From the NCBI GenBank assembly GCA_017643585.1, contig JAEPND010000013.1:1-64000 (forward strand): a stretch of DNA of 64,000 bases, given 5' to 3'. The notes beneath the pieces are model-generated. The model was not told where the DNA came from. It saw only the letters and a program-made list of their open reading frames with translations, and searched no databases. Both the position numbers and the translations under genes were made by a program. Below, in pieces: positions 1 to 64,000 of the stretch. Source of the DNA: Maricaulis sp. (GTDB lineage Bacteria; Pseudomonadota; Alphaproteobacteria; Caulobacterales; Maricaulaceae). How positions within the stretch are numbered: the stretch's first letter is position 1; each line of letters opens with the position of its first letter.

Positions 1-122
1 ATGATCCAACTCCTTCAAGGAGCTTGAATCACGACCCGACTGATTTGGGAATCCAGTTTATGGGTACAGAACCTAGTCAGCCTGCTGCTTACGCGGCGAC
101 GATGAGCCTGGCTTGGGGCGGA
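1..122. other. left-edge non-coding stretch
   Basis: I find no supportable complete gene here. A short open frame ends with TGA at 25-27 on the plus strand and could be the 3' end of a gene entering from the left, but eight codons are too few to tell. A hairpin with an 8-bp stem (GGGGCGGA at 115-122 pairing with TCCGCCCC at 135-142) straddles the end of cysQ. It lacks a U-tract on either strand, so it is at most a weak or Rho-assisted terminator. Confidence 0.4.
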
Positions 123-920
123 TCAGGATTGAAGTCCGCCCCAGGCAATGAACGCGCCGTTCAGATAACCCGTGTCCTGCTTCGCATAGAGGAAGGCATT
201 GCCCTCGGGCGTGGTGACCCGGCCGCCTGCCGCCGCAAGAACAGCATGGCCAGCACCGGTATCCCATTCCATGGTCGGTCCAAAACGCGGATAGACATCG
301 GCGCTTCCTTCCGCCACCAGGCAGAACTTCAGTGAGGAACCGGCGGATACACGTTCGGTCACACCAAGCTTCTCTGCAAAGTTCAGGGTTTTCTCGTCCG
401 CATGAGAGCGGCTCATGACAGCGGTCAGGGTATCGCCGGCTTCGCGAATTCGCATGTCTGACAAATTGCCTTTGTCGACCTCTGCCCCCGGAGACAAATC
501 CCCGGTCCAGGCCGATTGCCCACCGACATAGATCTTTTCGATCGCCGGTGCGTAGACGCAGCCCGCGACCGGGACACGATTTGCAATCAGCGCGATATTG
601 ACGGTGAACTCGCCATTCTTGTTGATGAATTCCTTGGTTCCGTCGACAGGGTCGACAAGAATGAACACGCCGTCGACCTGCGGGCGAATGCCGGCGGAAA
701 AGCTTTCTTCCGCAAGAACCGGAATGTCAGCGAAATTCTTTTTCAATTCAGCGAGGATGATTTTCTCGGCCCGCTCGTCGGCATCCGTAACGGGAGACTT
801 GTCGTCCTTGCCACGCACTTCGAAGCCGGAATTGTAAACTTCCATGATGACTTCGCTGGCGAGACTGCAAATGCGCGCAAATTCAAACGCGACAGAGTCG
901 CGATTCTGGATGTCGATCAT
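123..920 (-). CDS. cysQ: 3'(2'),5'-bisphosphate nucleotidase CysQ
   Basis: This protein removes the 3' phosphate from adenosine 3',5'-bisphosphate, the by-product of sulfate assimilation, and belongs to the Mg-dependent, Li-sensitive inositol-monophosphatase superfamily. The 265 residues match the usual CysQ length. Metal-site motifs are visible in order: LAEES near residues 69-73, DPVDGT near 90-95, and WDTGAGHA in the C-terminal third, which corresponds to the family WDxxA motif. The ATG at 918-920 gives a normal N terminus. The gene stands alone, divergent from the glycosyltransferase at 1074. Other superfamily members such as SuhB are less likely given the DPVDGTKEF form of the motif. Confidence 0.9.
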   Translation of the reverse strand: MIDIQNRDSVAFEFARICSLASEVIMEVYNSGFEVRGKDDKSPVTDADERAEKIILAELKKNFADIPVLAEESFSAGIRPQVDGVFILVDPVDGTKEFINKNGEFTVNIALIANRVPVAGCVYAPAIEKIYVGGQSAWTGDLSPGAEVDKGNLSDMRIREAGDTLTAVMSRSHADEKTLNFAEKLGVTERVSAGSSLKFCLVAEGSADVYPRFGPTMEWDTGAGHAVLAAAGGRVTTPEGNAFLYAKQDTGYLNGAFIAWGGLQS

Positions 921-1073
921 GAGATGCCCCCTGTAGTTCTGACCTGCTTAGACGCAGACTGGGCGCAATCCAAGAGAAGAATTGGCGAAAACCGGGCAAC
1001 AGCTGCAATGGCGATAAACTATTCCCATGGGCCGGTGCATCTGACATGAACGGGTGATACTTTTGAGAGTGAA

Positions 1074-2072
1074 ATGAAGCCGGAATTCGACATCACCGTT
1101 CTGATCGTCGCCTACAAGAGTCGCGACACGATCCGGCGCTGCCTCGCAGCGCTGGAGCAGCAAAGCTGTGCACCGGCGCGCGTGAAACTGCTGGAGAATG
1201 GTTCTCCCAGAGAAGAGCGCTTGGTTGTGGACGAATTGCCTGACTGGGTCGAGTTTGTCAGCTCCGAGGAAAACCTGGGATTTGCGGGCGGCAATAATCT
1301 TCTGGCCAAGGATGTGGAGACCGATTGGCTGGTCTTGCTCAATCCGGACGCGTTTCCACACTCCGATTGGATCTCGGCCCTGAAGGCGGCGACGACGCGT
1401 TTCCCGGAGGTGAGACTCTTCGGGTCGACGCAATTTGCTGCTGACCAGTCTGGCGTGCTTGATGGGTGTGGCGATGTCTATCATGGCTTCGGCCTGGCTT
1501 ATCGCGCCGGGTACGGGAAACGCTGGCCGTCACCGCCGCCTACAGGCGAAGTCTTTGGGCCTTGTGGCGCGGCGCTACTGATACGGCGGGACGCCTGGCA
1601 GGCGCTTGGCGGGTTTGATGACGCCTTCTTTTGTTACAATGAGGATGTCGATCTGGCTTATCGCGCCCGATTGCAGGGTTGGCCCACCATCCAGCTGGCA
1701 GAGGCGCAGATCCATCATCTCGGTTACGGGTCATCGGGCCGACGTTCGGAATTTGCCACTTTCCATGGCGTTCGCAATCGATTGTGGGTGTTTCTGAAAA
1801 ACACGCCCGGCTGGGCCTTTCCGCTTCTGGTCCCATTACACGCGGCGATCACGCTGGCCCTGTGGCTGTCAGCGGCTCGTTTCGGGCATTTCAAGCTGTT
1901 TGGCAAAGCCCTGGGTGCGGCATTGAAGGATTGGCCTCGCATCATGCGCGAGCGCAGAGCCCTTCAGGCAAACCGCAAGGTCAAGGTCAGCGAAATTCTG
2001 TCCGCCATGACGTGGAACCCGTTTGCTCTGCTGACCCGCGCGGCCGATGTTCGCGCACCCAAAGAGCGTTAG
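1074..2072 (+). CDS. glycosyltransferase family 2 (rhamnosyltransferase-like)
   Basis: This is an inverting GT-A glycosyltransferase, probably adding a sugar to a lipid-linked surface glycan on the cytoplasmic face of the inner membrane. The 332 residues open with ITVLIVAYKS (donor-binding strand). They continue with LNPDAF near residue 92, in the place of the DxD motif, and GGFDDAFFCYNEDVDL near 180-195, the acceptor-side ED motif of WbbL/rhamnosyl-type enzymes. A hydrophobic stretch near 245-265 suggests membrane association. The sugar and acceptor cannot be read from sequence. A related enzyme lies at 54876. The stop codon overlaps that of the convergent gene at 2069. Confidence 0.8.
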   Translation: MKPEFDITVLIVAYKSRDTIRRCLAALEQQSCAPARVKLLENGSPREERLVVDELPDWVEFVSSEENLGFAGGNNLLAKDVETDWLVLLNPDAFPHSDWISALKAATTRFPEVRLFGSTQFAADQSGVLDGCGDVYHGFGLAYRAGYGKRWPSPPPTGEVFGPCGAALLIRRDAWQALGGFDDAFFCYNEDVDLAYRARLQGWPTIQLAEAQIHHLGYGSSGRRSEFATFHGVRNRLWVFLKNTPGWAFPLLVPLHAAITLALWLSAARFGHFKLFGKALGAALKDWPRIMRERRALQANRKVKVSEILSAMTWNPFALLTRAADVRAPKER

Positions 2073-2659
2073 CCACAATCGGCGGGAGCGCCGACGATGA
2101 TCTCGATGCGTTCGAGGTCGATCGTATTTGCCCCGTTATCCCAGTCCGGCCACAGGGCGGCCCAGCCGAAATCCCAGGCACATCCCGGTGGAGACAGTTC
2201 AAAGTCCACTGTCGCACGGTCGCTGGTCACTTCGCTGTGGCGCCAGTCGCCCTGGCTCATCCCGGGCACGAAGAACGCGGTCCGCAGCCCGTTGGCAGCA
2301 TCCGCGGGCGGGCGCCGGACGTAATATCGGACGGTCAGATTGTATCCTTGCAGCGCTTCGAGTTCATGCGGCGCGAGGACAAAGAATGCGCCCGCCGATT
2401 GTTGGCCATCCAGAGGGCCGCGGGCGGCGGTAATGCGGGCAATCGTCGTGCCGCCATCGTCCAGGAAGCTGGCAGCCAGCCCCGGACCGGTAACAAGGCC
2501 CTGTAGGAGATCACCTTCGATCAGAATGCCTTCAGCCTGGATCTCCTCGGGCGAGCGCTGTGTATCGCTGCCAAACTGGAGCGCTGAATACACCATCGTC
2601 GCGATAACGAGTGCAGAAAGAGGAAAAAAGGCCCAGTCGGGCAGGCTCGGGAGCTTCAC
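2069..2659 (-). CDS. hypothetical single-pass membrane protein
   Basis: I do not recognise this protein. The GTG start at 2657-2659 gives about 196 residues, and the frame stays open upstream to an ATG at 2755. I prefer the shorter form because the upstream part lacks protein-like composition. One transmembrane helix (WAFFPLSALVIATMVYSAL) sits at the N terminus, followed by a probably periplasmic domain rich in beta-type sequence, with a C-terminal region containing two Cys and many Trp. This layout suggests a membrane-anchored periplasmic beta-sandwich, but no function can be assigned. Its TAA shares the tetranucleotide TTAG (2069-2072) with the glycosyltransferase stop. Confidence 0.55.
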   Translation of the reverse strand: MKLPSLPDWAFFPLSALVIATMVYSALQFGSDTQRSPEEIQAEGILIEGDLLQGLVTGPGLAASFLDDGGTTIARITAARGPLDGQQSAGAFFVLAPHELEALQGYNLTVRYYVRRPPADAANGLRTAFFVPGMSQGDWRHSEVTSDRATVDFELSPPGCAWDFGWAALWPDWDNGANTIDLERIEIIVGAPADCG

Positions 2660-2864
2660 GACGCACTCATAGTCTGGATGCCTCGACTGTTTGGCCGAGT
2701 GCGCTCGGGTCGTCAACCAGAAGCATCGTTTTTGGGCGGCAGCAGTATTGCCCAAATTATGCCGAGAAGCTGATTATGCTCGATGGGAAACGCGGTTGAG
2801 ATTCAGCGACAAAGCTGCTGAACCTGCCGCTCCACTTGAACTTTTGTGCGACGCAGTTGATTTT

Positions 2865-3164
2865 ATGTCCATGGACGACGCCCGCAGCCCGGATCAGGAT
2901 ACGCTTGTAATTGCCCTGTCGCGTTTCGATGGTGCGATGACGCGTGTCGAAAGCCTCGCCTCAAAACTCGTTGACCGTGTTGAACGTGCCGAGATGGAAA
3001 TTGGTGCGAGCGCCAGCGCTGATCTTGACCGGGCCCGACTGGCTGAAGCGCTGGATATGTCCAAGTCACGGGAAGCCGAATTGCAAGGCGCTGCTGAGGA
3101 AGCGGCTGCTGCACTGGATGCGGCGATCGAGGACCTTCGCATGATCGTGACGGAGGAGGAGTGA
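2865..3164 (+). CDS. DUF4164-like coiled-coil protein upstream of zapA
   Basis: The 99 residues are almost entirely helical and rich in Ala, Glu and Arg, with heptad-like spacing (RFDGAMTRVESLASKLVDRV and following), so a coiled coil is expected. Small coiled-coil proteins of the DUF4164 type are commonly found directly before zapA in alphaproteobacteria, and a part in division-ring assembly is a reasonable inference. I chose the ATG at 2865 because the longer open frame upstream has no coiled-coil character. The stop TGA (3162-3164) overlaps the ATG of zapA, so the two are translationally coupled. Confidence 0.65.
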   Translation: MSMDDARSPDQDTLVIALSRFDGAMTRVESLASKLVDRVERAEMEIGASASADLDRARLAEALDMSKSREAELQGAAEEAAAALDAAIEDLRMIVTEEE

Positions 3165-3571
3165 TGTCGAAAGTCACGGTATTCCTGAACGGTCGCGAAT
3201 TCACGATCGGCTGCGAGGAAGGCCAGGAAGCCTATCTCAAATCGCTGGCCAGCTATCTTGATGGCAAGGTCCAGGGGATCACCGAGCAGGTCGGTCAGAT
3301 CGGTGATTTGCGGCTGCTTTTGATGGCGTCCCTGGTGGTTGTGGATGAATTGAAGGATGCCGAGCGCCGCATTGAAACGCTCGAAGCGCATGTCGATCAG
3401 TTGAGATCGCGTTCTGCCGGTGAGAATGTTCACAACGAGCAACAGCGTGATCAGCTCGCTCGCACCATCACCGCCCTGGCGGAGCGGATGGAAAGCCTGG
3501 CGGACCGGCTCGATGGAAAACCGGACGAAGACGCTGCGGGTCAAACACCCCTTGAGCAGGTCGAGGCTTGA
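3164..3571 (+). CDS. zapA: cell division protein ZapA
   Basis: ZapA binds FtsZ and promotes bundling of protofilaments in the cytoplasmic Z-ring. The 135 residues start with the family pattern VTVFLNGREFTIGCEEGQE, continue through LASYLDGKV and LMASLVVVDEL, and end in a long coiled coil for dimerisation followed by an acidic tail. The ATG at 3164 overlaps the upstream stop (TGATG) and is preceded by GGAGGAGGA. A GTG immediately before it (3161) is a less likely start. The position directly upstream of a probable 6S RNA and fau is the arrangement seen across many proteobacteria. Confidence 0.88.
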   Translation: MSKVTVFLNGREFTIGCEEGQEAYLKSLASYLDGKVQGITEQVGQIGDLRLLLMASLVVVDELKDAERRIETLEAHVDQLRSRSAGENVHNEQQRDQLARTITALAERMESLADRLDGKPDEDAAGQTPLEQVEA

Positions 3572-3581
3572 GCTCGTCGCG

Positions 3582-3760
3582 ATTTGTCGCCACATAGGCA
3601 GTGGCGGTTATCTGCAGCGTGCGATGAGACGTTTATCCTACCGACCGTACATCACCACGAGGGAACTGCCTCTGTTCGGGACCGTGGTCCCTTATACGCG
3701 GTGCCCACCTGACTTGTCGGGTCTGTGGGGATACACACGACTTGCCGGCGCAGGCGGAGC
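3582..3760 (+). ncRNA. ssrS: probable 6S RNA (SsrS)
   Basis: About 190 bases without a convincing reading frame lie between zapA and fau, the place where 6S RNA is encoded in most proteobacteria. 6S RNA mimics an open promoter and sequesters the housekeeping RNA polymerase. The stretch has several strong local helices, including GAGGGAACTGCCTC near 3659-3672 and CCCACCTGAC facing GTCGGGTCTGTGGGG at 3704-3730. The segment GCGGTGCCCACCTGA resembles the 3' arm of alphaproteobacterial 6S RNAs as I remember them. The ends are approximate. A covariance-model search for Rfam RF00013 or its alphaproteobacterial relatives would settle it. Confidence 0.65.
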
Positions 3761-3766
3761 CGCCAC

Positions 3767-4318
3767 ATGACCCTTGCGATCGAAAAACAGGCCCTGCGAG
3801 AGCAGGCACTGCGAAAACGATCCGAGGCTGCACAAGCTGCACAACCGCTTGGGGACGCCTGCCTCGCGGCCTTCAAAGAAATCCTTGATAGGCACGCCGT
3901 TTCCATCCTGGGCGGATATTACCCGGTGCGGGACGAGCTCGATATCCTGCCGCTACTGGAGCTGGCCGACCAACACGGCGTGGTGACGGCATTGCCACGC
4001 GTGACGGGGCGAGAGGCGCCGCTGGAATTCCAGCGCTGGAGGCCCGGGCAAGCGACAGAGGTCGCGCAGTATGGAATACCGGTTGCGTTGGAGGCGGCTC
4101 CACGGGTCGTGCCGGATGCCCTTTTAGTGCCGGGCCTGGCCTTTGACAGCCATGGCGGACGATTGGGGTATGGCGGTGGTTATTATGATCGGACCATCGC
4201 GCATCTGGGGCAGGTCCGGCGCCCGGTCCTGATCGCCGTGGGCTATGAGGCGCAGCGCGTCGCGCGCACACCGAGTGGTCCCCATGACCAGTCGATGGAT
4301 TACACCCTGTTCGCCTGA
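3767..4318 (+). CDS. fau: 5-formyltetrahydrofolate cyclo-ligase
   Basis: The enzyme converts 5-formyltetrahydrofolate to 5,10-methenyltetrahydrofolate using ATP, returning a storage folate to the one-carbon pool. The 183 residues match the family size. The diagnostic C-terminal motif GGRLGYGGGYYDRTI (about residues 130-144) forms the ATP/phosphate site, and the N-terminal basic helix KQALREQALRKR is typical. I chose the ATG at 3767. An in-frame GTG at 3725 would extend the gene into the putative 6S RNA. Its folate product feeds the metF/metH pathway encoded a few kilobases downstream. Confidence 0.88.
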   Translation: MTLAIEKQALREQALRKRSEAAQAAQPLGDACLAAFKEILDRHAVSILGGYYPVRDELDILPLLELADQHGVVTALPRVTGREAPLEFQRWRPGQATEVAQYGIPVALEAAPRVVPDALLVPGLAFDSHGGRLGYGGGYYDRTIAHLGQVRRPVLIAVGYEAQRVARTPSGPHDQSMDYTLFA

Positions 4319-4469
4319 GGCGCGAATTTTGTTTCCGATATTCACGTCAGTGACACAACTGTGTTAGTCTTTCCGCGGGTGCCGCAGTGAATCTGGCCGG
4401 GTGTCTTCCGGCTTCATCGTTTCTAAACGGGAACCACCTGTAATCACGGGTGTTCCAGCAGGGGGCGGA

Positions 4470-4850
4470 ATGACTTACACGGTCGCATATCAAAGCGCGC
4501 ACCGGTCGGCCGAGCTGACACACCATGAAAAGGTCGATCTGCAGGAAATCCATGAATCTCGCAAGGAATTGGCGCGGGTCGCCAATGCAAACAGCACTCG
4601 TGGAGCGCTGATCAATATCCTGGACTCGGAAATTGTCGCGGCGCCGGTCGACATCATCGACAATGTGCGCGGGCTGATCGAGGAATTGAAGCCCGGGTGC
4701 CGGCTTGCCTTCGTTGCCGTGCCGGAAGCGCAAGAGGTGATCAGCATGGTCGTGACCACGGTCGCACACGGACATGGGGCCAAGGTGATGGGGTTTGCGG
4801 ATCTGGACGAGGCCCGCAGCTGGATCCGAGGAGCGTCGCGCCCGGCCTGA
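4470..4850 (+). CDS. STAS/SpoIIAA-like fold protein of unknown function
   Basis: The product is about 126 residues. Alternating hydrophobic strands and helices (GALINILDSEI, CRLAFVAVP, AKVMGFADLDEARSWI) suggest the small alpha/beta fold of the STAS or SpoIIAA-like superfamily, which includes anti-sigma antagonists and lipid-binding SEC14-like domains. There is no clear phosphorylatable Ser in a DSxG motif, so a sigma-factor switch is not supported. The ATG at 4470 follows a GGGGGCGGA stretch. A GTG at 4401 would add 23 unconvincing residues. It ends in front of a bidirectional terminator shared with ahcY. Confidence 0.5.
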   Translation: MTYTVAYQSAHRSAELTHHEKVDLQEIHESRKELARVANANSTRGALINILDSEIVAAPVDIIDNVRGLIEELKPGCRLAFVAVPEAQEVISMVVTTVAHGHGAKVMGFADLDEARSWIRGASRPA

Positions 4851-4876
4851 GATCTTTTCGAGGAGGCCGCCAAAGA

Positions 4877-4905
4877 AAAACGCCCCGTCGAAGACGGGGC
4901 GTTTT
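4877..4905. terminator. bidirectional intrinsic terminator
   Basis: A perfect 13-bp stem (AAAACGCCCCGTC at 4877-4889 with GACGGGGCGTTTT at 4893-4905) surrounds a GAA loop. It carries A/T runs on both sides, so it can stop transcription from the STAS-like gene on the plus strand and from ahcY on the minus strand. Confidence 0.9.
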
Positions 4906-4922
4906 CTGTGTTCAGCCTGGGC

Positions 4923-6329
4923 CTAGTAGCGGTAGTGTTCCGCCTTGAACGGGCCGTGCTGCGGGACGCCGATATAGTCGGCCTGCTCTTCAGAGAGCAC
5001 GGTCAGCTTAGCGCCCAGCTTGTCCAGGTGCAGCGCCGCAACTTTCTCGTCGAGATGTTTCGGCAGGATGTAGACCTCGTTGTCGTATTTCTCACCATCC
5101 GTCCACAGCTCGATCTGGGCCAGGGTCTGGTTGGTGAACGAAGAGGACATCACGAAGCTCGGGTGACCCGTCGCATTGCCGAGATTTACCAGGCGGCCTT
5201 CGGAGAGAAGGATGATGCGGTGGCCTTCCGGGAAGTTCACCAGGTCGACCTGCGGCTTCACATTGGTCCACTGGTAGTTTTTCAGGCTCTCGACCTGAAT
5301 TTCGTTGTCGAAGTGACCGATATTGCAGACGATCGCCATGTCCTTCATGCCGCGCATGTGGTCCACGGTGATGATGTCCTTGTTGCCGGTCGCCGTGACG
5401 AAGATATCCATCTCGTCAACAACGTCCTCGATGCGAACAACTTCGAAACCATCCATGCAGGCCTGCAGGGCACAGATCGGGTCGACTTCGGTCACATAGA
5501 CGCGGGCGCCAGCACCTGCGAGCGACTCTGCGGAGCCTTTGCCGACATCGCCATAGCCGAGGACGAGGGCTTTCTTGCCCGACATCATGACGTCGGTACC
5601 ACGACGAATGGCGTCGACCAGGCTCTCGCGACAGCCATAGCGGTTGTCGAACTTGGACTTGGTGACGCTGTCATTGACGTTGATGGCCGGGAAGGGCAGC
5701 TCGCCACGCTTCTGCATTTGATAAAGACGCATGACGCCGGTGGTTGTCTCCTCCGATACACCCTGGATGGCTGCCTTGGCCTTGGCGAACCAGCCCGGCG
5801 TTGCGGCAATACGCTTCTTGATCTGTGCGTAGAGGGCAGTTTCCTCTTCCGATTTCGGGTGGTCGAGAATGGACGGGTCATTCTCGGCCTTTTCGCCCAG
5901 GATCAGGTAGAGGGTCGCGTCACCACCATCGTCCAGGATCATGTTGGCGGTTTCGCCGTCAGCCCAATGGAAGATGGCGTCGGCGTAGTCCCAGTACTCT
6001 TCCAGCGTCTCGCCCTTGGTCGCGAAGACCGGCACGCCGGTTTCGGCGATGGCGGCAGCGGCCTGGTCTTGGGTGGAGAAGATGTTGCACGATGCCCAGC
6101 GGACTTCCGCGCCGAGCGCCGTCAGCGTCTCGATGAGCACGGCGGTCTGGATGGTCATGTGCAGGGAGCCGGCAATGCGTGCGCCCTTTAGTGGCTGGGA
6201 GTCTTTGTATTCTTCACGCAGAGCCATCAGGCCCGGCATTTCGATCTCGGCCATGTCGAGCTCTGTGCGGCCCCATTTGGCGAGCGACAGGTCTTTGACG
6301 ACGTACGGTTTGTTGGCGGATTCCGTCAT
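4923..6329 (-). CDS. ahcY: adenosylhomocysteinase
   Basis: S-adenosylhomocysteine hydrolase splits the product of methyl transfer into adenosine and homocysteine and so relieves product inhibition of methyltransferases. The 468 residues fit the long bacterial form. Visible motifs are [16 protein letters not shown] near the N terminus, [19 protein letters not shown] in the substrate region, [10 protein letters not shown] for NAD binding near residue 260, and the C-terminal KAEHYRY that reaches into the neighbouring NAD site. It lies 74 bases downstream of metK on the same strand, probably in one transcript, so the upstream metK operator would control both. No separate operator is visible before ahcY. 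Confidence 0.96.
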
Positions 6330-6365
6330 GATCTTTCGATCCTTCTTGCGGTCTGTGTATGTGCG

Positions 6366-6387
6366 AGGGGCCGGATAACCGGCCCCT
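6366..6387 (-). other. metK-ahcY intergenic hairpin
   Basis: A 9-bp GC stem (AGGGGCCGG with CCGGCCCCT) with a four-base loop occupies the short gap between metK and ahcY. No U-tract follows on the minus strand, so it is not a standard terminator. It may set relative mRNA levels by processing or partial attenuation. Confidence 0.5.
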
Positions 6388-6403
6388 GGATTTCTTGTTT
6401 GGT

Positions 6404-7576
6404 TTAGATGAGCGATTTCAGCTCATCGACCAGATCTGTCTTCTCCCAGGAGAAGCCGCCATCGTTATCCGGCGTCCGGCCGAAATGACCGTAGGCGGCC
6501 GTGCGAGCATAGATCGGGCGATTGAGTTGCAGGCGTGTGCGGATGCCTCGCGGGGAGAGGTCGGCGATCTGCATCAGCGCGTCCTCGAGCTTGGCTTCAG
6601 CGATATTGCCGGTGCCATGCAGGTCGACATAAAGCGAGAGCGGCTTAGCGACGCCGATCGCGTAGGAGACCTGGATGGTGCACTTCTTTGACAGGCCGGC
6701 GGCGACGACGTTCTTGGCCAGCCAGCGGCACGCATAGGCAGCAGAGCGGTCAACCTTAGTCGGATCCTTGCCGGAGAAGGCACCGCCACCGTGCGGTGCA
6801 GCACCGCCATAGGTGTCGACAATGATCTTGCGACCGGTCAGGCCGGCATCACCGTCCGGCCCACCGATGACAAAATTGCCAGTCGGGTTCACGTAGAATT
6901 CCTCTTCCGGCGGGAACCAGCCCTCGGGCAGGACGTCCGCGACGATCGGGCGAACCAGTTCGCGGATATAGGCAGGAGAGTAGCCGTCCTTGTGCTGGGT
7001 GGATACGACCACCGAGGTCGCCCCGACAGGTACACCGTTTTCATAACGCAGGGTGACCTGGGACTTGGCGTCCGGCTCGAATTCCGGGCGTTCGCCGGAT
7101 TTGCGGACCGCGGCCATGCGCTTGAGGATCTCGTGAGAGAACTGGATCGGCGCCGGCATCAATTCCGGCGTCTCGTCCGTGGCATAGCCAAACATGATGC
7201 CCTGGTCGCCAGCACCTTCCTCGGTGAACGTGCCGGTGCCTGCATCAACACCCGCAGCGATGTCGGTGGATTGTTCGTGCAGGAAGTTCTGCAGCGCGGA
7301 TTTCTCCCAGTGGAAGCCGGCCTGTTCGTAGCCGATATCGCGCACCGCATTGCGTGCGGCGGCCTCGATCTCGTCATCCGAGATTGCGCCGGCACAGCGC
7401 ACTTCGCCGGCCAGAATGATCTGGTTGGTTGTCGTCAGGGTCTCACAGGCGACGCGTGCTTCCGGGTCCTTTGACAGGAAGAGGTCGACGATAGCGTCCG
7501 AAACGCGATCGCAGACCTTGTCGGGATGGCCTTCGGAAACGCTTTCGGAGGTGAAGATGTAGGACGTACGGCTCAC
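6404..7576 (-). CDS. metK: S-adenosylmethionine synthetase
   Basis: MetK makes S-adenosylmethionine from methionine and ATP in the cytoplasm. The 390 residues cover the full three-domain family length. Motifs in order are [13 protein letters not shown] at the N terminus (ATP/metal), [12 protein letters not shown] near residue 120 (adenosine loop) and [19 protein letters not shown] near 250-270 (phosphate loop). The start is GTG at 7574-7576, preceded by GAGGA at proper spacing. A palindromic operator (7588-7609) begins immediately upstream of the Shine-Dalgarno sequence, so repressor binding would block the promoter directly. ahcY follows on the same strand. Confidence 0.96.
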
Positions 7577-7587
7577 TACAAGATCCT

Positions 7588-7609
7588 CATATAAAGATTG
7601 CTTTATGTG
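7588..7609. promoter_or_regulatory. operator palindrome, metK side
   Basis: The core ATAAAG-ATTG-CTTTAT (7591-7606) extends symmetrically to CA and TG at the outer ends. It matches the second palindrome at 7695-7710 in both half-sites. The family context (ArsR-type SahR repressors control metK, ahcY, metF and metH in proteobacteria and respond to S-adenosylhomocysteine) makes this a likely SahR-type site, but no repressor gene lies in the window. The site starts right upstream of the metK ribosome binding site. Confidence 0.6.
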
Positions 7610-7694
7610 GCGCGGGATAGATCAGACATCTACCCAAGATGCAAGTTTTTAATTTCATGCAGAGACCATATTAACGGATCATCAAAGATGTTAT

Positions 7695-7710
7695 ATAAAG
7701 ATATCTTTAT
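7695..7710. promoter_or_regulatory. operator palindrome, metF side
   Basis: ATAAAGATATCTTTAT is a perfect 16-bp palindrome with half-sites identical to those of the metK-side site. The two centres are 104 bases apart, close to ten helical turns, so both could lie on the same DNA face. It sits about 33 bases before the metF GTG start, where a bound protein would overlap the promoter or the transcription start. Confidence 0.65.
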
Positions 7711-7742
7711 GTCGTAATAATCAATGAAGCCGAGGCCTCCCC

Positions 7743-8621
7743 GTGGCTAATAAACGAATTTCATTCGAGTTTTTTCCGCCAAAGAGCGAGGCAATGGAGC
7801 AAACCCTGTGGGATTCCATTTCCCGACTTGAGGCTCTGGCGCCCGAATTCGTCTCTGTGACCTATGGCGCAGGCGGGTCTACCCGGGACCGCACCCACCG
7901 GACGGTGAGGCGTATTGCCCAGGAGACGGGCATTGCCCCGGCGGCGCATCTGACCTGCGTCGGTGCATCCCGGGCTGACGTCGACGAGGTGATCGAGGAT
8001 TACTGGAATAGCGGGGTTCGCCACATCGTTGCCTTGCGTGGCGATCCGCCGGACGGCATTGGCGAGCGCTATGTGCCGCACCCGGATGGTTACGCAAATG
8101 CGGCGGAGTTGGCGGCGGGTATTCGAAACATTGCTGATTTCGAGATCTCGGTCGGCTGCTATCCGGAAAAACACCCTGAAAGTCCGAGCCAGCAGCACGA
8201 CTTTGATTTGCTCAAAGCGAAGATCGATGCGGGGGCCACGCGTGCGATCACGCAGTTCTTCTTTTATCCCGACGTGTTCTTCCGGTTCAGGGATGAAGCC
8301 GTCCGCGCGGGTATAACTGTGCCAATTATCCCCGGCATCATGCTGCAGCCGAACTTTGTCGGTCTGAAGCGCATTGCGGGACTGTGCGGAACAACGCTGC
8401 CTGCCTGGTTGCATGAATTGTATGAAGGCCTCGAGGATGACGCGTCCACGCGTCAGCTGGTTACAGCGCATGTGGCGGCCAACCTGGTTGAAAAATTGTC
8501 TGAAGGCGGTGTGGACGGGTTCCATTTCTACACGCTCAATCGAGCCGAGCTCGCATTGTCGACCTGCCGCTTGTTGGGGGTTCGCCCAAAGGCTCAAACC
8601 GCTCGGGAGATATCAGTATGA
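7743..8621 (+). CDS. metF: methylenetetrahydrofolate reductase
   Basis: MetF reduces 5,10-methylene- to 5-methyltetrahydrofolate, the methyl donor used by methionine synthase. The 292 residues match the bacterial FAD-dependent family. SFEFFPPKS (catalytic Glu region), VTYGAGGST, LTCVGAS and ALRGDPP appear in the expected order, followed by the QFFFYPD segment of the TIM barrel. The start is GTG at 7743 with a GAGG element upstream. The stop overlaps the ATG of the first metH gene (ATGA at 8618-8621), so metF and the two metH genes form one coupled operon under the shared palindromic operator region. Confidence 0.95.
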   Translation: MANKRISFEFFPPKSEAMEQTLWDSISRLEALAPEFVSVTYGAGGSTRDRTHRTVRRIAQETGIAPAAHLTCVGASRADVDEVIEDYWNSGVRHIVALRGDPPDGIGERYVPHPDGYANAAELAAGIRNIADFEISVGCYPEKHPESPSQQHDFDLLKAKIDAGATRAITQFFFYPDVFFRFRDEAVRAGITVPIIPGIMLQPNFVGLKRIAGLCGTTLPAWLHELYEGLEDDASTRQLVTAHVAANLVEKLSEGGVDGFHFYTLNRAELALSTCRLLGVRPKAQTAREISV

Positions 8622-9667
8622 GCAATGCAGACCAACTCGCCCGTGTCGGCCAGGATCGGGTTCTGATCCTGGACGGTGCCATGGGCACGCAGATCCAGGA
8701 TCTGAAGCTGGATGAAAACGGGTATCGCGCGGAGCGTTTCGCGGACTGGCCCGTGCCGATCCAGGGCAATAACGACATTCTCAACCTGACGGCCCCGGAT
8801 GCTGTGCGCGCCATTCATTCTGCCTATTTTGCTGCAGGCGCAGACATTATTGAGACCAATACCTTCTCCGCCACCCGCATTGCCCAGGCTGACTACCGAA
8901 TGGAAGAACTGGCCGCAGAGATTGCCAGGGACGGCGCGCGATTGGCCCGCGAGGCGGCTGACGCTGCAGCCGAGGCCACGGGGATTGCCAAGGGTGTGGC
9001 CGGCGCGATTGGCCCGACGAACAAAACATTGTCGATTTCGCCAGACGTCAACGATCCAGGCTATCGGGACACCAATTTTGGCAAAGTCCGCGATGCTTAC
9101 CTGGAACAGGCTCGAGCGATGCAGCCATTTGTTGATTTCTTCCTCGTCGAGACGATCTTTGACACGCTGAACGCGAAAGCCGCGATCAAGGCCGTGCTGG
9201 ATCTGCGTGATGAGACGGGGCAGGACGTTCCAATCATGATCTCCGGCACGATCACCGACCGCTCCGGCCGCACACTATCCGGACAGACTGCCGAGGCCTT
9301 CTGGTATTCCGTGCGCCACGCCAAGCCTTGGGCGATCGGATTGAACTGTGCCCTTGGCGCGGCCGACATGCGTCAGTATATCGCTGAGATTTCTCGCGTC
9401 GCGGACACTCGCGTGCTGGCCTATCCCAATGCGGGCCTGCCCAATGATATGGGCGAGTATGACGAACAACCTCACGAGACGGCCAGCCACTTGTCCGACT
9501 GGGCGCAATCGGGGCTGGTCAATATTGTCGGTGGGTGTTGCGGCACCACGCCTGCGCACATCGCCGAGATTGCGCGCCAGGCGCGAGACGCCGCGCCACG
9601 TCAGGTCCGGGCGGCGTCTGCGAGCATGCGATTGTCCGGTCTCGAACCGTTCGAACTATCGGCCTGA
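8618..9667 (+). CDS. metH: methionine synthase, homocysteine-binding subunit (split MetH, N part)
   Basis: This 349-residue protein corresponds to the N-terminal homocysteine S-methyltransferase module of cobalamin-dependent MetH. It starts with [11 protein letters not shown] and carries the zinc ligands in GLNCALGA (first Cys) and [11 protein letters not shown] (paired Cys) near residues 247 and 307. In E. coli MetH the module is fused to the folate, cobalamin and activation domains. Here those are encoded by the next gene, starting 11 bases after this stop. The same split is common among alphaproteobacteria, so it is an authentic two-polypeptide enzyme rather than a frameshift. It is translationally coupled to metF. 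Confidence 0.92.
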
Positions 9668-9678
9668 GTGAAACGACG

Positions 9679-12321
9679 ATGACCTTACTCGTCTCCACCT
9701 TCGTCAATATTGGCGAACGCACCAATGTGACCGGCTCGGCTCGTTTTCGACGGCTGATCACCGAAGGCGACTATTCCGAAGCGGTATCCGTTGCGCGCCA
9801 ACAAGTCGAGAATGGCGCCCAGATCATCGATGTGAACATGGATGAGGGCCTGCTCGACAGTGTCGAGGCCATGACCACATTCCTGCGTATGATCGCTGGT
9901 GAGCCAGATGTCGCGCGGGTCCCGGTCATGATCGACAGTTCCAAATGGGAGGTCATCGAGGCCGGATTGCAAAACGTCCAGGGCAAGGCCGTAGTCAATT
10001 CGATCAGCCTGAAGGAAGGTGAGGGGCCATTCCTGGAGCAGGCCCGCGCCTGCCTGTCCTACGGTGCGGCGGTTGTCGTGATGGCCTTTGACGAAACCGG
10101 TCAGGCGGAGACGGCGGACCGCAAGTTCGAGATTTGCCAGCGCGCTTATCGGCTGCTGGTCGACACAGTCGGCTTCCCGCCGGAAGACATCATTTTTGAC
10201 CCGAATATCTTCGCTGTCGCGACCGGTATCGAAGAACACAACGACTACGCTGTCGCCTTCATCGACGCGACGCGCCGTATCCGCGCGGAACTGCCCGGCT
10301 GTCATGTCTCCGGCGGGCTCTCCAACATCTCCTTCTCTTTCCGCGGCAATGAGCCGGTGCGCCGTGCCATGCACTCGGTCTTCCTGTTCCACGCCGTGCG
10401 TGCGGGCATGGATATGGGCATCGTCAATGCCGGCCAGCTGGATATTTATGACGACATCGATCCGCAGCTGCGCGAGCTGGTCGAGGATGTCATCCTCAAT
10501 CGCCGTGATGACGCCACGGACCGGCTGCTGGAGGCGGCCGAGAGATATCGCGGGCAGGGCAAGGGCGCGGAGATGACGCGCGATCTCTCCTGGCGTGAGC
10601 AGGATGTCGGGCTGCGACTGAAACACGCGCTGGTGCATGGCATCAACGAATTCATCATCGAGGATACCGAGGAGGCACGGCTGTCCTTCGAACGACCGCT
10701 GCATGTGATCGAAGGCCCGCTGATGGACGGCATGAATGTCGTCGGAGACCTGTTTGGCGAGGGCAAGATGTTCCTGCCACAGGTGGTGAAGTCAGCCCGG
10801 GTCATGAAACAGGCCGTCGCGCATCTCATCCCCTTCATGGAAAAGGAGAAGGCTGAAAGCGGCCAGGCGTCCCGCTCGGCCGGCAAGGTCGTCATGGCGA
10901 CGGTGAAAGGCGATGTGCACGATATCGGCAAGAATATCGTTGGCGTCGTCCTCCAGTGTAATGGCTATGAGGTGATCGACCTGGGCGTGATGGTGCCCTG
11001 CGAGAAAATCCTGGAGACGGCACTGGACGAAGAGGCGGATGTCATCGGTTTGTCCGGTCTCATCACGCCCTCTCTTGACGAGATGGTTTTTGTGGCCTCC
11101 GAGATGGAGCGTCAGAACATCGACATTCCCTTGCTGATTGGCGGGGCTACGACCAGCCCGGCGCATACGGCGGTGAAGATTGACCCCACCATTGATGTTG
11201 CTCCTGTCGTCCATGTGCTCGATGCCAGCCGGGCGGTAGGTGTTGTTTCAACACTGCTTTCAGACAAGCGCGAGGCCTATGCGGCGGATGTGAAGGCGGA
11301 TCTGGAAAAGATCCGCGAGCGGCGACTGGCTGCGCGCACGGCCAAGTCTCGCCTGAGTCTGGAGCAGGCGCGGGCCAAGGCGTGGGATTGCGACTGGACG
11401 ACCTACTCAGCTCCGAAACCCAAACGACCGGGCGTGCAGCATTTCGACATCCCGGTGAGCACCCTGGTCGATTATATCGACTGGACCCCATTCTTCTTCA
11501 CCTGGGAGCTGAAAGGGACGTATCCGGCCATTCTGGACGATCCGAAGCGGGGTGAGGCCGCGCGCAGTCTGCTGGCAGACGGAAAGCGCATGCTCGAGCG
11601 CATCATTGCGGAAGACCTGCTCGCACCAAAAGGGGTGATCGGGTTCTGGCCGGCGCACCGGGACGGCGATGATGTTGTCCTGTTTGAGGATGAGGCCCGA
11701 TCCGCTGAGTGTGCCCGTTTCTTTGGCCTGCGCCAGCAGATGAGCAAGGAAGGTGACAAGCCCAGCCTGTGTCAGTTCGATTTTGTCGGTCCTGAGGGCG
11801 TCGAAGATTATATCGGCGGCTTTGCCGTGACGGCCGGGGACAATGCTGAATTCGTCGCCGAATTGGATGCCCAGCAGGACGACTATTCGTCGATCATGTT
11901 CAAGGCGATTTCGGACCGCCTCGCCGAGGCCGCAGCAGAATGGCTGCACGAGCAGGTGCGACGAGAGCACTGGGGTTATGCCGAAAGTGAGTCTTTCTCG
12001 AACCGGGAGCTGATTGCGGAAGCCTATGACGGCATCAGGCCGGCGCCGGGATACCCATCCCAGCCAGACCATTCGGAAAAGCGCACCCTGTTCAGCCTGT
12101 TGGATGCCCAGGCCCGAATTGGGATCGGACTGACCAACAGTTTCGCCATGACGCCAGCGTCCTCGGTCTCAGGGCTCTACCTGGCGCATCCCGACAGCCA
12201 CTACTTTGCGGTTGGGCGAATTCAGCGCGACCAGGTCGAGGATTATGCACGTCGCAAAGGATGGACGTTGGCAGAGTGTGAGCGGGCGCTGGGGCCGATC
12301 CTGGATTACGAACCGGCGTGA
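9679..12321 (+). CDS. metH: methionine synthase, folate/B12/activation subunit (split MetH, C part)
   Basis: The 880 residues carry the rest of MetH. A pterin-binding TIM barrel comes first ([29 protein letters not shown]). The cap helices and the B12 domain follow, with [14 protein letters not shown] containing the DxHxxG cobalamin ligand near residue 412. The C-terminal reactivation domain binds S-adenosylmethionine ([16 protein letters not shown] near 795-810). The ATG at 9679 after GAGTGA gives the correct N terminus; the frame is open further upstream inside the preceding gene but does not resemble MetH there. A flavodoxin-type reductase would be needed for reactivation and is not visible here. 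The last 16 bases overlap the convergent membrane gene. Confidence 0.95.
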
Positions 12322-12974
12322 GGCGCACGAAGCTGGATCAATGTGAAAAGAGCGATGTCATAGGCGCTCCACACGGCCAGACCGTAGAATTTGAGGCCGT
12401 CTTCCAGCACGACGCCGGCGGTTGATCGGTCGTAGACCGTCAGGTCCAGGAGAAGACTGCTGCCGACCGCTACGAGGCCGATGGCCAACAGCCACCAGTC
12501 ACTGCGTAACAGCAGGCGCCAGCCCGACAACAGGTAGCCGGCGCCGAGCAGGATATAGAAGACAAGGATATAGGTCTGGCGCAGACCAAGCCCGGGCAAC
12601 ACGCTTTCATGCAAGAGGAGGGCGTCATCCAGCGCCATCCAGCCGTGCAGGAGGCCGGCAAACAGCGTCAATGAAAAGGCTGCGCTACGATCTCCGCGGA
12701 TCCACAGAACAAGCGCAGTCAAGAGGCCGGTGGCTGCCACACATGTCCACATGATGATGCCTAGCTGGGACATGAAGCCGAATGCGATATGGCAGCATTC
12801 ATCCGCCTCGCGGGCGGCCACGACCACGTCCAGGAACAACCATTTCGGATCGAGCCAGGGTTGATAGATCGCCGCGGCAACGACCAGCGCCGGGAGCCCC
12901 AGAACAATGACCGAAACAGGGACCAGCACACGCTTGGGCAAGGTCAGAGAGTAGGTTGCGGCTGTACCGGACAT
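12306..12974 (-). CDS. polytopic membrane protein of unknown function
   Basis: About 222 residues from the ATG at 12972-12974 form roughly six transmembrane helices. Conserved-looking polar groups lie inside or at the ends of helices: an acidic/His cluster ([10 protein letters not shown]) and [13 protein letters not shown]-x4-HE arrangement of this kind recurs in uncharacterised bacterial membrane proteins and could bind metal or haem, but that is inference. A longer open frame reaching 13274 overlaps the next gene and is rejected. The 3' end overlaps metH by 16 bases in convergent orientation. Confidence 0.6.
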
Positions 12975-13131
12975 GCGTTGCGACTCCGTGCGCGCAATGA
13001 AGGGAAAACCTTGTGGTGATGTGCGCGGATTTGCAAGTTCGCCCGCGGCTTGTGCAGGCAGGGCGGGCGAATGGCTTGGCCTTTGCCGCGACAAGGTGCA
13101 TATCCAGTCGTCTGTGAAGTGGAGCATGACG

Positions 13132-13944
13132 ATGCGCATCGCGTTTTTTGGAGATATTGTCGGCAAGACCGGGCGCCGGGCTGTAGAAGACCATCTGCCG
13201 CGGTTGCGAGAAACGCTCGCGCTCGACTTTGTCGTTATCAACGCTGAGAATGCAGCCGCCGGTTTTGGTGTCACGGAGAAAATCTGTCAGCAGCTCTTCG
13301 ACTACGGTGCTGATGTGCTGACGCTGGGTAACCACGCCTGGGATCAGCGCGAAGCCTTGACCTATATCGATCGCGAACCTCGTTTGCTTCGTCCAGCCAA
13401 CTATCCGGTCGGGTCGACCCCTGGGCGTGGCGCCAACCTCTTCCAGACGGCTGGCGGAGAAAGCGTTCTGGTTGTCAACGCCATGGGCAATCTCTTCATG
13501 GAAACGCTGGATGATCCGTTTGCCGCGGTCGAACGCGAACTCTCGGCGGCTCCTCTGGGTGAGGTCGCGGATGCTGTGCTTGTGGACATGCACGCCGAGG
13601 CGACGAGCGAAAAGAACGCCATGGGTGTCTTCTGTGATGGCCGAGCCAGTCTGGTTGTCGGAACCCACACCCACATCCCGACAGCGGATGCGCGGATCCT
13701 GCCGGGGGGGACGGGCTATCAGACCGATGCGGGCATGTGTGGCGATTACGACAGCGTGATCGGCATGGACAAGGAAGAGCCGGTCCGGCGCTTCACCACG
13801 CGGATGCGCACGTCTCGGTTCGAGCCGGCGACCGGAGAGGCCACCTTGTGTGGCGTTATGGTGGAAACTGGCCCCGGTGGATTGGCCCAGTCGATTTCGC
13901 CGATACGTGTCGGCGGCAAGCTGGCCCCGCAAATGCCGGCTTGA
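13132..13944 (+). CDS. YmdB/TIGR00282-family metallophosphoesterase
   Basis: This is a calcineurin-like phosphoesterase of about 270 residues, the typical family size. Members of this group (YmdB of Bacillus) hydrolyse 2',3'-cyclic nucleotides and affect RNA turnover and cell differentiation. Metal ligands appear in order: FFGDIVGKTGR, INAENAA, LGNHAWD, DMHAEATSEK and GTHTHIPTAD. I chose the ATG at 13132, seven bases after GGAG; an ATG six bases upstream sits too close to that element. The gene often neighbours fau and yebC in alphaproteobacteria, and here it lies between them, although separated from both by insertions. Confidence 0.85.
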   Translation: MRIAFFGDIVGKTGRRAVEDHLPRLRETLALDFVVINAENAAAGFGVTEKICQQLFDYGADVLTLGNHAWDQREALTYIDREPRLLRPANYPVGSTPGRGANLFQTAGGESVLVVNAMGNLFMETLDDPFAAVERELSAAPLGEVADAVLVDMHAEATSEKNAMGVFCDGRASLVVGTHTHIPTADARILPGGTGYQTDAGMCGDYDSVIGMDKEEPVRRFTTRMRTSRFEPATGEATLCGVMVETGPGGLAQSISPIRVGGKLAPQMPA

Positions 13945-14045
13945 GCCGCTGGCTGGGCCGTCAAACGCCCAATTTTCTGCCCAACTCTCGCCTTGCCCGG
14001 GTTTTAGCCCTTGATGTGCTGGGACGCATCTTGGGGGAGGGGGCC

Positions 14046-15025
14046 ATGGCTCAAAAAACCGCATTAGTGTGTGGCGCAGGTGGATTCATCGGCGGACATC
14101 TGGTCAAGCGACTGGAGGATGAAGGCTTCTGGGTCCGTGGCGTGGATCTGAAATTTCATGAACATGCCGAGACGCAGGCGGATGATTTTCTGATAGGCGA
14201 TCTGCGGGAACAAAGTGTTGTCCGGGATGTGGTCGACGGGCGCTTTGACGAGGTCTATCAGCTGGCCGCCGATATGGGCGGGGCCGGGTACATCTTTACC
14301 GGCGAAAACGACGCCAATGTCATGCACAATTCGGCCACCATAAATCTCAATGTCCTCGATGCGTGCCATAAGCGGAATATCAAACGGGTTTTCTACTCCT
14401 CATCGGCCTGCATGTATCCCGAGCACAATCAGCTGGATCCGGATAACCCCAACTGTGCCGAAGACAGTGCCTACCCGGCCAATCCGGACAGTGAATATGG
14501 CTGGGAAAAGCTGTTCTCCGAGCGTCTCTACCATGCCTATAACCGCAATCACGGCATGCAATGCCGGGTCGCGCGATACTATAACATCTTCAGTCCGCTG
14601 GGGACCTGGGAGGGGGCAAGGAAAAGGCGCCTGCCGCGATGTGCCGCAAGGTCGGCCTTGCCACCGACGGCGGCGAAATCGAGGTCTGGGGTGACGGCCT
14701 CCAGACCCGTTCTTTTCTCTACATCGATGAGTGTCTTGAAGGGTCGATCCGGCTCTTGCGCTCCGATTTCGAAGGCCCGGTCAATATCGGCTCGGAGGAA
14801 ATGATCTCGATCAATGACCTCGCACGGATGGTCATCGATATCTCCGGCAAGTCGGTGGATATCCGCAATATTCCCGGCCCGCTGGGCGTGCGGGGGCGTA
14901 ACTCGGATAACCGCTTGATCGAGGAGAAGCTGGGTTGGGCTCCGTCACAATCCCTGCGCCAGGGAATGGTAATCACCTATGAGTGGATCATGAGTGAAAT
15001 CCAGCGCAGCCACAATCAGCGCTAG
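14046..15025 (+). pseudogene. GDP-mannose 3,5-epimerase homologue, frameshifted
   Basis: The N-terminal part (from ATG 14046) is an extended short-chain dehydrogenase with the NAD motif GAGGFIGG, the SSSACMYPE segment and the YGWEK catalytic pair. This combination is characteristic of GDP-mannose 3,5-epimerases, best known from plants. Near 14612-14616 a run of five G leaves the reading frame. Adding one G gives GTWEGGKEKAPAAMCRK, exactly the family motif with the catalytic Lys, and the rest (WGDGLQTRSF, NIGSEEM, VRGRNSDN, EEKLGWAP) then continues in frame from about 14617 to 15025 for a 326-residue protein. As written, translation ends at 14804 after 252 residues and loses the active-site Lys and the sugar-nucleotide half. 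Either a real inactivating mutation or a homopolymer sequencing error is possible. Confidence 0.85.
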
Positions 15026-16125
15026 TTGTCCGGTTGGGTCGGGATCGGCATCCGGCCGATGACGCCCTCGGTCAGCGAGCCGAGCCAGAGATTGCCGTTG
15101 TCATCCGGCACGGCGTTGGCCAGCAATCCGAAACGGCCATCGGGATCGTGGAAACTGTCCAGATAATCGCCATCCTCGTTCAGCACGAGCACAAAGGCGC
15201 GCGGTGCGCCGGCCTGGATCCAGACATTGTCCGGAAACTTGGTGATCATGCGTGTGAGAAACGGATTGCGGTGCAGGAAGCGCAGCAGCGGGACGCGTTG
15301 CGTGTCCATGGCGATGTACAGATGGCCCTCGCCGTCGCCGAGAACGCCGTCCGGGATGCCCGGAAGATTGTCGGCCACGACCTCGAACTCGCCGGCGCGC
15401 GGTCCGGCCAGCCAATAACGCGAGAGGCGGTAGCGATAGGTCTCCAGGACGAACACTGATTGTTGATCGGCTGACATGGCGACACCATTGGCGAAATAGA
15501 GATCCTCGACAAGGATCTCAGTCGCGCCCGTTTCCGGGGCCAGCGCCACAAGAGCGCCATAGGGGCGGTTCTCGGCCATGTCGTAGGCATAGGTGCGCAA
15601 GTGAGGGTCGTTCGCCCACTTCCAGCTGGCCTCACTGAAATAGATCATGCCGTCATCGGCGATATCCAGATCATCGGCGAAACCGAGCGGTCGGTCGCCC
15701 GCGGTCGTGGTCAAGGTCTCCACCGCGGTGGATCCGGGCGTGACCGCGTACACGCCATCCGATGCTGCAACGATAAGCCGTCCCTGCCCATCCCATTGCA
15801 GACCTAGGGCGGGCAAACGGGAAACGCTCACCCGCTCGGCAACCTGCCAGACACCCTGTCCATCCTGGGCGAGGCGAACCACACTGCCATCATGTTGGGA
15901 CGCCCAGACCGACCCGTCTGGTGCGACGGCGACGTCTTCGGAATTGGAAATCAGGCCGCGGCCGATTTCTTCGATCCCCGCAAGCCGCCCTCTCGGCTCC
16001 AACACCCCCTCCAGTGCCGGCGGTTCGGGTTCATCCCAATAGGCCGGGTCAAAACGGGCTGGCCAGAGCAGCCAAAGCACGCCGATAGAGGCGGCACAGA
16101 TTATTGATGTGATCCAGGTTCGCAT
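15022..16125 (-). CDS. strictosidine synthase-like/SMP-30-type six-bladed propeller protein, membrane-anchored
   Basis: The 367 residues begin with a single hydrophobic helix (WITSIICAASIGVLWLLW), suggesting a signal anchor with a periplasmic domain. The rest matches the strictosidine-synthase-like branch of the SMP-30/gluconolactonase propellers: IYFSEAS, DLYFANGVAMS, VLETYRYRLSRYWL and ADNLPGIPDG. Family members hydrolyse lactones or esters, and the substrate here is unknown. I chose the ATG at 16123-16125 because AGGGG precedes it at good spacing; the frame is open to 16173. Its TAG shares the tetranucleotide CTAG with the stop of the convergent epimerase gene. Confidence 0.75.
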   Translation of the reverse strand: MRTWITSIICAASIGVLWLLWPARFDPAYWDEPEPPALEGVLEPRGRLAGIEEIGRGLISNSEDVAVAPDGSVWASQHDGSVVRLAQDGQGVWQVAERVSVSRLPALGLQWDGQGRLIVAASDGVYAVTPGSTAVETLTTTAGDRPLGFADDLDIADDGMIYFSEASWKWANDPHLRTYAYDMAENRPYGALVALAPETGATEILVEDLYFANGVAMSADQQSVFVLETYRYRLSRYWLAGPRAGEFEVVADNLPGIPDGVLGDGEGHLYIAMDTQRVPLLRFLHRNPFLTRMITKFPDNVWIQAGAPRAFVLVLNEDGDYLDSFHDPDGRFGLLANAVPDDNGNLWLGSLTEGVIGRMPIPTQPDN

Positions 16126-16324
16126 CGTACCCCTAAGCTGAGTTGGGCTTGAGGATGGGGCAGCACGCTCCACCCGTCCAGTTCGAAGTTGTCTGAGTGC
16201 GATTTTTCATTAAATCGTTGGCCCGGGCTAGATGACCTCTCGACTTAAACTATGAAAGCCGCGATAAGCTGCAACCACCAGTTCTGATCGGCTGGGTTTT
16301 TGCTTGCAGCGATAGGGGAAAAGG

Positions 16325-17410
16325 ATGCCTATTAAAGTTGTACCTGTGATCATGTCCGGTGGGTCAGGTACGCGTCTCTGGCCGCTATCTCGAAAAGCCA
16401 TGCCGAAACAAATGCATGCGCTGATCTCAGATCTCACCTTAATCCAGCACACCATAGAGCGGGTCGCCGCTGATGGCGGAGAACTGGATTACACGCCTCC
16501 GATCGTGATTCTAAACGAGAGCCAGCTGAACACGGCCGAAGAACAGGTCACAAAGCTCGGACTCGACGCGGCTAAGTTTGTTGTTGAGCCTGAGGGGCGA
16601 AATACCGCTCCGGTCGCGGCGGTTGCTGCTGAACTCGTGGCCAAAGAACACGGGGAAGATGCGCTTGTGCTGCTAATGCCTGCGGACCACCATATCGAAG
16701 ATGAAGCAGGGTTTCGTGCGACGGTGCAGCGCGCGTCTCATCTCGGGAAGGACGGCCGAATTGTCACGTTTGGTATTCGTCCGACGGAACCCGCGACCGG
16801 GTTTGGGTATATCCAGCGTGGTGACGTGTTAGGTGACGGTTATCAGGTCACGAGATTTACGGAGAAGCCTGATATCGAAACTGCAGCAGGCTTTATCGCG
16901 CAAGGCGATTATTATTGGAACGCTGGAATTTTCCTCTTCAATTGCGAAACATTGAAGGCGGAGATGCAACGGCACGAAGCGGATATGATGGCGAGCTGCC
17001 ATCAAGCGGTGGCGCGGGGTGAGACCGACGGGAATGTGCTTCGTCTTGACCCGTCCAGCTTCGCGAGTTGCCGATCAGAGTCCTTTGACTATGCAATCAT
17101 GGAAAAAACAGATCTCGCAGCGGTCGTTCCTGCTGATTTCGCTTGGTCCGATGTCGGATCGTGGTCGGCCTTGTGGGACGTATCAGCCAAGGATGACGGT
17201 GAAAATGTCGCTCGTGGTGATGTAATTCTTGAGGGGGCAGAGAACTGTTTGGTTATGTCTACGGGAGTGAAAGTGGGCGTGATCGGTTGTCACGACCTGG
17301 TTGTTGTGGTGACCGAAGATGCTGTTCTGGTGACCGAAAAATCGCATGATCAGAAGGTCAAATTGATCGTGGAAGCACTGAAGAAAGAAGGCCGTCTAGA
17401 TCTCCTTTAG
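16325..17410 (+). CDS. manC: mannose-1-phosphate guanylyltransferase
   Basis: The enzyme makes GDP-mannose from mannose-1-phosphate and GTP, the precursor for mannose-, fucose- and related surface sugars. The 361 residues start with the pyrophosphorylase signature PVIMSGGSGTRLWPLSRK, followed by MPADHHIED, the FTEKPD motif near residue 178 and a Asn-containing sugar site (YYWNAGIFLF). The C-terminal isomerase domain of bifunctional ManC/AlgA proteins is absent, so a separate mannose-6-phosphate isomerase is needed; the AGE-family gene at 18283 is a candidate. Codon choice is visibly more AT-rich than in yebC or pgi, a hint of transfer. GGGGAAAAGG precedes the ATG. Confidence 0.9.
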   Translation: MPIKVVPVIMSGGSGTRLWPLSRKAMPKQMHALISDLTLIQHTIERVAADGGELDYTPPIVILNESQLNTAEEQVTKLGLDAAKFVVEPEGRNTAPVAAVAAELVAKEHGEDALVLLMPADHHIEDEAGFRATVQRASHLGKDGRIVTFGIRPTEPATGFGYIQRGDVLGDGYQVTRFTEKPDIETAAGFIAQGDYYWNAGIFLFNCETLKAEMQRHEADMMASCHQAVARGETDGNVLRLDPSSFASCRSESFDYAIMEKTDLAAVVPADFAWSDVGSWSALWDVSAKDDGENVARGDVILEGAENCLVMSTGVKVGVIGCHDLVVVVTEDAVLVTEKSHDQKVKLIVEALKKEGRLDLL

Positions 17411-17493
17411 GGCGATGCTGGAGGTGGCCCTAGCCAGCATATTGGTGACCCGGTAAGAAGACCGCAAAGACTCTTATTCGAAGGATTTCCAAA

Positions 17494-18252
17494 ATGGCCG
17501 GACATTCCAAATGGGCGAATATCCAGCACCGCAAAGGTCGTCAGGATGCGGTGCGTTCCAAGCTGTTTTCGCGTCTCTCCAAGGAGATCGCGATCGCTGC
17601 GAAACTGGGTGGCCCTGATCCCGATGCCAATCCGAGATTGCGCCTGGCCGTGGCAAACGCCAAGGGCCAGTCCATGCCCAAGGACAACATCCAGCGCGCC
17701 ATTGACAAGGCGGCCGGCGGCGATGCGGACACGTATGAGGACATCCGGTATGAGGGCTTCGGTCCGGCTGGTATCGGGGTGATTGTCGAGGTCTCCACCG
17801 ACAACAAGAACCGCGCTGCTGCCGAAGTGCGCACGGCCTTCGCCAAGAATGGCGGCAATATGGGCGAGACCGGATCGGTCGCTTTCATGTTCGATAATGT
17901 CGGCGAGATCCGCTATCCGCTGTCCAAGGCAGATGAAGACACCATGATGGAAGCGGCGATCGAGGCCGGTGCCGAAGATGTCAGCTCTGAAGAAGGCGAC
18001 GAGGAGGAAGAAGGCCAGCACATCATCTTCACCGCGCGCGAGGACCTGATGGAAGTGGTCTCCGCCCTGTCCAGCCAGTTCGAGGATCCGGCCTCTGCGA
18101 AGATCATCTGGAAGCCGCAAAACCTGATCGAAGTCCCGGGCGACAAGGTTCCAACCCTTATGAAAATGATGGAAGCGCTCGAAGAGTGCGATGACGTTCA
18201 AAATGTCTACGCAAACTTCGATATCTCCGACGAGCACATCGAAGGTTCTTGA
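17494..18252 (+). CDS. yebC: YebC/PmpR family translation/transcription factor
   Basis: The 252-residue protein carries the family N terminus [18 protein letters not shown] and the [15 protein letters not shown] segment, with an acidic stretch near residues 165-175. YebC proteins have been described as DNA-binding regulators and, more recently, as factors that help ribosomes through proline-rich stretches. The gene usually sits directly before ruvC in alphaproteobacteria. Here about 8 kb of other genes separates them. Its GC-rich codon use contrasts with the AT-richer manC and AGE genes on either side. Confidence 0.93.
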
Positions 18253-18282
18253 GCGCCTTTTTTTAACTTGCTGGGGGGAAGT

Positions 18283-19410
18283 ATGAGAACCGTCGAAGAG
18301 TTACGGCGCTGGCGCGTTGAGGCGATACCGTTCTGGACTGAAAGAGCATGGGACGCACAGCGTGGCGGATTCTATGAATCCCTGGATTTGACGGGGCGAC
18401 CGATCGAGCAGGAATCTCGTCGTGTCAGGGTTCAGGCGCGACAAATCTACTCTTTTGCAGTTTGCTCAGAAAGAAAGTGGGCTGATACGCTCGACCTTGC
18501 TGAATCAGGGTGGGCTTTTTTGATCGACCGGGCGTCCCATCCGGACGGTGGTTTTGTGCATCGCCTCACCGCGGACGGTGACGTGGAATCCGATATCCGG
18601 GATCTTTATGATCACGCTTTCCTGCTGCTCGCTGTCGCGACTCTGTGGAGAGTCACAGGAAAACCTGATTATGAGGCGGAATGCGCTCGCCTGGCCGAAT
18701 TTATAGGCGTGCGCATGGCGCACCCGGAGCTGGGGTTTGTGGAGTCTTTGGGAGGTTCGGTTTCGCCTCGTCGACAGAACCCTCACATGCACCTCTTCGA
18801 GGCTCTGATGGTTTACCATCAGGCTGGTGGTGAGCAGGCGCTGGACCAGGCCCGCAAACTCAAAGACATGTTCCTGAAGCATTTTTTCTCACAGGAATCG
18901 AGCAAGCTGTTCGAGTTCTTCGAAGATGATCTGAAAACCGTCTGCGCCAACACTGGCCCCGTTGCCGAACCCGGGCACCTCGCTGAGTGGGTATGGTTGC
19001 TGGATCAGTTCGCGCGGCTCGACGGGAGTTCGTTAGGGCCTGAGGTGCGATCGCTGTTCGACTGCGTTCTGGATCAGGGCGTCAATCCGACCACCGGGCT
19101 TTTGTATGCGACGCTTTCCGAGGATGGTAGGCCTATGAACGCGGAAAGCCGAACATGGATGCAAACAGAGTGGGTTAGAGCCGCTGCAGTTGGGCTGAAT
19201 CGAGGGTTTGATCGGGCCGAACTTGCATTCGAGGCTGCTGCGCAAGGTTTGATTTCGCATCATTTTGCGGATGTGCCTAGCGGAGGATGGCAGGATCGCA
19301 TCGACGCCAAAGGAGCCGCGTCGATGGACCGGATGCCGGCGAGTACGCTCTACCATGTCATCGGAGCCCTGATTGAGGCCGATAAATTTCTCGACTCTGA
19401 CCCGTGTTAG
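18283..19410 (+). CDS. AGE-family epimerase/isomerase (candidate mannose-6-phosphate isomerase)
   Basis: About 375 residues match the (alpha/alpha)6-barrel family of N-acylglucosamine 2-epimerases, which also includes mannose, cellobiose and sulfoquinovose isomerases. Family motifs visible are RRVRVQARQIYSF (Arg in the active site), QNPHMHLFEALM and EPGHLAEWVWLL, supplying the catalytic His residues. The exact substrate cannot be read. Proximity to manC suggests interconversion of fructose-6-phosphate and mannose-6-phosphate or a similar role. GGGGGGAA precedes the ATG at 18283; an earlier in-frame start at 18268 is less likely. Codon use is AT-richer than in the neighbouring pgi and yebC. 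Confidence 0.78.
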   Translation: MRTVEELRRWRVEAIPFWTERAWDAQRGGFYESLDLTGRPIEQESRRVRVQARQIYSFAVCSERKWADTLDLAESGWAFLIDRASHPDGGFVHRLTADGDVESDIRDLYDHAFLLLAVATLWRVTGKPDYEAECARLAEFIGVRMAHPELGFVESLGGSVSPRRQNPHMHLFEALMVYHQAGGEQALDQARKLKDMFLKHFFSQESSKLFEFFEDDLKTVCANTGPVAEPGHLAEWVWLLDQFARLDGSSLGPEVRSLFDCVLDQGVNPTTGLLYATLSEDGRPMNAESRTWMQTEWVRAAAVGLNRGFDRAELAFEAAAQGLISHHFADVPSGGWQDRIDAKGAASMDRMPASTLYHVIGALIEADKFLDSDPC

Positions 19411-19473
19411 CGTAAACATGAGCGCATCGACCATGCGATGCTCCACTGATTTACTGTATTAACGAGGAAGACC

Positions 19474-21027
19474 ATGTCTCTCGCCGCCTTGAAAGCCCAT
19501 GCCGACCGCCTCGGAGGCGCGTCTCTTCGCGATATCGTCGATGGGCGTGGCCCTGCCCTGTCTGATTGGGTGTTCAGTGCGGCGGGCATCGAGCTGGATC
19601 TGACCAAACAGCGTCTGGATGCCGATGCCCTGGCATCGCTGCTCGAGGCTGCGGATTCGCTGGAACTCGCTCACCACCGGGACACGCTCCTGTCCGGTGG
19701 AGTTGTCAATCCGACAGAGGGGCGGCCGGCATTGCACATGGCCTATCGCGAAGGGGCAAAGATCTCCGGCACTGATGCTGCAGACCTCGTGGCGCGAACC
19801 CAGGCCCAGACACGTGAATTCGCCCAGGCGGTGCGCTCCGGCACCTATCAGCCGTCTGGCAAGGCCATTACGCGGGTGGTGAATATCGGTATCGGCGGGT
19901 CCGACCTCGGTCCCCGCCTTATTGCTGACGCCCTGGCGGAATTCGCGGATGGCGGGCCTGAGATGCGGTTTGTCGCGAGCCTGGATCCCAGCGATCTGCG
20001 TCTGGCGGTCGATGGCGCCGACCCCGAGACCCTCCTGTTTATTGTCGCGTCGAAATCCTTCTCTACACAGGAAACCCTGATGGGCGCCGAGGCTGCGCGC
20101 GCCTGGTTGTCCGCGCATGTGCCGGCTGACCGGCTAGGCGGCCATTTCGCGGCAGCGTCTGCAGCCCCTCAAAAGGCGGCGGCCTTTGGCATTCCCGCAG
20201 AGCGCGTGTTCGATTTTCCGGATTGGGTGGGCGGTCGTTATTCCGTCTGGAGTGCTGTCGGACTGAGCCTGGAGATCGGTCTGGGTCCCGATGTTTTCGC
20301 TGCTTTCCGCGCCGGGGCGCAGCAGATGGACCAGCATTTCGCGTCTGCACCTCTGGCGGAGAACCTGCCGGTCCTCAAGGGGTTGATCGATGCCTGGAAC
20401 CGCGTGGCATTGGGATATCCAAGCCGCTGTGTTGCCGCTTATTCAGCGCGGCTGGGCAAGCTGGCGGATTATCTTCAACAGCTGGAGATGGAATCACTCG
20501 GCAAATCCGTAACGCTGGACGGTGCACCGGCGCCTACCGCGGGCGGTGCCCTGGTCTGGGGCGGCGCCGGCACCGAAATCCAGCATTCCTTTTTCCAGTG
20601 GCTGCACCAGGGCAAGGACATCGTCCCGGTCGACTTCATCGGGGTGAAGCGGCATTTCGCCAGTGCGGATGCGCGTGAACGTGCGCTCGCCGCGAACATG
20701 GCAGCTCAGGGAGCTGCACTTCTTGATGGTCGCCAGCTGTCTGAGGCCGACGAGGGCGAGCTGGCCAGCCACAAGTCCATGCCAGGCGGGCGACCTTCCG
20801 CCATGCTGTTGCTGGACGACCTTAACCCACAGACGCTGGGCGCGCTGATCGCCCTGCATGAGCATAAGGTATTCGTTGAAGGCGTCGTCTACGGAATTAA
20901 TCCCTACGACCAATGGGGGGTCGAACTCGGGAAAGTCCTGACAGCAGGTATTCTCAAAGGCGAAACGAAAGAGTACGACGCGTCCACCAAAGCGTTGCTG
21001 GACCGGACCGGTTTTGGGGGCTGGTAA
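19474..21027 (+). CDS. pgi: glucose-6-phosphate isomerase
   Basis: Pgi interconverts glucose-6-phosphate and fructose-6-phosphate. The 517 residues are near the usual bacterial length. Signature stretches are VVNIGIGGSDLGPR near residue 131 (sugar-phosphate binding), IVASKSFSTQETL, the catalytic-Glu region before SLGKS, and GINPYDQWGVELGK near the C terminus. It lies 56 bases before tkt on the same strand, so hexose- and pentose-phosphate steps are probably co-expressed. Together with the upstream AGE gene and manC it links central sugar phosphates to GDP-mannose. Confidence 0.96.
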   Translation: MSLAALKAHADRLGGASLRDIVDGRGPALSDWVFSAAGIELDLTKQRLDADALASLLEAADSLELAHHRDTLLSGGVVNPTEGRPALHMAYREGAKISGTDAADLVARTQAQTREFAQAVRSGTYQPSGKAITRVVNIGIGGSDLGPRLIADALAEFADGGPEMRFVASLDPSDLRLAVDGADPETLLFIVASKSFSTQETLMGAEAARAWLSAHVPADRLGGHFAAASAAPQKAAAFGIPAERVFDFPDWVGGRYSVWSAVGLSLEIGLGPDVFAAFRAGAQQMDQHFASAPLAENLPVLKGLIDAWNRVALGYPSRCVAAYSARLGKLADYLQQLEMESLGKSVTLDGAPAPTAGGALVWGGAGTEIQHSFFQWLHQGKDIVPVDFIGVKRHFASADARERALAANMAAQGAALLDGRQLSEADEGELASHKSMPGGRPSAMLLLDDLNPQTLGALIALHEHKVFVEGVVYGINPYDQWGVELGKVLTAGILKGETKEYDASTKALLDRTGFGGW

Positions 21028-21083
21028 GGCTTCGTTCGACCACGAATCCCGCTACACCCGCAGCGGATCTTAAAGAGGCGATC

Positions 21084-23060
21084 ATGAGCACGAATATCGG
21101 TTCGCAATACACTGACATGGCCAACGCAATCCGCGCCCTGTCGATGGATGCAGTTCAAGCGGCAAATTCCGGCCACCCGGGCATGCCGATGGGTATGGCA
21201 GATGTAGCGACCGTGCTTTGGGCGCGGCATATGAAGTTCGATCCGGCGGCGCCGGGCTGGGCGGACCGGGACCGGTTCATCCTGTCCGCTGGGCATGGTT
21301 CGATGCTGATCTATTCGCTGTTGCACCTGACCGGCTTCGAAGACGTCACAATGGATGAGCTTCGCAATTTCCGTCAGATGGGCTCGTTGACAGCGGGGCA
21401 CCCTGAATACGGTCACACGCCGGGTGTTGAGGCGACGACCGGCCCGCTGGGGCAGGGCATTTCCATGGCGGTGGGAATGGCGCTGGCCGAACGTATGCTC
21501 AATGCAGAATATGGTGATGACCTGGTCGATCACCGGACCTGGGTGATCGCGTCCGACGGTGACCTTCAGGAGGGCATCAGCCACGAAGCCATTTCTATCG
21601 CGGGCCATCTCAAGCTGAACCGTCTGTGTGTTCTGTGGGATGATAACGAGATCTCGATTGACGGCGCCACCAGCGTTTCGGAATCGACTGATGTTGTCAA
21701 GCGGTTCGAGGCTGCGGGCTGGACGACGGCGCGTGTCGATGGCCACGACATGGACGCGATTGACCAGGCCCTGTCCGAGGCCCGTCAAAGCGACAAGCCG
21801 GTGCTGATTTCTTGCCAGACCACGATTGGTTTTGGTGCTCCGACCAAGGCTGGAACAGCTGGCAGCCATGGAGCGCCGCTGGGGGATGAGGAAATCGCCG
21901 GCGCGCGCAAGGCGCTGGGCTGGGACCATGCGCCGTTTGTCATTCCTGATGAGGTTTATGAGAACTGGCGCGCGGTTGGCTCGCCGGAGGCCCATGATGC
22001 CTGGCGTGATCGTCTCGCTTCCACGGACAAGGCCGATGAGCTGGTCTCCCAGCTCTCGGGCGAGCCGGGTGAGGCGGGGCTCGAGGCGCTCGCAGCATGG
22101 CGCAAGCAAGTTGCCGAGGAACGTCCGGACCTGGCCTCTCGCGCTGCGTCAGGCAAGACCCTGGAAGCGATCATCCGCAGCTGGCCTGGTTTGATCGGTG
22201 GTTCCGCAGATCTCACCGGCTCCAACCTAACGAAAACAAGCCATGGCGGCGCTGTTACGGCGGACGACTATGCTGGCCCCTACATCCATTTCGGGGTGCG
22301 CGAACACGGCATGGCGGCCTGTGCAAACGGCATGGCGCTTCATGGCGGTATCACGCCCTATGTGGCGACCTTCCTGGTTTTTGCTGATTATTGCCGCGGT
22401 TCCATGCGTTTGTCGTCGCTGATGGAGCAACCGGTTGTCTATGTGCTGACGCACGACTCAATCGGGCTGGGTGAAGATGGTCCAACCCACCAGCCGGTGG
22501 AGACGCTGGCTTCGCTGCGTGCCATTCCGAACATGCATGTTTTCCGTCCGGCTGATGCGCTGGAAACCGCGGAAGCCTGGGAGCTTTCGCTCAAGCGCGA
22601 CAACGGGCCTAGCGTGCTGGCACTGTCCCGCCAGAAACTTCCCTTCCTGCGTGAGGATGACGGCGCCGAGAACATGTCGGCCCGAGGTGCTTATGTTCTT
22701 CGCGATGCGGCAGATGCCAAGGCCGTCATCATCGCCACGGGATCAGAGGTTTCGCTCGCGGTCGAGGCCCAGGCCAAGCTCGCCGAAGAGGGCATTGCGG
22801 TCCGCGTGGTTTCTGCACCATGCCTGGATATCTTCCTGGACCAAGCTGCGTCCTATCAGGATGAGGTTCTGGGAACGGATCTGCCGGTTATCGGCGTGGA
22901 GGCTGCTCTGCGTTACGGCTGGGACAGCATTATCGGCCGCAAGGGGCAGTTCGTCGGGATGTCAGGGTTTGGTGCCAGCGCGCCGGCCGGTGAGCTCTAC
23001 GAGCATTTCAATATCACGGCTCCGGCAGTTGCCGAGGCGGTCCGCAAGGCGCTCGGCTGA
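21084..23060 (+). CDS. tkt: transketolase
   Basis: Transketolase moves two-carbon units between sugar phosphates with thiamine diphosphate. The 658 residues match the family. NSGHPGMPMGMADV lies at the N terminus, GPLGQGISMAVGMA and SDGDLQEGISHEA form the cofactor-binding GDG...N motif region, DGHDMDAI follows, and the pyrimidine-domain GVREHGMAA carries the catalytic Glu. The ATG at 21084 after AGAGGCG is preferred; the frame is open upstream into pgi. The gene ends 24 bases before the convergent cupin-4 gene with no visible terminator between them. Confidence 0.96.
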   Translation: MSTNIGSQYTDMANAIRALSMDAVQAANSGHPGMPMGMADVATVLWARHMKFDPAAPGWADRDRFILSAGHGSMLIYSLLHLTGFEDVTMDELRNFRQMGSLTAGHPEYGHTPGVEATTGPLGQGISMAVGMALAERMLNAEYGDDLVDHRTWVIASDGDLQEGISHEAISIAGHLKLNRLCVLWDDNEISIDGATSVSESTDVVKRFEAAGWTTARVDGHDMDAIDQALSEARQSDKPVLISCQTTIGFGAPTKAGTAGSHGAPLGDEEIAGARKALGWDHAPFVIPDEVYENWRAVGSPEAHDAWRDRLASTDKADELVSQLSGEPGEAGLEALAAWRKQVAEERPDLASRAASGKTLEAIIRSWPGLIGGSADLTGSNLTKTSHGGAVTADDYAGPYIHFGVREHGMAACANGMALHGGITPYVATFLVFADYCRGSMRLSSLMEQPVVYVLTHDSIGLGEDGPTHQPVETLASLRAIPNMHVFRPADALETAEAWELSLKRDNGPSVLALSRQKLPFLREDDGAENMSARGAYVLRDAADAKAVIIATGSEVSLAVEAQAKLAEEGIAVRVVSAPCLDIFLDQAASYQDEVLGTDLPVIGVEAALRYGWDSIIGRKGQFVGMSGFGASAPAGELYEHFNITAPAVAEAVRKALG

Positions 23061-23084
23061 CGAGCGCCCTGCAGCCGGTTGTGA

Positions 23085-24263
23085 TCAGACCGGTTCAGCC
23101 AGACCGAATGCGAACAGGCGGCCGATGGTCGCCTGTTGGTCTTTTTTCTCAAGGTTGGCGAAGGTCGCGAGGCTGATTTCGCCCCCGTCCAGCAAGGTGT
23201 GAAGACCCGGCTCGGCCTTGGCCGGGAAACGGATTTCGCCGCCGGATGTGATGATCACAATCTCCTCGCCGTCCTCGGCCAGGCGCCACGGCGTATTCTC
23301 CCTCAGGCGATAGCGGACATCGGGATCCGTCGGTGTCTTGAAGTTTGCAATCCGTCCCGGTGTGGACGGGAGGCGGGACTGGATGAAGTTGTCGACATAG
23401 ATATGGAAAGCTTCGTCGAGGTCGGCTTCCTTGGCGAAGGTCGAGACCAGTTGCTTGAAGTGCGGGCGCACGCTTTCCATGTCGAAATCCGGGCGCGCAA
23501 AGCCAACTGGCAATGATTGGCGGAATTCCGGGTGGCGGAGCGCGACTTCCGAGATGACCTCCAGCATCAGGTCCGCCCAGGTCTTGACGATAAGGCCCAC
23601 GGTAATGTGCAGCGAGGCTTCGTCGCCATGTGTCAGCGCGTCGTGCATCAGACCGCGCGGGACATAGGCGCAATCGCCCGCTTCCAGGACAAATTCCTCG
23701 ACCGGGTCACCGATCTCGTGGTCGCCTGACCGGAAGCCTTCACCCCGGAAGGGTTTGTCGACGGGCGTGTCGTAGAGGCGCCAGGATTTCGAGCCGGAGA
23801 CCTGCAGCACGAAAACATCATGGTCATCGTAATGCGTCTTGAAGCCCTGCGCGTCCGGCGGGGTGAGGTAGATATTGGTCTGGACATGGCAGGACAGGCG
23901 GGATTCCAATGCCCGGCAAAAATCAGCCAGGGTGGCGTCGACTTCGTGTAACTGAGGCAGGATCAGCGTGGCGCCTTGCTGGAATTGGCGCGCGACCGCG
24001 CCGCGGTCGATGGCGCCGGAGTTAAACGTGTAATCCTCGCGATTCACCGGTGGATCAGCGCGGGTCATGTCCAGCGAGCCGGGTTGGAAATTTATGCTCG
24101 AAACGAGTTCGTCGATGCGGTCGATGGACAATAGGTCGCGATACCGATTGCGGTCCTGGTGTTTGCTGACCAGAGCCTTGCGTTCGTGGTATTGTGCAAA
24201 GAAATCCTCTGCGGAGACCGGGTCGAACAAGTAACCAAATACGTCCTTGGCCCAGGGTTTCAT
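23085..24263 (-). CDS. cupin-4/JmjC-type 2-oxoglutarate oxygenase (ROXA-like)
   Basis: The 392 residues match the cupin_4 family, which includes E. coli ROXA (YcfD, arginyl hydroxylase of ribosomal protein L16) and the human histidyl hydroxylases MINA53 and NO66. The iron ligands are visible: H144 and D146 in THYDDHDVFVLQVSG, and the distal His in PRGLMHDAL near residue 207. SGSKSWRLYD provides the conserved strand with 2-oxoglutarate contacts, and a helical dimerisation plus winged-helix-like C-terminal half follows. The most economical assignment is a ribosomal oxygenase. It is also the last gene on the strand after three Gly-Arg repeat proteins, which makes them alternative candidate substrates. 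A terminator separates it from them. Confidence 0.82.
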   Translation of the reverse strand: MKPWAKDVFGYLFDPVSAEDFFAQYHERKALVSKHQDRNRYRDLLSIDRIDELVSSINFQPGSLDMTRADPPVNREDYTFNSGAIDRGAVARQFQQGATLILPQLHEVDATLADFCRALESRLSCHVQTNIYLTPPDAQGFKTHYDDHDVFVLQVSGSKSWRLYDTPVDKPFRGEGFRSGDHEIGDPVEEFVLEAGDCAYVPRGLMHDALTHGDEASLHITVGLIVKTWADLMLEVISEVALRHPEFRQSLPVGFARPDFDMESVRPHFKQLVSTFAKEADLDEAFHIYVDNFIQSRLPSTPGRIANFKTPTDPDVRYRLRENTPWRLAEDGEEIVIITSGGEIRFPAKAEPGLHTLLDGGEISLATFANLEKKDQQATIGRLFAFGLAEPV

Positions 24264-24322
24264 CTGCTCACTCCCCCTATATTGATATGATCATCTAAGC
24301 GCGGATCCGTCGCGCACGCACG

Positions 24323-24360
24323 AAAAAAGCTTCGCGACAGATCGTCGCGAAGCTCTTTTT
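24323..24360. terminator. bidirectional intrinsic terminator after Tat-repeat gene A
   Basis: A 10-bp perfect stem (GCTTCGCGAC at 24329-24338 with GTCGCGAAGC at 24344-24353) has A6 on the left and a T-rich run on the right, so it ends minus-strand transcription from the repeat gene. It lies 60 bases before the cupin-4 start, so that gene needs read-through or its own promoter. Confidence 0.85.
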
Positions 24361-24378
24361 AAACAGGGTATTGCTTGT

Positions 24379-25008
24379 TCAGCAGCGCCCGCGACCGACT
24401 GGGTCGGCGTAGGAGCCGGTGTCCGCGTCCGTACAATTGCGGCTGCCGCGTCCTCCGCCAACCGGATCCGCATAAGAGCCGGAATCGCTGTCCGTTACAC
24501 CGGAGCGGCGACCGCCGCGTCCACCACCCACGGGATCCGCATAGGAGCCGGTATCGCTGTCGGTGATCCCGGAGCCGCCACGACCGCGGCCCGCTGGGTC
24601 CGCATAGGAGCCGCTGTCGCTGTCAGTGATGCCGCTGCCACCGCGACCATTGCCAGCCGGATCCGCATAGGAGCCGCTGTCGCTGTCAGTGATGCCCGTG
24701 CCGCCGCGTCCGCCACGGCCCCCGCCAACGGGATCCGCATAGGAACCGGAATCAGCATCGGTGATACCGGTGCGACCACCGCCGCCACGGCCATTGCCTA
24801 CCGGGTCAGCGTAGGCGCCGGAATCGGCGTCGGTAATGCCGGAACGATAACCGCCCCCGCGACCGCCGCCGACGGGATCATAGGGGTCAGAGTCTGTATA
24901 GCCCGTGGTCGCGCAAGCGCTGACAACGCTGCCGGCGCCGAGCGTCAACGATCCACCGGCGACTTTGACCAGGAAGGAACGACGACTGATTTTTCCGCGT
25001 TTTGCCAT
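24379..25008 (-). CDS. Tat-exported repeat protein A (probable lipoprotein)
   Basis: I do not recognise a named family. The 209 residues from the ATG at 25006-25008 begin with a twin-arginine signal (SRRSFL and a Gly/Ala/Val-rich core) that ends in VSAC, an acceptable lipobox, so the protein may be a Tat-exported lipoprotein. The remainder is eight repeats of about 18-24 residues with the core TDSDSGSYADPxGxGRG. Asp spacing DxDxGxxxD recalls thrombospondin type-3 calcium loops lacking the fifth-position Asp, and every repeat ends in Gly/Arg. The last residue is Cys. Two shorter paralogues lie directly upstream with the same N terminus (MAKxGKxSRRSF). A role as a calcium-binding, surface or modified-peptide protein is inference. 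Confidence 0.75.
   Translation of the reverse strand: MAKRGKISRRSFLVKVAGGSLTLGAGSVVSACATTGYTDSDPYDPVGGGRGGGYRSGITDADSGAYADPVGNGRGGGGRTGITDADSGSYADPVGGGRGGRGGTGITDSDSGSYADPAGNGRGGSGITDSDSGSYADPAGRGRGGSGITDSDTGSYADPVGGGRGGRRSGVTDSDSGSYADPVGGGRGSRNCTDADTGSYADPVGRGRC
24382..24905 (-). repeat. in-frame tandem repeats of gene A
   Basis: About eight tandem units of 54-72 bases, all in one reading frame, encode the TDSDSGSYADP-type repeats. Units 4 and 5 are nearly identical at DNA level, which suggests recent duplication. Unit length differences come from in-frame variation of the Gly/Arg linker. Confidence 0.8.
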
Positions 25009-25025
25009 GACAAGTATCCCAAAAG

Positions 25026-25057
25026 AAAAACGGACTCCCGGCATGCCGGAAGTCCGT
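25026..25057 (-). terminator. intrinsic terminator after Tat-repeat gene B
   Basis: Read on the minus strand, a stem of ACGGACT plus CCGGC with its complement is followed by TTTTTC. It starts 11 bases past the stop of gene B and lies just ahead of gene A, so each repeat gene is separately closed. Confidence 0.8.
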
Positions 25058-25068
25058 CAAACCACTGA

Positions 25069-25602
25069 CTAGTAGCGGCGCGAGCGTCCGCGACCAGCCG
25101 GGTCGGCACAAGAGCCGGTATCGCTGTCCGTGGTGCCGGGCTGAACATGCCCGCGTCCACGTCCACCCGGGTCGGAGCACGATCCTGAATCCGAATCCGT
25201 CGTGGAACCGCGCCCATTACCCGCTGGATCGCTCGGATCGCTGTCGGTGAGGCCTGAACGTCCGCGGCCATTGCCGACCGGATCGCTTGGATCACTGTCG
25301 GTCAGGCCGCTGCGTCCGCGGCCATTGCCAACGGCGTCGCTCGGATCACTGTCTGTGATGCCGCTGCGGCTGCCGCGACCATATCCACCGCGGTCAGCGT
25401 TGGAACCGCCATCGCTGTCGGTGATGCCCGTGCGGCCGTAGCCGGAACGGTCGGCGTAAGTCCCGCCGTCACTGTCCGTACGACCGGTGTAATTCTGTGC
25501 AACGGCACCGCCGGTTACCAGTCCGACGGCCCCCGTGGCTGCGACGCCACCTGCGACACTCGTCATGAAAGATCGACGGCTGAGTTTGCCCTTTTTGGCC
25601 AT
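25069..25602 (-). CDS. Tat-exported repeat protein B
   Basis: This 177-residue paralogue starts with MAKKGKLSRRSFM, a Tat signal that ends in a normal signal peptidase I site (AVAQ) rather than a lipobox, so the mature protein should be soluble in the periplasm or secreted. Seven repeats follow. The first two keep the long form (TDSDGGTYAD), the middle three are shortened to TDSDPSDPVGNGRG, and the last two replace Tyr with Cys (TDSDTGSCADPAGRGR). Function is unknown. The repeat core, Gly-Arg ends and export route are shared with genes A and C. The gene is bracketed by terminators. Confidence 0.75.
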   Translation of the reverse strand: MAKKGKLSRRSFMTSVAGGVAATGAVGLVTGGAVAQNYTGRTDSDGGTYADRSGYGRTGITDSDGGSNADRGGYGRGSRSGITDSDPSDAVGNGRGRSGLTDSDPSDPVGNGRGRSGLTDSDPSDPAGNGRGSTTDSDSGSCSDPGGRGRGHVQPGTTDSDTGSCADPAGRGRSRRY

Positions 25603-25660
25603 GTCCTACTCCCAATAAAGTGGCCGAGCCTCACAGGCCCGGTTTCCCTCGCAAGATCAA

Positions 25661-25692
25661 AAGAAAACGGGGCGGTTGTGCTGACCGCCCCG
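25661..25692 (-). terminator. intrinsic terminator after Tat-repeat gene C
   Basis: On the minus strand CGGGGCGGT and its complement (25668-25676 with 25684-25692) form a 9-bp stem followed by TTTTCTTTT. It lies 13 bases beyond the stop of gene C. Confidence 0.85.
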
Positions 25693-25705
25693 GATTGCTG
25701 TGGCT

Positions 25706-26038
25706 CTATGCCGGGCCGCGACCGCGTCCGGCCGGGTCGGCGCAAGCGCCGCCATCACTGTCGGTGAAGCCGGTGTTTCCGCGGCCATAACCGGACGAGT
25801 CGGCGCAAGAGCCGCCATCGCTGTCGGTCACGCCGGTATAGCTGGAGCCGTGGTTCGCGTAGTCATTCGGGTCGCTGTCGGTGATACCGGTGCGCGCTGC
25901 CGCATCAACCGGATCCGCATCAACGGAACGCTGAAGCATCGTCGCCCCCGCAACTGCTGCTACTGTACCCGTGGCGATCGTTCCGCCTGCAACGCGAGTC
26001 AGGAATGAGCGACGGCTCATCTTTCCCTTTTTGGCCAT
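25706..26038 (-). CDS. Tat-exported repeat protein C
   Basis: This is the smallest paralogue, about 110 residues from the ATG at 26036-26038, which follows GGGGAG. The N terminus MAKKGKMSRRSFL is a Tat signal with a hydrophobic Gly/Ala/Val core. Only three repeats follow: a degenerate first (TDSDPNDYAN), then two Cys-containing ones (TDSDGGSCAD and TDSDGGACADPAGRGRG). It is the first gene of the group in the direction of transcription and has a long AT-rich upstream region that is the best place for the promoter. Function is unknown, as for the other two. Confidence 0.72.
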   Translation of the reverse strand: MAKKGKMSRRSFLTRVAGGTIATGTVAAVAGATMLQRSVDADPVDAAARTGITDSDPNDYANHGSSYTGVTDSDGGSCADSSGYGRGNTGFTDSDGGACADPAGRGRGPA

Positions 26039-26331
26039 GTTAGTCTCCCCAGAAGCCTGTCGACCGCCCGAAACAGGCCGAATACGCTGCGAAAACACTA
26101 CGCGCGGGAGGCGAGGAGAGCAATGAAAACCTCAATAAATAAAAGGCCTATAAATCAATGCAGTAGATCCATATCATGCGAATGAATTGCAAGAAATATG
26201 AGAATGAAAATCAATAAGCTGCGACTTTTGCGCGCATAACCGGTTTTGCTTCGCCACTTAACGGTTTGTCAGTGATGTTCACGCCTTGTTCTCGGGCGCG
26301 GACCAGTGTTTAGTCACCGCGGGAGGCTGTC
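26039..26331. other. divergent intergenic region between Tat-repeat gene C and ruvC
   Basis: This 293-base stretch is clearly AT-richer than its surroundings in its central part (26120-26220). It must carry the promoters for the repeat genes (leftward) and the ruv operon (rightward). A 20-codon open frame (26123-26185) follows a GAGGAGAG element and could be a leader peptide or chance. I see no convincing hairpin or repeat, and no -35/-10 pair that I would assign with confidence. Confidence 0.5.
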
Positions 26332-26832
26332 ATGAACCAATCCACACGATTGCTCGGCATTGATCCGGGGCTGCGCTGCATGGGCTGGGGCGTGATCGAT
26401 GTGAACGGGAATCGCATGTCCCACATCGCCCACGGGACCCTCAAGCCGCCGACGGACCAGCCTTTGTCGGACCGACTCACCTTCATCTTCAAAGGCGTGC
26501 TCGAACTCGTTGAAACCTACCAACCCTCCGAGTGCTCGATCGAAGAGGCCTTTATGGCCAAGAATGCATCCTCGGCGCTCAAATTGGGCCACGCGCGAGC
26601 TGCGGCATTGCTGGCACCTGCGTCCCAGGGGCGTCCGGTGTTCGAATACGCCGCCCGACTGGTCAAGAAATCGGTTGTTGGAACAGGTGGCGCGGACAAG
26701 TCCCAGATCGCCGCCATGATCACGGTCCTGTTGCCGGGCGTGAAGGCGACCGCCGATGCCGCAGATGCACTGGCGATCGCGATCTGCCACGCTCATCACA
26801 GAAACTCACACGCCGCGGGAGTGGTCGCATGA
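26332..26832 (+). CDS. ruvC: Holliday junction endonuclease RuvC
   Basis: RuvC cleaves four-way DNA junctions symmetrically during recombination repair. The 166 residues match the family, with the RNase H-like fold and acidic metal ligands in LGIDPGLRCMGWG, SIEEAFMAKN and ATADAADALAIA. The ATG follows GGGAGG. The stop overlaps the ruvA start (ATGA), coupling translation of two proteins that work together in the resolvasome. Confidence 0.95.
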   Translation: MNQSTRLLGIDPGLRCMGWGVIDVNGNRMSHIAHGTLKPPTDQPLSDRLTFIFKGVLELVETYQPSECSIEEAFMAKNASSALKLGHARAAALLAPASQGRPVFEYAARLVKKSVVGTGGADKSQIAAMITVLLPGVKATADAADALAIAICHAHHRNSHAAGVVA

Positions 26833-27470
26833 TCGGTATGTTAAAGGGACTGGTTGAGGCAATCGGTGCCGACGAGGTCGTCATTGACGTCAATGGTGTG
26901 GGATATCTGGTTTCAGCCGGTGCCCAGACGCTGGCGCGGCTGGAAGTAGGGGCCGACGTCAAACTGCATATCGAAACCCATGTTCGCGAGGACGCATTCA
27001 AGCTTTTCGGTTTCCTGGATGAGGCCGAGCGCGCCTGGTTCGTGCATCTTCAATCTGTCCAGGGTGTGGGAGCAAAGGCGGCCTTCGCCATTCTCGACGC
27101 TGTGCCGGTTTCTGAAATTGCCAATGCGATAGGGCTCGGCGACAAGTCCACCTTCGGGCGTGCCAAGGGCGTTGGCCCCAAGCTCGCGACACGCATCGCG
27201 ACCGAACTCAAGGACAAGGCCCCACCTGCGGGACGCAGTCTTGGCTTGGGGCTGCCCGCTCACGCATCCGCGCCAAGCGCATCGACCGAGACGTCTGCGG
27301 CGTCCAATGATGAGGCCGCCGTGAGAGAGGGAGCGGTTTCCGCGCTTCTTAACCTGGGTTATGCGGAAACGGTCGCCCGGCAGGCGGTGGCGACCATTCA
27401 GCGCAGCGGCGGCGAGGGCCTGGCGCTGGGCGAGGTCATTCGCCAGTCGCTTAAGGAACTGGCGCCATGA
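26829..27470 (+). CDS. ruvA: Holliday junction-binding protein RuvA
   Basis: RuvA binds the open square junction as a tetramer and loads the RuvB motors. The 213 residues begin MIGMLKGLVEAIG and show the N-terminal OB fold, two helix-hairpin-helix motifs (LQSVQGVGAKAAFAIL and AKGVGPKLATRIATEL), a flexible linker and the RuvB-binding third domain (AVSALLNLGYAE). The ATG at 26829 overlaps the ruvC stop. A longer open frame upstream is only an overlap with ruvC. Confidence 0.95.
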   Translation: MIGMLKGLVEAIGADEVVIDVNGVGYLVSAGAQTLARLEVGADVKLHIETHVREDAFKLFGFLDEAERAWFVHLQSVQGVGAKAAFAILDAVPVSEIANAIGLGDKSTFGRAKGVGPKLATRIATELKDKAPPAGRSLGLGLPAHASAPSASTETSAASNDEAAVREGAVSALLNLGYAETVARQAVATIQRSGGEGLALGEVIRQSLKELAP

Positions 27471-27583
27471 CGACCGCTGCGGACGCCATCGCGTGCAAGA
27501 GCCCGGCTGCAATTGAGCGCCCGGGGCATTCACGGGTTGATCCGGGTGACCGGATTGTGATCAATCCCGAGCATCATGACTGA
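27467..27583 (+). CDS. small coupled ORF between ruvA and ruvB (38 codons)
   Basis: An ATG overlaps the ruvA stop (ATGA at 27467-27470) and the frame runs 38 codons to a TGA at 27581-27583, inside the first codons of ruvB. Double overlap with both neighbours is the arrangement of translationally coupled genes and would carry ribosomes across the gap to ruvB. The peptide begins [20 protein letters not shown], is hydrophilic, and has no recognisable domain. It may act only as a coupling device. Conservation of the frame in relatives would decide. Confidence 0.4.
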
Positions 27584-28613
27584 GCAAGACGACCGGATAA
27601 TCGAGGCCGAGATGCAGGCGGGGGATCATCGCGACAAGGCGATGCGCCCGCTATCCTTCGGTGATTTTGTTGGCCAGAAGTCGGCCATCGAGAACCTGAA
27701 GGTCTTTGTCGATGCCGCCCGTCGGCGCGAGGAAGCCCTCGATCACGTGCTGCTGTCCGGGCCGCCCGGGCTGGGCAAGACGACGCTCGCCCAGATCGTG
27801 GCGCGTGAACTCGGTGTGGGTTTTCGCGCGACGTCAGGGCCGGTCATCGCGAAGGCCGGAGACCTTGCGGCCATCCTGACCAATCTGGAGCCGCGGGATG
27901 TGCTGTTCATCGATGAAATTCACCGGCTCTCGCCCGCGATTGAAGAAGTGCTCTACCCGGCGATGGAAGACTTCTGCCTTGACCTGGTGATCGGGGAGGG
28001 GCCGTCTGCGCGCACTGTGCGGATCGACCTGCCGCCTTTTACCCTGGTTGGTGCGACAACTCGGGCCGGATTGCTGGCGACACCCTTGCGTGACCGGTTT
28101 GGCGTACCGGTTCGACTGGAATTCTATGAGGCCGAGGAACTGGGCTCGATCGTTTCGCGCAACGCGGCAAAGTTCGGGATCAATGCCTCGCCAGACGGAG
28201 CGCTGGAGATCGCGCGCCGCGCCCGGGGTACGCCGCGTGTCGCCGGCCGTCTGCTGCGTCGGGTTCGCGATTTCGCGGAAGCCGAAGGGGCAGATCAGAT
28301 TTCGTCGGAAGTGGCTGATCGTGCCTTGCGTCGCCTCGAGGTGGACAAGATCGGGCTGGACAGCCTTGACCGACGTTATCTGCATGCGTTGTTGGTGACA
28401 TTCCGTGGCGGCCCGGTCGGTGTCGAGACGCTGGCAGCCGCGTTGGCCGAGGCCCGAGATGCGCTGGAGGACGTTGTCGAGCCCTTCCTGATTCAGCAGG
28501 GTTTCATCCAGCGAACACCGAGAGGCCGGATGGCGGCGCCAAGGGCGTGGGATCACATGGGGATTGCCGCACCCAGATCGGCGGATGCGGATCTCTTCGG
28601 AGGCGGAAAATGA
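27576..28613 (+). CDS. ruvB: Holliday junction branch-migration ATPase RuvB
   Basis: RuvB is the hexameric AAA+ motor that drives branch migration with RuvA. The 345 residues show the N-terminal [11 protein letters not shown], Walker [13 protein letters not shown] near residue 66, Walker [10 protein letters not shown] near 110, the RuvB-specific [20 protein letters not shown] insert, the sensor/arginine-finger region and a C-terminal winged helix ([13 protein letters not shown]). The stop overlaps the ATG of ybgC (AATGA). Confidence 0.96.
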
Positions 28614-29065
28614 GTTTGACCCCAACGGCCGGCGAGTTCGGTCAGGACAAGGTCCATCGCTTGCCCGTTCGAGTCTACTACGAGGACACGGATTTTTCCG
28701 GCGTCGTATACCACGCTCGCTATCTCCACTTTTTCGAGCGTGGACGGACAGATAGCTTGCGCAGCCTGGGCATCCATCATTCCGAACTGGCCCAGGCGGT
28801 GGACCCGCTGGCCTTTGCCGTACGTCGAATGTCGATCGAGTTCGCGGTCGCGGCGCGGGTAGATGATGCGCTGATCGTGGAAACGCTGTTTCGCCCTCAG
28901 AAAGGCGCTCGGCTGATGATCGAACAGCGGCTGATGCGAGGCGAGACCCTGATCGCGTCGGCTGACGTCCAGGCGGTCTGCATCTCGCTCGATGGTGTGG
29001 TGAAGCGTCCGCCAAGAGAGATGGCCGGCAAGTGGCAGGAATTCGTTATCCCGCTAGACTCTTAA
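28610..29065 (+). CDS. ybgC: acyl-CoA thioesterase YbgC (Tol-Pal associated)
   Basis: This 151-residue hot-dog-fold thioesterase carries the family motif [18 protein letters not shown] with the catalytic Asp and the [10 protein letters not shown] helix. YbgC is encoded at the head of tol-pal operons in most Gram-negatives and is linked to phospholipid metabolism at the membrane. The ATG at 28610 overlaps the ruvB stop, so the ruv and tol groups are probably linked in one transcript. Confidence 0.9.
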
Positions 29066-29113
29066 CAAGAAGTCTTTACGCTAAATTCCGGCTTTGGGGG
29101 AGGCCGTATCGAG

Positions 29114-29806
29114 ATGGGTTCGGGAAATACCGACATTATACAGCTGTTGGCTGCGCAGACGGACTCAAACGGCGAAGCGGAAAACGCACCGCCGAACTTT
29201 CAGTTCGAGGTCGTTCGCGCATTTCAGGAAAAGCAGCAGCTTTTCCTGCAGGTGCGCCAGCGCGCCAGCGACATGGTCGACTGGGTGACGATGAGCCTCC
29301 TGAACACGGACCAGGGCGGGCGCGCCAACATCGTCCACCAGATCACCAATCGTAATGTTCCCCGGATCAATCCCGATCGCACCCGCGTGGCCGGCACGGG
29401 CTCCATCGATCTGACCGCGGATGCCTCGCGGACACGCGCGATCGTGATGGGGTTCGCCAAAGCCGTGTTCCTGGCGGGAGATGCTGACGCGTGCCGTGAT
29501 TGGCTCGATGTCGAACAGTTTCGCTCTTACAACCCCTATATGGAGCCGTCCTTTCACGGGTTCGTCGACTTCCTGAGACAGGAAATGAGCCGGCCGGATC
29601 CTCTCAGATACGTCTGCATTTCCGACATTGTCGCCCAGGGTGATTTCGCGGCCATCTTCTCCATCATCGATTTTCGCGGCGGTGAATATCGGGCCTGTGA
29701 CCTGTTCCGGGTGGATGACGGAAAAATCGTCGAGCACTGGGACATTGCCGAGTGCTCGGACCATCAGCGACCGGCCGGAAATGACCGAAGGTTTATGCCC
29801 CTGTAA
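29114..29806 (+). CDS. NTF2/SnoaL-like domain protein between ybgC and tolQ
   Basis: The 230-residue protein has a hydrophilic, helical N-terminal third and a C-terminal NTF2-like domain (AVFLAGDADACRDWL, SYNPYMEPSFHGF, DLFRVDDGKIVEHWDI), the pattern of SnoaL-like proteins. The EHWD ending is the hallmark of the group. It binds or converts an unknown small ligand. No signal peptide is visible. GGGGGAGG stands about ten bases before the ATG. Its location inside the ruv-tol cluster is unusual in my knowledge and says nothing firm about function. Confidence 0.65.
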   Translation: MGSGNTDIIQLLAAQTDSNGEAENAPPNFQFEVVRAFQEKQQLFLQVRQRASDMVDWVTMSLLNTDQGGRANIVHQITNRNVPRINPDRTRVAGTGSIDLTADASRTRAIVMGFAKAVFLAGDADACRDWLDVEQFRSYNPYMEPSFHGFVDFLRQEMSRPDPLRYVCISDIVAQGDFAAIFSIIDFRGGEYRACDLFRVDDGKIVEHWDIAECSDHQRPAGNDRRFMPL

Positions 29807-30022
29807 CGGGTTGCAGAGATTAATTCTCGCCTGATGCGATAAGGGTCTGCAACTCGGTGATTGTCTTGTGCTATCACTTCAGAAATTTGCCGCATTTCTG
29901 CGTCATAGGCAGTCCCGCCTGGTCGCGAACATTGGGGGAGGCGCGCGGCACGCCGGGTAGAGATTAAGAGTTGCGTCGCGTGTCCGACGCGTTGTGACGG
30001 AACGCAGCCAAGGAATACACTC

Positions 30023-30691
30023 ATGGAAACAAGTGTGGTTGATGTCGCCCAGGCCGTGGAGGGGTTTTCCTTCTATGACCTGTTCATGCGTGCAGACTGG
30101 GTGGTCAAGGGTGTGATGGCGATCCTTGCCTTCATGTCCATCTGGTCCTGGGCCATCGCGGTCGACAAGTCGCTGCAGATGCGTGGCCTGCATTCAAAAT
30201 CCAAGGCTTTCGAGCGGGAATTCTGGTCTGGCCGGTCTCTCGACGCGCTGGCCGACCAGTTCGCCAAAAATCCGCGCGATCCGTTCAGCCACACCTTCGC
30301 AGCCGGGCTGCGGGAGTGGAAAGGGGCAGCGCCCGGTGGTCGTGTGGCCAAGGCTGCAGGCGCCGAAGCCAGCCGTCAGCTCAACAATGCCGAAGGCGGT
30401 TTGGGCATCCTGGCGACAATCGCATCAGCGGCACCTTTCGTGGGCCTGTTTGGTACGGTCTGGGGCATCATGAATGCCTTCCGCGCCATCGCCGCAGAGC
30501 AGAACACCAACCTGGCCGTGGTTGCGCCGGGTATCGCCGAGGCGCTTTTTGCGACGGCGCTGGGCCTGCTGGCCGCCATCCCGGCCGTGATCTTCTTCAA
30601 CGCCCTGTCGGCCAATATCGGCAAATATGGTGCGCGCCTTGACGGGTTTGTCGATGAGCTGTCCGCTCTGGCTGACCGGGAAGGCAAATAG
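30023..30691 (+). CDS. tolQ: Tol-Pal system proton channel subunit TolQ
   Basis: TolQ forms the pentameric proton-driven stator of the Tol system in the inner membrane. The 222 residues show three transmembrane helices: WVVKGVMAILAFMSIWSWAI near residue 27, the second around ATIASAAPFVGLFGTVWGIM and the third around FATALGLLAAIPAVIFF. The ExbB/MotA-type GLFGTVWGI motif lines the proton path. It is followed two bases later by tolR. The 216 bases upstream contain an inverted repeat (GTTGCAGA near 29810, TCTGCAAC near 29846) without a U-tract. Confidence 0.93.
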   Translation: METSVVDVAQAVEGFSFYDLFMRADWVVKGVMAILAFMSIWSWAIAVDKSLQMRGLHSKSKAFEREFWSGRSLDALADQFAKNPRDPFSHTFAAGLREWKGAAPGGRVAKAAGAEASRQLNNAEGGLGILATIASAAPFVGLFGTVWGIMNAFRAIAAEQNTNLAVVAPGIAEALFATALGLLAAIPAVIFFNALSANIGKYGARLDGFVDELSALADREGK

Positions 30692-30693
30692 TC

Positions 30694-31128
30694 ATGGCCG
30701 TATCACTCGATAGCGGCGGGGGCGGGCGCGGCAGAGCGCGCTGGAAGCCCAAGGCCGAAATCAATGTGACGCCGTTTGTCGACGTCATGCTGGTTCTTCT
30801 CATTGTCTTCATGGTGACCGCGCCGCTGCTGACGGTCGGCATCGAGATCGACATGCCGGAGACCGAGGCGCAGCAGCTCCCCGCCATCGAGGAGCCGATC
30901 ACCGTGACGCTGACCGCCCAAGGCACGATCTATCTCCAGGAGACTGAAGTGGAGCTGGGTGAGCTGAGCGCACGTCTTCGCGCCATCGCCGCATCCGGGA
31001 CGGATCACCCGGTGGCCTATCGCTGGGACGCGTCCGCCAATGGCCAGCATATCGCTCAGGTTCTGGGAGATATTCAGGCTGCGGGCTTTACGCGTGTTCA
31101 GGTGATCACGGACCCCGTGGAGGGCTAA
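30694..31128 (+). CDS. tolR: Tol-Pal system protein TolR
   Basis: TolR is the ExbD-like partner of TolQ with one transmembrane helix and a periplasmic domain that contacts peptidoglycan. The 144 residues contain INVTPFVDVMLVLLIVFMVT, including the Asp that carries the proton, followed by a periplasmic domain ending in IQAAGFTRVQVITDP. The gene follows tolQ by two bases and precedes tolA by four, so expression is tightly coupled. Confidence 0.93.
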   Translation: MAVSLDSGGGGRGRARWKPKAEINVTPFVDVMLVLLIVFMVTAPLLTVGIEIDMPETEAQQLPAIEEPITVTLTAQGTIYLQETEVELGELSARLRAIAASGTDHPVAYRWDASANGQHIAQVLGDIQAAGFTRVQVITDPVEG

Positions 31129-31132
31129 CCCG

Positions 31133-31969
31133 TTGCGCGGTCTCGTCGTTTCGCTTTTGGTTCATGCCGGCTTTATCGCGGCTGGCGTGATCTATTTGCC
31201 TCGTGCAGCACAGCTGCTCGAAACGACGCCCTATGTCCCGATCGAGCTGGTCACGCTGGCCGAGACCACCAATGTGACCGCGGCGGCCCCCGAGCCTGAA
31301 CCGGAGCCGGAAGAAGAGATCATCGAGGAGCCGGTCGAGGACGAGCCGACGCTTGAGGACGAGATCAATGATCCGGCGCCCCAGCCCCAGCCCGAGACCG
31401 CGCCGGAGCCGGAACCCGCCGTGATCGCGCCGGAGCCGGTGGAGGAAGATCCGACCCCCGAGCCTGAGCCAGAGCCGGAACCCGAACCGGTGCGGGAAGA
31501 ACCGCGTCGACAAGAGCCCGAGCCGGACCCGGAGCCGGCTGAGCCGAGTTTCTTTGACAATCTGGATAATCTCGCGGCGACGGTGAACGAAGCCCGCGAA
31601 GAGCAGGCCAATGAGGCCGGCGACCGTCGTCGTGCCGTCGGCAATGGCGAGAGCAATACCGCGACCTTGCAGGTCATCCTGCAGAATCATCTCGCGCGCT
31701 GCTGGCGCAATTCGCTGGATGCACCGCATCCGGATGAGCTCGCCGTTGAAGTCGAGTTGTCGCTTGATCGCAATGGCGAACTGATGGGGCCGCCGCGGCT
31801 TGTAGATCAAGGCCGAATCCTCAATTCGCCCAATCCCTATCTGCGTGTCGCCGGTGAGCGTGCGTTGCGCGCAGCCTCGGTGTGTGCACCTTATCCGTTG
31901 CCTCCGGAGCAATATTCCGAGTGGCGTCAAATTACGGCCAATTTCGCGCCGTCCTTATACGGCAACTGA
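31133..31969 (+). CDS. tolA: TolA-like protein with Pro-Glu-rich spacer
   Basis: TolA links the inner-membrane TolQR motor to TolB/Pal across the periplasm. This 278-residue version starts at TTG (31133, after GGAGGG) with an N-terminal helix (LVVSLLVHAGFIAAGVIYL). A long acidic Pro/Glu repeat spacer (about residues 50-140) follows in place of the Ala/Lys helical domain of E. coli. The C-terminal TonB/TolA-like domain contains LQNHLARCWRN and ALRAASVCAPYPLP, with the conserved Cys pair. The family assignment rests on position and the C-terminal domain. The PE-rich spacer should be extended rather than helical. Confidence 0.85.
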   Translation: MRGLVVSLLVHAGFIAAGVIYLPRAAQLLETTPYVPIELVTLAETTNVTAAAPEPEPEPEEEIIEEPVEDEPTLEDEINDPAPQPQPETAPEPEPAVIAPEPVEEDPTPEPEPEPEPEPVREEPRRQEPEPDPEPAEPSFFDNLDNLAATVNEAREEQANEAGDRRRAVGNGESNTATLQVILQNHLARCWRNSLDAPHPDELAVEVELSLDRNGELMGPPRLVDQGRILNSPNPYLRVAGERALRAASVCAPYPLPPEQYSEWRQITANFAPSLYGN

Positions 31970-31990
31970 TTTTTGAACCGGAGCGAGATC

Positions 31991-33352
31991 ATGATCCGCC
32001 TGCTTGTCTCAATCTTACTGCTCGTCGCGGCAATGGCTGCCCCAGTGGCAGTTCATGCGCAAGAACCCCTGCGCGTAGATATCACCCAGGGCAATCTCGA
32101 CCCGCTGCCGGTCGCTCTGCCGAATTTCATCAGTGTTGACGAAGCCCTGGCCGAGCGTGGCGCGGATATCACCCGCGTGATCACCAATGACCTGGCCAGC
32201 TCGGGCTTGTTCGCGCCGATCGATCAGGGCGCCTATATCGAAGACATCGAGAATATCGATCTGCGCCCGCGCTTTTCCGACTGGCGCGTGATCAATGCGT
32301 CCGCGCTTCTGGTAGGCCGGATCACGGAACAGGCTGACGGGCGTCTTCTGGTCGCTTTCCGGCTCTGGGATACGCGTCTGGAAACGCAGATGCTGGGCGT
32401 GCAATACGTCACGGCGCCGGAAAACTGGCGCCGGGTGGCGCACAAGGTTGCTGATGCTGTCTACCAGCGTCTGACCGGCGAACAGGGTTATTTCGATACC
32501 CGCATCGTTTATGTCGCCGAAGGCCGCGGCGTTGATGGCGAAACCCTTCACCAGCTGGCGATCATGGACCAGGATGGCGCCAATCCGTCCTTCCTGACGG
32601 ACCGTTCCTATATGGCCCTGCTTCCCAACTTCTCTCCGAGTGCCCAGGAAATCACCTATGTGTCTTTCCTGGAAGGCCAGGCTACCACCTATCTCTACGA
32701 CCTGGAAACCGGACGCCAGGAAGCGCTCTTTGCCTCTGGCGGTCGCGGGGTGGCCAGCCAGATCGATCCGGACGGACAGAGCCTTTCAGCCCGTTTCACG
32801 CCCGATGGAAGCCAGCTGGCCGTGTCGGTTGAAACCCGAAATGGCCACGACATCCATCTTTTCGACCTGCGCACGCGGGAGCTGACACGACTGACCCAGC
32901 ACCCGGCAGACGATGTGGAACCGTCTTTTTCACCGGATGGTGACCGAATTGTGTTCTCGTCCTCGCGGGGTGGGGGCTCGCAGCTCTACACCATGAACCG
33001 GGATGGCAGCGATGTGCAGCGCATCACCTTCGGTGGGGGCCGCTACACGACGCCGGTCTGGTCGCCGCGCGGAGACCTGATCGCCTTTACCAAACAATCC
33101 AATGGTCGTTTTTCCCTTGGTGTGGTGCGGGCGGACGGCTCCGGCATCGAGCGAATCCTCTTCGAGGGCTATTATGTCGACACGCCGGCCTGGTCACCGA
33201 ACGGTCGCGTCCTACTCTTTACACGCGGAGAACCCCGCTCGAATGGCACCAGATACGAAATCTGGAGTATTGATCTGGCAGGTTTCAATCTGAGGCGGTT
33301 GGCTACGGGCGGAATGGCGTCCGATCCGGCGTGGTCGCCCTTGATTGATTAG
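31991..33352 (+). CDS. tolB: Tol-Pal system beta-propeller protein TolB
   Basis: TolB is a periplasmic propeller that binds Pal. The 453 residues start with a Sec signal ending AVHAQ, continue with the N-terminal domain (LPNFISV, ITNDLASSGLFAPID) and then a WD40-like six-bladed propeller with FSPDGDRIVFSSSRGG-type blades and NPAWSP-like repeats. I chose the ATG at 31991, four bases after GGAGCGAG; a TTG at 31973 is less likely. The gene follows tolA by 21 bases. Confidence 0.94.
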   Translation: MIRLLVSILLLVAAMAAPVAVHAQEPLRVDITQGNLDPLPVALPNFISVDEALAERGADITRVITNDLASSGLFAPIDQGAYIEDIENIDLRPRFSDWRVINASALLVGRITEQADGRLLVAFRLWDTRLETQMLGVQYVTAPENWRRVAHKVADAVYQRLTGEQGYFDTRIVYVAEGRGVDGETLHQLAIMDQDGANPSFLTDRSYMALLPNFSPSAQEITYVSFLEGQATTYLYDLETGRQEALFASGGRGVASQIDPDGQSLSARFTPDGSQLAVSVETRNGHDIHLFDLRTRELTRLTQHPADDVEPSFSPDGDRIVFSSSRGGGSQLYTMNRDGSDVQRITFGGGRYTTPVWSPRGDLIAFTKQSNGRFSLGVVRADGSGIERILFEGYYVDTPAWSPNGRVLLFTRGEPRSNGTRYEIWSIDLAGFNLRRLATGGMASDPAWSPLID

Positions 33353-33480
33353 TCATTTTCTGAGTAGGGTTCGTTTTAATGCGCGGCGCCAGTGGGGGGG
33401 CCGACAGCTTTTCGCGTCTTGTTTCAGGCGTTATCGGGAGTAAGCCAGACAGAGTCTGGCCGGATGAGGGTGTTAACATC

Positions 33481-33993
33481 ATGAAGATCAAACTGTTTGC
33501 GATTGCGGCCCTGGGCGCCTTTGCGACCGCGTGCGCGTCCACGCCAGAGCCTGTTGAAGAGCCGATTCCGGCACCGCAGCCTGAACCGGTTTACGAGCCG
33601 GCTGCGCCGACGGGTCCGGCTGAAGGCTCCATCGAGCATTTCGTCGAGACGGCAGGCGACCGTGTCTTCTTCGGCTATGACCGCCATGACCTGTCTGCTG
33701 AGGCACGCGCCGTGCTTCGCGACCAGGCTGCCTGGCTGATGACCTATGGCGATACGCGTATCACCATTGCCGGCCATTGTGACGAGCGCGGCACGCGCGA
33801 ATACAACCTGGCCCTGGGTGCGCGTCGTGCCAACGCGGCTCGCGACTATCTCGTCAGCCAGGGTGTAGACCCGTCTCGCATCACGACGACGTCCTTCGGT
33901 AAGGAACGTCCGACCTGCCGCGAGTCCAACGAGCAGTGCTGGGCGGTCAATCGTAACTCGACGACCACGATCACCAGCGGTTACACCAACTAA
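33481..33993 (+). CDS. pal: peptidoglycan-associated lipoprotein Pal
   Basis: Pal anchors the outer membrane to peptidoglycan. The 170 residues have a lipoprotein signal ending ATAC, a Pro/Glu-rich linker and the OmpA-like domain with FFGYDRHDLSAEA, ITIAGHCDERGTREYNLALGARRA (the diaminopimelate-binding segment) and ITTTSFGKERP. The ATG at 33481 follows GATGAGGG. A small hairpin (GCCAGAC/GTCTGGC at 33444-33460) sits just before the ribosome binding site. An intrinsic terminator follows the gene. Confidence 0.95.
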   Translation: MKIKLFAIAALGAFATACASTPEPVEEPIPAPQPEPVYEPAAPTGPAEGSIEHFVETAGDRVFFGYDRHDLSAEARAVLRDQAAWLMTYGDTRITIAGHCDERGTREYNLALGARRANAARDYLVSQGVDPSRITTTSFGKERPTCRESNEQCWAVNRNSTTTITSGYTN

Positions 33994-34016
33994 TCCAGTT
34001 TGTTGAGCTGATCAGG

Positions 34017-34053
34017 AACGTCCGCGATCCCGCATGGCTCGCGGACGTTTCTC
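34017..34053 (+). terminator. intrinsic terminator after pal
   Basis: An 11-bp stem (AACGTCCGCGA at 34017-34027 with TCGCGGACGTT at 34039-34049) precedes a short T-rich run. It marks the end of the main tol-pal transcript, with cpoB continuing from read-through or its own promoter. Confidence 0.75.
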
Positions 34054-34109
34054 ATTGTAAGGCCCGTCAGCGCCGCAATTTTGCCGCGCTCGTGCACTAG
34101 GTGCGCATA

Positions 34110-34988
34110 ATGATCCGAATTCTTTGCATGTCTGTCGTCGTTACCGCGCTTGCCGCGGCCACGCCGGCCCAAGCCCAGTCCCGTCGCGAACTCGCGGAGC
34201 GTATCGACGCGACCGAAGTCCGCATTGGTGAGCTGGAAAACCAGTTTCTGGCCGGGGACCCGGTTGTCGAAACCCTGCTGCAACGCCTCGATGCCCTAGA
34301 CTACCAGATTCAGGAGCTGACCAGCGCCAACGAGCAGATGCGATTCGAAAATCGCCAGCTGCGTGAAACGGTTGAGATGTTGCAGGCTGAGGTCGAGGGC
34401 ATGCGCGCTCCAGCGATCGATGACGCCACCGCCAGCTGGATGACCGATGGTCTGGAAACGACGGGCGATGAGGCCGATGTCATCGTGACCCAGGTTGAGA
34501 ATCCGGATCTGGCCCACAGCAATCCGGACGATCCGTTTGCCGATGCGCGTGCTGCGGCAACCGGAACGCTGGGCGGCGCGCCCGATGCGGCGGCGCCGAG
34601 TATCTCTCCGGAGGAATTGTTTGCCAGTGGCCGTTCGCGCCTGGTGGATAATGATTTCGGTGGAGCCCAGATGGCGTTCGAGACCTTCGTCACGGACAAT
34701 CCGGATCATCCCAATGTTGGCGAGGCCTGGTACTGGCTCGGTCAGACTTTTTATGTGCAGGACAATTTCGGGGATGCGGCTGATGCCTATATCGCTTCCC
34801 TGCGCAGCCAGCCGACCGGACAACGTGCGCCGGATGCTCTGGTGCAGCTGGCGGCGTCCCTGCGGGGGCTGGGCCGGGTCGATGAAGCCTGTGGCACGCT
34901 TTCGCAGTTTGGCCGGCAGTTTCCGAATGCGCCGGCAGAGGCACGCGACCGCGCTGCGCGCGAGTCGGTGCGCGCCAACTGTCGGTGA
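34110..34988 (+). CDS. cpoB: cell division coordinator CpoB (YbgF)
   Basis: CpoB links outer-membrane constriction by Tol-Pal to septal peptidoglycan synthesis. The 292 residues have a Sec signal ending AQAQ, an N-terminal trimerising coiled coil (RIGELENQFLAGDP through LRETVEMLQAEVEGM), an Asp/Ala-rich linker and C-terminal TPR repeats (ALASLRGLGRVDEAC-type, WYWLGQTFYVQDNFGDA). The ATG at 34110 is preferred; a GTG at 34101 is also possible. The stop overlaps the GTG of tilS (GTGA). Confidence 0.88.
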   Translation: MIRILCMSVVVTALAAATPAQAQSRRELAERIDATEVRIGELENQFLAGDPVVETLLQRLDALDYQIQELTSANEQMRFENRQLRETVEMLQAEVEGMRAPAIDDATASWMTDGLETTGDEADVIVTQVENPDLAHSNPDDPFADARAAATGTLGGAPDAAAPSISPEELFASGRSRLVDNDFGGAQMAFETFVTDNPDHPNVGEAWYWLGQTFYVQDNFGDAADAYIASLRSQPTGQRAPDALVQLAASLRGLGRVDEACGTLSQFGRQFPNAPAEARDRAARESVRANCR

Positions 34989-36313
34989 CGGCAGGACTGA
35001 AACACCAAGTTTTCGCCAAGCTTGACGCGCTCTGCGGTAACGCAGGGCGCGTTGCTTTAGGCTATTCCGGTGGCGGGGACAGCCATGCCCTGCTGCATAT
35101 GACACGGGCCTGGGCGGATCAGCGGGGTGTGATCTTGCATGCCCTGATCGTCGACCACGCCCTGCGCCCGGAGAGCGCCGCCGAGGCCGCCAGGGCCGTC
35201 GATGCGGCACGAGCCGCCGGGGTTACGCCCCGGCTGTTGCATTGGGATGGCGCGCGTGGCGGAAGTGCGATCCAGGAGCGGGCGCGCGCGGCACGACACG
35301 AACTTCTGGCCCGCGCCTGCCGAGCGCTGGACTGTCAGCACCTTCTGCTGGGTCACACCCGGGATGATCAGGCGGAAACCGTATTGATGCGCTTGCGCTC
35401 CGGTGCGCACTGGCCAGGACTGGCCGGCATGTCCGGGATCGATGTATCTCCGTCCTGGCCGCATGGATACGGGCTGCGGGTCGTCCGCCCCTTGCTGGAT
35501 GTCGGGCGAGACGAATTGCGATGCTGGCTCGAGGCTGGCGGGCAAAACTGGGTGGAAGATCCCTCCAATCAGGATCAGCGTTTCACGCGCATTCGCTTGC
35601 GCCGCGCCCTGCAACAGGCGTCACCGGACGTCTCCTTGCGTCTCGCCGGCCTGGCGTCGATTCTCGATCAGGCTCGCCAGCTTCATCGCAGGCAGTGCAG
35701 GCGCGCGATTGACCGCTACGCCCGGTTCACAAACTGGGGCGGGGCAGAATTGGATTCCCATGCGCTCAGCGCCTTGGAGGCAGGATTGAGACGGTCGGTT
35801 TTGGCCGTCCTGGCTCAGGCGGTTTCCGGGGGTGCCAGGGCCGTTAACGGCGGCGCGCTCGACTCGCTGGAGTCTGCATTGACGCGTCGCGAGACCGGCA
35901 CAGGAGCCGGCGTCTTGCTGGCGCACGAAGGCGAAATCGGTTGGATTATTCGCGATCCGGGCGCTGTGCTGGGGCGTGTCGACCGGACACCCCGGCCGGA
36001 CGATCAGGCCCTCTGTCGTGAAACGCATGTCTGGGACGGTCGATTGCTCTATCCGCGAGGTGAGAGCGTCGAGGTTCTTGGCGGTGCATATATGGGCCTG
36101 GAACAGAGGGACGCACTGGCTGAAATTCCCGGATTCGCGCGTGCATCCCTGCCTTGTTTCCGGCGCAAAGGCATTGTCATCTCTATTCCGGGTTTATTAG
36201 GGGCTGATGCTGTACAGTGTCGGTTTCTGGTCGCGGATCGCGTGCTGAGTCGTCTTTTGCCTGCCGATCCGTCATGCTTACCCCTGCGCTCGGGTGTGAT
36301 GTGTGACGGCTGA
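34985..36313 (+). CDS. tilS: tRNA(Ile)-lysidine synthetase TilS
   Basis: TilS attaches lysine to C34 of the tRNA that reads AUA codons. The 442 residues begin with the PP-loop ATP motif LGYSGGGDSHALL near residue 25 and continue with LLGHTRDDQAETVLMRL and NWVEDPSNQDQRFTRIRLR, both diagnostic, and a C-terminal tRNA-binding part. Translation starts at GTG 34985, overlapping the cpoB stop. The tilS-ftsH order is conserved in many alphaproteobacteria and is present here. Confidence 0.93.
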   Translation: MTAGLKHQVFAKLDALCGNAGRVALGYSGGGDSHALLHMTRAWADQRGVILHALIVDHALRPESAAEAARAVDAARAAGVTPRLLHWDGARGGSAIQERARAARHELLARACRALDCQHLLLGHTRDDQAETVLMRLRSGAHWPGLAGMSGIDVSPSWPHGYGLRVVRPLLDVGRDELRCWLEAGGQNWVEDPSNQDQRFTRIRLRRALQQASPDVSLRLAGLASILDQARQLHRRQCRRAIDRYARFTNWGGAELDSHALSALEAGLRRSVLAVLAQAVSGGARAVNGGALDSLESALTRRETGTGAGVLLAHEGEIGWIIRDPGAVLGRVDRTPRPDDQALCRETHVWDGRLLYPRGESVEVLGGAYMGLEQRDALAEIPGFARASLPCFRRKGIVISIPGLLGADAVQCRFLVADRVLSRLLPADPSCLPLRSGVMCDG

Positions 36314-36390
36314 AACAGCTGCGCGGCTGACTCGCAAAGTGCGATGTGAATGCCCATATCTAGTCTAACCGACCGAATTCGTCTGAACGG

Positions 36391-38316
<1,926 letters not shown>

Positions 38317-38324
38317 GACAAACG

Positions 38325-38357
38325 GAACCCCCGGTCATCGACCGGGGGTTCTTGTTT
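38325..38357 (+). terminator. intrinsic terminator after ftsH
   Basis: A perfect 12-bp stem (GAACCCCCGGTC at 38325-38336 with GACCGGGGGTTC at 38340-38351) is followed by TTGTTTTT. It ends the ftsH transcript and lies right before the convergent gene at 38358. Confidence 0.92.
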
Positions 38358-39488
38358 TTACTCGGTATCGAGGTCGAGCCCGTCCAGGCTGTCCAGCGCG
38401 GCGCTGAGCCCCCAGCCGCCAAAGGACTCCGATACGGCTGCGGTCAGTACATTCTCGCCGGCCCGGAGTCGTAGCGGCACCCGGTCGACGCGCACGATCG
38501 TGCCCAGGTGCCTATGGTCACGTACGCGCCAGCCTGCATTTCCGGCATAGATCTGCTCGCCATTGAGATACAGCCTGACCCGGTCGCTATAGCCGAAGCT
38601 AAGTTCGCGCGTCATCGCCTCATCCGCGTTGATTGACACTTCCGCGAGGACCGTGTCGGCGTCCGGTCCGGGGCGCACGAGCCGGGAGAGGTTGGCGATA
38701 CCGTTGGGCTCGACGGCGAGCTCTGATCGCTCCTCATCCAGAGCCGGAAGCGCGTAGCCCGCATCCAGTTCAGCTTCGGCGAATGTGGCAGAGACGGCCC
38801 AGCGCTCGATCAGCGTCTCGGGCAACGGATCGGTCTCGCGGCTCTCGCCGATCAAGCGGTCCTGCGCTGTGACCGGTCGCATGGAGATATTGCTGAACCA
38901 ACTGCCCGTGCCTTGCATCCAGGGGCGATCGCTCATGTAGAAACCGATGGCGCCACCTGTTGTCGCACTCCCCAGGTCGGCGATGTGCAAAAGGGGCGTC
39001 TCCATGTCGCCGACAAAAATGTCCGCGGCATCGCCAATCGCCACAATACGCACGCGGATCCACTCCCGCGCTGGCAGGTCCGTGGCCTGTGCTTCGTTTG
39101 GACCCGCATAGATTTGCCAACCGGCGATGCCGTTGAGCACCGGCAGGTATTGCGCGGCGTCGGGCTGACCGCTCTGGTGCGGGCGAACATAGAATTGTTC
39201 CAGCGCGTTCTCGTCAGCGGCGCGCCAGTTCACGCCAATGAAACCGCTCTGGTCTGTCGAGGCGTACTCATACTCTAGGACAAAATCCTGCAGGTCCACA
39301 TCACGGCGCCAGGCCTGTCCACGGGAAATATACAGCGCCTCGCGACCCAGCGCCTGTTCGACACGAACCGCGCCGTTGTCGGCCGCCGCGACCTGCCAGG
39401 TCTCGCCGTCATATTGCAAGGTGTCCTGCGCGATTGCGCTTGCGCCAAGGAGCAGGGCGCTGATCAGGCCGGTAGCCAGTTTTGACAT
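38358..39488 (-). CDS. secreted LamG/DUF1080-like jelly-roll protein
   Basis: The 376 residues begin with a Sec signal (LATGLISALLLGASAIAQ) and contain two beta-rich domains. The first (about 25-215) resembles the concanavalin-like fold of DUF1080 and LamG proteins: DFVLEYEYAS, GFIGVNWRA and GGAIGFYM are typical strands. The second looks like a carbohydrate-binding jelly roll (YLNGEQIYAGNAGWRV, LRAGENVLTAAV). Such proteins bind or cleave glycans. I cannot see a catalytic set, so binding is the safer guess. It neighbours an AraC regulator on the same strand. Confidence 0.6.
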   Translation of the reverse strand: MSKLATGLISALLLGASAIAQDTLQYDGETWQVAAADNGAVRVEQALGREALYISRGQAWRRDVDLQDFVLEYEYASTDQSGFIGVNWRAADENALEQFYVRPHQSGQPDAAQYLPVLNGIAGWQIYAGPNEAQATDLPAREWIRVRIVAIGDAADIFVGDMETPLLHIADLGSATTGGAIGFYMSDRPWMQGTGSWFSNISMRPVTAQDRLIGESRETDPLPETLIERWAVSATFAEAELDAGYALPALDEERSELAVEPNGIANLSRLVRPGPDADTVLAEVSINADEAMTRELSFGYSDRVRLYLNGEQIYAGNAGWRVRDHRHLGTIVRVDRVPLRLRAGENVLTAAVSESFGGWGLSAALDSLDGLDLDTE

Positions 39489-39532
39489 GTTCTCGTCCTT
39501 TTAAAACTCACTGAAGGGACGATCAGTCTTGC

Positions 39533-40330
39533 CTAGGCGTTTGCCGACGTATTGGACTTTTCCGACGCGGTGCGAAGGACGTGAAGCCGAGCCGGTGACA
39601 CCCCTGTGAGCTTCTTGCAATCGCGAATGAGGTGGGACTGGTCGCAATATCCCTTCGCCGCGGCGAGGTCGGCCCAGGCCGGGCTGGTACAGGCATCGGC
39701 AAGCGCAATGGTCTCGGCCAGACGGATCTGTTGCGCATAACGCTTTGGCGTCAATCCAAGCACGTCGTGAAATTGTCTTTGCATCTGACGTTCGCTGACC
39801 TGCATGCGCCTTGCGAGACCCGCCAGTGATAGCTGACCCTGCGAGGCACGGATATGGGACTGGCTATAGGCGGCAAAGGTGTTCTCGGGCGCCCGTGACA
39901 GACGGTTGATGGCGCTCAGCCAGTGCTGGCGGGCGAAAGCCTCGCTCTGTCCGATCAGACTGTCAGCCAGCGAGGCGAGATGGTCCTGCAGCGCGTCAGG
40001 AGCAGCATCAATGCGGTCCGTCCAGTCACGCGGGTGCAGGCCCAGAGCAAGCGCACGCTCTGGCGACAGGGTCACGGACAGCAGGGTTTCTCCGGCCGTG
40101 GGTTTGAACCAGTGTGCTCCGGTGGTCATGCCGAAGATCTCCACCCGGGAATAGCGACCGGAGTAACGCGCGACGATATTGATCTCGGCATTGGGCAGGA
40201 CGTAGTGCGGGGCATCATTGGCGACGGCGTGGGACCAGCAGCGCAGGATCTCGCCCGGCCCGAATTCATGCGCCACATAGCCGCGCAGGCGGTGTTCGTT
40301 CTGGAATGTCCAGCTTTCGCCATCCGGCAT
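39533..40330 (-). CDS. AraC-family transcriptional regulator
   Basis: The 265-residue protein has an N-terminal beta-rich sensing domain (about 1-150) and a C-terminal AraC DNA-binding domain with two helix-turn-helix units: LSLAGLARRMQVSERQMQRQFHDVLGL-type, then AWADLAAAKGYCDQSHLIRDCKKLTG, close to the family signature. The N-terminal part resembles the DUF6597-type domain of many soil and marine AraC proteins. The gene is divergent from folP and lies upstream of the jelly-roll gene on the same strand, so that gene is a plausible target. Confidence 0.82.
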   Translation of the reverse strand: MPDGESWTFQNEHRLRGYVAHEFGPGEILRCWSHAVANDAPHYVLPNAEINIVARYSGRYSRVEIFGMTTGAHWFKPTAGETLLSVTLSPERALALGLHPRDWTDRIDAAPDALQDHLASLADSLIGQSEAFARQHWLSAINRLSRAPENTFAAYSQSHIRASQGQLSLAGLARRMQVSERQMQRQFHDVLGLTPKRYAQQIRLAETIALADACTSPAWADLAAAKGYCDQSHLIRDCKKLTGVSPARLHVLRTASEKSNTSANA

Positions 40331-40405
40331 CAGCTCAGCCCTCTTTCACAAGTTCGCGGGCAATCGTATATCTGCGGTCTTCTCACGTCGTATCAAAGCT
40401 TCGTC

Positions 40406-41236
40406 ATGCCTCATTTCCGCCCGCGCCGAAAAAACGACCTGCCCTTTGTCATGGGGGTTCTCAACGTCACGCCCGACAGTTTTTCCGATGGCGGCGACTT
40501 CGTGGACCAGGCGGCGGCGGTTGAACGCGGGCTGGAGATGCTGCGCAATGGTGCGGACGTCATCGATGTTGGCGGCGAGTCAACGCGGCCGGGGGCAGAT
40601 CCGGTCCCACTCGAGGAGGAGATGCGCCGCGTCATCCCCGTGATCAAGGCATTGCGAGAGCGTTCCGCGGCGCGAATCTCGGTGGACACCTTCAAACCCG
40701 ATGTCGCACGGGTGGCGGTCGAGGCGGGCGCTGACGTCTGGAATGATGTGCGTGCGCTGCAGGAACCGGGCGCGTTGGAGACGGCTGCAGAGCTCGGAGT
40801 GCCGGTCATCCTGATGCATATGTCTGGCAATCCGAAAACCATGCAGGACAAGCCGGAATACGAAGACGTCGTCGGTGAGGTCTGTGACTTCCTGACCGAG
40901 CGTGCGGACCTGGCCATGGCGGCCGGTGTCACGGCCGACAGCATCTGGCTCGACCCGGGGATCGGCTTCGGCAAGACCCTGGACCACAACCTCGCGCTCA
41001 TGCGCGATCTCGATCAGGTCATCGGGCTGGGCTATCCGGTCCTGTTCGGCGCCTCGCGCAAGCGCTTCATCGCCGCGATCGATGACGGGGCTGACGAGAT
41101 GGAACGCCTGGGCGGTTCACTGGCCGCTGCCATGCGTGCAGCCCAGGCCGGCGCCGCCATGGTGCGCGTGCACGATGTCCGCATGACCGTGCAGGCGCTG
41201 AAGGTCCAGGCGGCCATCAAGCGCGGCAAGTCCTAA
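40406..41236 (+). CDS. folP: dihydropteroate synthase
   Basis: FolP joins p-aminobenzoate to the pterin pyrophosphate in folate synthesis. The 276 residues carry the two signatures VMGVLNVTPDSFSDGG near residue 15 and DVIDVGGESTRPGA near 48, then DVWNDVRAL and LDPGIGFGKTLDHN, and end in the barrel motif VRVHDVRMT. I chose the ATG at 40406; the frame is open much further upstream across the AraC gene. Its TAA overlaps the stop of the convergent M24 peptidase gene in CTAA. Confidence 0.93.
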   Translation: MPHFRPRRKNDLPFVMGVLNVTPDSFSDGGDFVDQAAAVERGLEMLRNGADVIDVGGESTRPGADPVPLEEEMRRVIPVIKALRERSAARISVDTFKPDVARVAVEAGADVWNDVRALQEPGALETAAELGVPVILMHMSGNPKTMQDKPEYEDVVGEVCDFLTERADLAMAAGVTADSIWLDPGIGFGKTLDHNLALMRDLDQVIGLGYPVLFGASRKRFIAAIDDGADEMERLGGSLAAAMRAAQAGAAMVRVHDVRMTVQALKVQAAIKRGKS

Positions 41237-42444
41237 CCAAACGGATCATCGATCGACTTGCTGGGCTGGGTGAACCAGCGCGGGCCATCGGCGGCCATGT
41301 AGAAATGGTCTTCCAGGCGTATGCCGAATTCACCCGGCACGCAGATCATCGGCTCGTTGGAAAAACACATGCCGATATCCAGCGGTGTCCTGTCATTGCC
41401 CACCAGATAGGGACCTTCGTGTATGTCCAGGCCGATGCCGTGGCCGGTGCGATGCGGCGTACCCGGCAGCTGATAGCCCGGGCCGAAACCGCGGCGCTCG
41501 CCCTCTGCCCGTGCGGCATCATCAGCGGCTGAACAGGGCTGGCCCAGCTGGGCGGCATCGAAAGCCGCGAGCTGGCAGGCTTTTTCCGCTTCCCAGACCC
41601 GGCGCTGCTGCGCCGTCGGTTCTCCAAATACGTAGGAGCGGGTGATGTCGGACTGATAACCATGGATGGCACAGCCGGTATCGATCAACACCATGTCGCC
41701 ACTCTCCAGCGTCTTGGGTGTGGAAACGCCGTGTGGGAAGGCGCTGTCCGGCCCGAACAGGACGATGCAGAAGGTCGACCCTCCCGGCGCGCCGATCTTC
41801 TTGTGCGCGGCATGGATGAATTCGGTGACTTCCGCGGTCGTGATGCCTTCGCGCAGGATGCGGGCAGCGGCCTTGTGCACTTCCAGCGTGGCGGCCTTGG
41901 TCGCCTGCATCAGCGCCAGCTCATTCTCCGACTTGCGGGAGCGGGCGAACAGGATGACGTCGCCGGCATCCACCAGCTCGGCATCGCAGGCCGCCTTGAG
42001 GCCCGTGACCCGGAACAGTGGCATCGAGGGATCCAGCCCGACCTTGCCACAACCCGCCAGCAGGCTGGCGGTGAGGGCATAGGGATCCTCATGCTCCTGC
42101 CAGCCCTCCAGCCGGGCTTCGACCGTCATGAAATCGCGTATCGTGCCGTCTTCAAAGGCCGGTCCGACATAGATGATATCGCCACTGGCCGGGATGACCG
42201 CGCCCATCAGGCGTTCGGTCTGATACCATTTGGTGCCCGTATAATAGATCAGATTGCTGCCGGCATCGATATAGACTGCATCCAGTCCCGCGACGGACAT
42301 GCGCGCCTGGAGGGCCGAGATGCGATCCTTGTGTTCCTCGACCGGGATGGGCTGGCAATGGCCGAGCATATTGTCCAGCCGGGCCAGCTCTGCCTCGGCC
42401 GTCGATCCGCCGACACCGCGTGTCATGGTCATTGTCATTGTCAT
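41233..42444 (-). CDS. M24-family Xaa-Pro aminopeptidase-like protein
   Basis: The 403-residue protein has the creatinase/prolidase N-terminal domain and a pita-bread catalytic domain. The five metal ligands are visible: VLIDTG, SDITRSYVFG, HRTGHGIGLDIHEG, FSNEPMI and IRLEDHF. It should hydrolyse X-Pro dipeptides or peptides; some relatives act on ectoine-type or N-acyl substrates. The N terminus is MTMTMTMT, encoded by four hexanucleotide repeats (42421-42444), so four in-frame ATGs compete; GGGGAGAG lies before the first. The stop overlaps that of folP. Confidence 0.85.
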   Translation of the reverse strand: MTMTMTMTRGVGGSTAEAELARLDNMLGHCQPIPVEEHKDRISALQARMSVAGLDAVYIDAGSNLIYYTGTKWYQTERLMGAVIPASGDIIYVGPAFEDGTIRDFMTVEARLEGWQEHEDPYALTASLLAGCGKVGLDPSMPLFRVTGLKAACDAELVDAGDVILFARSRKSENELALMQATKAATLEVHKAAARILREGITTAEVTEFIHAAHKKIGAPGGSTFCIVLFGPDSAFPHGVSTPKTLESGDMVLIDTGCAIHGYQSDITRSYVFGEPTAQQRRVWEAEKACQLAAFDAAQLGQPCSAADDAARAEGERRGFGPGYQLPGTPHRTGHGIGLDIHEGPYLVGNDRTPLDIGMCFSNEPMICVPGEFGIRLEDHFYMAADGPRWFTQPSKSIDDPFG

Positions 42445-42531
42445 TGCGCACTCTCCCCATACGGTGTGTCACCGATTATTGGATCCAATCTCCACGTCAG
42501 GCGATCAGATGCAAGTGAGGAGATATGAGGA

Positions 42532-43542
42532 TCACAATCTTTCGAGGAATTTTTCCAGCCGCTGCATGTCCTTGGGCATCTCGGCCTCGAAGCGCATCTG
42601 TTCGCCCGTCACCGGATGTTCAAAGCCCAGAATGGCGGCGTGCAGGGCCTGGCGGCGGAATTCCTTGAGCTCGCGACCATTGTCGCTGGAGCCGATAATG
42701 CCGCCGCGGCGGCTTCCATAAACCGGATCACCCAGCAGCGGACAGCCGATATGGGCCATGTGCACGCGGATCTGGTGCGTGCGTCCTGTTTCCAGCCGGC
42801 ATTCCACCTTGGCCGCCAGGCCCGTGCCGATGGCGGCATTGGGGGCCTGACCGAAACGCGCGAGCGTCTGGTAATTGGTGATCGCGTGTTTGCCCGCCTC
42901 GCTGTGGGGATCGTGCGGCACCTCGAATTTCTTGCGATCCTTGGACGAGCGCACCAGCTGGGTCTCGATGCGTCCGACCTTGGCCTTGGGCATGCCCTTG
43001 GTAAAGGCGACATAGGCGCGCTCGACCGAGTGCTCCGCGAATTGCGCGGTGAGGCCCTTGTGTGCCGCATCCGACTTGGCGACAACCATCACGCCGGATG
43101 TGTCCATGTCCAGCCGGTGGACGATACCCGGACGTTCCACGCCCCCGATGCCCGACAGTGAGCCTGCACAATGATAGAGCAGGCCATGCACCAGCGTGCC
43201 GGTCCAGTGGCCGGCTGCGGGGTGAACGGTCAGACCGGAGGGTTTCATGATCACGATCAGATCCGCATCCTCGTGCAGGATGTTGAGATCCATCTTCTCC
43301 GGGATCGGCTTGTCCGGGCGCGGGGCGGGGATGGTCAGCGCATAGCGGCTGCCAGCCTGGACCTTGGCCGACGGGTCCGTCAGAACCGCGCCATCCATGG
43401 TCAGCTGTTGCTCCTCGATCAGCGCCTTGATGCGGGATCGGGACAGCTCTTCCCAGCTATTTGCCAGCCACCGATCAAGGCGTTGGCCCTGGTGTTCGGC
43501 TTCGGCTTCAATCTCTCGGATCATGTTTTCTGTATCGCTCAT
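42532..43542 (-). CDS. rluD: 23S rRNA pseudouridine synthase RluD-type
   Basis: RluD converts uridines in helix 69 of 23S rRNA to pseudouridine. The 336 residues show an N-terminal S4 domain (QRLDRWLANSWEELSRSRIK) and the catalytic domain with PGIVHRLDMDTSGVMVVAK containing the catalytic Asp, then ETGRTHQIRVHMAHIGCPLLGDP-type segments. I chose the ATG at 43540-43542; a longer open frame upstream is not protein-like. RluC or RluA relatives differ in the N terminus. Confidence 0.9.
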   Translation of the reverse strand: MSDTENMIREIEAEAEHQGQRLDRWLANSWEELSRSRIKALIEEQQLTMDGAVLTDPSAKVQAGSRYALTIPAPRPDKPIPEKMDLNILHEDADLIVIMKPSGLTVHPAAGHWTGTLVHGLLYHCAGSLSGIGGVERPGIVHRLDMDTSGVMVVAKSDAAHKGLTAQFAEHSVERAYVAFTKGMPKAKVGRIETQLVRSSKDRKKFEVPHDPHSEAGKHAITNYQTLARFGQAPNAAIGTGLAAKVECRLETGRTHQIRVHMAHIGCPLLGDPVYGSRRGGIIGSSDNGRELKEFRRQALHAAILGFEHPVTGEQMRFEAEMPKDMQRLEKFLERL

Positions 43543-43621
43543 CCGAAAGCGACTAGCCTTGCTGTCGCTTGGGCGCAATATTTGCGGTCTAATAGATGCG
43601 TGATTTGTGCAGGGGGAAATG

Positions 43622-45313
43622 ATGGAAAAGATCAAGCTGACGCGCCGTGGCGCACTTCTGGGCGCAGCCGGAGCCGGTCTCGCGGTTGGGGCCTGTTCCG
43701 AGCGCATTGATCGTTTCGAGCCGCCGACCGAGGGGCATTTCCGCCACGGCGTGGCCTCCGGCGACCCCGACCAGACCAGCGTCATGCTGTGGACAGCGTT
43801 GAGCGATGATGGCGGTGGCTATCGCGGCGTGGAACTGGCCCGTGATGCGGAGTTTCAGGACATCATCTTCGAGCAGGGTGAGACGATCATGTATGTCGTG
43901 CCCCAGCCGCTGGGCACGCTGAAAATCCTGGCGGAGGGCCTGCTGCCGGGGATGACCTATTTCTACCGCTTCCGATTGAACGACGATTATTCGCCCGTCG
44001 GCGTGACGCGCACGCTTCCCGCGGGCGGTGTCGAGCAGTACCGGATTGGCGTCTTTTCGTGTTCCAATTTCCCGGCCGGACATTTCAACGTCTATCGCGA
44101 GGCCGCCGAAAACGGCGAACTCGATCTCGTGCTTCACCTGGGCGATTACATCTATGAATACCCGGCCGACGGCTATGCGTCCGCCAAGTCTGTCGAGCTC
44201 AATCGCGTGTCTGATCCGGTGCACGAAATCGTGGAGTATGCCGACTATGTGGCGCGCCACGCCCAGTACAAGTCGGACCCGGACCTGCAGGCCCTGCATG
44301 GCGCTGCACCTTGGATCATGGTCTGGGATGATCACGAGACTGCCAATGACAGCTATGCCACCGGGGCGGAAAACCATGATGCCAGCGAGGGTGACTGGTA
44401 TGAGCGGCGCGATGCCGCCGTGCGGGCCTGGTATGACTGGACCCCGTCACGAGAGCCGGAAAACCTGATCGACCGCCGCGGCGTCTTCGAGATCGGCGAT
44501 CTGGCAACCCTGTGCATGCTGGAAACACGCCTGACGGCGCGGTCGGAAGTGATGGATTACGAGGATTTCCCGATCGATCCCAATTCGGAGATCACCGAGG
44601 AAAACCTGGCCATTGTTGCCGACTGGAAACGCGACGAGATCGGCGCCGATGATCGCGAGCTGATGGGCGCGCAGCAGATCGCCGACGTCCAGGCCGCCTG
44701 TGCGGCCTCGGTCCAGGCGGGCAAGCCGTGGCGCATCCTGGGCAATCAGGTGATCATGAGCCGGGTCAATTTCCCCGATTTTACCACTGAAATGCCGGGT
44801 TGGCTGCGCTGGGTGGCGACACGAGACAATGAATTCGCCCGGCGTTTCATCAACTCCACCCGTTTCGAGATCCCGTTCAATCTGGACATGTGGGACGGTT
44901 TCCCGGCCGAGCGCGAACGCCTGTTCGCCGCGCTTCGCGACGTCGATGCCGACGTGGTGACGGTCACCGGTGATGTGCATTCTTTCTGGACCAATGACCT
45001 CGCCGACGCAGACGGCAACCGCGTGGGCACCGAGTTTGTAACCGCCTCCGTGACCAGCCCGTCACCCTTCTCCAGTTTTGCAGCGCCGGGTGTGGCCTAT
45101 GGTGAGATGATGCGAGAGGCGAACCCGGCAGTCAGCCACTGCAACATGACCGATCACGGTTATATCCGCATGACGCTGACGCCGCAGACCATCGACGCAG
45201 AATATGTCGGCGTGTCGACGATCATGACCCGGGACTATTCGGCCAAGACCGAGAGCGCCTGGCGATTGACGCGAGATGGCAGCGGCGTCCCGGAGCTGGA
45301 GCGGGTGAGTTAG
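43622..45313 (+). CDS. phoD: PhoD-type alkaline phosphatase, Tat-exported
   Basis: PhoD phosphatases hydrolyse phosphomonoesters and diesters with Fe/Ca in the periplasm or at the surface. The 563 residues start with a Tat signal (TRRGALLGAAGAGLAVGAC) that includes a possible lipobox, followed by the PhoD N-terminal domain (FRHGVASGDPDQTSVMLWT) and the metal-binding core: HLGDYIYEY, WDDHETAND and VTGDVHSFW. The ATGs at 43619 and 43622 both follow AGGGGG; I prefer the second for spacing. No Pho box is visible upstream. A strong terminator follows. Confidence 0.87.
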   Translation: MEKIKLTRRGALLGAAGAGLAVGACSERIDRFEPPTEGHFRHGVASGDPDQTSVMLWTALSDDGGGYRGVELARDAEFQDIIFEQGETIMYVVPQPLGTLKILAEGLLPGMTYFYRFRLNDDYSPVGVTRTLPAGGVEQYRIGVFSCSNFPAGHFNVYREAAENGELDLVLHLGDYIYEYPADGYASAKSVELNRVSDPVHEIVEYADYVARHAQYKSDPDLQALHGAAPWIMVWDDHETANDSYATGAENHDASEGDWYERRDAAVRAWYDWTPSREPENLIDRRGVFEIGDLATLCMLETRLTARSEVMDYEDFPIDPNSEITEENLAIVADWKRDEIGADDRELMGAQQIADVQAACAASVQAGKPWRILGNQVIMSRVNFPDFTTEMPGWLRWVATRDNEFARRFINSTRFEIPFNLDMWDGFPAERERLFAALRDVDADVVTVTGDVHSFWTNDLADADGNRVGTEFVTASVTSPSPFSSFAAPGVAYGEMMREANPAVSHCNMTDHGYIRMTLTPQTIDAEYVGVSTIMTRDYSAKTESAWRLTRDGSGVPELERVS

Positions 45314-45323
45314 ACAAAGGCAC

Positions 45324-45360
45324 AAAAAAGGGCGGCTCGATGGAGCCGCCCTTGTTTTTT
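45324..45360 (+). terminator. intrinsic terminator after phoD (copy 1 of a repeated terminator)
   Basis: A perfect 11-bp stem (AAGGGCGGCTC at 45328-45338 with GAGCCGCCCTT at 45343-45353) is followed by GTTTTTT. A near-identical sequence ends the S41 peptidase gene at 47817-47857. Confidence 0.92.
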
Positions 45361-45510
45361 CGCGCGAGCACCCGGGCGTTTTTAATCAGGCGCGGGCAGT
45401 GCGACGATCTAGCTTGCGCTGGACAAAATAATGTATGTCTCTGATTTTGCTGTTTTACTAGACGCCAAGCGGGTATGGGTTTAGTCAATCGCGAATTCGG
45501 AAATGACTAG

Positions 45511-46116
45511 ATGGAATTGGGGGCCATGAAGACCACTGGAGACGTGTTAGCAATTTCACTACCTAATGGCAGTTTCGCATACGCGAAAGTACTCGAATTT
45601 CCCTTGGTGGCATTTTTCGACCAATTTTCCTCTGAAATTTTGCCAATATCTGCACTTGTCCACGTTCCAATCGCGTTTCGTGTATGGGTAATGAAAAAGG
45701 TCGTGGATTCGCGTCGATGGAAGAAAATTGGTGAAATGCCACTTTCGGCCGATGATGTTGCGGATCGCGAATTCTTCTCGAGAGACATGGTCAGCAAAAA
45801 GCTCGTAGTTCATCGTGGACACGACACTATTCCAGCTTCAATTGAGCGTTGTTCAGGTTTGGAGCTCGCGATGGTCTGGAATCAAACAGCTATCGAGGAG
45901 CGGCTGGAATGCCTTCAGAAAGGTGAGCTCAGCCCAATCGTTATACGAGCTAAAAAATGCTGTCTCTCGAGTAACCTACCAAAGAGGACAGCCACATCTT
46001 TCGGGCCCCGACGCTTGAGAAAGTACAACACATTTCCCCCGGCCCTGTTCCGGGACTCGACATGCGGTTCAGGATCATTCGCCCCCTCAACCAGACCCCG
46101 GCATGCGCCGGGATGA
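45511..46116 (+). CDS. orphan Imm26-like immunity protein
   Basis: The first 140 residues match the pattern of the Imm26 immunity family as I know it: GDVLAISLPNGSFAYAKVL, PLVAFFDQF, VPIAFRVWVMK, WKKIGEMPL and GLELAMVWNQTAIEERLE. Imm26 proteins neutralise polymorphic-toxin domains, but no toxin, VgrG, Rhs or secretion gene lies nearby, so this is an orphan. The coding sequence is distinctly AT-richer than its neighbours, in keeping with transfer. After about residue 140 the frame runs into the palindromic repeats and the tail (ending RHAPG) is not protein-like. Another frame ending at 46018 is an alternative, so the 3' end may be damaged. The start could also be the ATG at 45526. Confidence 0.65.
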   Translation: MELGAMKTTGDVLAISLPNGSFAYAKVLEFPLVAFFDQFSSEILPISALVHVPIAFRVWVMKKVVDSRRWKKIGEMPLSADDVADREFFSRDMVSKKLVVHRGHDTIPASIERCSGLELAMVWNQTAIEERLECLQKGELSPIVIRAKKCCLSSNLPKRTATSFGPRRLRKYNTFPPALFRDSTCGSGSFAPSTRPRHAPG

Positions 46117-46320
46117 CGGGGTTGGGCGGGAAAGACGCAGAATACTTCAACCCGCCGTCATCACCCGGCTTGTCCGGGTGATCTCAGCTCGCCTGGCGAC
46201 AGGATAGTCGAGGTCTCCCGGATGTCTGCTTCGCAGCCACCGGGGGATGACGGCGGGCGTGGAGGAGACAACGCATTCCCCCGTACCTGTTCCGGGTCCG
46301 GCATGCCTCACCGAAAGTGT
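46026..46320. repeat. palindromic intergenic repeats
   Basis: Two direct copies of a 40-base unit (CATTtCCCCCGgcCCTGTTC-type, near 46029 and 46270) flank two inverted ATGACGG-associated palindromes: CCCGGCATGCGCCGGG at 46097-46112 and CACCCGGC-TTGT-CCGGGTG around 46162-46180. Short ATGACGG palindromes of this kind are scattered through many alphaproteobacterial genomes. They overlap the 3' tail of the Imm26-like gene. No open frame or mobility gene is associated with them. Confidence 0.65.
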
Positions 46321-46345
46321 TTCTGCCCCACTTGTATTTCGGGAG

Positions 46346-46392
46346 TTGACATCAGAACATACATTCCATAAGCATTTATATAAAAGCTTATG
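46346..46392 (+). promoter_or_regulatory. marR promoter and overlapping operator
   Basis: A consensus -35 (TTGACA at 46346-46351) is followed by an AT-rich stretch with several candidate -10 boxes. An inverted repeat, CATAAGC (46367-46373) and GCTTATG (46386-46392), separated by 12 AT-rich bases, covers the -10 region and the first in-frame ATG. This is the layout of MarR autoregulation. Confidence 0.65.
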
Positions 46393-46401
46393 GGAATGCT
46401 T

Positions 46402-46878
46402 ATGACCCGCGTCAAACAAACCTTTGGAACCCAGGTTCGCCGCTTGCTGGAATTGCTCGATGGCGATGTCGTCAAATTCTACGAACAGGCCGGGCTGGAC
46501 TATCGGCCGCGTTATACGCCGGTCATGCGCCTCTTGCTGCGCGAGGGGGCGATGACGGTGGGCGAGCTGGCGAACAGGTCCGGCCTGACCCAGCCGGCGG
46601 TCAGCCAGACCCTGCGCGAAATGAAAAAGGCGGATCTGGTCGTGGATGCGAAATCCGAGGATCGCCGCCAGCGCCGCATCGCGCTGAGTGCCCATGGCGA
46701 GAGCCTTCGCGAAACGCTGGAAGGCCAGTGGGCTGCGACGCGCGAGGCTGCAGCGAGCCTGGATGAAGGCCTGGCCTATCCGCTGTCCGAACTTCTGGCC
46801 GAGGCCATTGAGAGCCTGGAGGCCGACCCTTTCGCCGACCGTATCCGGCGTGCCCTGAAAACTGAGGAAGACAAGTGA
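46402..46878 (+). CDS. MarR-family transcriptional regulator
   Basis: The 158-residue protein is a winged-helix dimer of the MarR type: MTVGELANRSGLTQPAVSQTLREMKKADLV is the DNA-recognition helix-turn-helix and DRRQRRIALSAHG the wing with the family DxR motif. I chose the ATG at 46402 because GGGA stands six bases before it; ATGs at 46390 and 46396 are alternatives that overlap the operator. The stop overlaps the next gene (TGATG), so regulator and S41 peptidase form an operon. The effector is unknown. Confidence 0.85.
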   Translation: MTRVKQTFGTQVRRLLELLDGDVVKFYEQAGLDYRPRYTPVMRLLLREGAMTVGELANRSGLTQPAVSQTLREMKKADLVVDAKSEDRRQRRIALSAHGESLRETLEGQWAATREAAASLDEGLAYPLSELLAEAIESLEADPFADRIRRALKTEEDK

Positions 46879-47798
46879 TGTTGAGTATGTTGATCGCGCT
46901 CGCCGCCAATCCGGTGTGCGAAACCCCGCTGGAACTGGCTGCCGAGCTGAGAGAAGTGGTCGCCGAGCAATATGTGATCCCGGAAGTCGGTGCGCGCGCC
47001 GCTGCGGCGATCACGGATGAGTGGGTGATTGAAAACCTGGCCGCCGAGGAATTTGGCCGCGAGCTGACCTTTCACCTGCGGGACGTGACCGGCGATCTTC
47101 ACTTCATGTTCGACTTCTTTGATCCGGATGCGGCCGAGGAAGACTGGGAGGCGGCCTGGGTCGCCAATGCTCCGGCCACGAATTTCGGTGTCCAGCGGGT
47201 CGAGGTGATGGAGGGCAATATCGGCTATCTGCGCCTGACCGGCTTCCACCATACCGACATTGCAGGCCAGACCTATCAGTCGGCCTTCCAGTTTCTCTCG
47301 CACTCCAGCGCGCTGATTATTGATGTGCGCGGCAATCCGGGCGGAGAGGGCGCTTCGGTGGATGCGGTGCGTCGGTATGTATTGGGCCGTGACGATTATC
47401 CGCGCCTGCAATTCGTCGATCGCCATGGCGTTGACCACTCAGAGGAGTGGTTTGGCGAATTCGAGCCCCTTCACCTGCCGGTTCGGTATGGGGCGGACAA
47501 GCCGGTCTACATCCTGGTGGACGGGGACAGTTTCTCCGCCGCCGAAGCGTTGTCCTACGGCCTTCAGACTGATGGCCGTGCCGTGATCGTGGGGGCGGCG
47601 ACAGGCGGTGGTGCCAATCCGCCGGAAACATTCGACCTGGTCTGCCAGGTCCGTGCCTGGCTGCCGACCAAACAGCCGCTTGACCCGCGCACCGGCACGA
47701 ATTGGGAAGGTGTCGGTGTTCAGCCGGATATCGAGGGCGGTGAAGACGCACTGGCCACGGCGCTAATTGAGGCGCGCACGGCATTGGGCCTGGAATAG
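46878..47798 (+). CDS. S41-family peptidase-like protein
   Basis: The 306-residue protein resembles the interphotoreceptor-retinoid/tail-specific protease fold: IGYLRLTGFHHTD, ALIIDVRGNPGGEG and DGDSFSAAEALSYGL, the last holding the nucleophilic Ser; a Lys/His partner is less certain. No PDZ domain is visible. The N terminus (MLSMLIALAANP) looks like a short signal segment, so periplasmic location is likely. It is co-transcribed with marR. An upstream GTG at 46875 is possible. A terminator that duplicates the one after phoD follows. Confidence 0.72.
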   Translation: MLSMLIALAANPVCETPLELAAELREVVAEQYVIPEVGARAAAAITDEWVIENLAAEEFGRELTFHLRDVTGDLHFMFDFFDPDAAEEDWEAAWVANAPATNFGVQRVEVMEGNIGYLRLTGFHHTDIAGQTYQSAFQFLSHSSALIIDVRGNPGGEGASVDAVRRYVLGRDDYPRLQFVDRHGVDHSEEWFGEFEPLHLPVRYGADKPVYILVDGDSFSAAEALSYGLQTDGRAVIVGAATGGGANPPETFDLVCQVRAWLPTKQPLDPRTGTNWEGVGVQPDIEGGEDALATALIEARTALGLE

Positions 47799-47816
47799 TC
47801 ACGACGCTGATCCGGC

Positions 47817-47857
47817 ACAAAAAAAAGGGTGGCTTGATGGAGCCGCCCTTGTTTCTT
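47817..47857 (+). terminator. intrinsic terminator after S41 gene (copy 2 of a repeated terminator)
   Basis: The stem AAGGGTGGCTT with GGAGCCGCCCTT and a following T-rich run differs from the terminator at 45324-45360 at only a few positions, including two T changes still able to form G-U pairs. A leading A-run makes it potentially bidirectional, also serving folE. Confidence 0.85.
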
Positions 47858-47874
47858 GTGCAAGGCCGAAACCG

Positions 47875-48498
47875 CTACGCTTTTTCAACCAGGCGCAGGA
47901 AGCGGTTGCGCAGGTCGGCGTCGGTCTTGAACTCACCGGTGAAGGTCGTCGTGATCGTGGAGACGTTGGAGTGGTGGACACCGCGCGTGGTCATGCACTG
48001 GTGTTTGGCGTCGACATAGACGGCTACACCGAGCGGCTCCATGGCTTCCATCAGCGCATCAGCGATCTGGGCCGTCATGGTCTCCTGCGTCTGCAGACGC
48101 TTGGAGAAGATCTCGACAACGCGAGCTATCTTGGAGATGCCGACAACAGCCTTGGTCGGCAGATAGGCCACATGCGCCACGCCCAGGATCGGCGCGATGT
48201 GGTGCTCGCAGTGGGATTCCACATCGATGTTCGTCAGCATGACGATGTCGTCATAGCCCTGAACATCTTCAAACGTCTTGCCCAGGACAGCCGCCGGGTC
48301 GTCCTTGTAGCCGGAGAACCATTCCTCATACGCCTTGACGACGCGTTTCGGGGTTTCCACTAGACCCTCACGGTCCGGGTCATCACCGGCCCAGGAGAGA
48401 AGGGTGCGGACAGCTGCTTCCGCTTCTTCGCGGGTCGGACGGGTTTTTTCTTGTGCAGTCATGCGGGCATCTTCAGGTGTCATGGCGTCCATTGTCAT
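47875..48498 (-). CDS. folE: GTP cyclohydrolase I
   Basis: FolE opens the imidazole ring of GTP to start tetrahydrofolate synthesis. The 207 residues from the ATG at 48496-48498 contain the zinc-binding [11 protein letters not shown] with Cys and His, [27 protein letters not shown] and CMTTRGVHH with the second Cys. It complements folP at 40406 and fau at 3767. The frame is open upstream to 48810 but without family similarity. The 215 bases to cysS show no clear additional feature. Confidence 0.94.
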
Positions 48499-48713
48499 GG
48501 ATCCTTTCGTTGACGGGTGGCAGGATTTATACGTCGCTACCGTAGTTCCGGTTTCCGGATCGGGGACGGGCACGTGACTTTTTGCAGTCCGGGCCTGAAA
48601 TCCTCCGGTTTCGCATTTGTATGCTTCAGGGTATGTAGGGCCTCTTGGCGGCAAATCCAATCTAATCGCCGCATGACGCCTATTTATTTTTTCAGTCCAC
48701 GACAGGTTTTTCC

Positions 48714-50099
48714 ATGACCGCGCTGACCTTGTACGACACGCTGAGCCGTCGCAAACGGCCCTTTGAACCGATCGATCCCGAGCGTGTGACCCTCTATGTC
48801 TGCGGTCCAACCGTTTATAATTACGCGCATATTGGCAATGCCCGTCCCGCTGTCGTTTTTGATGTTCTCGCCCGCGCCCTGCGCCATATCTATGGCGCGG
48901 ACAAGGTGATCTATGCCCGCAACATCACCGATGTGGACGACAAGATCATCGCGTCCTCCAAGGAAACCGGTGAGCCGATCGAGGCGATCACGACACGTTA
49001 TGCCGAGATCTATCGCCAGGATATGGGCTCTGTCGGCGTCGCGATGCCGGATATCGAGCCACACGCGACCCAGCATATCCCGCAAATGGTGGCGATGGCC
49101 GCCAAGCTGATCGAGGGCGGGTTCGCCTATGAGGCAGAGGGACATGTCCTGTTTTCGGTGAATTCCTTTGATGGCTACGGCAAGCTCTCCCGCCGCTCAC
49201 TGGACGACATGATCGCCGGAGCGCGTGTTGAAGTCGCACCCTATAAGAAGGATGCGGGTGACTTTGTGCTGTGGAAGCCTGCAGCAGACGATGAGCCCGG
49301 CTGGGACAGCCCCTGGGGCCGTGGGCGTCCCGGCTGGCACCTAGAGTGTTCTGCTATGACGGCGGAGCATCTCGGCGAAACCTTCGACATTCACGGTGGC
49401 GGCGTCGACCTGGTCTTCCCGCACCATGAAAACGAGATCGCGCAGTCGACCTGTGCCCACGGTGGCAAGGCCATGGCGAATTACTGGCTGCACAATGGTT
49501 TCCTGACCATGGGCACCGACAAGATGTCGAAATCCCTGGGCAATGTTCAGCTGGTGCACGACCTGGTGAAGGAGCATCCGGGCGAGGTGCTGCGTTATGC
49601 GCTGCTGACCGCGCACTACCGGGCGCCGCTGACCTGGACGAGTGACCTCCTGGCCAAGACCCGCCGTTCGCTCGACCGTGTCTATGGCGTGCTGCGTCGA
49701 TTGGGCGATGTGGAAGCGGCTGACGTGCCGGCGCCGCAAGCCTTTCTCGAGCCGCTGTTCGATGACCTCAACACGCCCAAGGCATTGTCGGAGATTTTCC
49801 AGATCGCCTCCCGCGCCAACAAGGCCGAGAGCGATGAGGCCCGGGCGATCGCCAAGGGCGAGCTGCTGGCTGCCGGTGCATTGCTCGGTCTGGGGCAGGA
49901 CGACCCGGATGCCTGGTTTGGTCTCACCGATCTTGACCCAGCGGAACGCGAAAAGATCGATGGCCTGATCCAAGCCCGCAACAGGGCCCGTGCCGACAAG
50001 GACTGGGACGCGGCCGACAAGGTGCGCGACGAGCTCAATGCGCTCAAGGTCCAGGTGGATGATGGGCCGGAAGGCTCAACCTGGCGGAAGTTGGACTAG
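48714..50099 (+). CDS. cysS: cysteinyl-tRNA synthetase
   Basis: CysRS charges tRNA-Cys. The 461 residues are the usual class I length. [15 protein letters not shown] holds the zinc Cys and the HIGH motif, [26 protein letters not shown] and the KMSKS loop (DKMSKSLGN) near residue 270 follow, and the C-terminal anticodon-binding helices end the protein. A short AT-rich stretch precedes the start. The next small gene begins two bases after the stop. Confidence 0.96.
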
Positions 50100-50101
50100 C
50101 C

Positions 50102-50365
50102 ATGGCACTGTCCGGTTTCAACGTCATGGTCCTGGCAGAGGATGCTGTCGGGGCCTGTTTCATCACTTATGGGGTGATTGCCGGTGACGAGCAGCAGGCC
50201 GCCATGCTGGCCTCCGGCTCGGCACAGGCGGAGGGATATTGGTCCGTCGAGGTCGAGGAGGTCTGGACACCAGATGATCTCGATCCGGCTGATATCGGAG
50301 AGATTGCGGAAGTGCTGGGCCGGACGGACCCGGTGTATCTCGATGAGGACGAGCTCGCCGACTAG
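50102..50365 (+). CDS. small acidic hypothetical protein
   Basis: The 87-residue product is acidic (C-terminal DEDELAD) and has no known domain. The first half (FNVMVLAEDAVGACFITYGVIAGDEQQA) has the same spacing as the next small gene (50453), so the two look like distant relatives. It begins two bases after cysS and is probably co-transcribed with it. Function is unknown. Confidence 0.55.
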   Translation: MALSGFNVMVLAEDAVGACFITYGVIAGDEQQAAMLASGSAQAEGYWSVEVEEVWTPDDLDPADIGEIAEVLGRTDPVYLDEDELAD

Positions 50366-50452
50366 GCGATCGATATTTGGGTCCAAGTCTCAAAAATCTT
50401 TGCGTAATTGTCGAACCGGGTTAGCCTCTTGCTGTGCATGAAGGGTGATCCT

Positions 50453-50695
50453 ATGGACGTTTTTGATGTTTTGCTCACCGGCGCTGACGAGAAGGGTCGG
50501 TTCACGGCGCTCTACCGCGTCATGTCGTTCAGCGAAGACAGTGCGCTCACACTGGCGCGTGCCTCGGCCGCTCTCGCCGACTATGCCGTGCTGGAAGCGA
50601 CCATTCAGGCAAAAGATCTGGTCCTGCCGGATGGCTCGATCGATTTCCCGCGTGTGCTCAGCCATGGCGATCGCGAATATGTGGTGCTCAACTGA
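50453..50695 (+). CDS. small hypothetical protein related to its neighbour
   Basis: About 80 residues from the ATG at 50453, which follows AAGGGTGAT, form a probable beta-alpha fold (FDVLLTGADEKGRFTALYRVM, TLARASAALADYAV). The order F-x-V-x3-x-D-x2-G then Y-x-V and an Ala-rich helix parallels the gene at 50102. No family name is known to me. Confidence 0.55.
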   Translation: MDVFDVLLTGADEKGRFTALYRVMSFSEDSALTLARASAALADYAVLEATIQAKDLVLPDGSIDFPRVLSHGDREYVVLN

Positions 50696-50730
50696 TAGCA
50701 TTCGCCGCCGTCCTCGACTAAATAGGCTCC

Positions 50731-51177
50731 ATGATCGACGATCTTTATTCCAGCGATGTGCTGCGCCTGGCCGCAGACATTCCGCATATCGGCCGGCTTG
50801 AAACGCCGGACGCAAGCGTGCGCCGTGTCTCGCGCTTGTGCGGATCCGAGCTGGAACTCGATCTCGTTCTTAAAGACGATGTCGTCACCGATCACGCGAT
50901 CCGGGTAAAGGCGTGCGCGCTGGGGCAGGCCTCTGCGGCTGTCCTGTCAGCCAATCTTCGCGGTGCTCGCCTGACCGAGATCGAACAGGCGCGTGATGAC
51001 TTGCGCGCGATGCTGAAATCGGATGGACCGGTGCCCGAGGGGCGGTTCGCTGAACTGGCCGCACTGGAAGGTGCCCGCGATTACCCGGCCCGACACCAGT
51101 CGGTGATGCTGGCTTTCGAAGCCGCTGTTGAAGCTGTCACTACCGCCACCGAAACAACCACACGGTTGACTGGATAG
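50731..51177 (+). CDS. IscU/NifU-like iron-sulfur scaffold relative
   Basis: The 148 residues follow the IscU N-domain: SRLCGSELELDLVL with the first Cys and VKACALGQASAAVL with the second. At the place of the third Cys the sequence reads YPARHQSVMLAFEA, so one ligand of classical IscU is missing. This variant next to yidD is common in alphaproteobacteria, and its cluster-carrying ability is uncertain. It precedes yidD by 144 bases. Confidence 0.7.
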   Translation: MIDDLYSSDVLRLAADIPHIGRLETPDASVRRVSRLCGSELELDLVLKDDVVTDHAIRVKACALGQASAAVLSANLRGARLTEIEQARDDLRAMLKSDGPVPEGRFAELAALEGARDYPARHQSVMLAFEAAVEAVTTATETTTRLTG

Positions 51178-51321
51178 GGCTGTTCGTCCCGGCCGAGCCG
51201 GCAGGGAGCAACGAACGGTCCGAAAAGGCAAAATCATCACAGCAATAACAGTGGCTATATGCGCCCGAAACAGGTCTAGAGTGGACAGGGCGTGCATCAG
51301 CGTTAAAAGGCTTGAATTCAA

Positions 51322-51696
51322 ATGTGTTCGCACGAACGGACGAAGTCTACCAAAGGGCCGGTGAGCGGGCTCATGATCGGCGCCTTGCGCGTCTATCAGC
51401 TGACGCTTTCGCCCGTGTTCTACGCGATCGGCATTCGCTGTCGTCATGAGCCGACCTGTTCGGCCTATTCGATGCAGTCGATCCGGGGGCAGGGGCCATG
51501 GCGCGGGTTTTGGCTGACCTTCGGTCGGCTCGGCCGATGTCGCCCTGGCGGTACGTTCGGCTTCGATCCGGCACCGATAGAGCGAACGCCATCACCCTGG
51601 TGGAAAGTCTGGGCCTTCCGGACCGACGCACCGGAACTGAGACCTGAGACGCTGTATTCGGCAGGCCACGCCGAGCATGAGGACAAAGAGAAATGA
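51322..51696 (+). CDS. yidD: membrane protein insertion efficiency factor YidD
   Basis: YidD is a small membrane-peripheral protein that assists YidC-dependent insertion. The 124 residues contain the family core [26 protein letters not shown] with its Cys pair, [20 protein letters not shown] and FGFDP. The C-terminal extension is longer than in E. coli. The stop overlaps the ATG of thrS (ATGA). Confidence 0.9.
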
Positions 51697-53633
51697 TCAA
51701 GATCACGCTTCCCGACGGCTCTGTACGCGAGCTAGAAGATGGCGCCTCACCGCTGGATCTGGCCCTGGGAATTTCCAAATCCCTGGCCAAGGCTGCGCTG
51801 TTTGCAAAGGTCAATGGGCAGGACTGGGACCTGAAACGTCCTTTCGAGGGTGATGCGGATGTCGCGCTGATCACTAAGAAGGACGAGGACGAGGCTCTCG
51901 AACTGGTTCGTCACGATACGGCACATGTGCTTGCGCAGGCGGTTCAAGACTTGTTTCCCGGAACGCAGGTCACCATTGGTCCCGCCATCGAGAATGGGTT
52001 TTATTACGATTTCGCGCGCGAGGAGCCGTTTTCGACGGATGACTTTGAAGCGATCGAGAAGCGCATGCGCGAAATCGTCGACGCGAACTTACCCTTCGAG
52101 CGCGAGGTCTGGGATCGTGATGAGGCGATCGCCAAGTTCAAAGAGTTGGGCGAAGCCTTCAAGGCCGAGCTGATCGAGGACCTGCCGGCCAGTGAGCCGA
52201 TTACCATTTATCGTCAGGGCGACTGGTTCGATTTGTGTCGTGGTCCGCACCTGCCGTCTACGGGCAAGATCGGCAAAGCGTTCAAACTGATGAAAGTGGC
52301 TGGCGCCTATTGGCGTGGTGACCATCGCAATGCCCAGCTACAACGGATCTATGGAACGGCCTGGCTGGATGACAAACAACTCAAGGCTCACCTTCACCGC
52401 CTTGAAGAGGCGGAAAAGCGTGATCATCGCCGCCTCGGAAAGCAGATGGGATTATTCCATTTCCAGGAAGAGGGGCCGGGTTCCATCTTCTGGCACCCGA
52501 ATGGCTGGTCGTTGTTCCAGTCGTTGATTTCCTATATGCGCAGGCGGCAGGAAAACGCCGGCTATGTGGAAATCAATACGCCAGATTTGCTGGATTACTC
52601 CTTGTGGGAAACGTCTGGTCACGCCGAGAAATTCGGTGAGAACATGTACTCGACGGTCATGCCGGATGAGCGGAAATATGCACTTAAACCCATGAACTGT
52701 CCGGGTGGCGTTCAGGTGTATAATTTTGGCCAGCGCTCCTACCGAGAGCTGCCGCTTCGTATGGCGGAATTCGGCAAGGTGCATCGATACGAGCCGTCGG
52801 GAGCCTTGCACGGGATGATGCGCGTGCGGCACTTCACGCAGGACGATGCACATATATTCTGTACGCCTGAGCAGCTGCAGGAAGAGTGTCTGAAAGTCGT
52901 CGATTTGATCCTGGATATCTACAAGGATTTTGGCTTTGACGATGTTCGCATCAAATTCTCTGATCGCCCGGAAGCGCGCATCGGTGAAGACGAGGTCTGG
53001 GATAAATCGGAAGCTGCACTCAAACATGCGCTCGAAGCGACGGGTCTACCCTATGGTTATAATCCGGGTGAGGGCGCGTTTTATGGACCGAAACTGGAAT
53101 TCGTCCTGCGTGACGCGATCGGCCGTGACTGGCAGTGCGGAACGATCCAGGTGGACTTCAATCTCCCGGAACGTTTCGACGTGACGTTTACGGGGGAGGA
53201 TGGTGCAGATCATCGCCCGGTAATGCTCCACCGCGCACTCTTTGGATCGTTGGAACGTTTCACGGGCATTTTGATCGAGCATTATGCCGGCAAGCTGCCG
53301 TTCTGGCTGGCGCCACGCCAGATCGTCGTCGCGACGATCACCTCGGATGCGGATGCCTATGCCGAGGATGTTCGCCAGGCCATGGCGGCTGCCGGATTGC
53401 GCGTGGAAACGGATCTGCGTAACGAAAAGATCAACTACAAGGTCCGCGAACACTCGGTCGGCAAGGTGCCGGTGATCGCGGTTGTTGGTCGCAAGGAAGC
53501 CGAGGAGGGGGCCGTGGCCCTGCGCTTCCTGGGCGAGGAAGGCCGGACGCAGGAAGTCATGTCGCTGGACGATGCGATCGCCCAGTTGTCGGACATGGCT
53601 CTGGCGCCAGACTTGAAGCGCAAGTCCGTTTAA
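51693..53633 (+). CDS. thrS: threonyl-tRNA synthetase
   Basis: ThrRS charges tRNA-Thr. The 646 residues contain the N-terminal TGS and editing domains ([16 protein letters not shown] for the editing zinc-like site), the class II core with [10 protein letters not shown] and [26 protein letters not shown], and the C-terminal anticodon domain. The ATG overlaps the yidD stop, so the yidD-thrS pair is coupled. Confidence 0.96.
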
Positions 53634-53649
53634 GCGAACGGCAGGCCGA

Positions 53650-54876
53650 ATGACACGCGACGAATCCCGGGTCGGAATTGTTGGATGCGCCATGTTCATC
53701 CTGGCCTACCCGGCGGTCGTGGCCAGCGGCCTGCTGATTGCCCCTCTCATGGCCCTGGCGGCCATGATCATCACACCGCTTCGGCTTGAGTCCTGGACGC
53801 GTATTCGCTGGCCGTGGGTGACCATCCCGGCGGGTCTGTTTCTCGTCTGGGCATCCCTGAGTTTCCTGTGGTCTCCGCATGAGAATCCGCAGCAAATCCC
53901 CAAGCTTCTGGGCGGAGTTCCGCTCTACGCGCTCTTCGCCTTCCGGGTCGGATCCCAGACAGGGGGCTGGCGTGCCCGGATCGAAGCGTCTCTTATCTTT
54001 TTCGTGTTCGCGGCGTGCCTGTTCTTCTTTTTTGAAGCGATGACAGATGGCAGCGGCACTTACGCCTTCAAGGCCGGCGCCGAAGGTCTCGACGGTTCGG
54101 CCAGAGATGTCCGCTTCTCCGTCAATCGGTCACTCGGACACGGGGTCGCGCCGCTTCTGTTGATTGCTGGGCCTGCCATTCTGTTGAGTTGGAAAAAGGG
54201 TGGGCCACTGCTTGGTGGTATTCTGGTCGGCATGGTGTTGCTGGCCTCGCTCAGCTTTGACATGCAGGTCAACACTGTGGGCATGCTGCTCGGCGTGATT
54301 GGCATGGGCCTGGCCCGATTCTTCCCGCGACAGATGCTGGCGATTACGTTTGGCGGGCTGGCAGGCACCATTCTGGCTATGCCATTACTGTTGCCCAACC
54401 TGGTGGGATTGATCCCAGAGGATATGCGGACTGCGCTCCCGGATTCCTGGGCCTGGCGGCTGGAAACCTGGACCTTCGCAACGGACCTGATTTCACGCTC
54501 TCCCTGGATTGGACATGGCCTTGATGCGTCCCGTCACATCAGCGAAATCAGCGTCATCCAGGGTGTCGAGGTCAATAATCAACCCTTCGCTGTCGAGCTC
54601 ATGCCGCTTCACCCTCACAACGCAGCCCTGCATGTCTGGCTGGAAACCGGACTGGTGGGCGCCGGGCTTCTTGCCATTGCGCTGATCGGTCTCGGCGAGC
54701 GACTGAATGCAGCAAAATCGCTTACGCAGTTCCAGGCTATGGCAATCATCTGGGTGGTTTGGGTCTATGCAAGCCTGCTGCTTTTCTCGTATGGTGCTTG
54801 GCAGGAATGGCATCAGGGGGCAGTCGCACTCGCGACCACGGCGATTCTGCTGCTGCACTCGGGAAAGTCTGTGTAA
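53650..54876 (+). CDS. O-antigen ligase/polymerase-like membrane protein
   Basis: The 408 residues form roughly eleven transmembrane helices with a large periplasmic loop. The loop ends in GHGLDASRHIS and HPHNAALHVWLETGLVGA, the conserved His-containing region of WaaL/Wzy-type enzymes that transfer or polymerise lipid-linked glycans. The exact reaction cannot be told from WaaL versus Wzy. The stop overlaps the start of the next glycosyltransferase (TAATG), so both form a surface-polysaccharide unit following thrS. Confidence 0.75.
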   Translation: MTRDESRVGIVGCAMFILAYPAVVASGLLIAPLMALAAMIITPLRLESWTRIRWPWVTIPAGLFLVWASLSFLWSPHENPQQIPKLLGGVPLYALFAFRVGSQTGGWRARIEASLIFFVFAACLFFFFEAMTDGSGTYAFKAGAEGLDGSARDVRFSVNRSLGHGVAPLLLIAGPAILLSWKKGGPLLGGILVGMVLLASLSFDMQVNTVGMLLGVIGMGLARFFPRQMLAITFGGLAGTILAMPLLLPNLVGLIPEDMRTALPDSWAWRLETWTFATDLISRSPWIGHGLDASRHISEISVIQGVEVNNQPFAVELMPLHPHNAALHVWLETGLVGAGLLAIALIGLGERLNAAKSLTQFQAMAIIWVVWVYASLLLFSYGAWQEWHQGAVALATTAILLLHSGKSV

Positions 54877-55814
54877 TGGTCAGCGAGCCGCGACTTAGCG
54901 TTGTGACTGTGTCCTGGAGAACGGGACGTCGACTGATGGATTCCGTCAAGTCCGTGCTCAAGGCGCCCAATGTCGATGAGTTCGTTCTGGTCAATCATGA
55001 CAATCCACCTGAAGTGGTTGCCGAGTTGCGCGACCTGTCCGCTGAGAATGCCAAGTTCACACTGGTTGAAACCGGCGAAAACCTTGGTTTTGGCAAAGGT
55101 TGTAATATCGGCGCAGAGGCGGCGACCGGTGATCTTCTTCTCTTTCTGAACCCGGATGCCGTCCTGGTGCCTTCGACGGCAGCGCAGTTCAAGGAGAGCG
55201 CCCGGCGGATGAATGGCGGTGACTGGATTATCGGTGGTCGCATTCTCAACAGCGATGGCACGGAACAGCGCGGCGCGCGACGGGGAGAGCTCACGCCGGT
55301 TGCCGCTGCCAGCAGTTTTATCGGTCTCGACCGGATCTCGGTTGGACCGCATTCCATCCATTGGGAGAAAGACCCACTGCCGGAAGACATGATCATTGTT
55401 CCGGCTGTTTCAGGTGCTGCGATGATGATGCGGCGCGATGTGTTCGAGAAGCTGGGTGGTTTTGACGAGCGCTATTTCCTGCACGTGGAAGATATCGACC
55501 TGTGCAGAACCCTGCGTGAAAAGGGTGGTGAGGTCTGGTTCGAACCGCGCGCGAACATTCTCCACTATGGTGGCACCAGCGAGAGCAGCCCGTGGAAGGT
55601 TGAAACCCACAAAGCCTCCGGCTTTGTGAAGTATTTCTGGAAATTCTATCCGGGCCCGCTGCAGCGCCTGGTGACCCTTCTGGTCAGTGGGCCGATTTTC
55701 CTGGCCATGTGGGCGCGTGTTCTGCTGAACGATGTCCGCAATCATCTGCGACCGTTACTGGGGCGCAAGAAGCGCTCCGCCGACGAGGAGCGCCAGGAAC
55801 ACACAGCAGAATAA
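54876..55814 (+). CDS. glycosyltransferase family 2 (rhamnosyltransferase-like)
   Basis: The 312-residue GT-A enzyme begins RLSVVTVSWRTG, has LLFLNPDAVLVPS in the DxD position and LGGFDERYFLHVEDIDLCRTL as the acceptor-side motif. It resembles the gene at 1074 in layout, so the two may be paralogues with different acceptors. A C-terminal amphipathic/hydrophobic segment may bind the membrane. Coupled to the upstream ligase-like gene, it probably builds the same glycan. It ends five bases before the convergent HMG-CoA lyase gene. Confidence 0.8.
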   Translation: MVSEPRLSVVTVSWRTGRRLMDSVKSVLKAPNVDEFVLVNHDNPPEVVAELRDLSAENAKFTLVETGENLGFGKGCNIGAEAATGDLLLFLNPDAVLVPSTAAQFKESARRMNGGDWIIGGRILNSDGTEQRGARRGELTPVAAASSFIGLDRISVGPHSIHWEKDPLPEDMIIVPAVSGAAMMMRRDVFEKLGGFDERYFLHVEDIDLCRTLREKGGEVWFEPRANILHYGGTSESSPWKVETHKASGFVKYFWKFYPGPLQRLVTLLVSGPIFLAMWARVLLNDVRNHLRPLLGRKKRSADEERQEHTAE

Positions 55815-55819
55815 AGCCC

Positions 55820-56722
55820 TCAGACCTGGGCAAAGCCACCGGCCTTTGACAGGGCGCTTTCGACCGGGTGTTTCAGCCCGTCTGTTTCCAGCCATTTTGC
55901 CGTCTCGATCAGCTTGTCCAGATCCAGCCCCGTCTCAATGCCGGCACGGTCGAGCATGTAGACGACGTCTTCCGTGGCCACATTGCCGGTCGCGGCGGGC
56001 GCGAACGGACAGCCACCAATCCCGCCGACCGAGGCATCGATGACATCCACGCCCGCTTCGATCGCGGCATAGATATTGGCCATCGCCGTGTTGCGGGTGT
56101 TGTGGAAGTGCATGCGGATACGCATGTCACCGGACTGCGCCTTGACGATATCCAGCGCCCGGCGCACGGCCCAGGGATCAGCGACACCGATCGTGTCACC
56201 CAGTGCGAACTCGACGGCTCCGGCGGCTTTTGCCCGTCCTGCAAGTTCGCCAAGGGTTTTCGGATCAACCTCGCCATCAAACGGGTCGCCAAAGGCCACG
56301 GAAACCGTCACCGAGACCGGTACACCATCGTCGTGGGCCAGCACGGCGATCTGATCGAACAGGTCAGCGGTCTGCTGCGGCGTGGCGTTCTGGTTTTTCA
56401 GCCCGAAACCGGGCGAGGCGACCATGACGTAATTGACCTCGTCACACCGGCTGTCGAGGGCGCGACGCATGCCTTTCTCGTTAAGGGCAAGGCCGATGTA
56501 TTTGACACCATCGACGCGCGGCACACGTTGCATCACCTCGGCACTGTCGGCCATGGCCGGAACGAGTTTGGGGTGCACGAAACTGGCCGCTTCCATGCGT
56601 TTCACACCGGCATCGATCAGGCGTTCCACGAACTCGATCTTGACGTCCGTCGGCATGAGAACCGGATCATTCTGCAACCCGTCTCGCGGACCAACTTCAA
56701 CGATTTCAATCTTGCGGGTCAT
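55820..56722 (-). CDS. hydroxymethylglutaryl-CoA lyase
   Basis: The enzyme splits HMG-CoA into acetyl-CoA and acetoacetate, the last step of leucine breakdown. The 300 residues start with IEIVEVGPRDGLQND and carry the signature SVGGIGGCPFAP with the catalytic Cys near residue 233, and HFHNTRNTAMAN with metal-binding His. The start overlaps the stop of the upstream ArnT-like gene (ATGA), an odd pairing of catabolic and envelope functions. Other leucine-degradation genes are absent here. Acetoacetate could feed phaB-type metabolism, but that is inference. Confidence 0.92.
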   Translation of the reverse strand: MTRKIEIVEVGPRDGLQNDPVLMPTDVKIEFVERLIDAGVKRMEAASFVHPKLVPAMADSAEVMQRVPRVDGVKYIGLALNEKGMRRALDSRCDEVNYVMVASPGFGLKNQNATPQQTADLFDQIAVLAHDDGVPVSVTVSVAFGDPFDGEVDPKTLGELAGRAKAAGAVEFALGDTIGVADPWAVRRALDIVKAQSGDMRIRMHFHNTRNTAMANIYAAIEAGVDVIDASVGGIGGCPFAPAATGNVATEDVVYMLDRAGIETGLDLDKLIETAKWLETDGLKHPVESALSKAGGFAQV

Positions 56723-58617
56723 TGGGGGGAGTCCTGGGAAGGTGGGTAAGACCAGTGTTCAGTGCCACCAGCGATGCGCGGTTCGGGATAGAGGCCGCCA
56801 TTGTCGTCGGCGCATCGGGTATACATGATCACCAATACGGTCTCGTCGCCTCGGGAATAGTTTGTGCCACTAGCGAGGCTTTGACTGCAGATGTCGAGTG
56901 TATGGAGCTGACTGGCCAACTGTAGATCGGAACGGACCCGTTCAAGCAAGCCTGCCAAAGATGTCGCCGATTGGGTGTCGCCGACACCGGTAAACCGGCG
57001 CCGCAAATCGGCATCCCGCGACAGATCCAGCACAATCATCGTCGGCTCCTCGCGGCTTTCCGCAAAGGCCAGAACCTCTTCTGGCGTTCCCAGCACCGTG
57101 TCTGAGCCGAGCGAGAACACCAGGCTCGGCTCGGTATAGCTCGACGCCGTGACGATCTCATTCGCGGGCACGCCGGTAATCGTCTCGGAATATTCCCGTG
57201 CCGCCCGCACCTGGTCTGCCAGGCGAACCGCATAGGCATTGGGCAGGGCGACGCCACGGGCGGCGACTTGCCAGGCGAGGCCGGAGGCGACCACCAGGGC
57301 CAGAACCAGCACGCCCGACCGCAAACGTTCGCTGAGCAAAGTCGCGCCCACCAGGGCTGCAAAGATCCCGCTTGTCAGGACCACTATCGCCCCGACTGTT
57401 GGATCCGTCGTCAGGTCAAACCCGCCCTGGAAACCCGCCAGGGACAGGTGCACCGCATCCCAGCTGGCATTGTTGCCATAGATAAGAAAGGCGGTCGGAA
57501 TAATGATGGCAAATACCAGTCCGGCAAAGGCAAAAAGGCCCCAGCTGACCCAGCGCTGCCAGTTGGCAGACTTGCCGATCTCGACAAAGGCCCAGCCCGT
57601 CATCAGCGCCAGTGCCGGATAGGCCGGCAGGACGTAATGCGGCAGCTTGGTCGGCAGCAGCTCGAACACCAGCCAGGTCGGAACCGCCCAGCAGATCAGG
57701 AAACGCGCGATCGACGCGGCACGATCATCCTCACCCCGCACCGCGCCAACAATCCGCCCTACGCCCGGGATCAGGAACAGCACCGCCGGGAAGAAGAGCA
57801 GGGGCGCCAGCAGCAGGTGATATCCAATCGGCCCGCCATGACGTTCATGGCTGGAGACCAGTTTCGGCCCCAGATCATCACCCAGCGCTTCGCGCAGGAA
57901 ATTGCCGTCGGTGGCGATCTGGATGCTGATCAACCAGGGCAGGACCATGGCGATGGCCAGGATCGGTCCCAACCAGACGGCGAGCGGTTTCAGCCAGGCG
58001 AGTTTTCGCTCCCAGGCAAAAAGAGCCACTACGGCCAGTCCGGCGACCATGGGCGTGACCGGCCCCTTGATCAGCGTGCCCAGCCCAATCGCGAACCAGA
58101 AGATGAGCGCGGTGCGCCAGCCGGCGGTCTCGCCACTTCGCACATTCATCAAGGCGGCCATGGCCAGGGTCGTGCACCCGGCCAGCATGGCGTCGGTCTT
58201 GGCGATCCCGCCCTCAATGCCCAGCAGAACTGTCGCGGCGAACATGGCAGAGCCTGCAAAGGCAGCCTCGCGTCCGATCAGCCGGCTGCCGCCCCAGAAA
58301 CAGGCGAGCGCAGCCAGCAGGGCACCCAGCGCTGACGGAATGCGATAGGCCCAGATCTCGCGCGCTTCCGCGTCGGACAGGGCCGAGACCGTGACCACCT
58401 GGAGCCAGTGAATACCGATCGGTTTCTTGTTGCGCTCGGTGTCGAGGAAGTTGATCTCGACGAAATCACCGGTCTCGAGCATCTGCGCGGTCGCCTGGGC
58501 GAAACGGCTTTCATCCCGGTCCAGCGGCGGCAGGGTGAGAATCCCGGCAAAAGCGGATATCAGTGCAATCAACCCAATGATCACATAGGCGCGGGTGCCG
58601 CGAGCGAGTTCAGTCAT
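56719..58617 (-). CDS. ArnT-like glycosyltransferase (family 39/83)
   Basis: The 632-residue membrane protein has about twelve helices and the N-terminal periplasmic-loop motif PPLDRDESRFAQAT, with the acidic residues of GT-C enzymes that use lipid-phosphate sugars. The ArnT-like layout suggests transfer of a sugar such as 4-amino-arabinose, mannose or galacturonic acid from undecaprenyl phosphate to lipid A or a protein. The exact donor is unknown. The divergent GT2 gene at 58902 resembles polyprenyl-phosphate sugar synthases that supply such donors. Confidence 0.85.
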   Translation of the reverse strand: MTELARGTRAYVIIGLIALISAFAGILTLPPLDRDESRFAQATAQMLETGDFVEINFLDTERNKKPIGIHWLQVVTVSALSDAEAREIWAYRIPSALGALLAALACFWGGSRLIGREAAFAGSAMFAATVLLGIEGGIAKTDAMLAGCTTLAMAALMNVRSGETAGWRTALIFWFAIGLGTLIKGPVTPMVAGLAVVALFAWERKLAWLKPLAVWLGPILAIAMVLPWLISIQIATDGNFLREALGDDLGPKLVSSHERHGGPIGYHLLLAPLLFFPAVLFLIPGVGRIVGAVRGEDDRAASIARFLICWAVPTWLVFELLPTKLPHYVLPAYPALALMTGWAFVEIGKSANWQRWVSWGLFAFAGLVFAIIIPTAFLIYGNNASWDAVHLSLAGFQGGFDLTTDPTVGAIVVLTSGIFAALVGATLLSERLRSGVLVLALVVASGLAWQVAARGVALPNAYAVRLADQVRAAREYSETITGVPANEIVTASSYTEPSLVFSLGSDTVLGTPEEVLAFAESREEPTMIVLDLSRDADLRRRFTGVGDTQSATSLAGLLERVRSDLQLASQLHTLDICSQSLASGTNYSRGDETVLVIMYTRCADDNGGLYPEPRIAGGTEHWSYPPSQDSPQ

Positions 58618-58639
58618 ACGCCACTTCGTCCTGTCTCCG

Positions 58640-58800
58640 ACCCCTGTCCTCGCCCTTGATGGGCGAGGTCCCGCGAAGCGGGGGAGTGGGTGCGCGCCCG
58701 CAAGGGCGCTGAAGAAATCCTGTCGGCCCTGGCGGGCCGCACCCTATCCGTCTCGGAGCTTCGCTCCGATCCACCTTCCCCATCAAGGGGAAGGATGAGC
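58640..58800. repeat. hairpin-rich intergenic element (MITE-like)
   Basis: About 160 bases contain at least six adjacent palindromes, among them CCTCGCCCTTGATGGGCGAG near 58651, CGCGAAGCG near 58673, GCGCCCGCAAGGGCGC near 58693, GGCCCTGGCGGGCC near 58726, GGAGCTTCGCTCC near 58757 and CCTTCCCCATCAAGGGGAAGG near 58773. The outermost two are related as inverted copies, so the whole element could fold back on itself. It sits in the gap between divergent genes. Elements of this style recur in alphaproteobacterial intergenic regions. Confidence 0.65.
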
Positions 58801-58901
58801 TTTTGCCTCGAAACCGGCGATTGCCATTTCAAAACATTGACACCAAAGCTGAGAAACTTCTCGCGTCGTGTCGTAAACCCGGTATGTAACGGGGAACGCA
58901 C

Positions 58902-59663
58902 ATGACGCAAGCTCAAGCAGACACACAGATGAGCCAAAATCCAGATATTTCCGTTGTTGTCCCGGCCTATAATGAAGCTGGCAATGTTGTACCGCTGGCC
59001 CGCGAGATCGCTGCCGCCCTGGAAGGGCGCAATTACGAGATCATTTTCGTGGACGATTGTTCCAAGGACACCACGCGCCAGGAGCTGATCGACGCGAAGG
59101 CTGAACTGCCCGCGCTTCGTGTTGTGGCACACCGGCACAATGCCGGTCAGTCGCGTTCGGTCCGCACGGGTGTGATGTTTGCCCGTGGCACCGTCGTGGC
59201 AACGCTGGACGGCGACGGTCAGAACCCGCCGGAAAACCTGCCCACCGTGATCGACGCGTTGATGCGTGAAGACGCACCGGAAGACCTGGCACTTGTGGGC
59301 GGCGACCGAAGCGCCAATCGCCAGGACTCAGCCTGGAAGAAATTCGCCTCGCGCTTCGGCAACGGGATCCGCAAGCGCATGCTGAACGATGACTGCAATG
59401 ATACCGGCTGTGGTCTCAAGGCGTTCAAGCGGGACGCATATCTGTTGCTGCCCTTCTTTGATCACCAGCACCGTTTCCTGCCTGCGTTGATGAATCGGGA
59501 AGGTTTCAAGTGTGAATTCCGCCCGGTCACGCACCGCCACCGCACCATCGGAGCTTCAAAATATACGAATTTTGGCCGTCTTTTCGCCTCTTTGACAGAC
59601 ATGATGGGGATGATGTGGTTAAATTCGAGAGCACGGAATTCGCGTGGTGCGGATGAAGTCTAG
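58902..59663 (+). CDS. glycosyltransferase family 2, dolichol/undecaprenyl-phosphate mannosyltransferase-like
   Basis: The 253-residue protein starts ISVVVPAYNEAGNVVPLA and contains FVDDCSKDTT and ATLDGDGQNPPENL, the donor and DxD motifs of DPM1/ArnC-type enzymes, followed by GVRS-like TGCGLKAFKRD and HRHRTIGASKYTN. It lacks the C-terminal transmembrane helices of ArnC, so the product is probably a soluble or peripheral polyprenyl-phosphate sugar synthase. The divergent ArnT-like gene is a natural user of its product. The ATG at 58902 follows GGGGAACG; an internal ATG at 58929 is possible. Confidence 0.83.
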   Translation: MTQAQADTQMSQNPDISVVVPAYNEAGNVVPLAREIAAALEGRNYEIIFVDDCSKDTTRQELIDAKAELPALRVVAHRHNAGQSRSVRTGVMFARGTVVATLDGDGQNPPENLPTVIDALMREDAPEDLALVGGDRSANRQDSAWKKFASRFGNGIRKRMLNDDCNDTGCGLKAFKRDAYLLLPFFDHQHRFLPALMNREGFKCEFRPVTHRHRTIGASKYTNFGRLFASLTDMMGMMWLNSRARNSRGADEV

Positions 59664-59711
59664 TTTGAAGTCTTGAAAGGCGCGCGGGTCGCGCAAAGGA
59701 AAGGACACGAT

Positions 59712-60194
59712 ATGGCCGGAGGGGACAACGGCGTATTGTTAGGTATGATGGCGGCAAATCGCGCACAAGGTGGCGGTGGCCGGTCAAACAGGGGTGGCTC
59801 CATGTTCAATGTATTTCCAATGATGATTATTCCGGTGGTCGCCTATGCGATCGCAGCCTTCATGGGCGTCGACATGTCGGCCGGTGTATTCGCTGTACCG
59901 ATGGTCAATGGCTCGCTCGAGCTGTCTGTCGGCGATATCCTGATTATTCTCGGCATGCTGATGCTCTTCATCGAGCTCATCAAATCTGCCGGATCCGGCA
60001 CGGCGACGATCGTCAATCACGGTTTGTCCATGCTGATCTTCGTGATCGCCATGGCGCTTTTCCTGCTGATGGGCCAGTTCGGCACCGCAGCCTTCTTCCT
60101 CATCACACTGATGACGCTGATGGACACGGTTGCGGGCTTCGTGGTCACAATCGTTGCCGCGCGCCGCGACCTGGCAGTCGGTGGCGAGGGCTAG
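59712..60194 (+). CDS. hypothetical membrane protein with Gly-rich N terminus
   Basis: The 160-residue protein has a Gly/Arg/Asn-rich cytoplasmic N terminus (ANRAQGGGGRSNRGG) and about four transmembrane helices (MMIIPVVAYAIAAFMG, ILIILGMLMLFIELI, LSMLIFVIAMALFLLM and a final one). No named family is recognised. AAAGGAAAGGA precedes the ATG at 59712. An intrinsic terminator follows. Co-transcription with the GT2 gene 48 bases upstream is likely. Confidence 0.65.
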   Translation: MAGGDNGVLLGMMAANRAQGGGGRSNRGGSMFNVFPMMIIPVVAYAIAAFMGVDMSAGVFAVPMVNGSLELSVGDILIILGMLMLFIELIKSAGSGTATIVNHGLSMLIFVIAMALFLLMGQFGTAAFFLITLMTLMDTVAGFVVTIVAARRDLAVGGEG

Positions 60195-60218
60195 GTCCCA
60201 CGTACACGCACAAAAGAA

Positions 60219-60247
60219 ACGTCGCTCCAACCGGGGCGGCGTTTTTT
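60219..60247 (+). terminator. intrinsic terminator
   Basis: ACGTCGCTCC and GGGGCGGCGT form a 10-bp stem with two G-U pairs around an AACC loop, followed by TTTTT. It ends the transcript of the hypothetical membrane protein. Confidence 0.8.
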
Positions 60248-60269
60248 ATTGGCGTGAGATCAAAAAAAC

Positions 60270-60350
60270 CTAGAACGTCACGAAGACCAGTGCGACGCCC
60301 AGGGCGACATCACACCAGAAGCCGAGCTTTTCATTGAGGAGCGAGTTCAT
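60270..60350 (-). CDS. 26-codon membrane peptide coupled to upstream gene
   Basis: The ATG (60348-60350) overlaps the stop of the gene at 60347 (ATGA) and the frame runs 26 codons to a TAG. The peptide MNSLLNEKLGFWCDVALGVA and its remaining six residues form a hydrophobic helix typical of small membrane proteins. Tight coupling supports translation. The function is unknown and no name is known to me. Confidence 0.45.
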   Translation of the reverse strand: MNSLLNEKLGFWCDVALGVALVFVTF

Positions 60351-60673
60351 GCGCACTTCTCCCAGCGCGGGCGCGGGGTCGGAGCAGCTGCAGCCGTCGC
60401 ATAGGCCCGGCGGTAGCGATCCTGCTCGCTGGCCTCGGCGCGGATGCCGCGACGCGGATTGCCGGCGATGACCTGAACAACAACCTCCGCCGCAGCGTTG
60501 CGCGCGCGCAGCGAGGTCTTTGCACGGGGCTCGGATTCTCGCTGGGTCGGGACGGGCACGAGCGCATTTCTTTGCTGCGGCGGACGGTCATTGGACCCGC
60601 GTGCCTTACCAGCCGGCGGAACACGCCGGGCGGTCGGGGTCGGGACGGTGACAGGGCTGCGGATCATAGTCAT
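60347..60673 (-). CDS. small basic hypothetical protein
   Basis: About 108 residues from the ATG at 60671-60673 (an ATG at 60667 is also possible) are rich in Arg, Pro and Ala with a low-complexity N-terminal half. The C-terminal segment (AAAEVVVQVIAGNPRRGIRAE, then RYRRAYATA) looks ordered and conserved-like. The 26-codon gene is coupled to its stop. No known domain is visible, and no strong ribosome binding site precedes either start. Confidence 0.45.
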   Translation of the reverse strand: MTMIRSPVTVPTPTARRVPPAGKARGSNDRPPQQRNALVPVPTQRESEPRAKTSLRARNAAAEVVVQVIAGNPRRGIRAEASEQDRYRRAYATAAAAPTPRPRWEKCA

Positions 60674-60753
60674 GCCAAGTGTGTCGCAAGGCGCGTGCCA
60701 AGTGTTAAACACTCATTAACCATGATTCCGGTCGCTACAGGCAACCGAAAGCG

Positions 60754-60790
60754 CAAAAATGGCCCGGGATCGGATCGATCACCGGGCCAT
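60754..60790 (-). terminator. intrinsic terminator after phaR
   Basis: On the minus strand, ATGGCCCGG and its complement form a 9-bp stem around a 13-base loop, followed by TTTTTGCGC. It closes the phaR gene before the small genes further left. Confidence 0.75.
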
Positions 60791-60848
60791 GTGTTTCATT
60801 CGGGTACGATTTTGTTAACCCTGTGCCGTGCCAGGAGTGGCCACGCGG

Positions 60849-61442
60849 CTAGTCCTTGACCAGCTTGTCCAGCTTGGCGCGCATCGCGTCCAGTTCCGCG
60901 CGCATGGCAGCGACATCATCGCTTTCCTTGGCAGCAGGCGCCGTTTGGGCCGGGTCCTCGGTCTCTGCTCCGGTGCCGGCCGAGAAAGGCGTGAACATGC
61001 GCATCGCCTGACCGAACATCTCCATATTGCGGCGGGTCTGTTCTTCCAGCATGGACATGCTGGCCTGGGGCGAGGTCATGGCTTCGCTCATGCGGGAGCG
61101 GAACTCTTCCTGTTGCTGCGCGAACTTGTTCATCGACATCTGCAGGTATCCGGGCACGACACTTTGCAGGCTGTCGCCATAGAAACTGATCAGCTGGCGC
61201 AGAAAGTCGACCGGCAGCAGATTGGCGCCTCGGGCTTCTTCCTCGAAAATGATCTGGGCGAGAACACCACGGGTCAGGTCTTCGCCGGACTTGGCGTCAA
61301 CAACCTGAAAATCAGTTCCGTTTTTCACAAGATCACGCAAGTGATCGAGCGTTACATACTGGCTCGTCGAGGTGTCATACAGGCGCCGGTTCGCGTATTT
61401 CTTGATAACGATTACCGAGGCCGAGCCTTTGGATTGTGCCAC
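60849..61442 (-). CDS. phaR: polyhydroxyalkanoate synthesis repressor PhaR
   Basis: PhaR senses PHA granules and represses phasin and PHA genes in bacteria that make polyhydroxybutyrate. The 197 residues contain the DNA-binding N-terminal domain IVIKKYANRRLYDTSTSQYVT, the signature of the PHB/PHA accumulation regulator, then VVDAKSGEDLTR and a helical, Ala/Glu-rich C terminus. It is divergent from phaB. The presence of phaR/phaB supports PHA storage in this organism, although no synthase lies in the window. Confidence 0.93.
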   Translation of the reverse strand: MAQSKGSASVIVIKKYANRRLYDTSTSQYVTLDHLRDLVKNGTDFQVVDAKSGEDLTRGVLAQIIFEEEARGANLLPVDFLRQLISFYGDSLQSVVPGYLQMSMNKFAQQQEEFRSRMSEAMTSPQASMSMLEEQTRRNMEMFGQAMRMFTPFSAGTGAETEDPAQTAPAAKESDDVAAMRAELDAMRAKLDKLVKD

Positions 61443-61599
61443 TGCGAACTCCCCATCTCATCCTTTGGGCGAAATCTTCATTGGATTTTCGCTCGACAAG
61501 GACCTTGATCTGTATATCAAAGGGTTTACGCGCTTGAGGTGGTGTGCTGCAAGCGCGAAGAATCAACTTTGTTCGCAAAAGCAGCATCGCGAGGGCAAA

Positions 61600-62325
61600 A
61601 TGGCACGCACTGCATTGGTAACGGGTGGCACGCGCGGCATCGGCGCAGCAATCTCTGTTCAACTCAAAAACGCTGGCTACACAGTTGTCGCCAACTTCGC
61701 CGGTAATGAAGAGAAGGCCAAGGCCTTTTCAGACGAGACCGGTATCGCTGTCGTGAAATTCGACGTGGGTGATTACGACTCCTGTGTTGATGGCATCGCC
61801 AAGGCCGAGGAACTGGCCGGCGCGCCGATCGATGTTCTGGTCAACAATGCCGGCATCACGCGCGATGGCATGTTCCACAAGATGACACCGGAACAGTGGA
61901 ATGACGTGATCCGCGTCGATCTGACCTCGCTGTTCAACATGACGCGCCCCCTGATCGAGGGCATGCGCGAGCGTGGTTTCGGCCGAGTGATCAATATCTC
62001 CTCGATCAATGGTCAGAAGGGGCAGATGGGGCAGGTGAATTATTCTGCGGCCAAGGCCGGCGTGATCGGTTTCACCAAGGCCCTGGCCCAGGAGACCGCG
62101 CGCAAGGGCATCACCATCAACTGCATCGCTCCGGGCTATATCAACACCGAAATGGTCGCGGCGGTGCCGGAGAAGGTGCTCGCGTCCATCATCGGTGGGA
62201 TTCCGGTCAATCGCCTCGGCGAGGCCGACGAAATCGCCAAGGCCGTCGTTTATCTGGCCGGCGATGATGCGGGCTTCATGACCGGCTCGGTCATGACCAT
62301 CAATGGCGGTCAATACATGGCGTAA
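61600..62325 (+). CDS. phaB: acetoacetyl-CoA reductase PhaB
   Basis: PhaB reduces acetoacetyl-CoA to 3-hydroxybutyryl-CoA with NADPH for PHA synthesis. The 241 residues show the SDR motifs TGGTRGIG (cofactor), NNAGITRDGMFHKM, SSINGQKGQMGQVNYSAAKAG with the catalytic Tyr-Lys pair, and APGYINTEMV. GAGGG precedes the ATG at 61600. The QMGQVNY element is typical for PhaB rather than FabG. The region to phaR contains GCTGC and GCAGC inverted elements (61546-61585). Confidence 0.92.
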   Translation: MARTALVTGGTRGIGAAISVQLKNAGYTVVANFAGNEEKAKAFSDETGIAVVKFDVGDYDSCVDGIAKAEELAGAPIDVLVNNAGITRDGMFHKMTPEQWNDVIRVDLTSLFNMTRPLIEGMRERGFGRVINISSINGQKGQMGQVNYSAAKAGVIGFTKALAQETARKGITINCIAPGYINTEMVAAVPEKVLASIIGGIPVNRLGEADEIAKAVVYLAGDDAGFMTGSVMTINGGQYMA

Positions 62326-62372
62326 ACCCAATTTGCACATTCTGCCCCAAAATTGCCGTGTTGGGGGTCAGA

Positions 62373-63116
62373 ATGATGATCGGGATGACGCGAATACTAA
62401 TTGCCATACTAACGGTTGCCATGTGCGCAGGCGCTGCAGCGGGTTACCAAGCGAACCCGCTGCGCGATCGCCTCTTGCGAAACGAGCGTTCGCAGATGGC
62501 GTCGGCCTGGTATCAACGGGCGGACAGCGGCGACTTCTTTCTTTTCGACCGCACCAATACGGTCGCGCTTTTGCGCGAACGTGATGACCCGACGGCCGAG
62601 GTTCTTGTCCTCTTCGCCAACCGGGCACCGGGCGGAGGCACGTCATTCGTGACCGACACCGGTCGCGAGGTGATTCGCCTCACGGCTCTTGGCGGTACGA
62701 CCTATTTCCCCCTGGACGCCCCAGATGGCGTCATTGTCGACTATGCCAGCCCGGCCGGTGGTCTTGCGCCGCAACCGCGCTCTCCCGACGAAGTGCGTGA
62801 GCGCGCCGAGGATCTGGCGAGTACGATTGCAGACCTGCTGGGTGAAAGCCTGGATCTGGAATACGAGCCGGCGCCGCGATCGGGTCTGGGCGTTCAATAC
62901 GATGCGTTGAATGTAATTGAGGGCGCTGTTCGAGAGCTGCGTTCGCAGCGTCGTCGCATGCCGAATGTGGCACGCCTTCGGGTCGTCATGGGCGCGGAGC
63001 CTGGTGCGAGCTGGAATGGCGATGATTTCATCGTCTCGATTGCACCGGATTTCGGATATGCCGGCCGTCCGTCATCGGCTTACATCGCCAACGCCCTGAT
63101 GGAAGAGGCCAGCTAG
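62373..63116 (+). CDS. secreted protein of unknown function (DUF4908-like)
   Basis: The 247 residues start with a Sec signal (ILIAILTVAMCAGAAAG). The rest contains FFLFDRTNTVALL, FVTDTGREVIRLTALGGTTYFPLDAP and a C-terminal RMPNVARLRVVMG plus GYAGRPSSAYIANAL pattern. This combination recalls proteins called DUF4908 in alphaproteobacteria, but I cannot confirm it. GGGGG lies six bases before the ATG at 62373. Its TAG shares CTAG with the stop of the convergent cupin gene. Confidence 0.55.
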   Translation: MMIGMTRILIAILTVAMCAGAAAGYQANPLRDRLLRNERSQMASAWYQRADSGDFFLFDRTNTVALLRERDDPTAEVLVLFANRAPGGGTSFVTDTGREVIRLTALGGTTYFPLDAPDGVIVDYASPAGGLAPQPRSPDEVRERAEDLASTIADLLGESLDLEYEPAPRSGLGVQYDALNVIEGAVRELRSQRRRMPNVARLRVVMGAEPGASWNGDDFIVSIAPDFGYAGRPSSAYIANALMEEAS

Positions 63117-63550
63117 CCCCGACGGTCCTCAGGCGCCCAGTCCGGCGCTGCCATTTCAAATCCTGAAAATTCGAAACCGGGTGCCACTGTGCAGCCGACC
63201 AGGGTCCAGTCGCCCTGGCTCTCTGCCGCTTGCCAGGCGCCTGTGGGCACAATGCCCTGTGGTCGTTGACCGGAGAGCACGTCGGGGCCCAGCGCGATGT
63301 CGCGCGTCGAGCGACCGTCATCGCTGATGCTCAGACGCAATGGGGCGCCCGCGTGCCAGTGCCAGACTTCCAGCGCATCGACCCGGTGCCAGTGCGAGCG
63401 ATCACCGGCCTCCAACAGATAATAGATGGCGGTTGACCGGGCCCGTCCGTCCGGCCCGGCCACATCGCGAAAGGTTTCCGCATACCAGCCGCCTTCCGGA
63501 TGCGGCTGCATGCCGAGGGCCTTGATGATCTCTCCAGCCGAGTTTTCCAT
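63113..63550 (-). CDS. cupin protein of the DUF985 family
   Basis: The 145-residue protein has the DUF985 pattern: LGMQPHPEGGWYAETFRD, RSTAIYYLLEAGDRSHWHRVDALEVWHWHAG and VAPGFEFSGFEMA. It is a single-domain beta-barrel with a cluster of His residues (WHR, WHWH) that may bind metal. Family members include sugar-nucleotide isomerase-like proteins, and the substrate is unknown. The start follows the gloB stop by one base (TAGGATG), so it is coupled to gloB. Confidence 0.75.
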   Translation of the reverse strand: MENSAGEIIKALGMQPHPEGGWYAETFRDVAGPDGRARSTAIYYLLEAGDRSHWHRVDALEVWHWHAGAPLRLSISDDGRSTRDIALGPDVLSGQRPQGIVPTGAWQAAESQGDWTLVGCTVAPGFEFSGFEMAAPDWAPEDRRG

Positions 63551-63551
63551 C

Positions 63552-64000
63552 CTAGAAATTGTCCTTGCGCCGGCGGATTTCCGCGAACACGTCCTCGTCA
63601 TCCTCGCGGATCATGTCGAGATGCAGTCGCAGGGCGGGATCACCGGCGCGCAGGAAGGGGTTGGCCGCCTTCTCGGCGCCGATCGTGGTGGGCACCGTAG
63701 GTTCACCGCGTGCGCGCTCGGCCTCTACCATCACGGCATAAGCCTGCAAATCAGTGTTGTCCGGATCGACGCTGAGGGCAAAGGCGGCGTTTGCGGCGGT
63801 ATATTCGTGGGCGCAATAGACCTTGGTTTCGTCCGGCAGCTCGGCCAGGCGGTTGAGGCTGTGCCACATCTCTGCCGGCGTTCCCTCGAACAGGCGACCG
63901 CAACCCAGCGCGAACATTGTGTCGCCCACAAAGGCCAGTTTCTCGCTCGGGAAGAAGAAGCAGATATGCCCGCGCGTATGGCCGGGCGTGAAAATCACCT
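63552..64000 (-). CDS. gloB: hydroxyacylglutathione hydrolase (glyoxalase II), 5' end outside window
   Basis: GloB hydrolyses S-lactoylglutathione in methylglyoxal detoxification. About 149 residues of the C-terminal two thirds are visible: TPGHTRGHICFFF, FVGDTMFALGCGRLFEGTP (metal-binding Asp), VYCAHEYTAANAAFAL (metal His), then the GloB C-terminal helical domain ending NPFLRAGDPALRLH and IRRRKDNF. The N-terminal metal motif HxHxDH lies beyond the right edge. The cupin gene follows with a one-base gap. Confidence 0.92.
   Translation of the reverse strand, partial: VIFTPGHTRGHICFFFPSEKLAFVGDTMFALGCGRLFEGTPAEMWHSLNRLAELPDETKVYCAHEYTAANAAFALSVDPDNTDLQAYAVMVEAERARGEPTVPTTIGAEKAANPFLRAGDPALRLHLDMIREDDEDVFAEIRRRKDNF

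Follow-up and report, generated by a model that had tools for sequence, protein, structure and literature searches.

Gene organization of the locus

The window analysed here is a 64,000-nucleotide stretch of contig JAEPND010000013.1 from Maricaulis sp. (assembly GCA_017643585.1). In it, ORF calls delimit a run of genes on the minus strand (26038-23085), in which genes for three repeat proteins, in the order C, B and A (110, 177 and 209 aa), are followed by a JmjC/cupin-4 gene. As the original prediction held, all lie on one strand, and A, B and C have the N terminus MAKxGKxSRRSF in common. Protein C (25706..26038, minus strand), the product of the run's first gene, carries a Tat-like leader and about three repeats. 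B (25069..25602, minus strand) has seven repeats, of long and short units, after its Tat-like leader. A (24379..25008, minus strand; 209 aa from MAKRGK) combines a Tat-like leader, a lipobox-like VSAC noted by eye and eight repeats. The counts predicted for A and B were right, and that of three for C was judged by eye. B and A are 59% identical; A is probably a lipoprotein, and B and C are probably soluble. The gene that diverges from C and shares its upstream region was taken for ruvC. The locus is also present in the cultured strain Maricaulis maris DSM 4734 (L165).

A Tat signal had been proposed for these proteins. The SRRSF motif is clear in A, B and C, but the curated model TAT_signal_seq (TIGR01409, NCBIfam) scores them at 16.1, 12.1 and 13.1 bits, under its cut-off of 16.7, and the Tat assignment therefore rests on the motif. 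An RR or KR leader occurs in 72 of the 75 partner proteins found beside related cupins (see below); two of the other three are truncated by a contig start and one is a leaderless segment. Eighteen partners have an additional LxDDxI-type leader motif. The partners thus show a conserved leader and a variable repeated core, as is used to recognize RiPP systems, and we infer from the leader that the repeat proteins would be exported by the Tat route.

Hairpins with T runs follow C (25668..25692, minus strand; z -2.17) and B (25029..25058, minus strand; z -5.49), each by scan and folding. The terminator-like hairpin predicted between A and the cupin gene is also present (24328..24354, attenuator or terminator); the scan reports it for the plus strand, and the minus-strand RNA also folds it (gap z -3.15). 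The promoter/terminator scan found no sigma-70-type promoters. Such a hairpin occurs in 12 of 51 partner-cupin gaps (the control gaps in this comparison come from author-picked ORFs, not all of which are certain to be genes), and the pair is kept regardless, so the terminator does not support chance proximity.

The cupin-4 oxygenase

The last gene of the run (23085..24263, minus strand) encodes a putative modifying enzyme of 392 aa, a JmjC/cupin-4 2OG-Fe(II) oxygenase that matches Pfam JmjC_2 (PF08007) with E=4.9e-29 and 100.9 bits (cut-off 22). The intact His-x-Asp...His noticed earlier was confirmed, as H-x-D and the distal H are invariant in alignments of 14 and of 29 members. The predicted structure (pLDDT 92.9) has a NO66-like fold (TMq 0.75 to 4ccn), with TMq values to NO66, MINA53 and YcfD of about 0.75, 0.73 and 0.54. 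The sequence matches NO66 at E=5e-32 and the R. marinus YcfD-like protein 4csw at E=9e-5. Thus, NO66 is nearer than YcfD by both E value and TMq, and YcfD is not the closest solved relative. Family membership suggests a putative 2OG-dependent hydroxylation. In a first cupin tree, two changes were needed to part the clade from the outgroup; without the long branches OG_L099 and OG_L063, one was needed. Plasmid relatives of the cupin carry no annotation beyond 'cupin domain-containing protein'.

Pairing of cupin and repeat genes

The original prediction called for a search for co-occurrence, and three genome draws, which overlap, showed it to be nearly perfect. Among 61 relatives, 26 genomes carry repeats (the window's own included), and all have a cupin gene within about 260 bp of the repeat match. 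In a draw of 385 genomes from the class, the repeat profile was found in 11 and the cupin clade in 12, with all 11 among the 12; at the thresholds applied, the other 373 lack both. In a draw of 398 genomes from the phylum, the cupin occurs in eight, all eight with repeats. Fisher tests gave 2e-20 (class), 6e-16 (phylum) and 2e-16 (relatives). These values are indicative: the draws overlap (all three contain the window's genome, and class and phylum also share G042, G302 and G382) and sample related genomes, each search scored only a handful of candidates per genome, and the cupin cut-offs (1e-80 and 1e-60) were placed at a visible gap. One genome, G560, entered the Fisher test as 'repeat only'; its repeat match (E=4.8e-4, in an 883-aa frame, with no cupin at E<=1e-10) was judged false. 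Repeat genes common without a nearby cupin had been named as grounds for refutation: some repeat genes of the genus do lie far from a cupin, but each such genome has a clade cupin elsewhere.

Of 80 named cupin loci, 75 have an adjoining partner that contains D-x-D and, in most cases, a Tat-like leader. A putative precursor therefore stands beside the modifying enzyme at these loci, as in RiPP systems. The named cupin loci span Proteobacteria, Acidobacteriota, Myxococcota and one Bacteroidota MAG. No adjoining partner was found at L180, L195 and L238, and L201 and L231 are ended by contig ends. Two Chloroflexota loci (L170 and L212) are probably binning errors, their cupins being at least 95% identical to those of the proteobacterial L196 and L216; L235 and L240 are likewise near-duplicates. 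None of nine weaker JmjC_2 loci (L152-L160) has a neighbour with at least three TDSD-type motifs, in a screen blind to other partner types.

The pair stays adjacent in differing gene contexts and whichever strand the partner is on. In one case both genes have moved together, to judge from the second cupin of G005, which groups with that of Erythrobacter L208 (support 100), and from the G005 repeat protein, which by eye resembles that of L208. These observations show the pairing of cupin and repeats. Chance proximity, offered earlier as the alternative, was rejected on the basis of the three genome draws and is not supported by the persistent adjacency. That the cupin is a ribosomal-protein hydroxylase, with the repeat genes as neighbours by chance or synteny, would fit its nearest solved relatives (NO66, MINA and YcfD) and the tkt-ruvC context common to several relatives. 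This reading is very improbable and is already contradicted by the near-perfect co-occurrence, by adjacency in other contexts and by the many class genomes that have neither gene. Co-occurrence, adjacency and pair transfer instead bear out the suggestion that the repeats are substrates: the cupin clade very probably acts on them.

Repeat composition and the candidate target

D-x-D is present in all 75 partners, and a third Asp in 584 of 636 repeat units, at +8 in 407 (long units) and at +5 in 177 (short units). Both spacings occur within B itself. Asp outnumbers Glu by 1574 to 117 in the 75 partners. A single-sequence model of B has low confidence (mean pLDDT 41.8), as expected of a disordered chain.

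The repeats had been proposed to be hydroxylated at the Arg of each Gly-x-Gly-Arg-Gly, as YcfD does on L16. This Arg is well kept where GRG is present (92% in the 407 long units and 79% in the 177 short units), GR is repeated in 65 of the 75 partners, and an L16 arginyl hydroxylase of solved structure is among the JmjC_2 relatives. Another JmjC enzyme, BipG, targets ornithine of a ribosomal precursor for hydroxylation, but reportedly did not act on Arg. As a general rule the Arg target is not supported: GxGR/Q occurs twice or more in 57 of the 75 partners and less often in 18, ten lack a repeated GR, the L222 partner is devoid of Arg, Lys and His beyond its leader, and the repeats of Acidobacteria read DPDKK. 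The enzyme is also closer to NO66 than to YcfD. We therefore consider Arg an unlikely target. A 48-aa ORF beside a related cupin in S. clavuligerus has two D-x-D-P-x-D-P units and lacks Arg; a search of viral contigs found no relatives of it.

If the enzyme acts on the repeats, Asp is the somewhat favoured target over Arg or any other residue. A more distant JmjC enzyme, FIH, is reported to hydroxylate Asp, to judge from the title of a paper. Against an Asp target, the cupin-4 relatives with solved structures modify, by their titles, ribosomal proteins at Arg or His, not at Asp.

Upstream regions and iron-related neighbours

Two Fur-like boxes lie upstream of C on the minus strand: TGCAATTCATTCGCA (26177..26191; 153 nt upstream), which scores 14.0 with a hand-set motif, and TGATTTTCATTCTCA (26199..26213; 175 nt upstream), which overlaps a 14/19 match to the E. 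coli Fur consensus. This match is reached by 0.45% of shuffles. Weights of the hand-set motif were chosen after the consensus scan. With that motif, boxes scoring at least 14 precede 12 of 13 operons with C in the genus and its sister, one being the perfect TGATAATGATTATCA. Strong Fur boxes (15-17/19 matches) are present at five gammaproteobacterial loci. A plain 7-1-7 pattern gives 11/14 or better in 6 of 20, against a mean of 0.2 after shuffling. Across lineages, 15 of 55 upstreams score at least 14 versus 8 of 323 other genes, near-duplicate loci being within the 15 and upstreams under 100 bp and partners off the cupin's strand being excluded from the 55. None of the Erythrobacteraceae or Acidobacteriota upstreams tested within this set has such a box.

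Iron-uptake genes within flanks of up to 5 kb of the 80 loci are few, comprising PepSY in six, a TonB receptor in five and FecCD in one, counts that include near-duplicates. PepSY_TM and TonB-receptor genes recur beside gammaproteobacterial loci, and in some bacteria TonB receptors and PepSY ferric reductases are encoded next to the operon genes. No iron gene adjoins the repeat/cupin run in the window itself.

An iron or metal role of the repeat proteins seems marginally better than an even bet. Alternatively, the repeats may be modified in a protein that binds calcium or another cation, or that is adhesive or forms a surface coat, with no iron role. The D-x-D-x-G-x-x-x-D of the long units resembles D-x-D-x-D-G loops. 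B also looks disordered in its model, and 40 of the 55 upstreams tested lack a Fur-like box. Two Asp spacings in one protein are ill-suited to a rigid loop, and part of the family repeatedly shows Fur boxes and iron-uptake genes; we regard such a product as rather unlikely.

Proposed mechanism and comparison with known systems

We propose that the cupin-4 oxygenase would recognize the leader/repeat proteins in the cytoplasm and hydroxylate Asp residues in the repeated D-x-D...D units, with the beta carbon as the most likely site, and that the modified chains would then leave via the Tat route. Since most units have three Asp, three beta-hydroxy-Asp per unit could together provide three bidentate arms for a single ferric site. 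Fur probably represses the operon, which would then be made under iron scarcity, with its product a candidate periplasmic or surface iron binder. Hydroxylation itself, the Asp target, Tat export and the iron ligand are inferred. Taken whole, this reading (a RiPP-like system whose cupin turns Asp into beta-hydroxy-Asp in iron-binding repeats destined for Tat export) falls a little short of an even chance. It is doubtful that the product is a ribosomally encoded ferric chelator, with a siderophore-like hexadentate site per three-Asp unit, feeding TonB/PepSY uptake under iron starvation.

The proposal offers a likely substrate for a large clade of bacterial cupin-4 oxygenases, would connect a Tat-like leader with a post-translational hydroxylase, and points to an iron ligand carried by a protein, distinct from siderophores and bufferins. 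NO66, MINA53 and YcfD share the Pfam domain and fold of the cupin; the substrates named for them are His or Arg residues in ribosomal proteins, whereas the cupin clade is paired with exported repeat proteins. In the literature searched, which leaves most subscription papers outside its coverage, we found no description of the pair. The repeat proteins reach no Pfam or NCBIfam cut-off and match no PHROG or PADLOC model at E<=0.01, and a search for plasmid carriage of B gave no match. A defence or phage role was rejected, as PADLOC gave no match and PHROG matches at the locus are confined to the cupin, to families of unknown function.

According to the part of the source available, bufferins (PMC12452194) are likewise small exported ribosomal precursors modified before export, with a metal-related function. 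They differ in their MNIO enzyme, Cys-based cores, Sec signal and mainly copper role; here we find JmjC, Asp repeats, a Tat-like leader and probable iron. The enzyme is JmjC_2 rather than MNIO (DUF692), and Cys makes up 1.1% of the repeat regions (92 proteins). BipG of biphenomycin biosynthesis (PMC12707348) is a JmjC oxygenase acting on a ribosomal precursor, as proposed for the cupin. Within a short core, it hydroxylates ornithine rather than Arg, at the gamma position, and the available part of that paper mentions neither signal peptide nor repeats. HiuABC of Caulobacter crescentus (PMC13001220) differs in that the words oxygenase and hydroxylase are absent from its description and the available part mentions no repeat protein. 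It resembles the neighbours of some gammaproteobacterial loci in comprising a Fur-regulated TonB receptor, a PepSY protein and a small membrane protein.

A conserved cupin and repeat-protein pair

On the minus strand of the window, genes C, B and A precede the cupin-4 gene (23085-24263); the flanking genes, on the plus strand, are tkt and ruvC, ruvA, ruvB and others (named by eye from translations). ORF and sequence checks confirmed the coordinates, lengths, common leader, repeats, iron triad and terminator of the original prediction. Its Tat signal is less certain: the SRRSF motif is present, but the NCBIfam signal model puts A just below its cut-off and B and C lower still, so the assignment rests on the motif. 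The closest named record among the matches listed is the cupin of a Maricaulis MAG (L161; 94% identity).

Co-occurrence of the repeat family with this cupin-4 clade, the check originally proposed, proved near-complete in draws of 61, 385 and 398 genomes. Among the 61 (the window's own genome and relatives, queried with B and with the cupin), repeats were found in 26, and a strong cupin (E < 1e-90) in the identical 26 plus G020, where it begins at base 3 of a contig; in five others, which lack repeats, the best cupin is a weaker one (1e-11 to 1e-26). Cupin and repeat matches lie within about 260 bp in all 26. Profiles A1 (14 cupins) and A3 (14 repeat proteins), applied to 385 evenly drawn class genomes, placed the cupin in 12 at E≤1e-80 (next best match 4.5e-52; 27 in total at 1e-40) and repeats in 11, all inside the 12-genome set; the sole cupin genome without repeats, G260, has its match 52 bp from where a contig stops. 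The phylum draw (398) gave the cupin in 8 genomes at E≤1e-60 and repeats in 9, the ninth (G560) being a weak match without such a cupin. Fisher tests gave 2e-20 (class), 6e-16 (phylum) and 2e-16 (relatives), values that overstate independence since the draws overlap and the genomes are related.

In a wider survey of the best 80 of at least 569 confirmed cupin relatives, a repeat-protein partner adjoins 75 cupin loci, and all 75 partners were re-read. These loci belong to Alpha- and Gammaproteobacteria, Acidobacteriota, Myxococcota, an uncultured delta proteobacterium and one Bacteroidota MAG. A tree built by a quick method, with two long rows left out, has one branch (97) that divides the 82 clade cupins from ten cupins of plasmids and 15 further JmjC_2 proteins. 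The gene pair is real and widespread, and its members are very probably enzyme and substrate. Sphingomonadales-type loci (L188, L192, L193, L224) carry several repeat paralogues in tandem, and in some a long Glu/Ser-rich spacer precedes the repeats.

The neighbourhoods vary by eye (tkt/ruvC, crotonase/cysK, an epimerase, gyrA/uvrA, rpsD), and cupin and partner are encoded on opposite strands in Paracoccaceae/Roseobacteraceae loci and in four f27 genomes. The Maricaulis-genus genome G005 carries a second pair (L071:993-6734) near an integrase-like gene (by eye). Its cupin clusters with that of Erythrobacter L208 (support 100), and the two repeat proteins are also close: the pair has moved as one unit. 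Strict adjacency, however, does not hold throughout the genus and its sister genus, where repeat genes also lie away from any cupin; among 11 such regions read (L073-L083), leader-plus-repeat ORFs are clear in L074, L075, L078, L081 and L082 and weak in L080. The cupin matches listed for the 61 genomes include none in these regions. Because the same genomes carry the cupin elsewhere, modification in trans is possible. Some of the five clear examples adjoin gatC/gatA-like or molybdopterin-like genes (by eye).

The likely target residue

The original prediction named the Arg of Gly-Arg-Gly as the target. Arg is common yet not universal, because the dipeptide GR is repeated in 65 of 75 partners and GxGR/Q in 57; those without repeated GxGR include gammaproteobacterial SDSDSSDQSGR, acidobacterial DPDKK and Bacteroidota Asp/Ser/Tyr types. 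The L222 partner (leader boundary set by hand, 28 residues past RR) ends in SDPIGEGSDYDPNDPIGGGSDTDPVDPIGEGTDYD, without Arg, Lys or His. As the second pair of that genome (L151) has GRG repeats, the L222 enzyme could have a specificity of its own.

DxD occurs at least once in all 75 partners and at least twice in 73. In repeat units anchored on DxD, which gives two Asp by design, 584 of 636 have a third Asp, at +8 (407) or +5 (177) from the first; Arg follows in 92% of the +8 kind and 79% of the +5 kind. Asp outnumbers Glu by 1574 to 117 (one protein per locus). The repeats point to Asp as the putative hydroxylation target, short of proof. Asp hydroxylation by FIH is reportedly the subject of one study, to judge by its title. 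The predicted cupin structure (pLDDT 92.9) fits YcfD (TMq about 0.54) less well than NO66 (about 0.75) or MINA53 (about 0.73). B modelled alone gave pLDDT 41.8, as expected of a disordered chain, a single-sequence model being weak evidence.

The pair would act as a RiPP system with a signal-peptide leader, as do bufferins, from which it would differ in enzyme, export route and core. Action of a JmjC enzyme on a ribosomal precursor has a precedent in BipG (PMC12707348). T-run hairpins follow C, B and A, and occur in 12 of 51 partner-to-cupin gaps versus 0 of 46 control gaps, which would fit higher output of substrate than of enzyme.

A possible association with iron

Two Fur-like boxes lie upstream of C (26177-26191 and 26199-26213). 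The best match to the E. coli 19-bp Fur consensus is 14/19, a score reached by 0.45% of shuffles. With a hand-set Fur motif, 13 of 20 upstreams (window, genus and genome G025) score at least 14 (shuffled mean 0.0), including 12 of 13 with gene C; the G025 upstream holds a perfect TGATAATGATTATCA. The plain, untuned E. coli 7-1-7 pattern reaches 11/14 in 6 of 20, versus 0.2 in shuffles. In the set that spans lineages, a score of at least 14 is reached by 15 of 55 upstreams, versus 8 of 323 for other genes, and gammaproteobacterial loci L184, L182, L174, L196 and L170 match 15-17 of 19 consensus positions. A related pattern has three exact matches in the window's genome; by eye, one lies 43 bp before a TonB-receptor-like gene and the other two precede no gene judged iron-related.

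PepSY_TM genes adjoin six loci, TonB receptors L170, L184, L196, L239 and L237, and FecCD with Peripla_BP_2 L186. These names come from Pfam searches for L184, L186, L237 and L239 and from similarity clusters elsewhere; L170 and L196 are near-duplicates, and L174 and L175 are close. The gammaproteobacterial iron genes recall Caulobacter hiuABC, Fur-regulated according to PMC13001220. A protein of ~135 residues with a hydrophobic N-terminal stretch also adjoins the pair (L170:1419-1829, L174:3803-4207, L184:3998-4411, L196:3693-4103). Searches gave no Pfam match (L170) and no NCBIfam match (L184, L196); it may be a HiuC counterpart.

Relatives on Streptomyces plasmids

A cupin on an S. clavuligerus plasmid (31.7% identical to the window cupin) sits immediately outside the clade, a weakly supported position (29). 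Directly upstream, a 48-residue ORF (the set spans L286:5784-7179) carries two D-x-D-P-x-D-P units, DNDPSDP and DPDPFDP; its SLEPDEI is similar to the LxDDxI-type motif found in 18 partner leaders. Because it has Asp units with neither Arg nor an RR leader, the Asp triad may predate both GRG and the Tat-like leader. An S9 peptidase and an ABC transporter lie nearby, and the set is likely a small RiPP cluster.

On further Streptomyces plasmids (L288, L289, L290, L292, also L291), an ORF of 43-49 residues ending in SDGND (SDMNDT in L292) lies just upstream of a JmjC cupin, and the two genes resemble a further precursor-enzyme set that is still uncharacterised. Four of the five have an annotated aldo/keto reductase next, none being listed for L291, and L293 has a similar unannotated end, GDGND. 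Another Streptomyces plasmid (L294:1166-3691) carries two tandem JmjC cupin genes by an MFS transporter and an M13 metallopeptidase.
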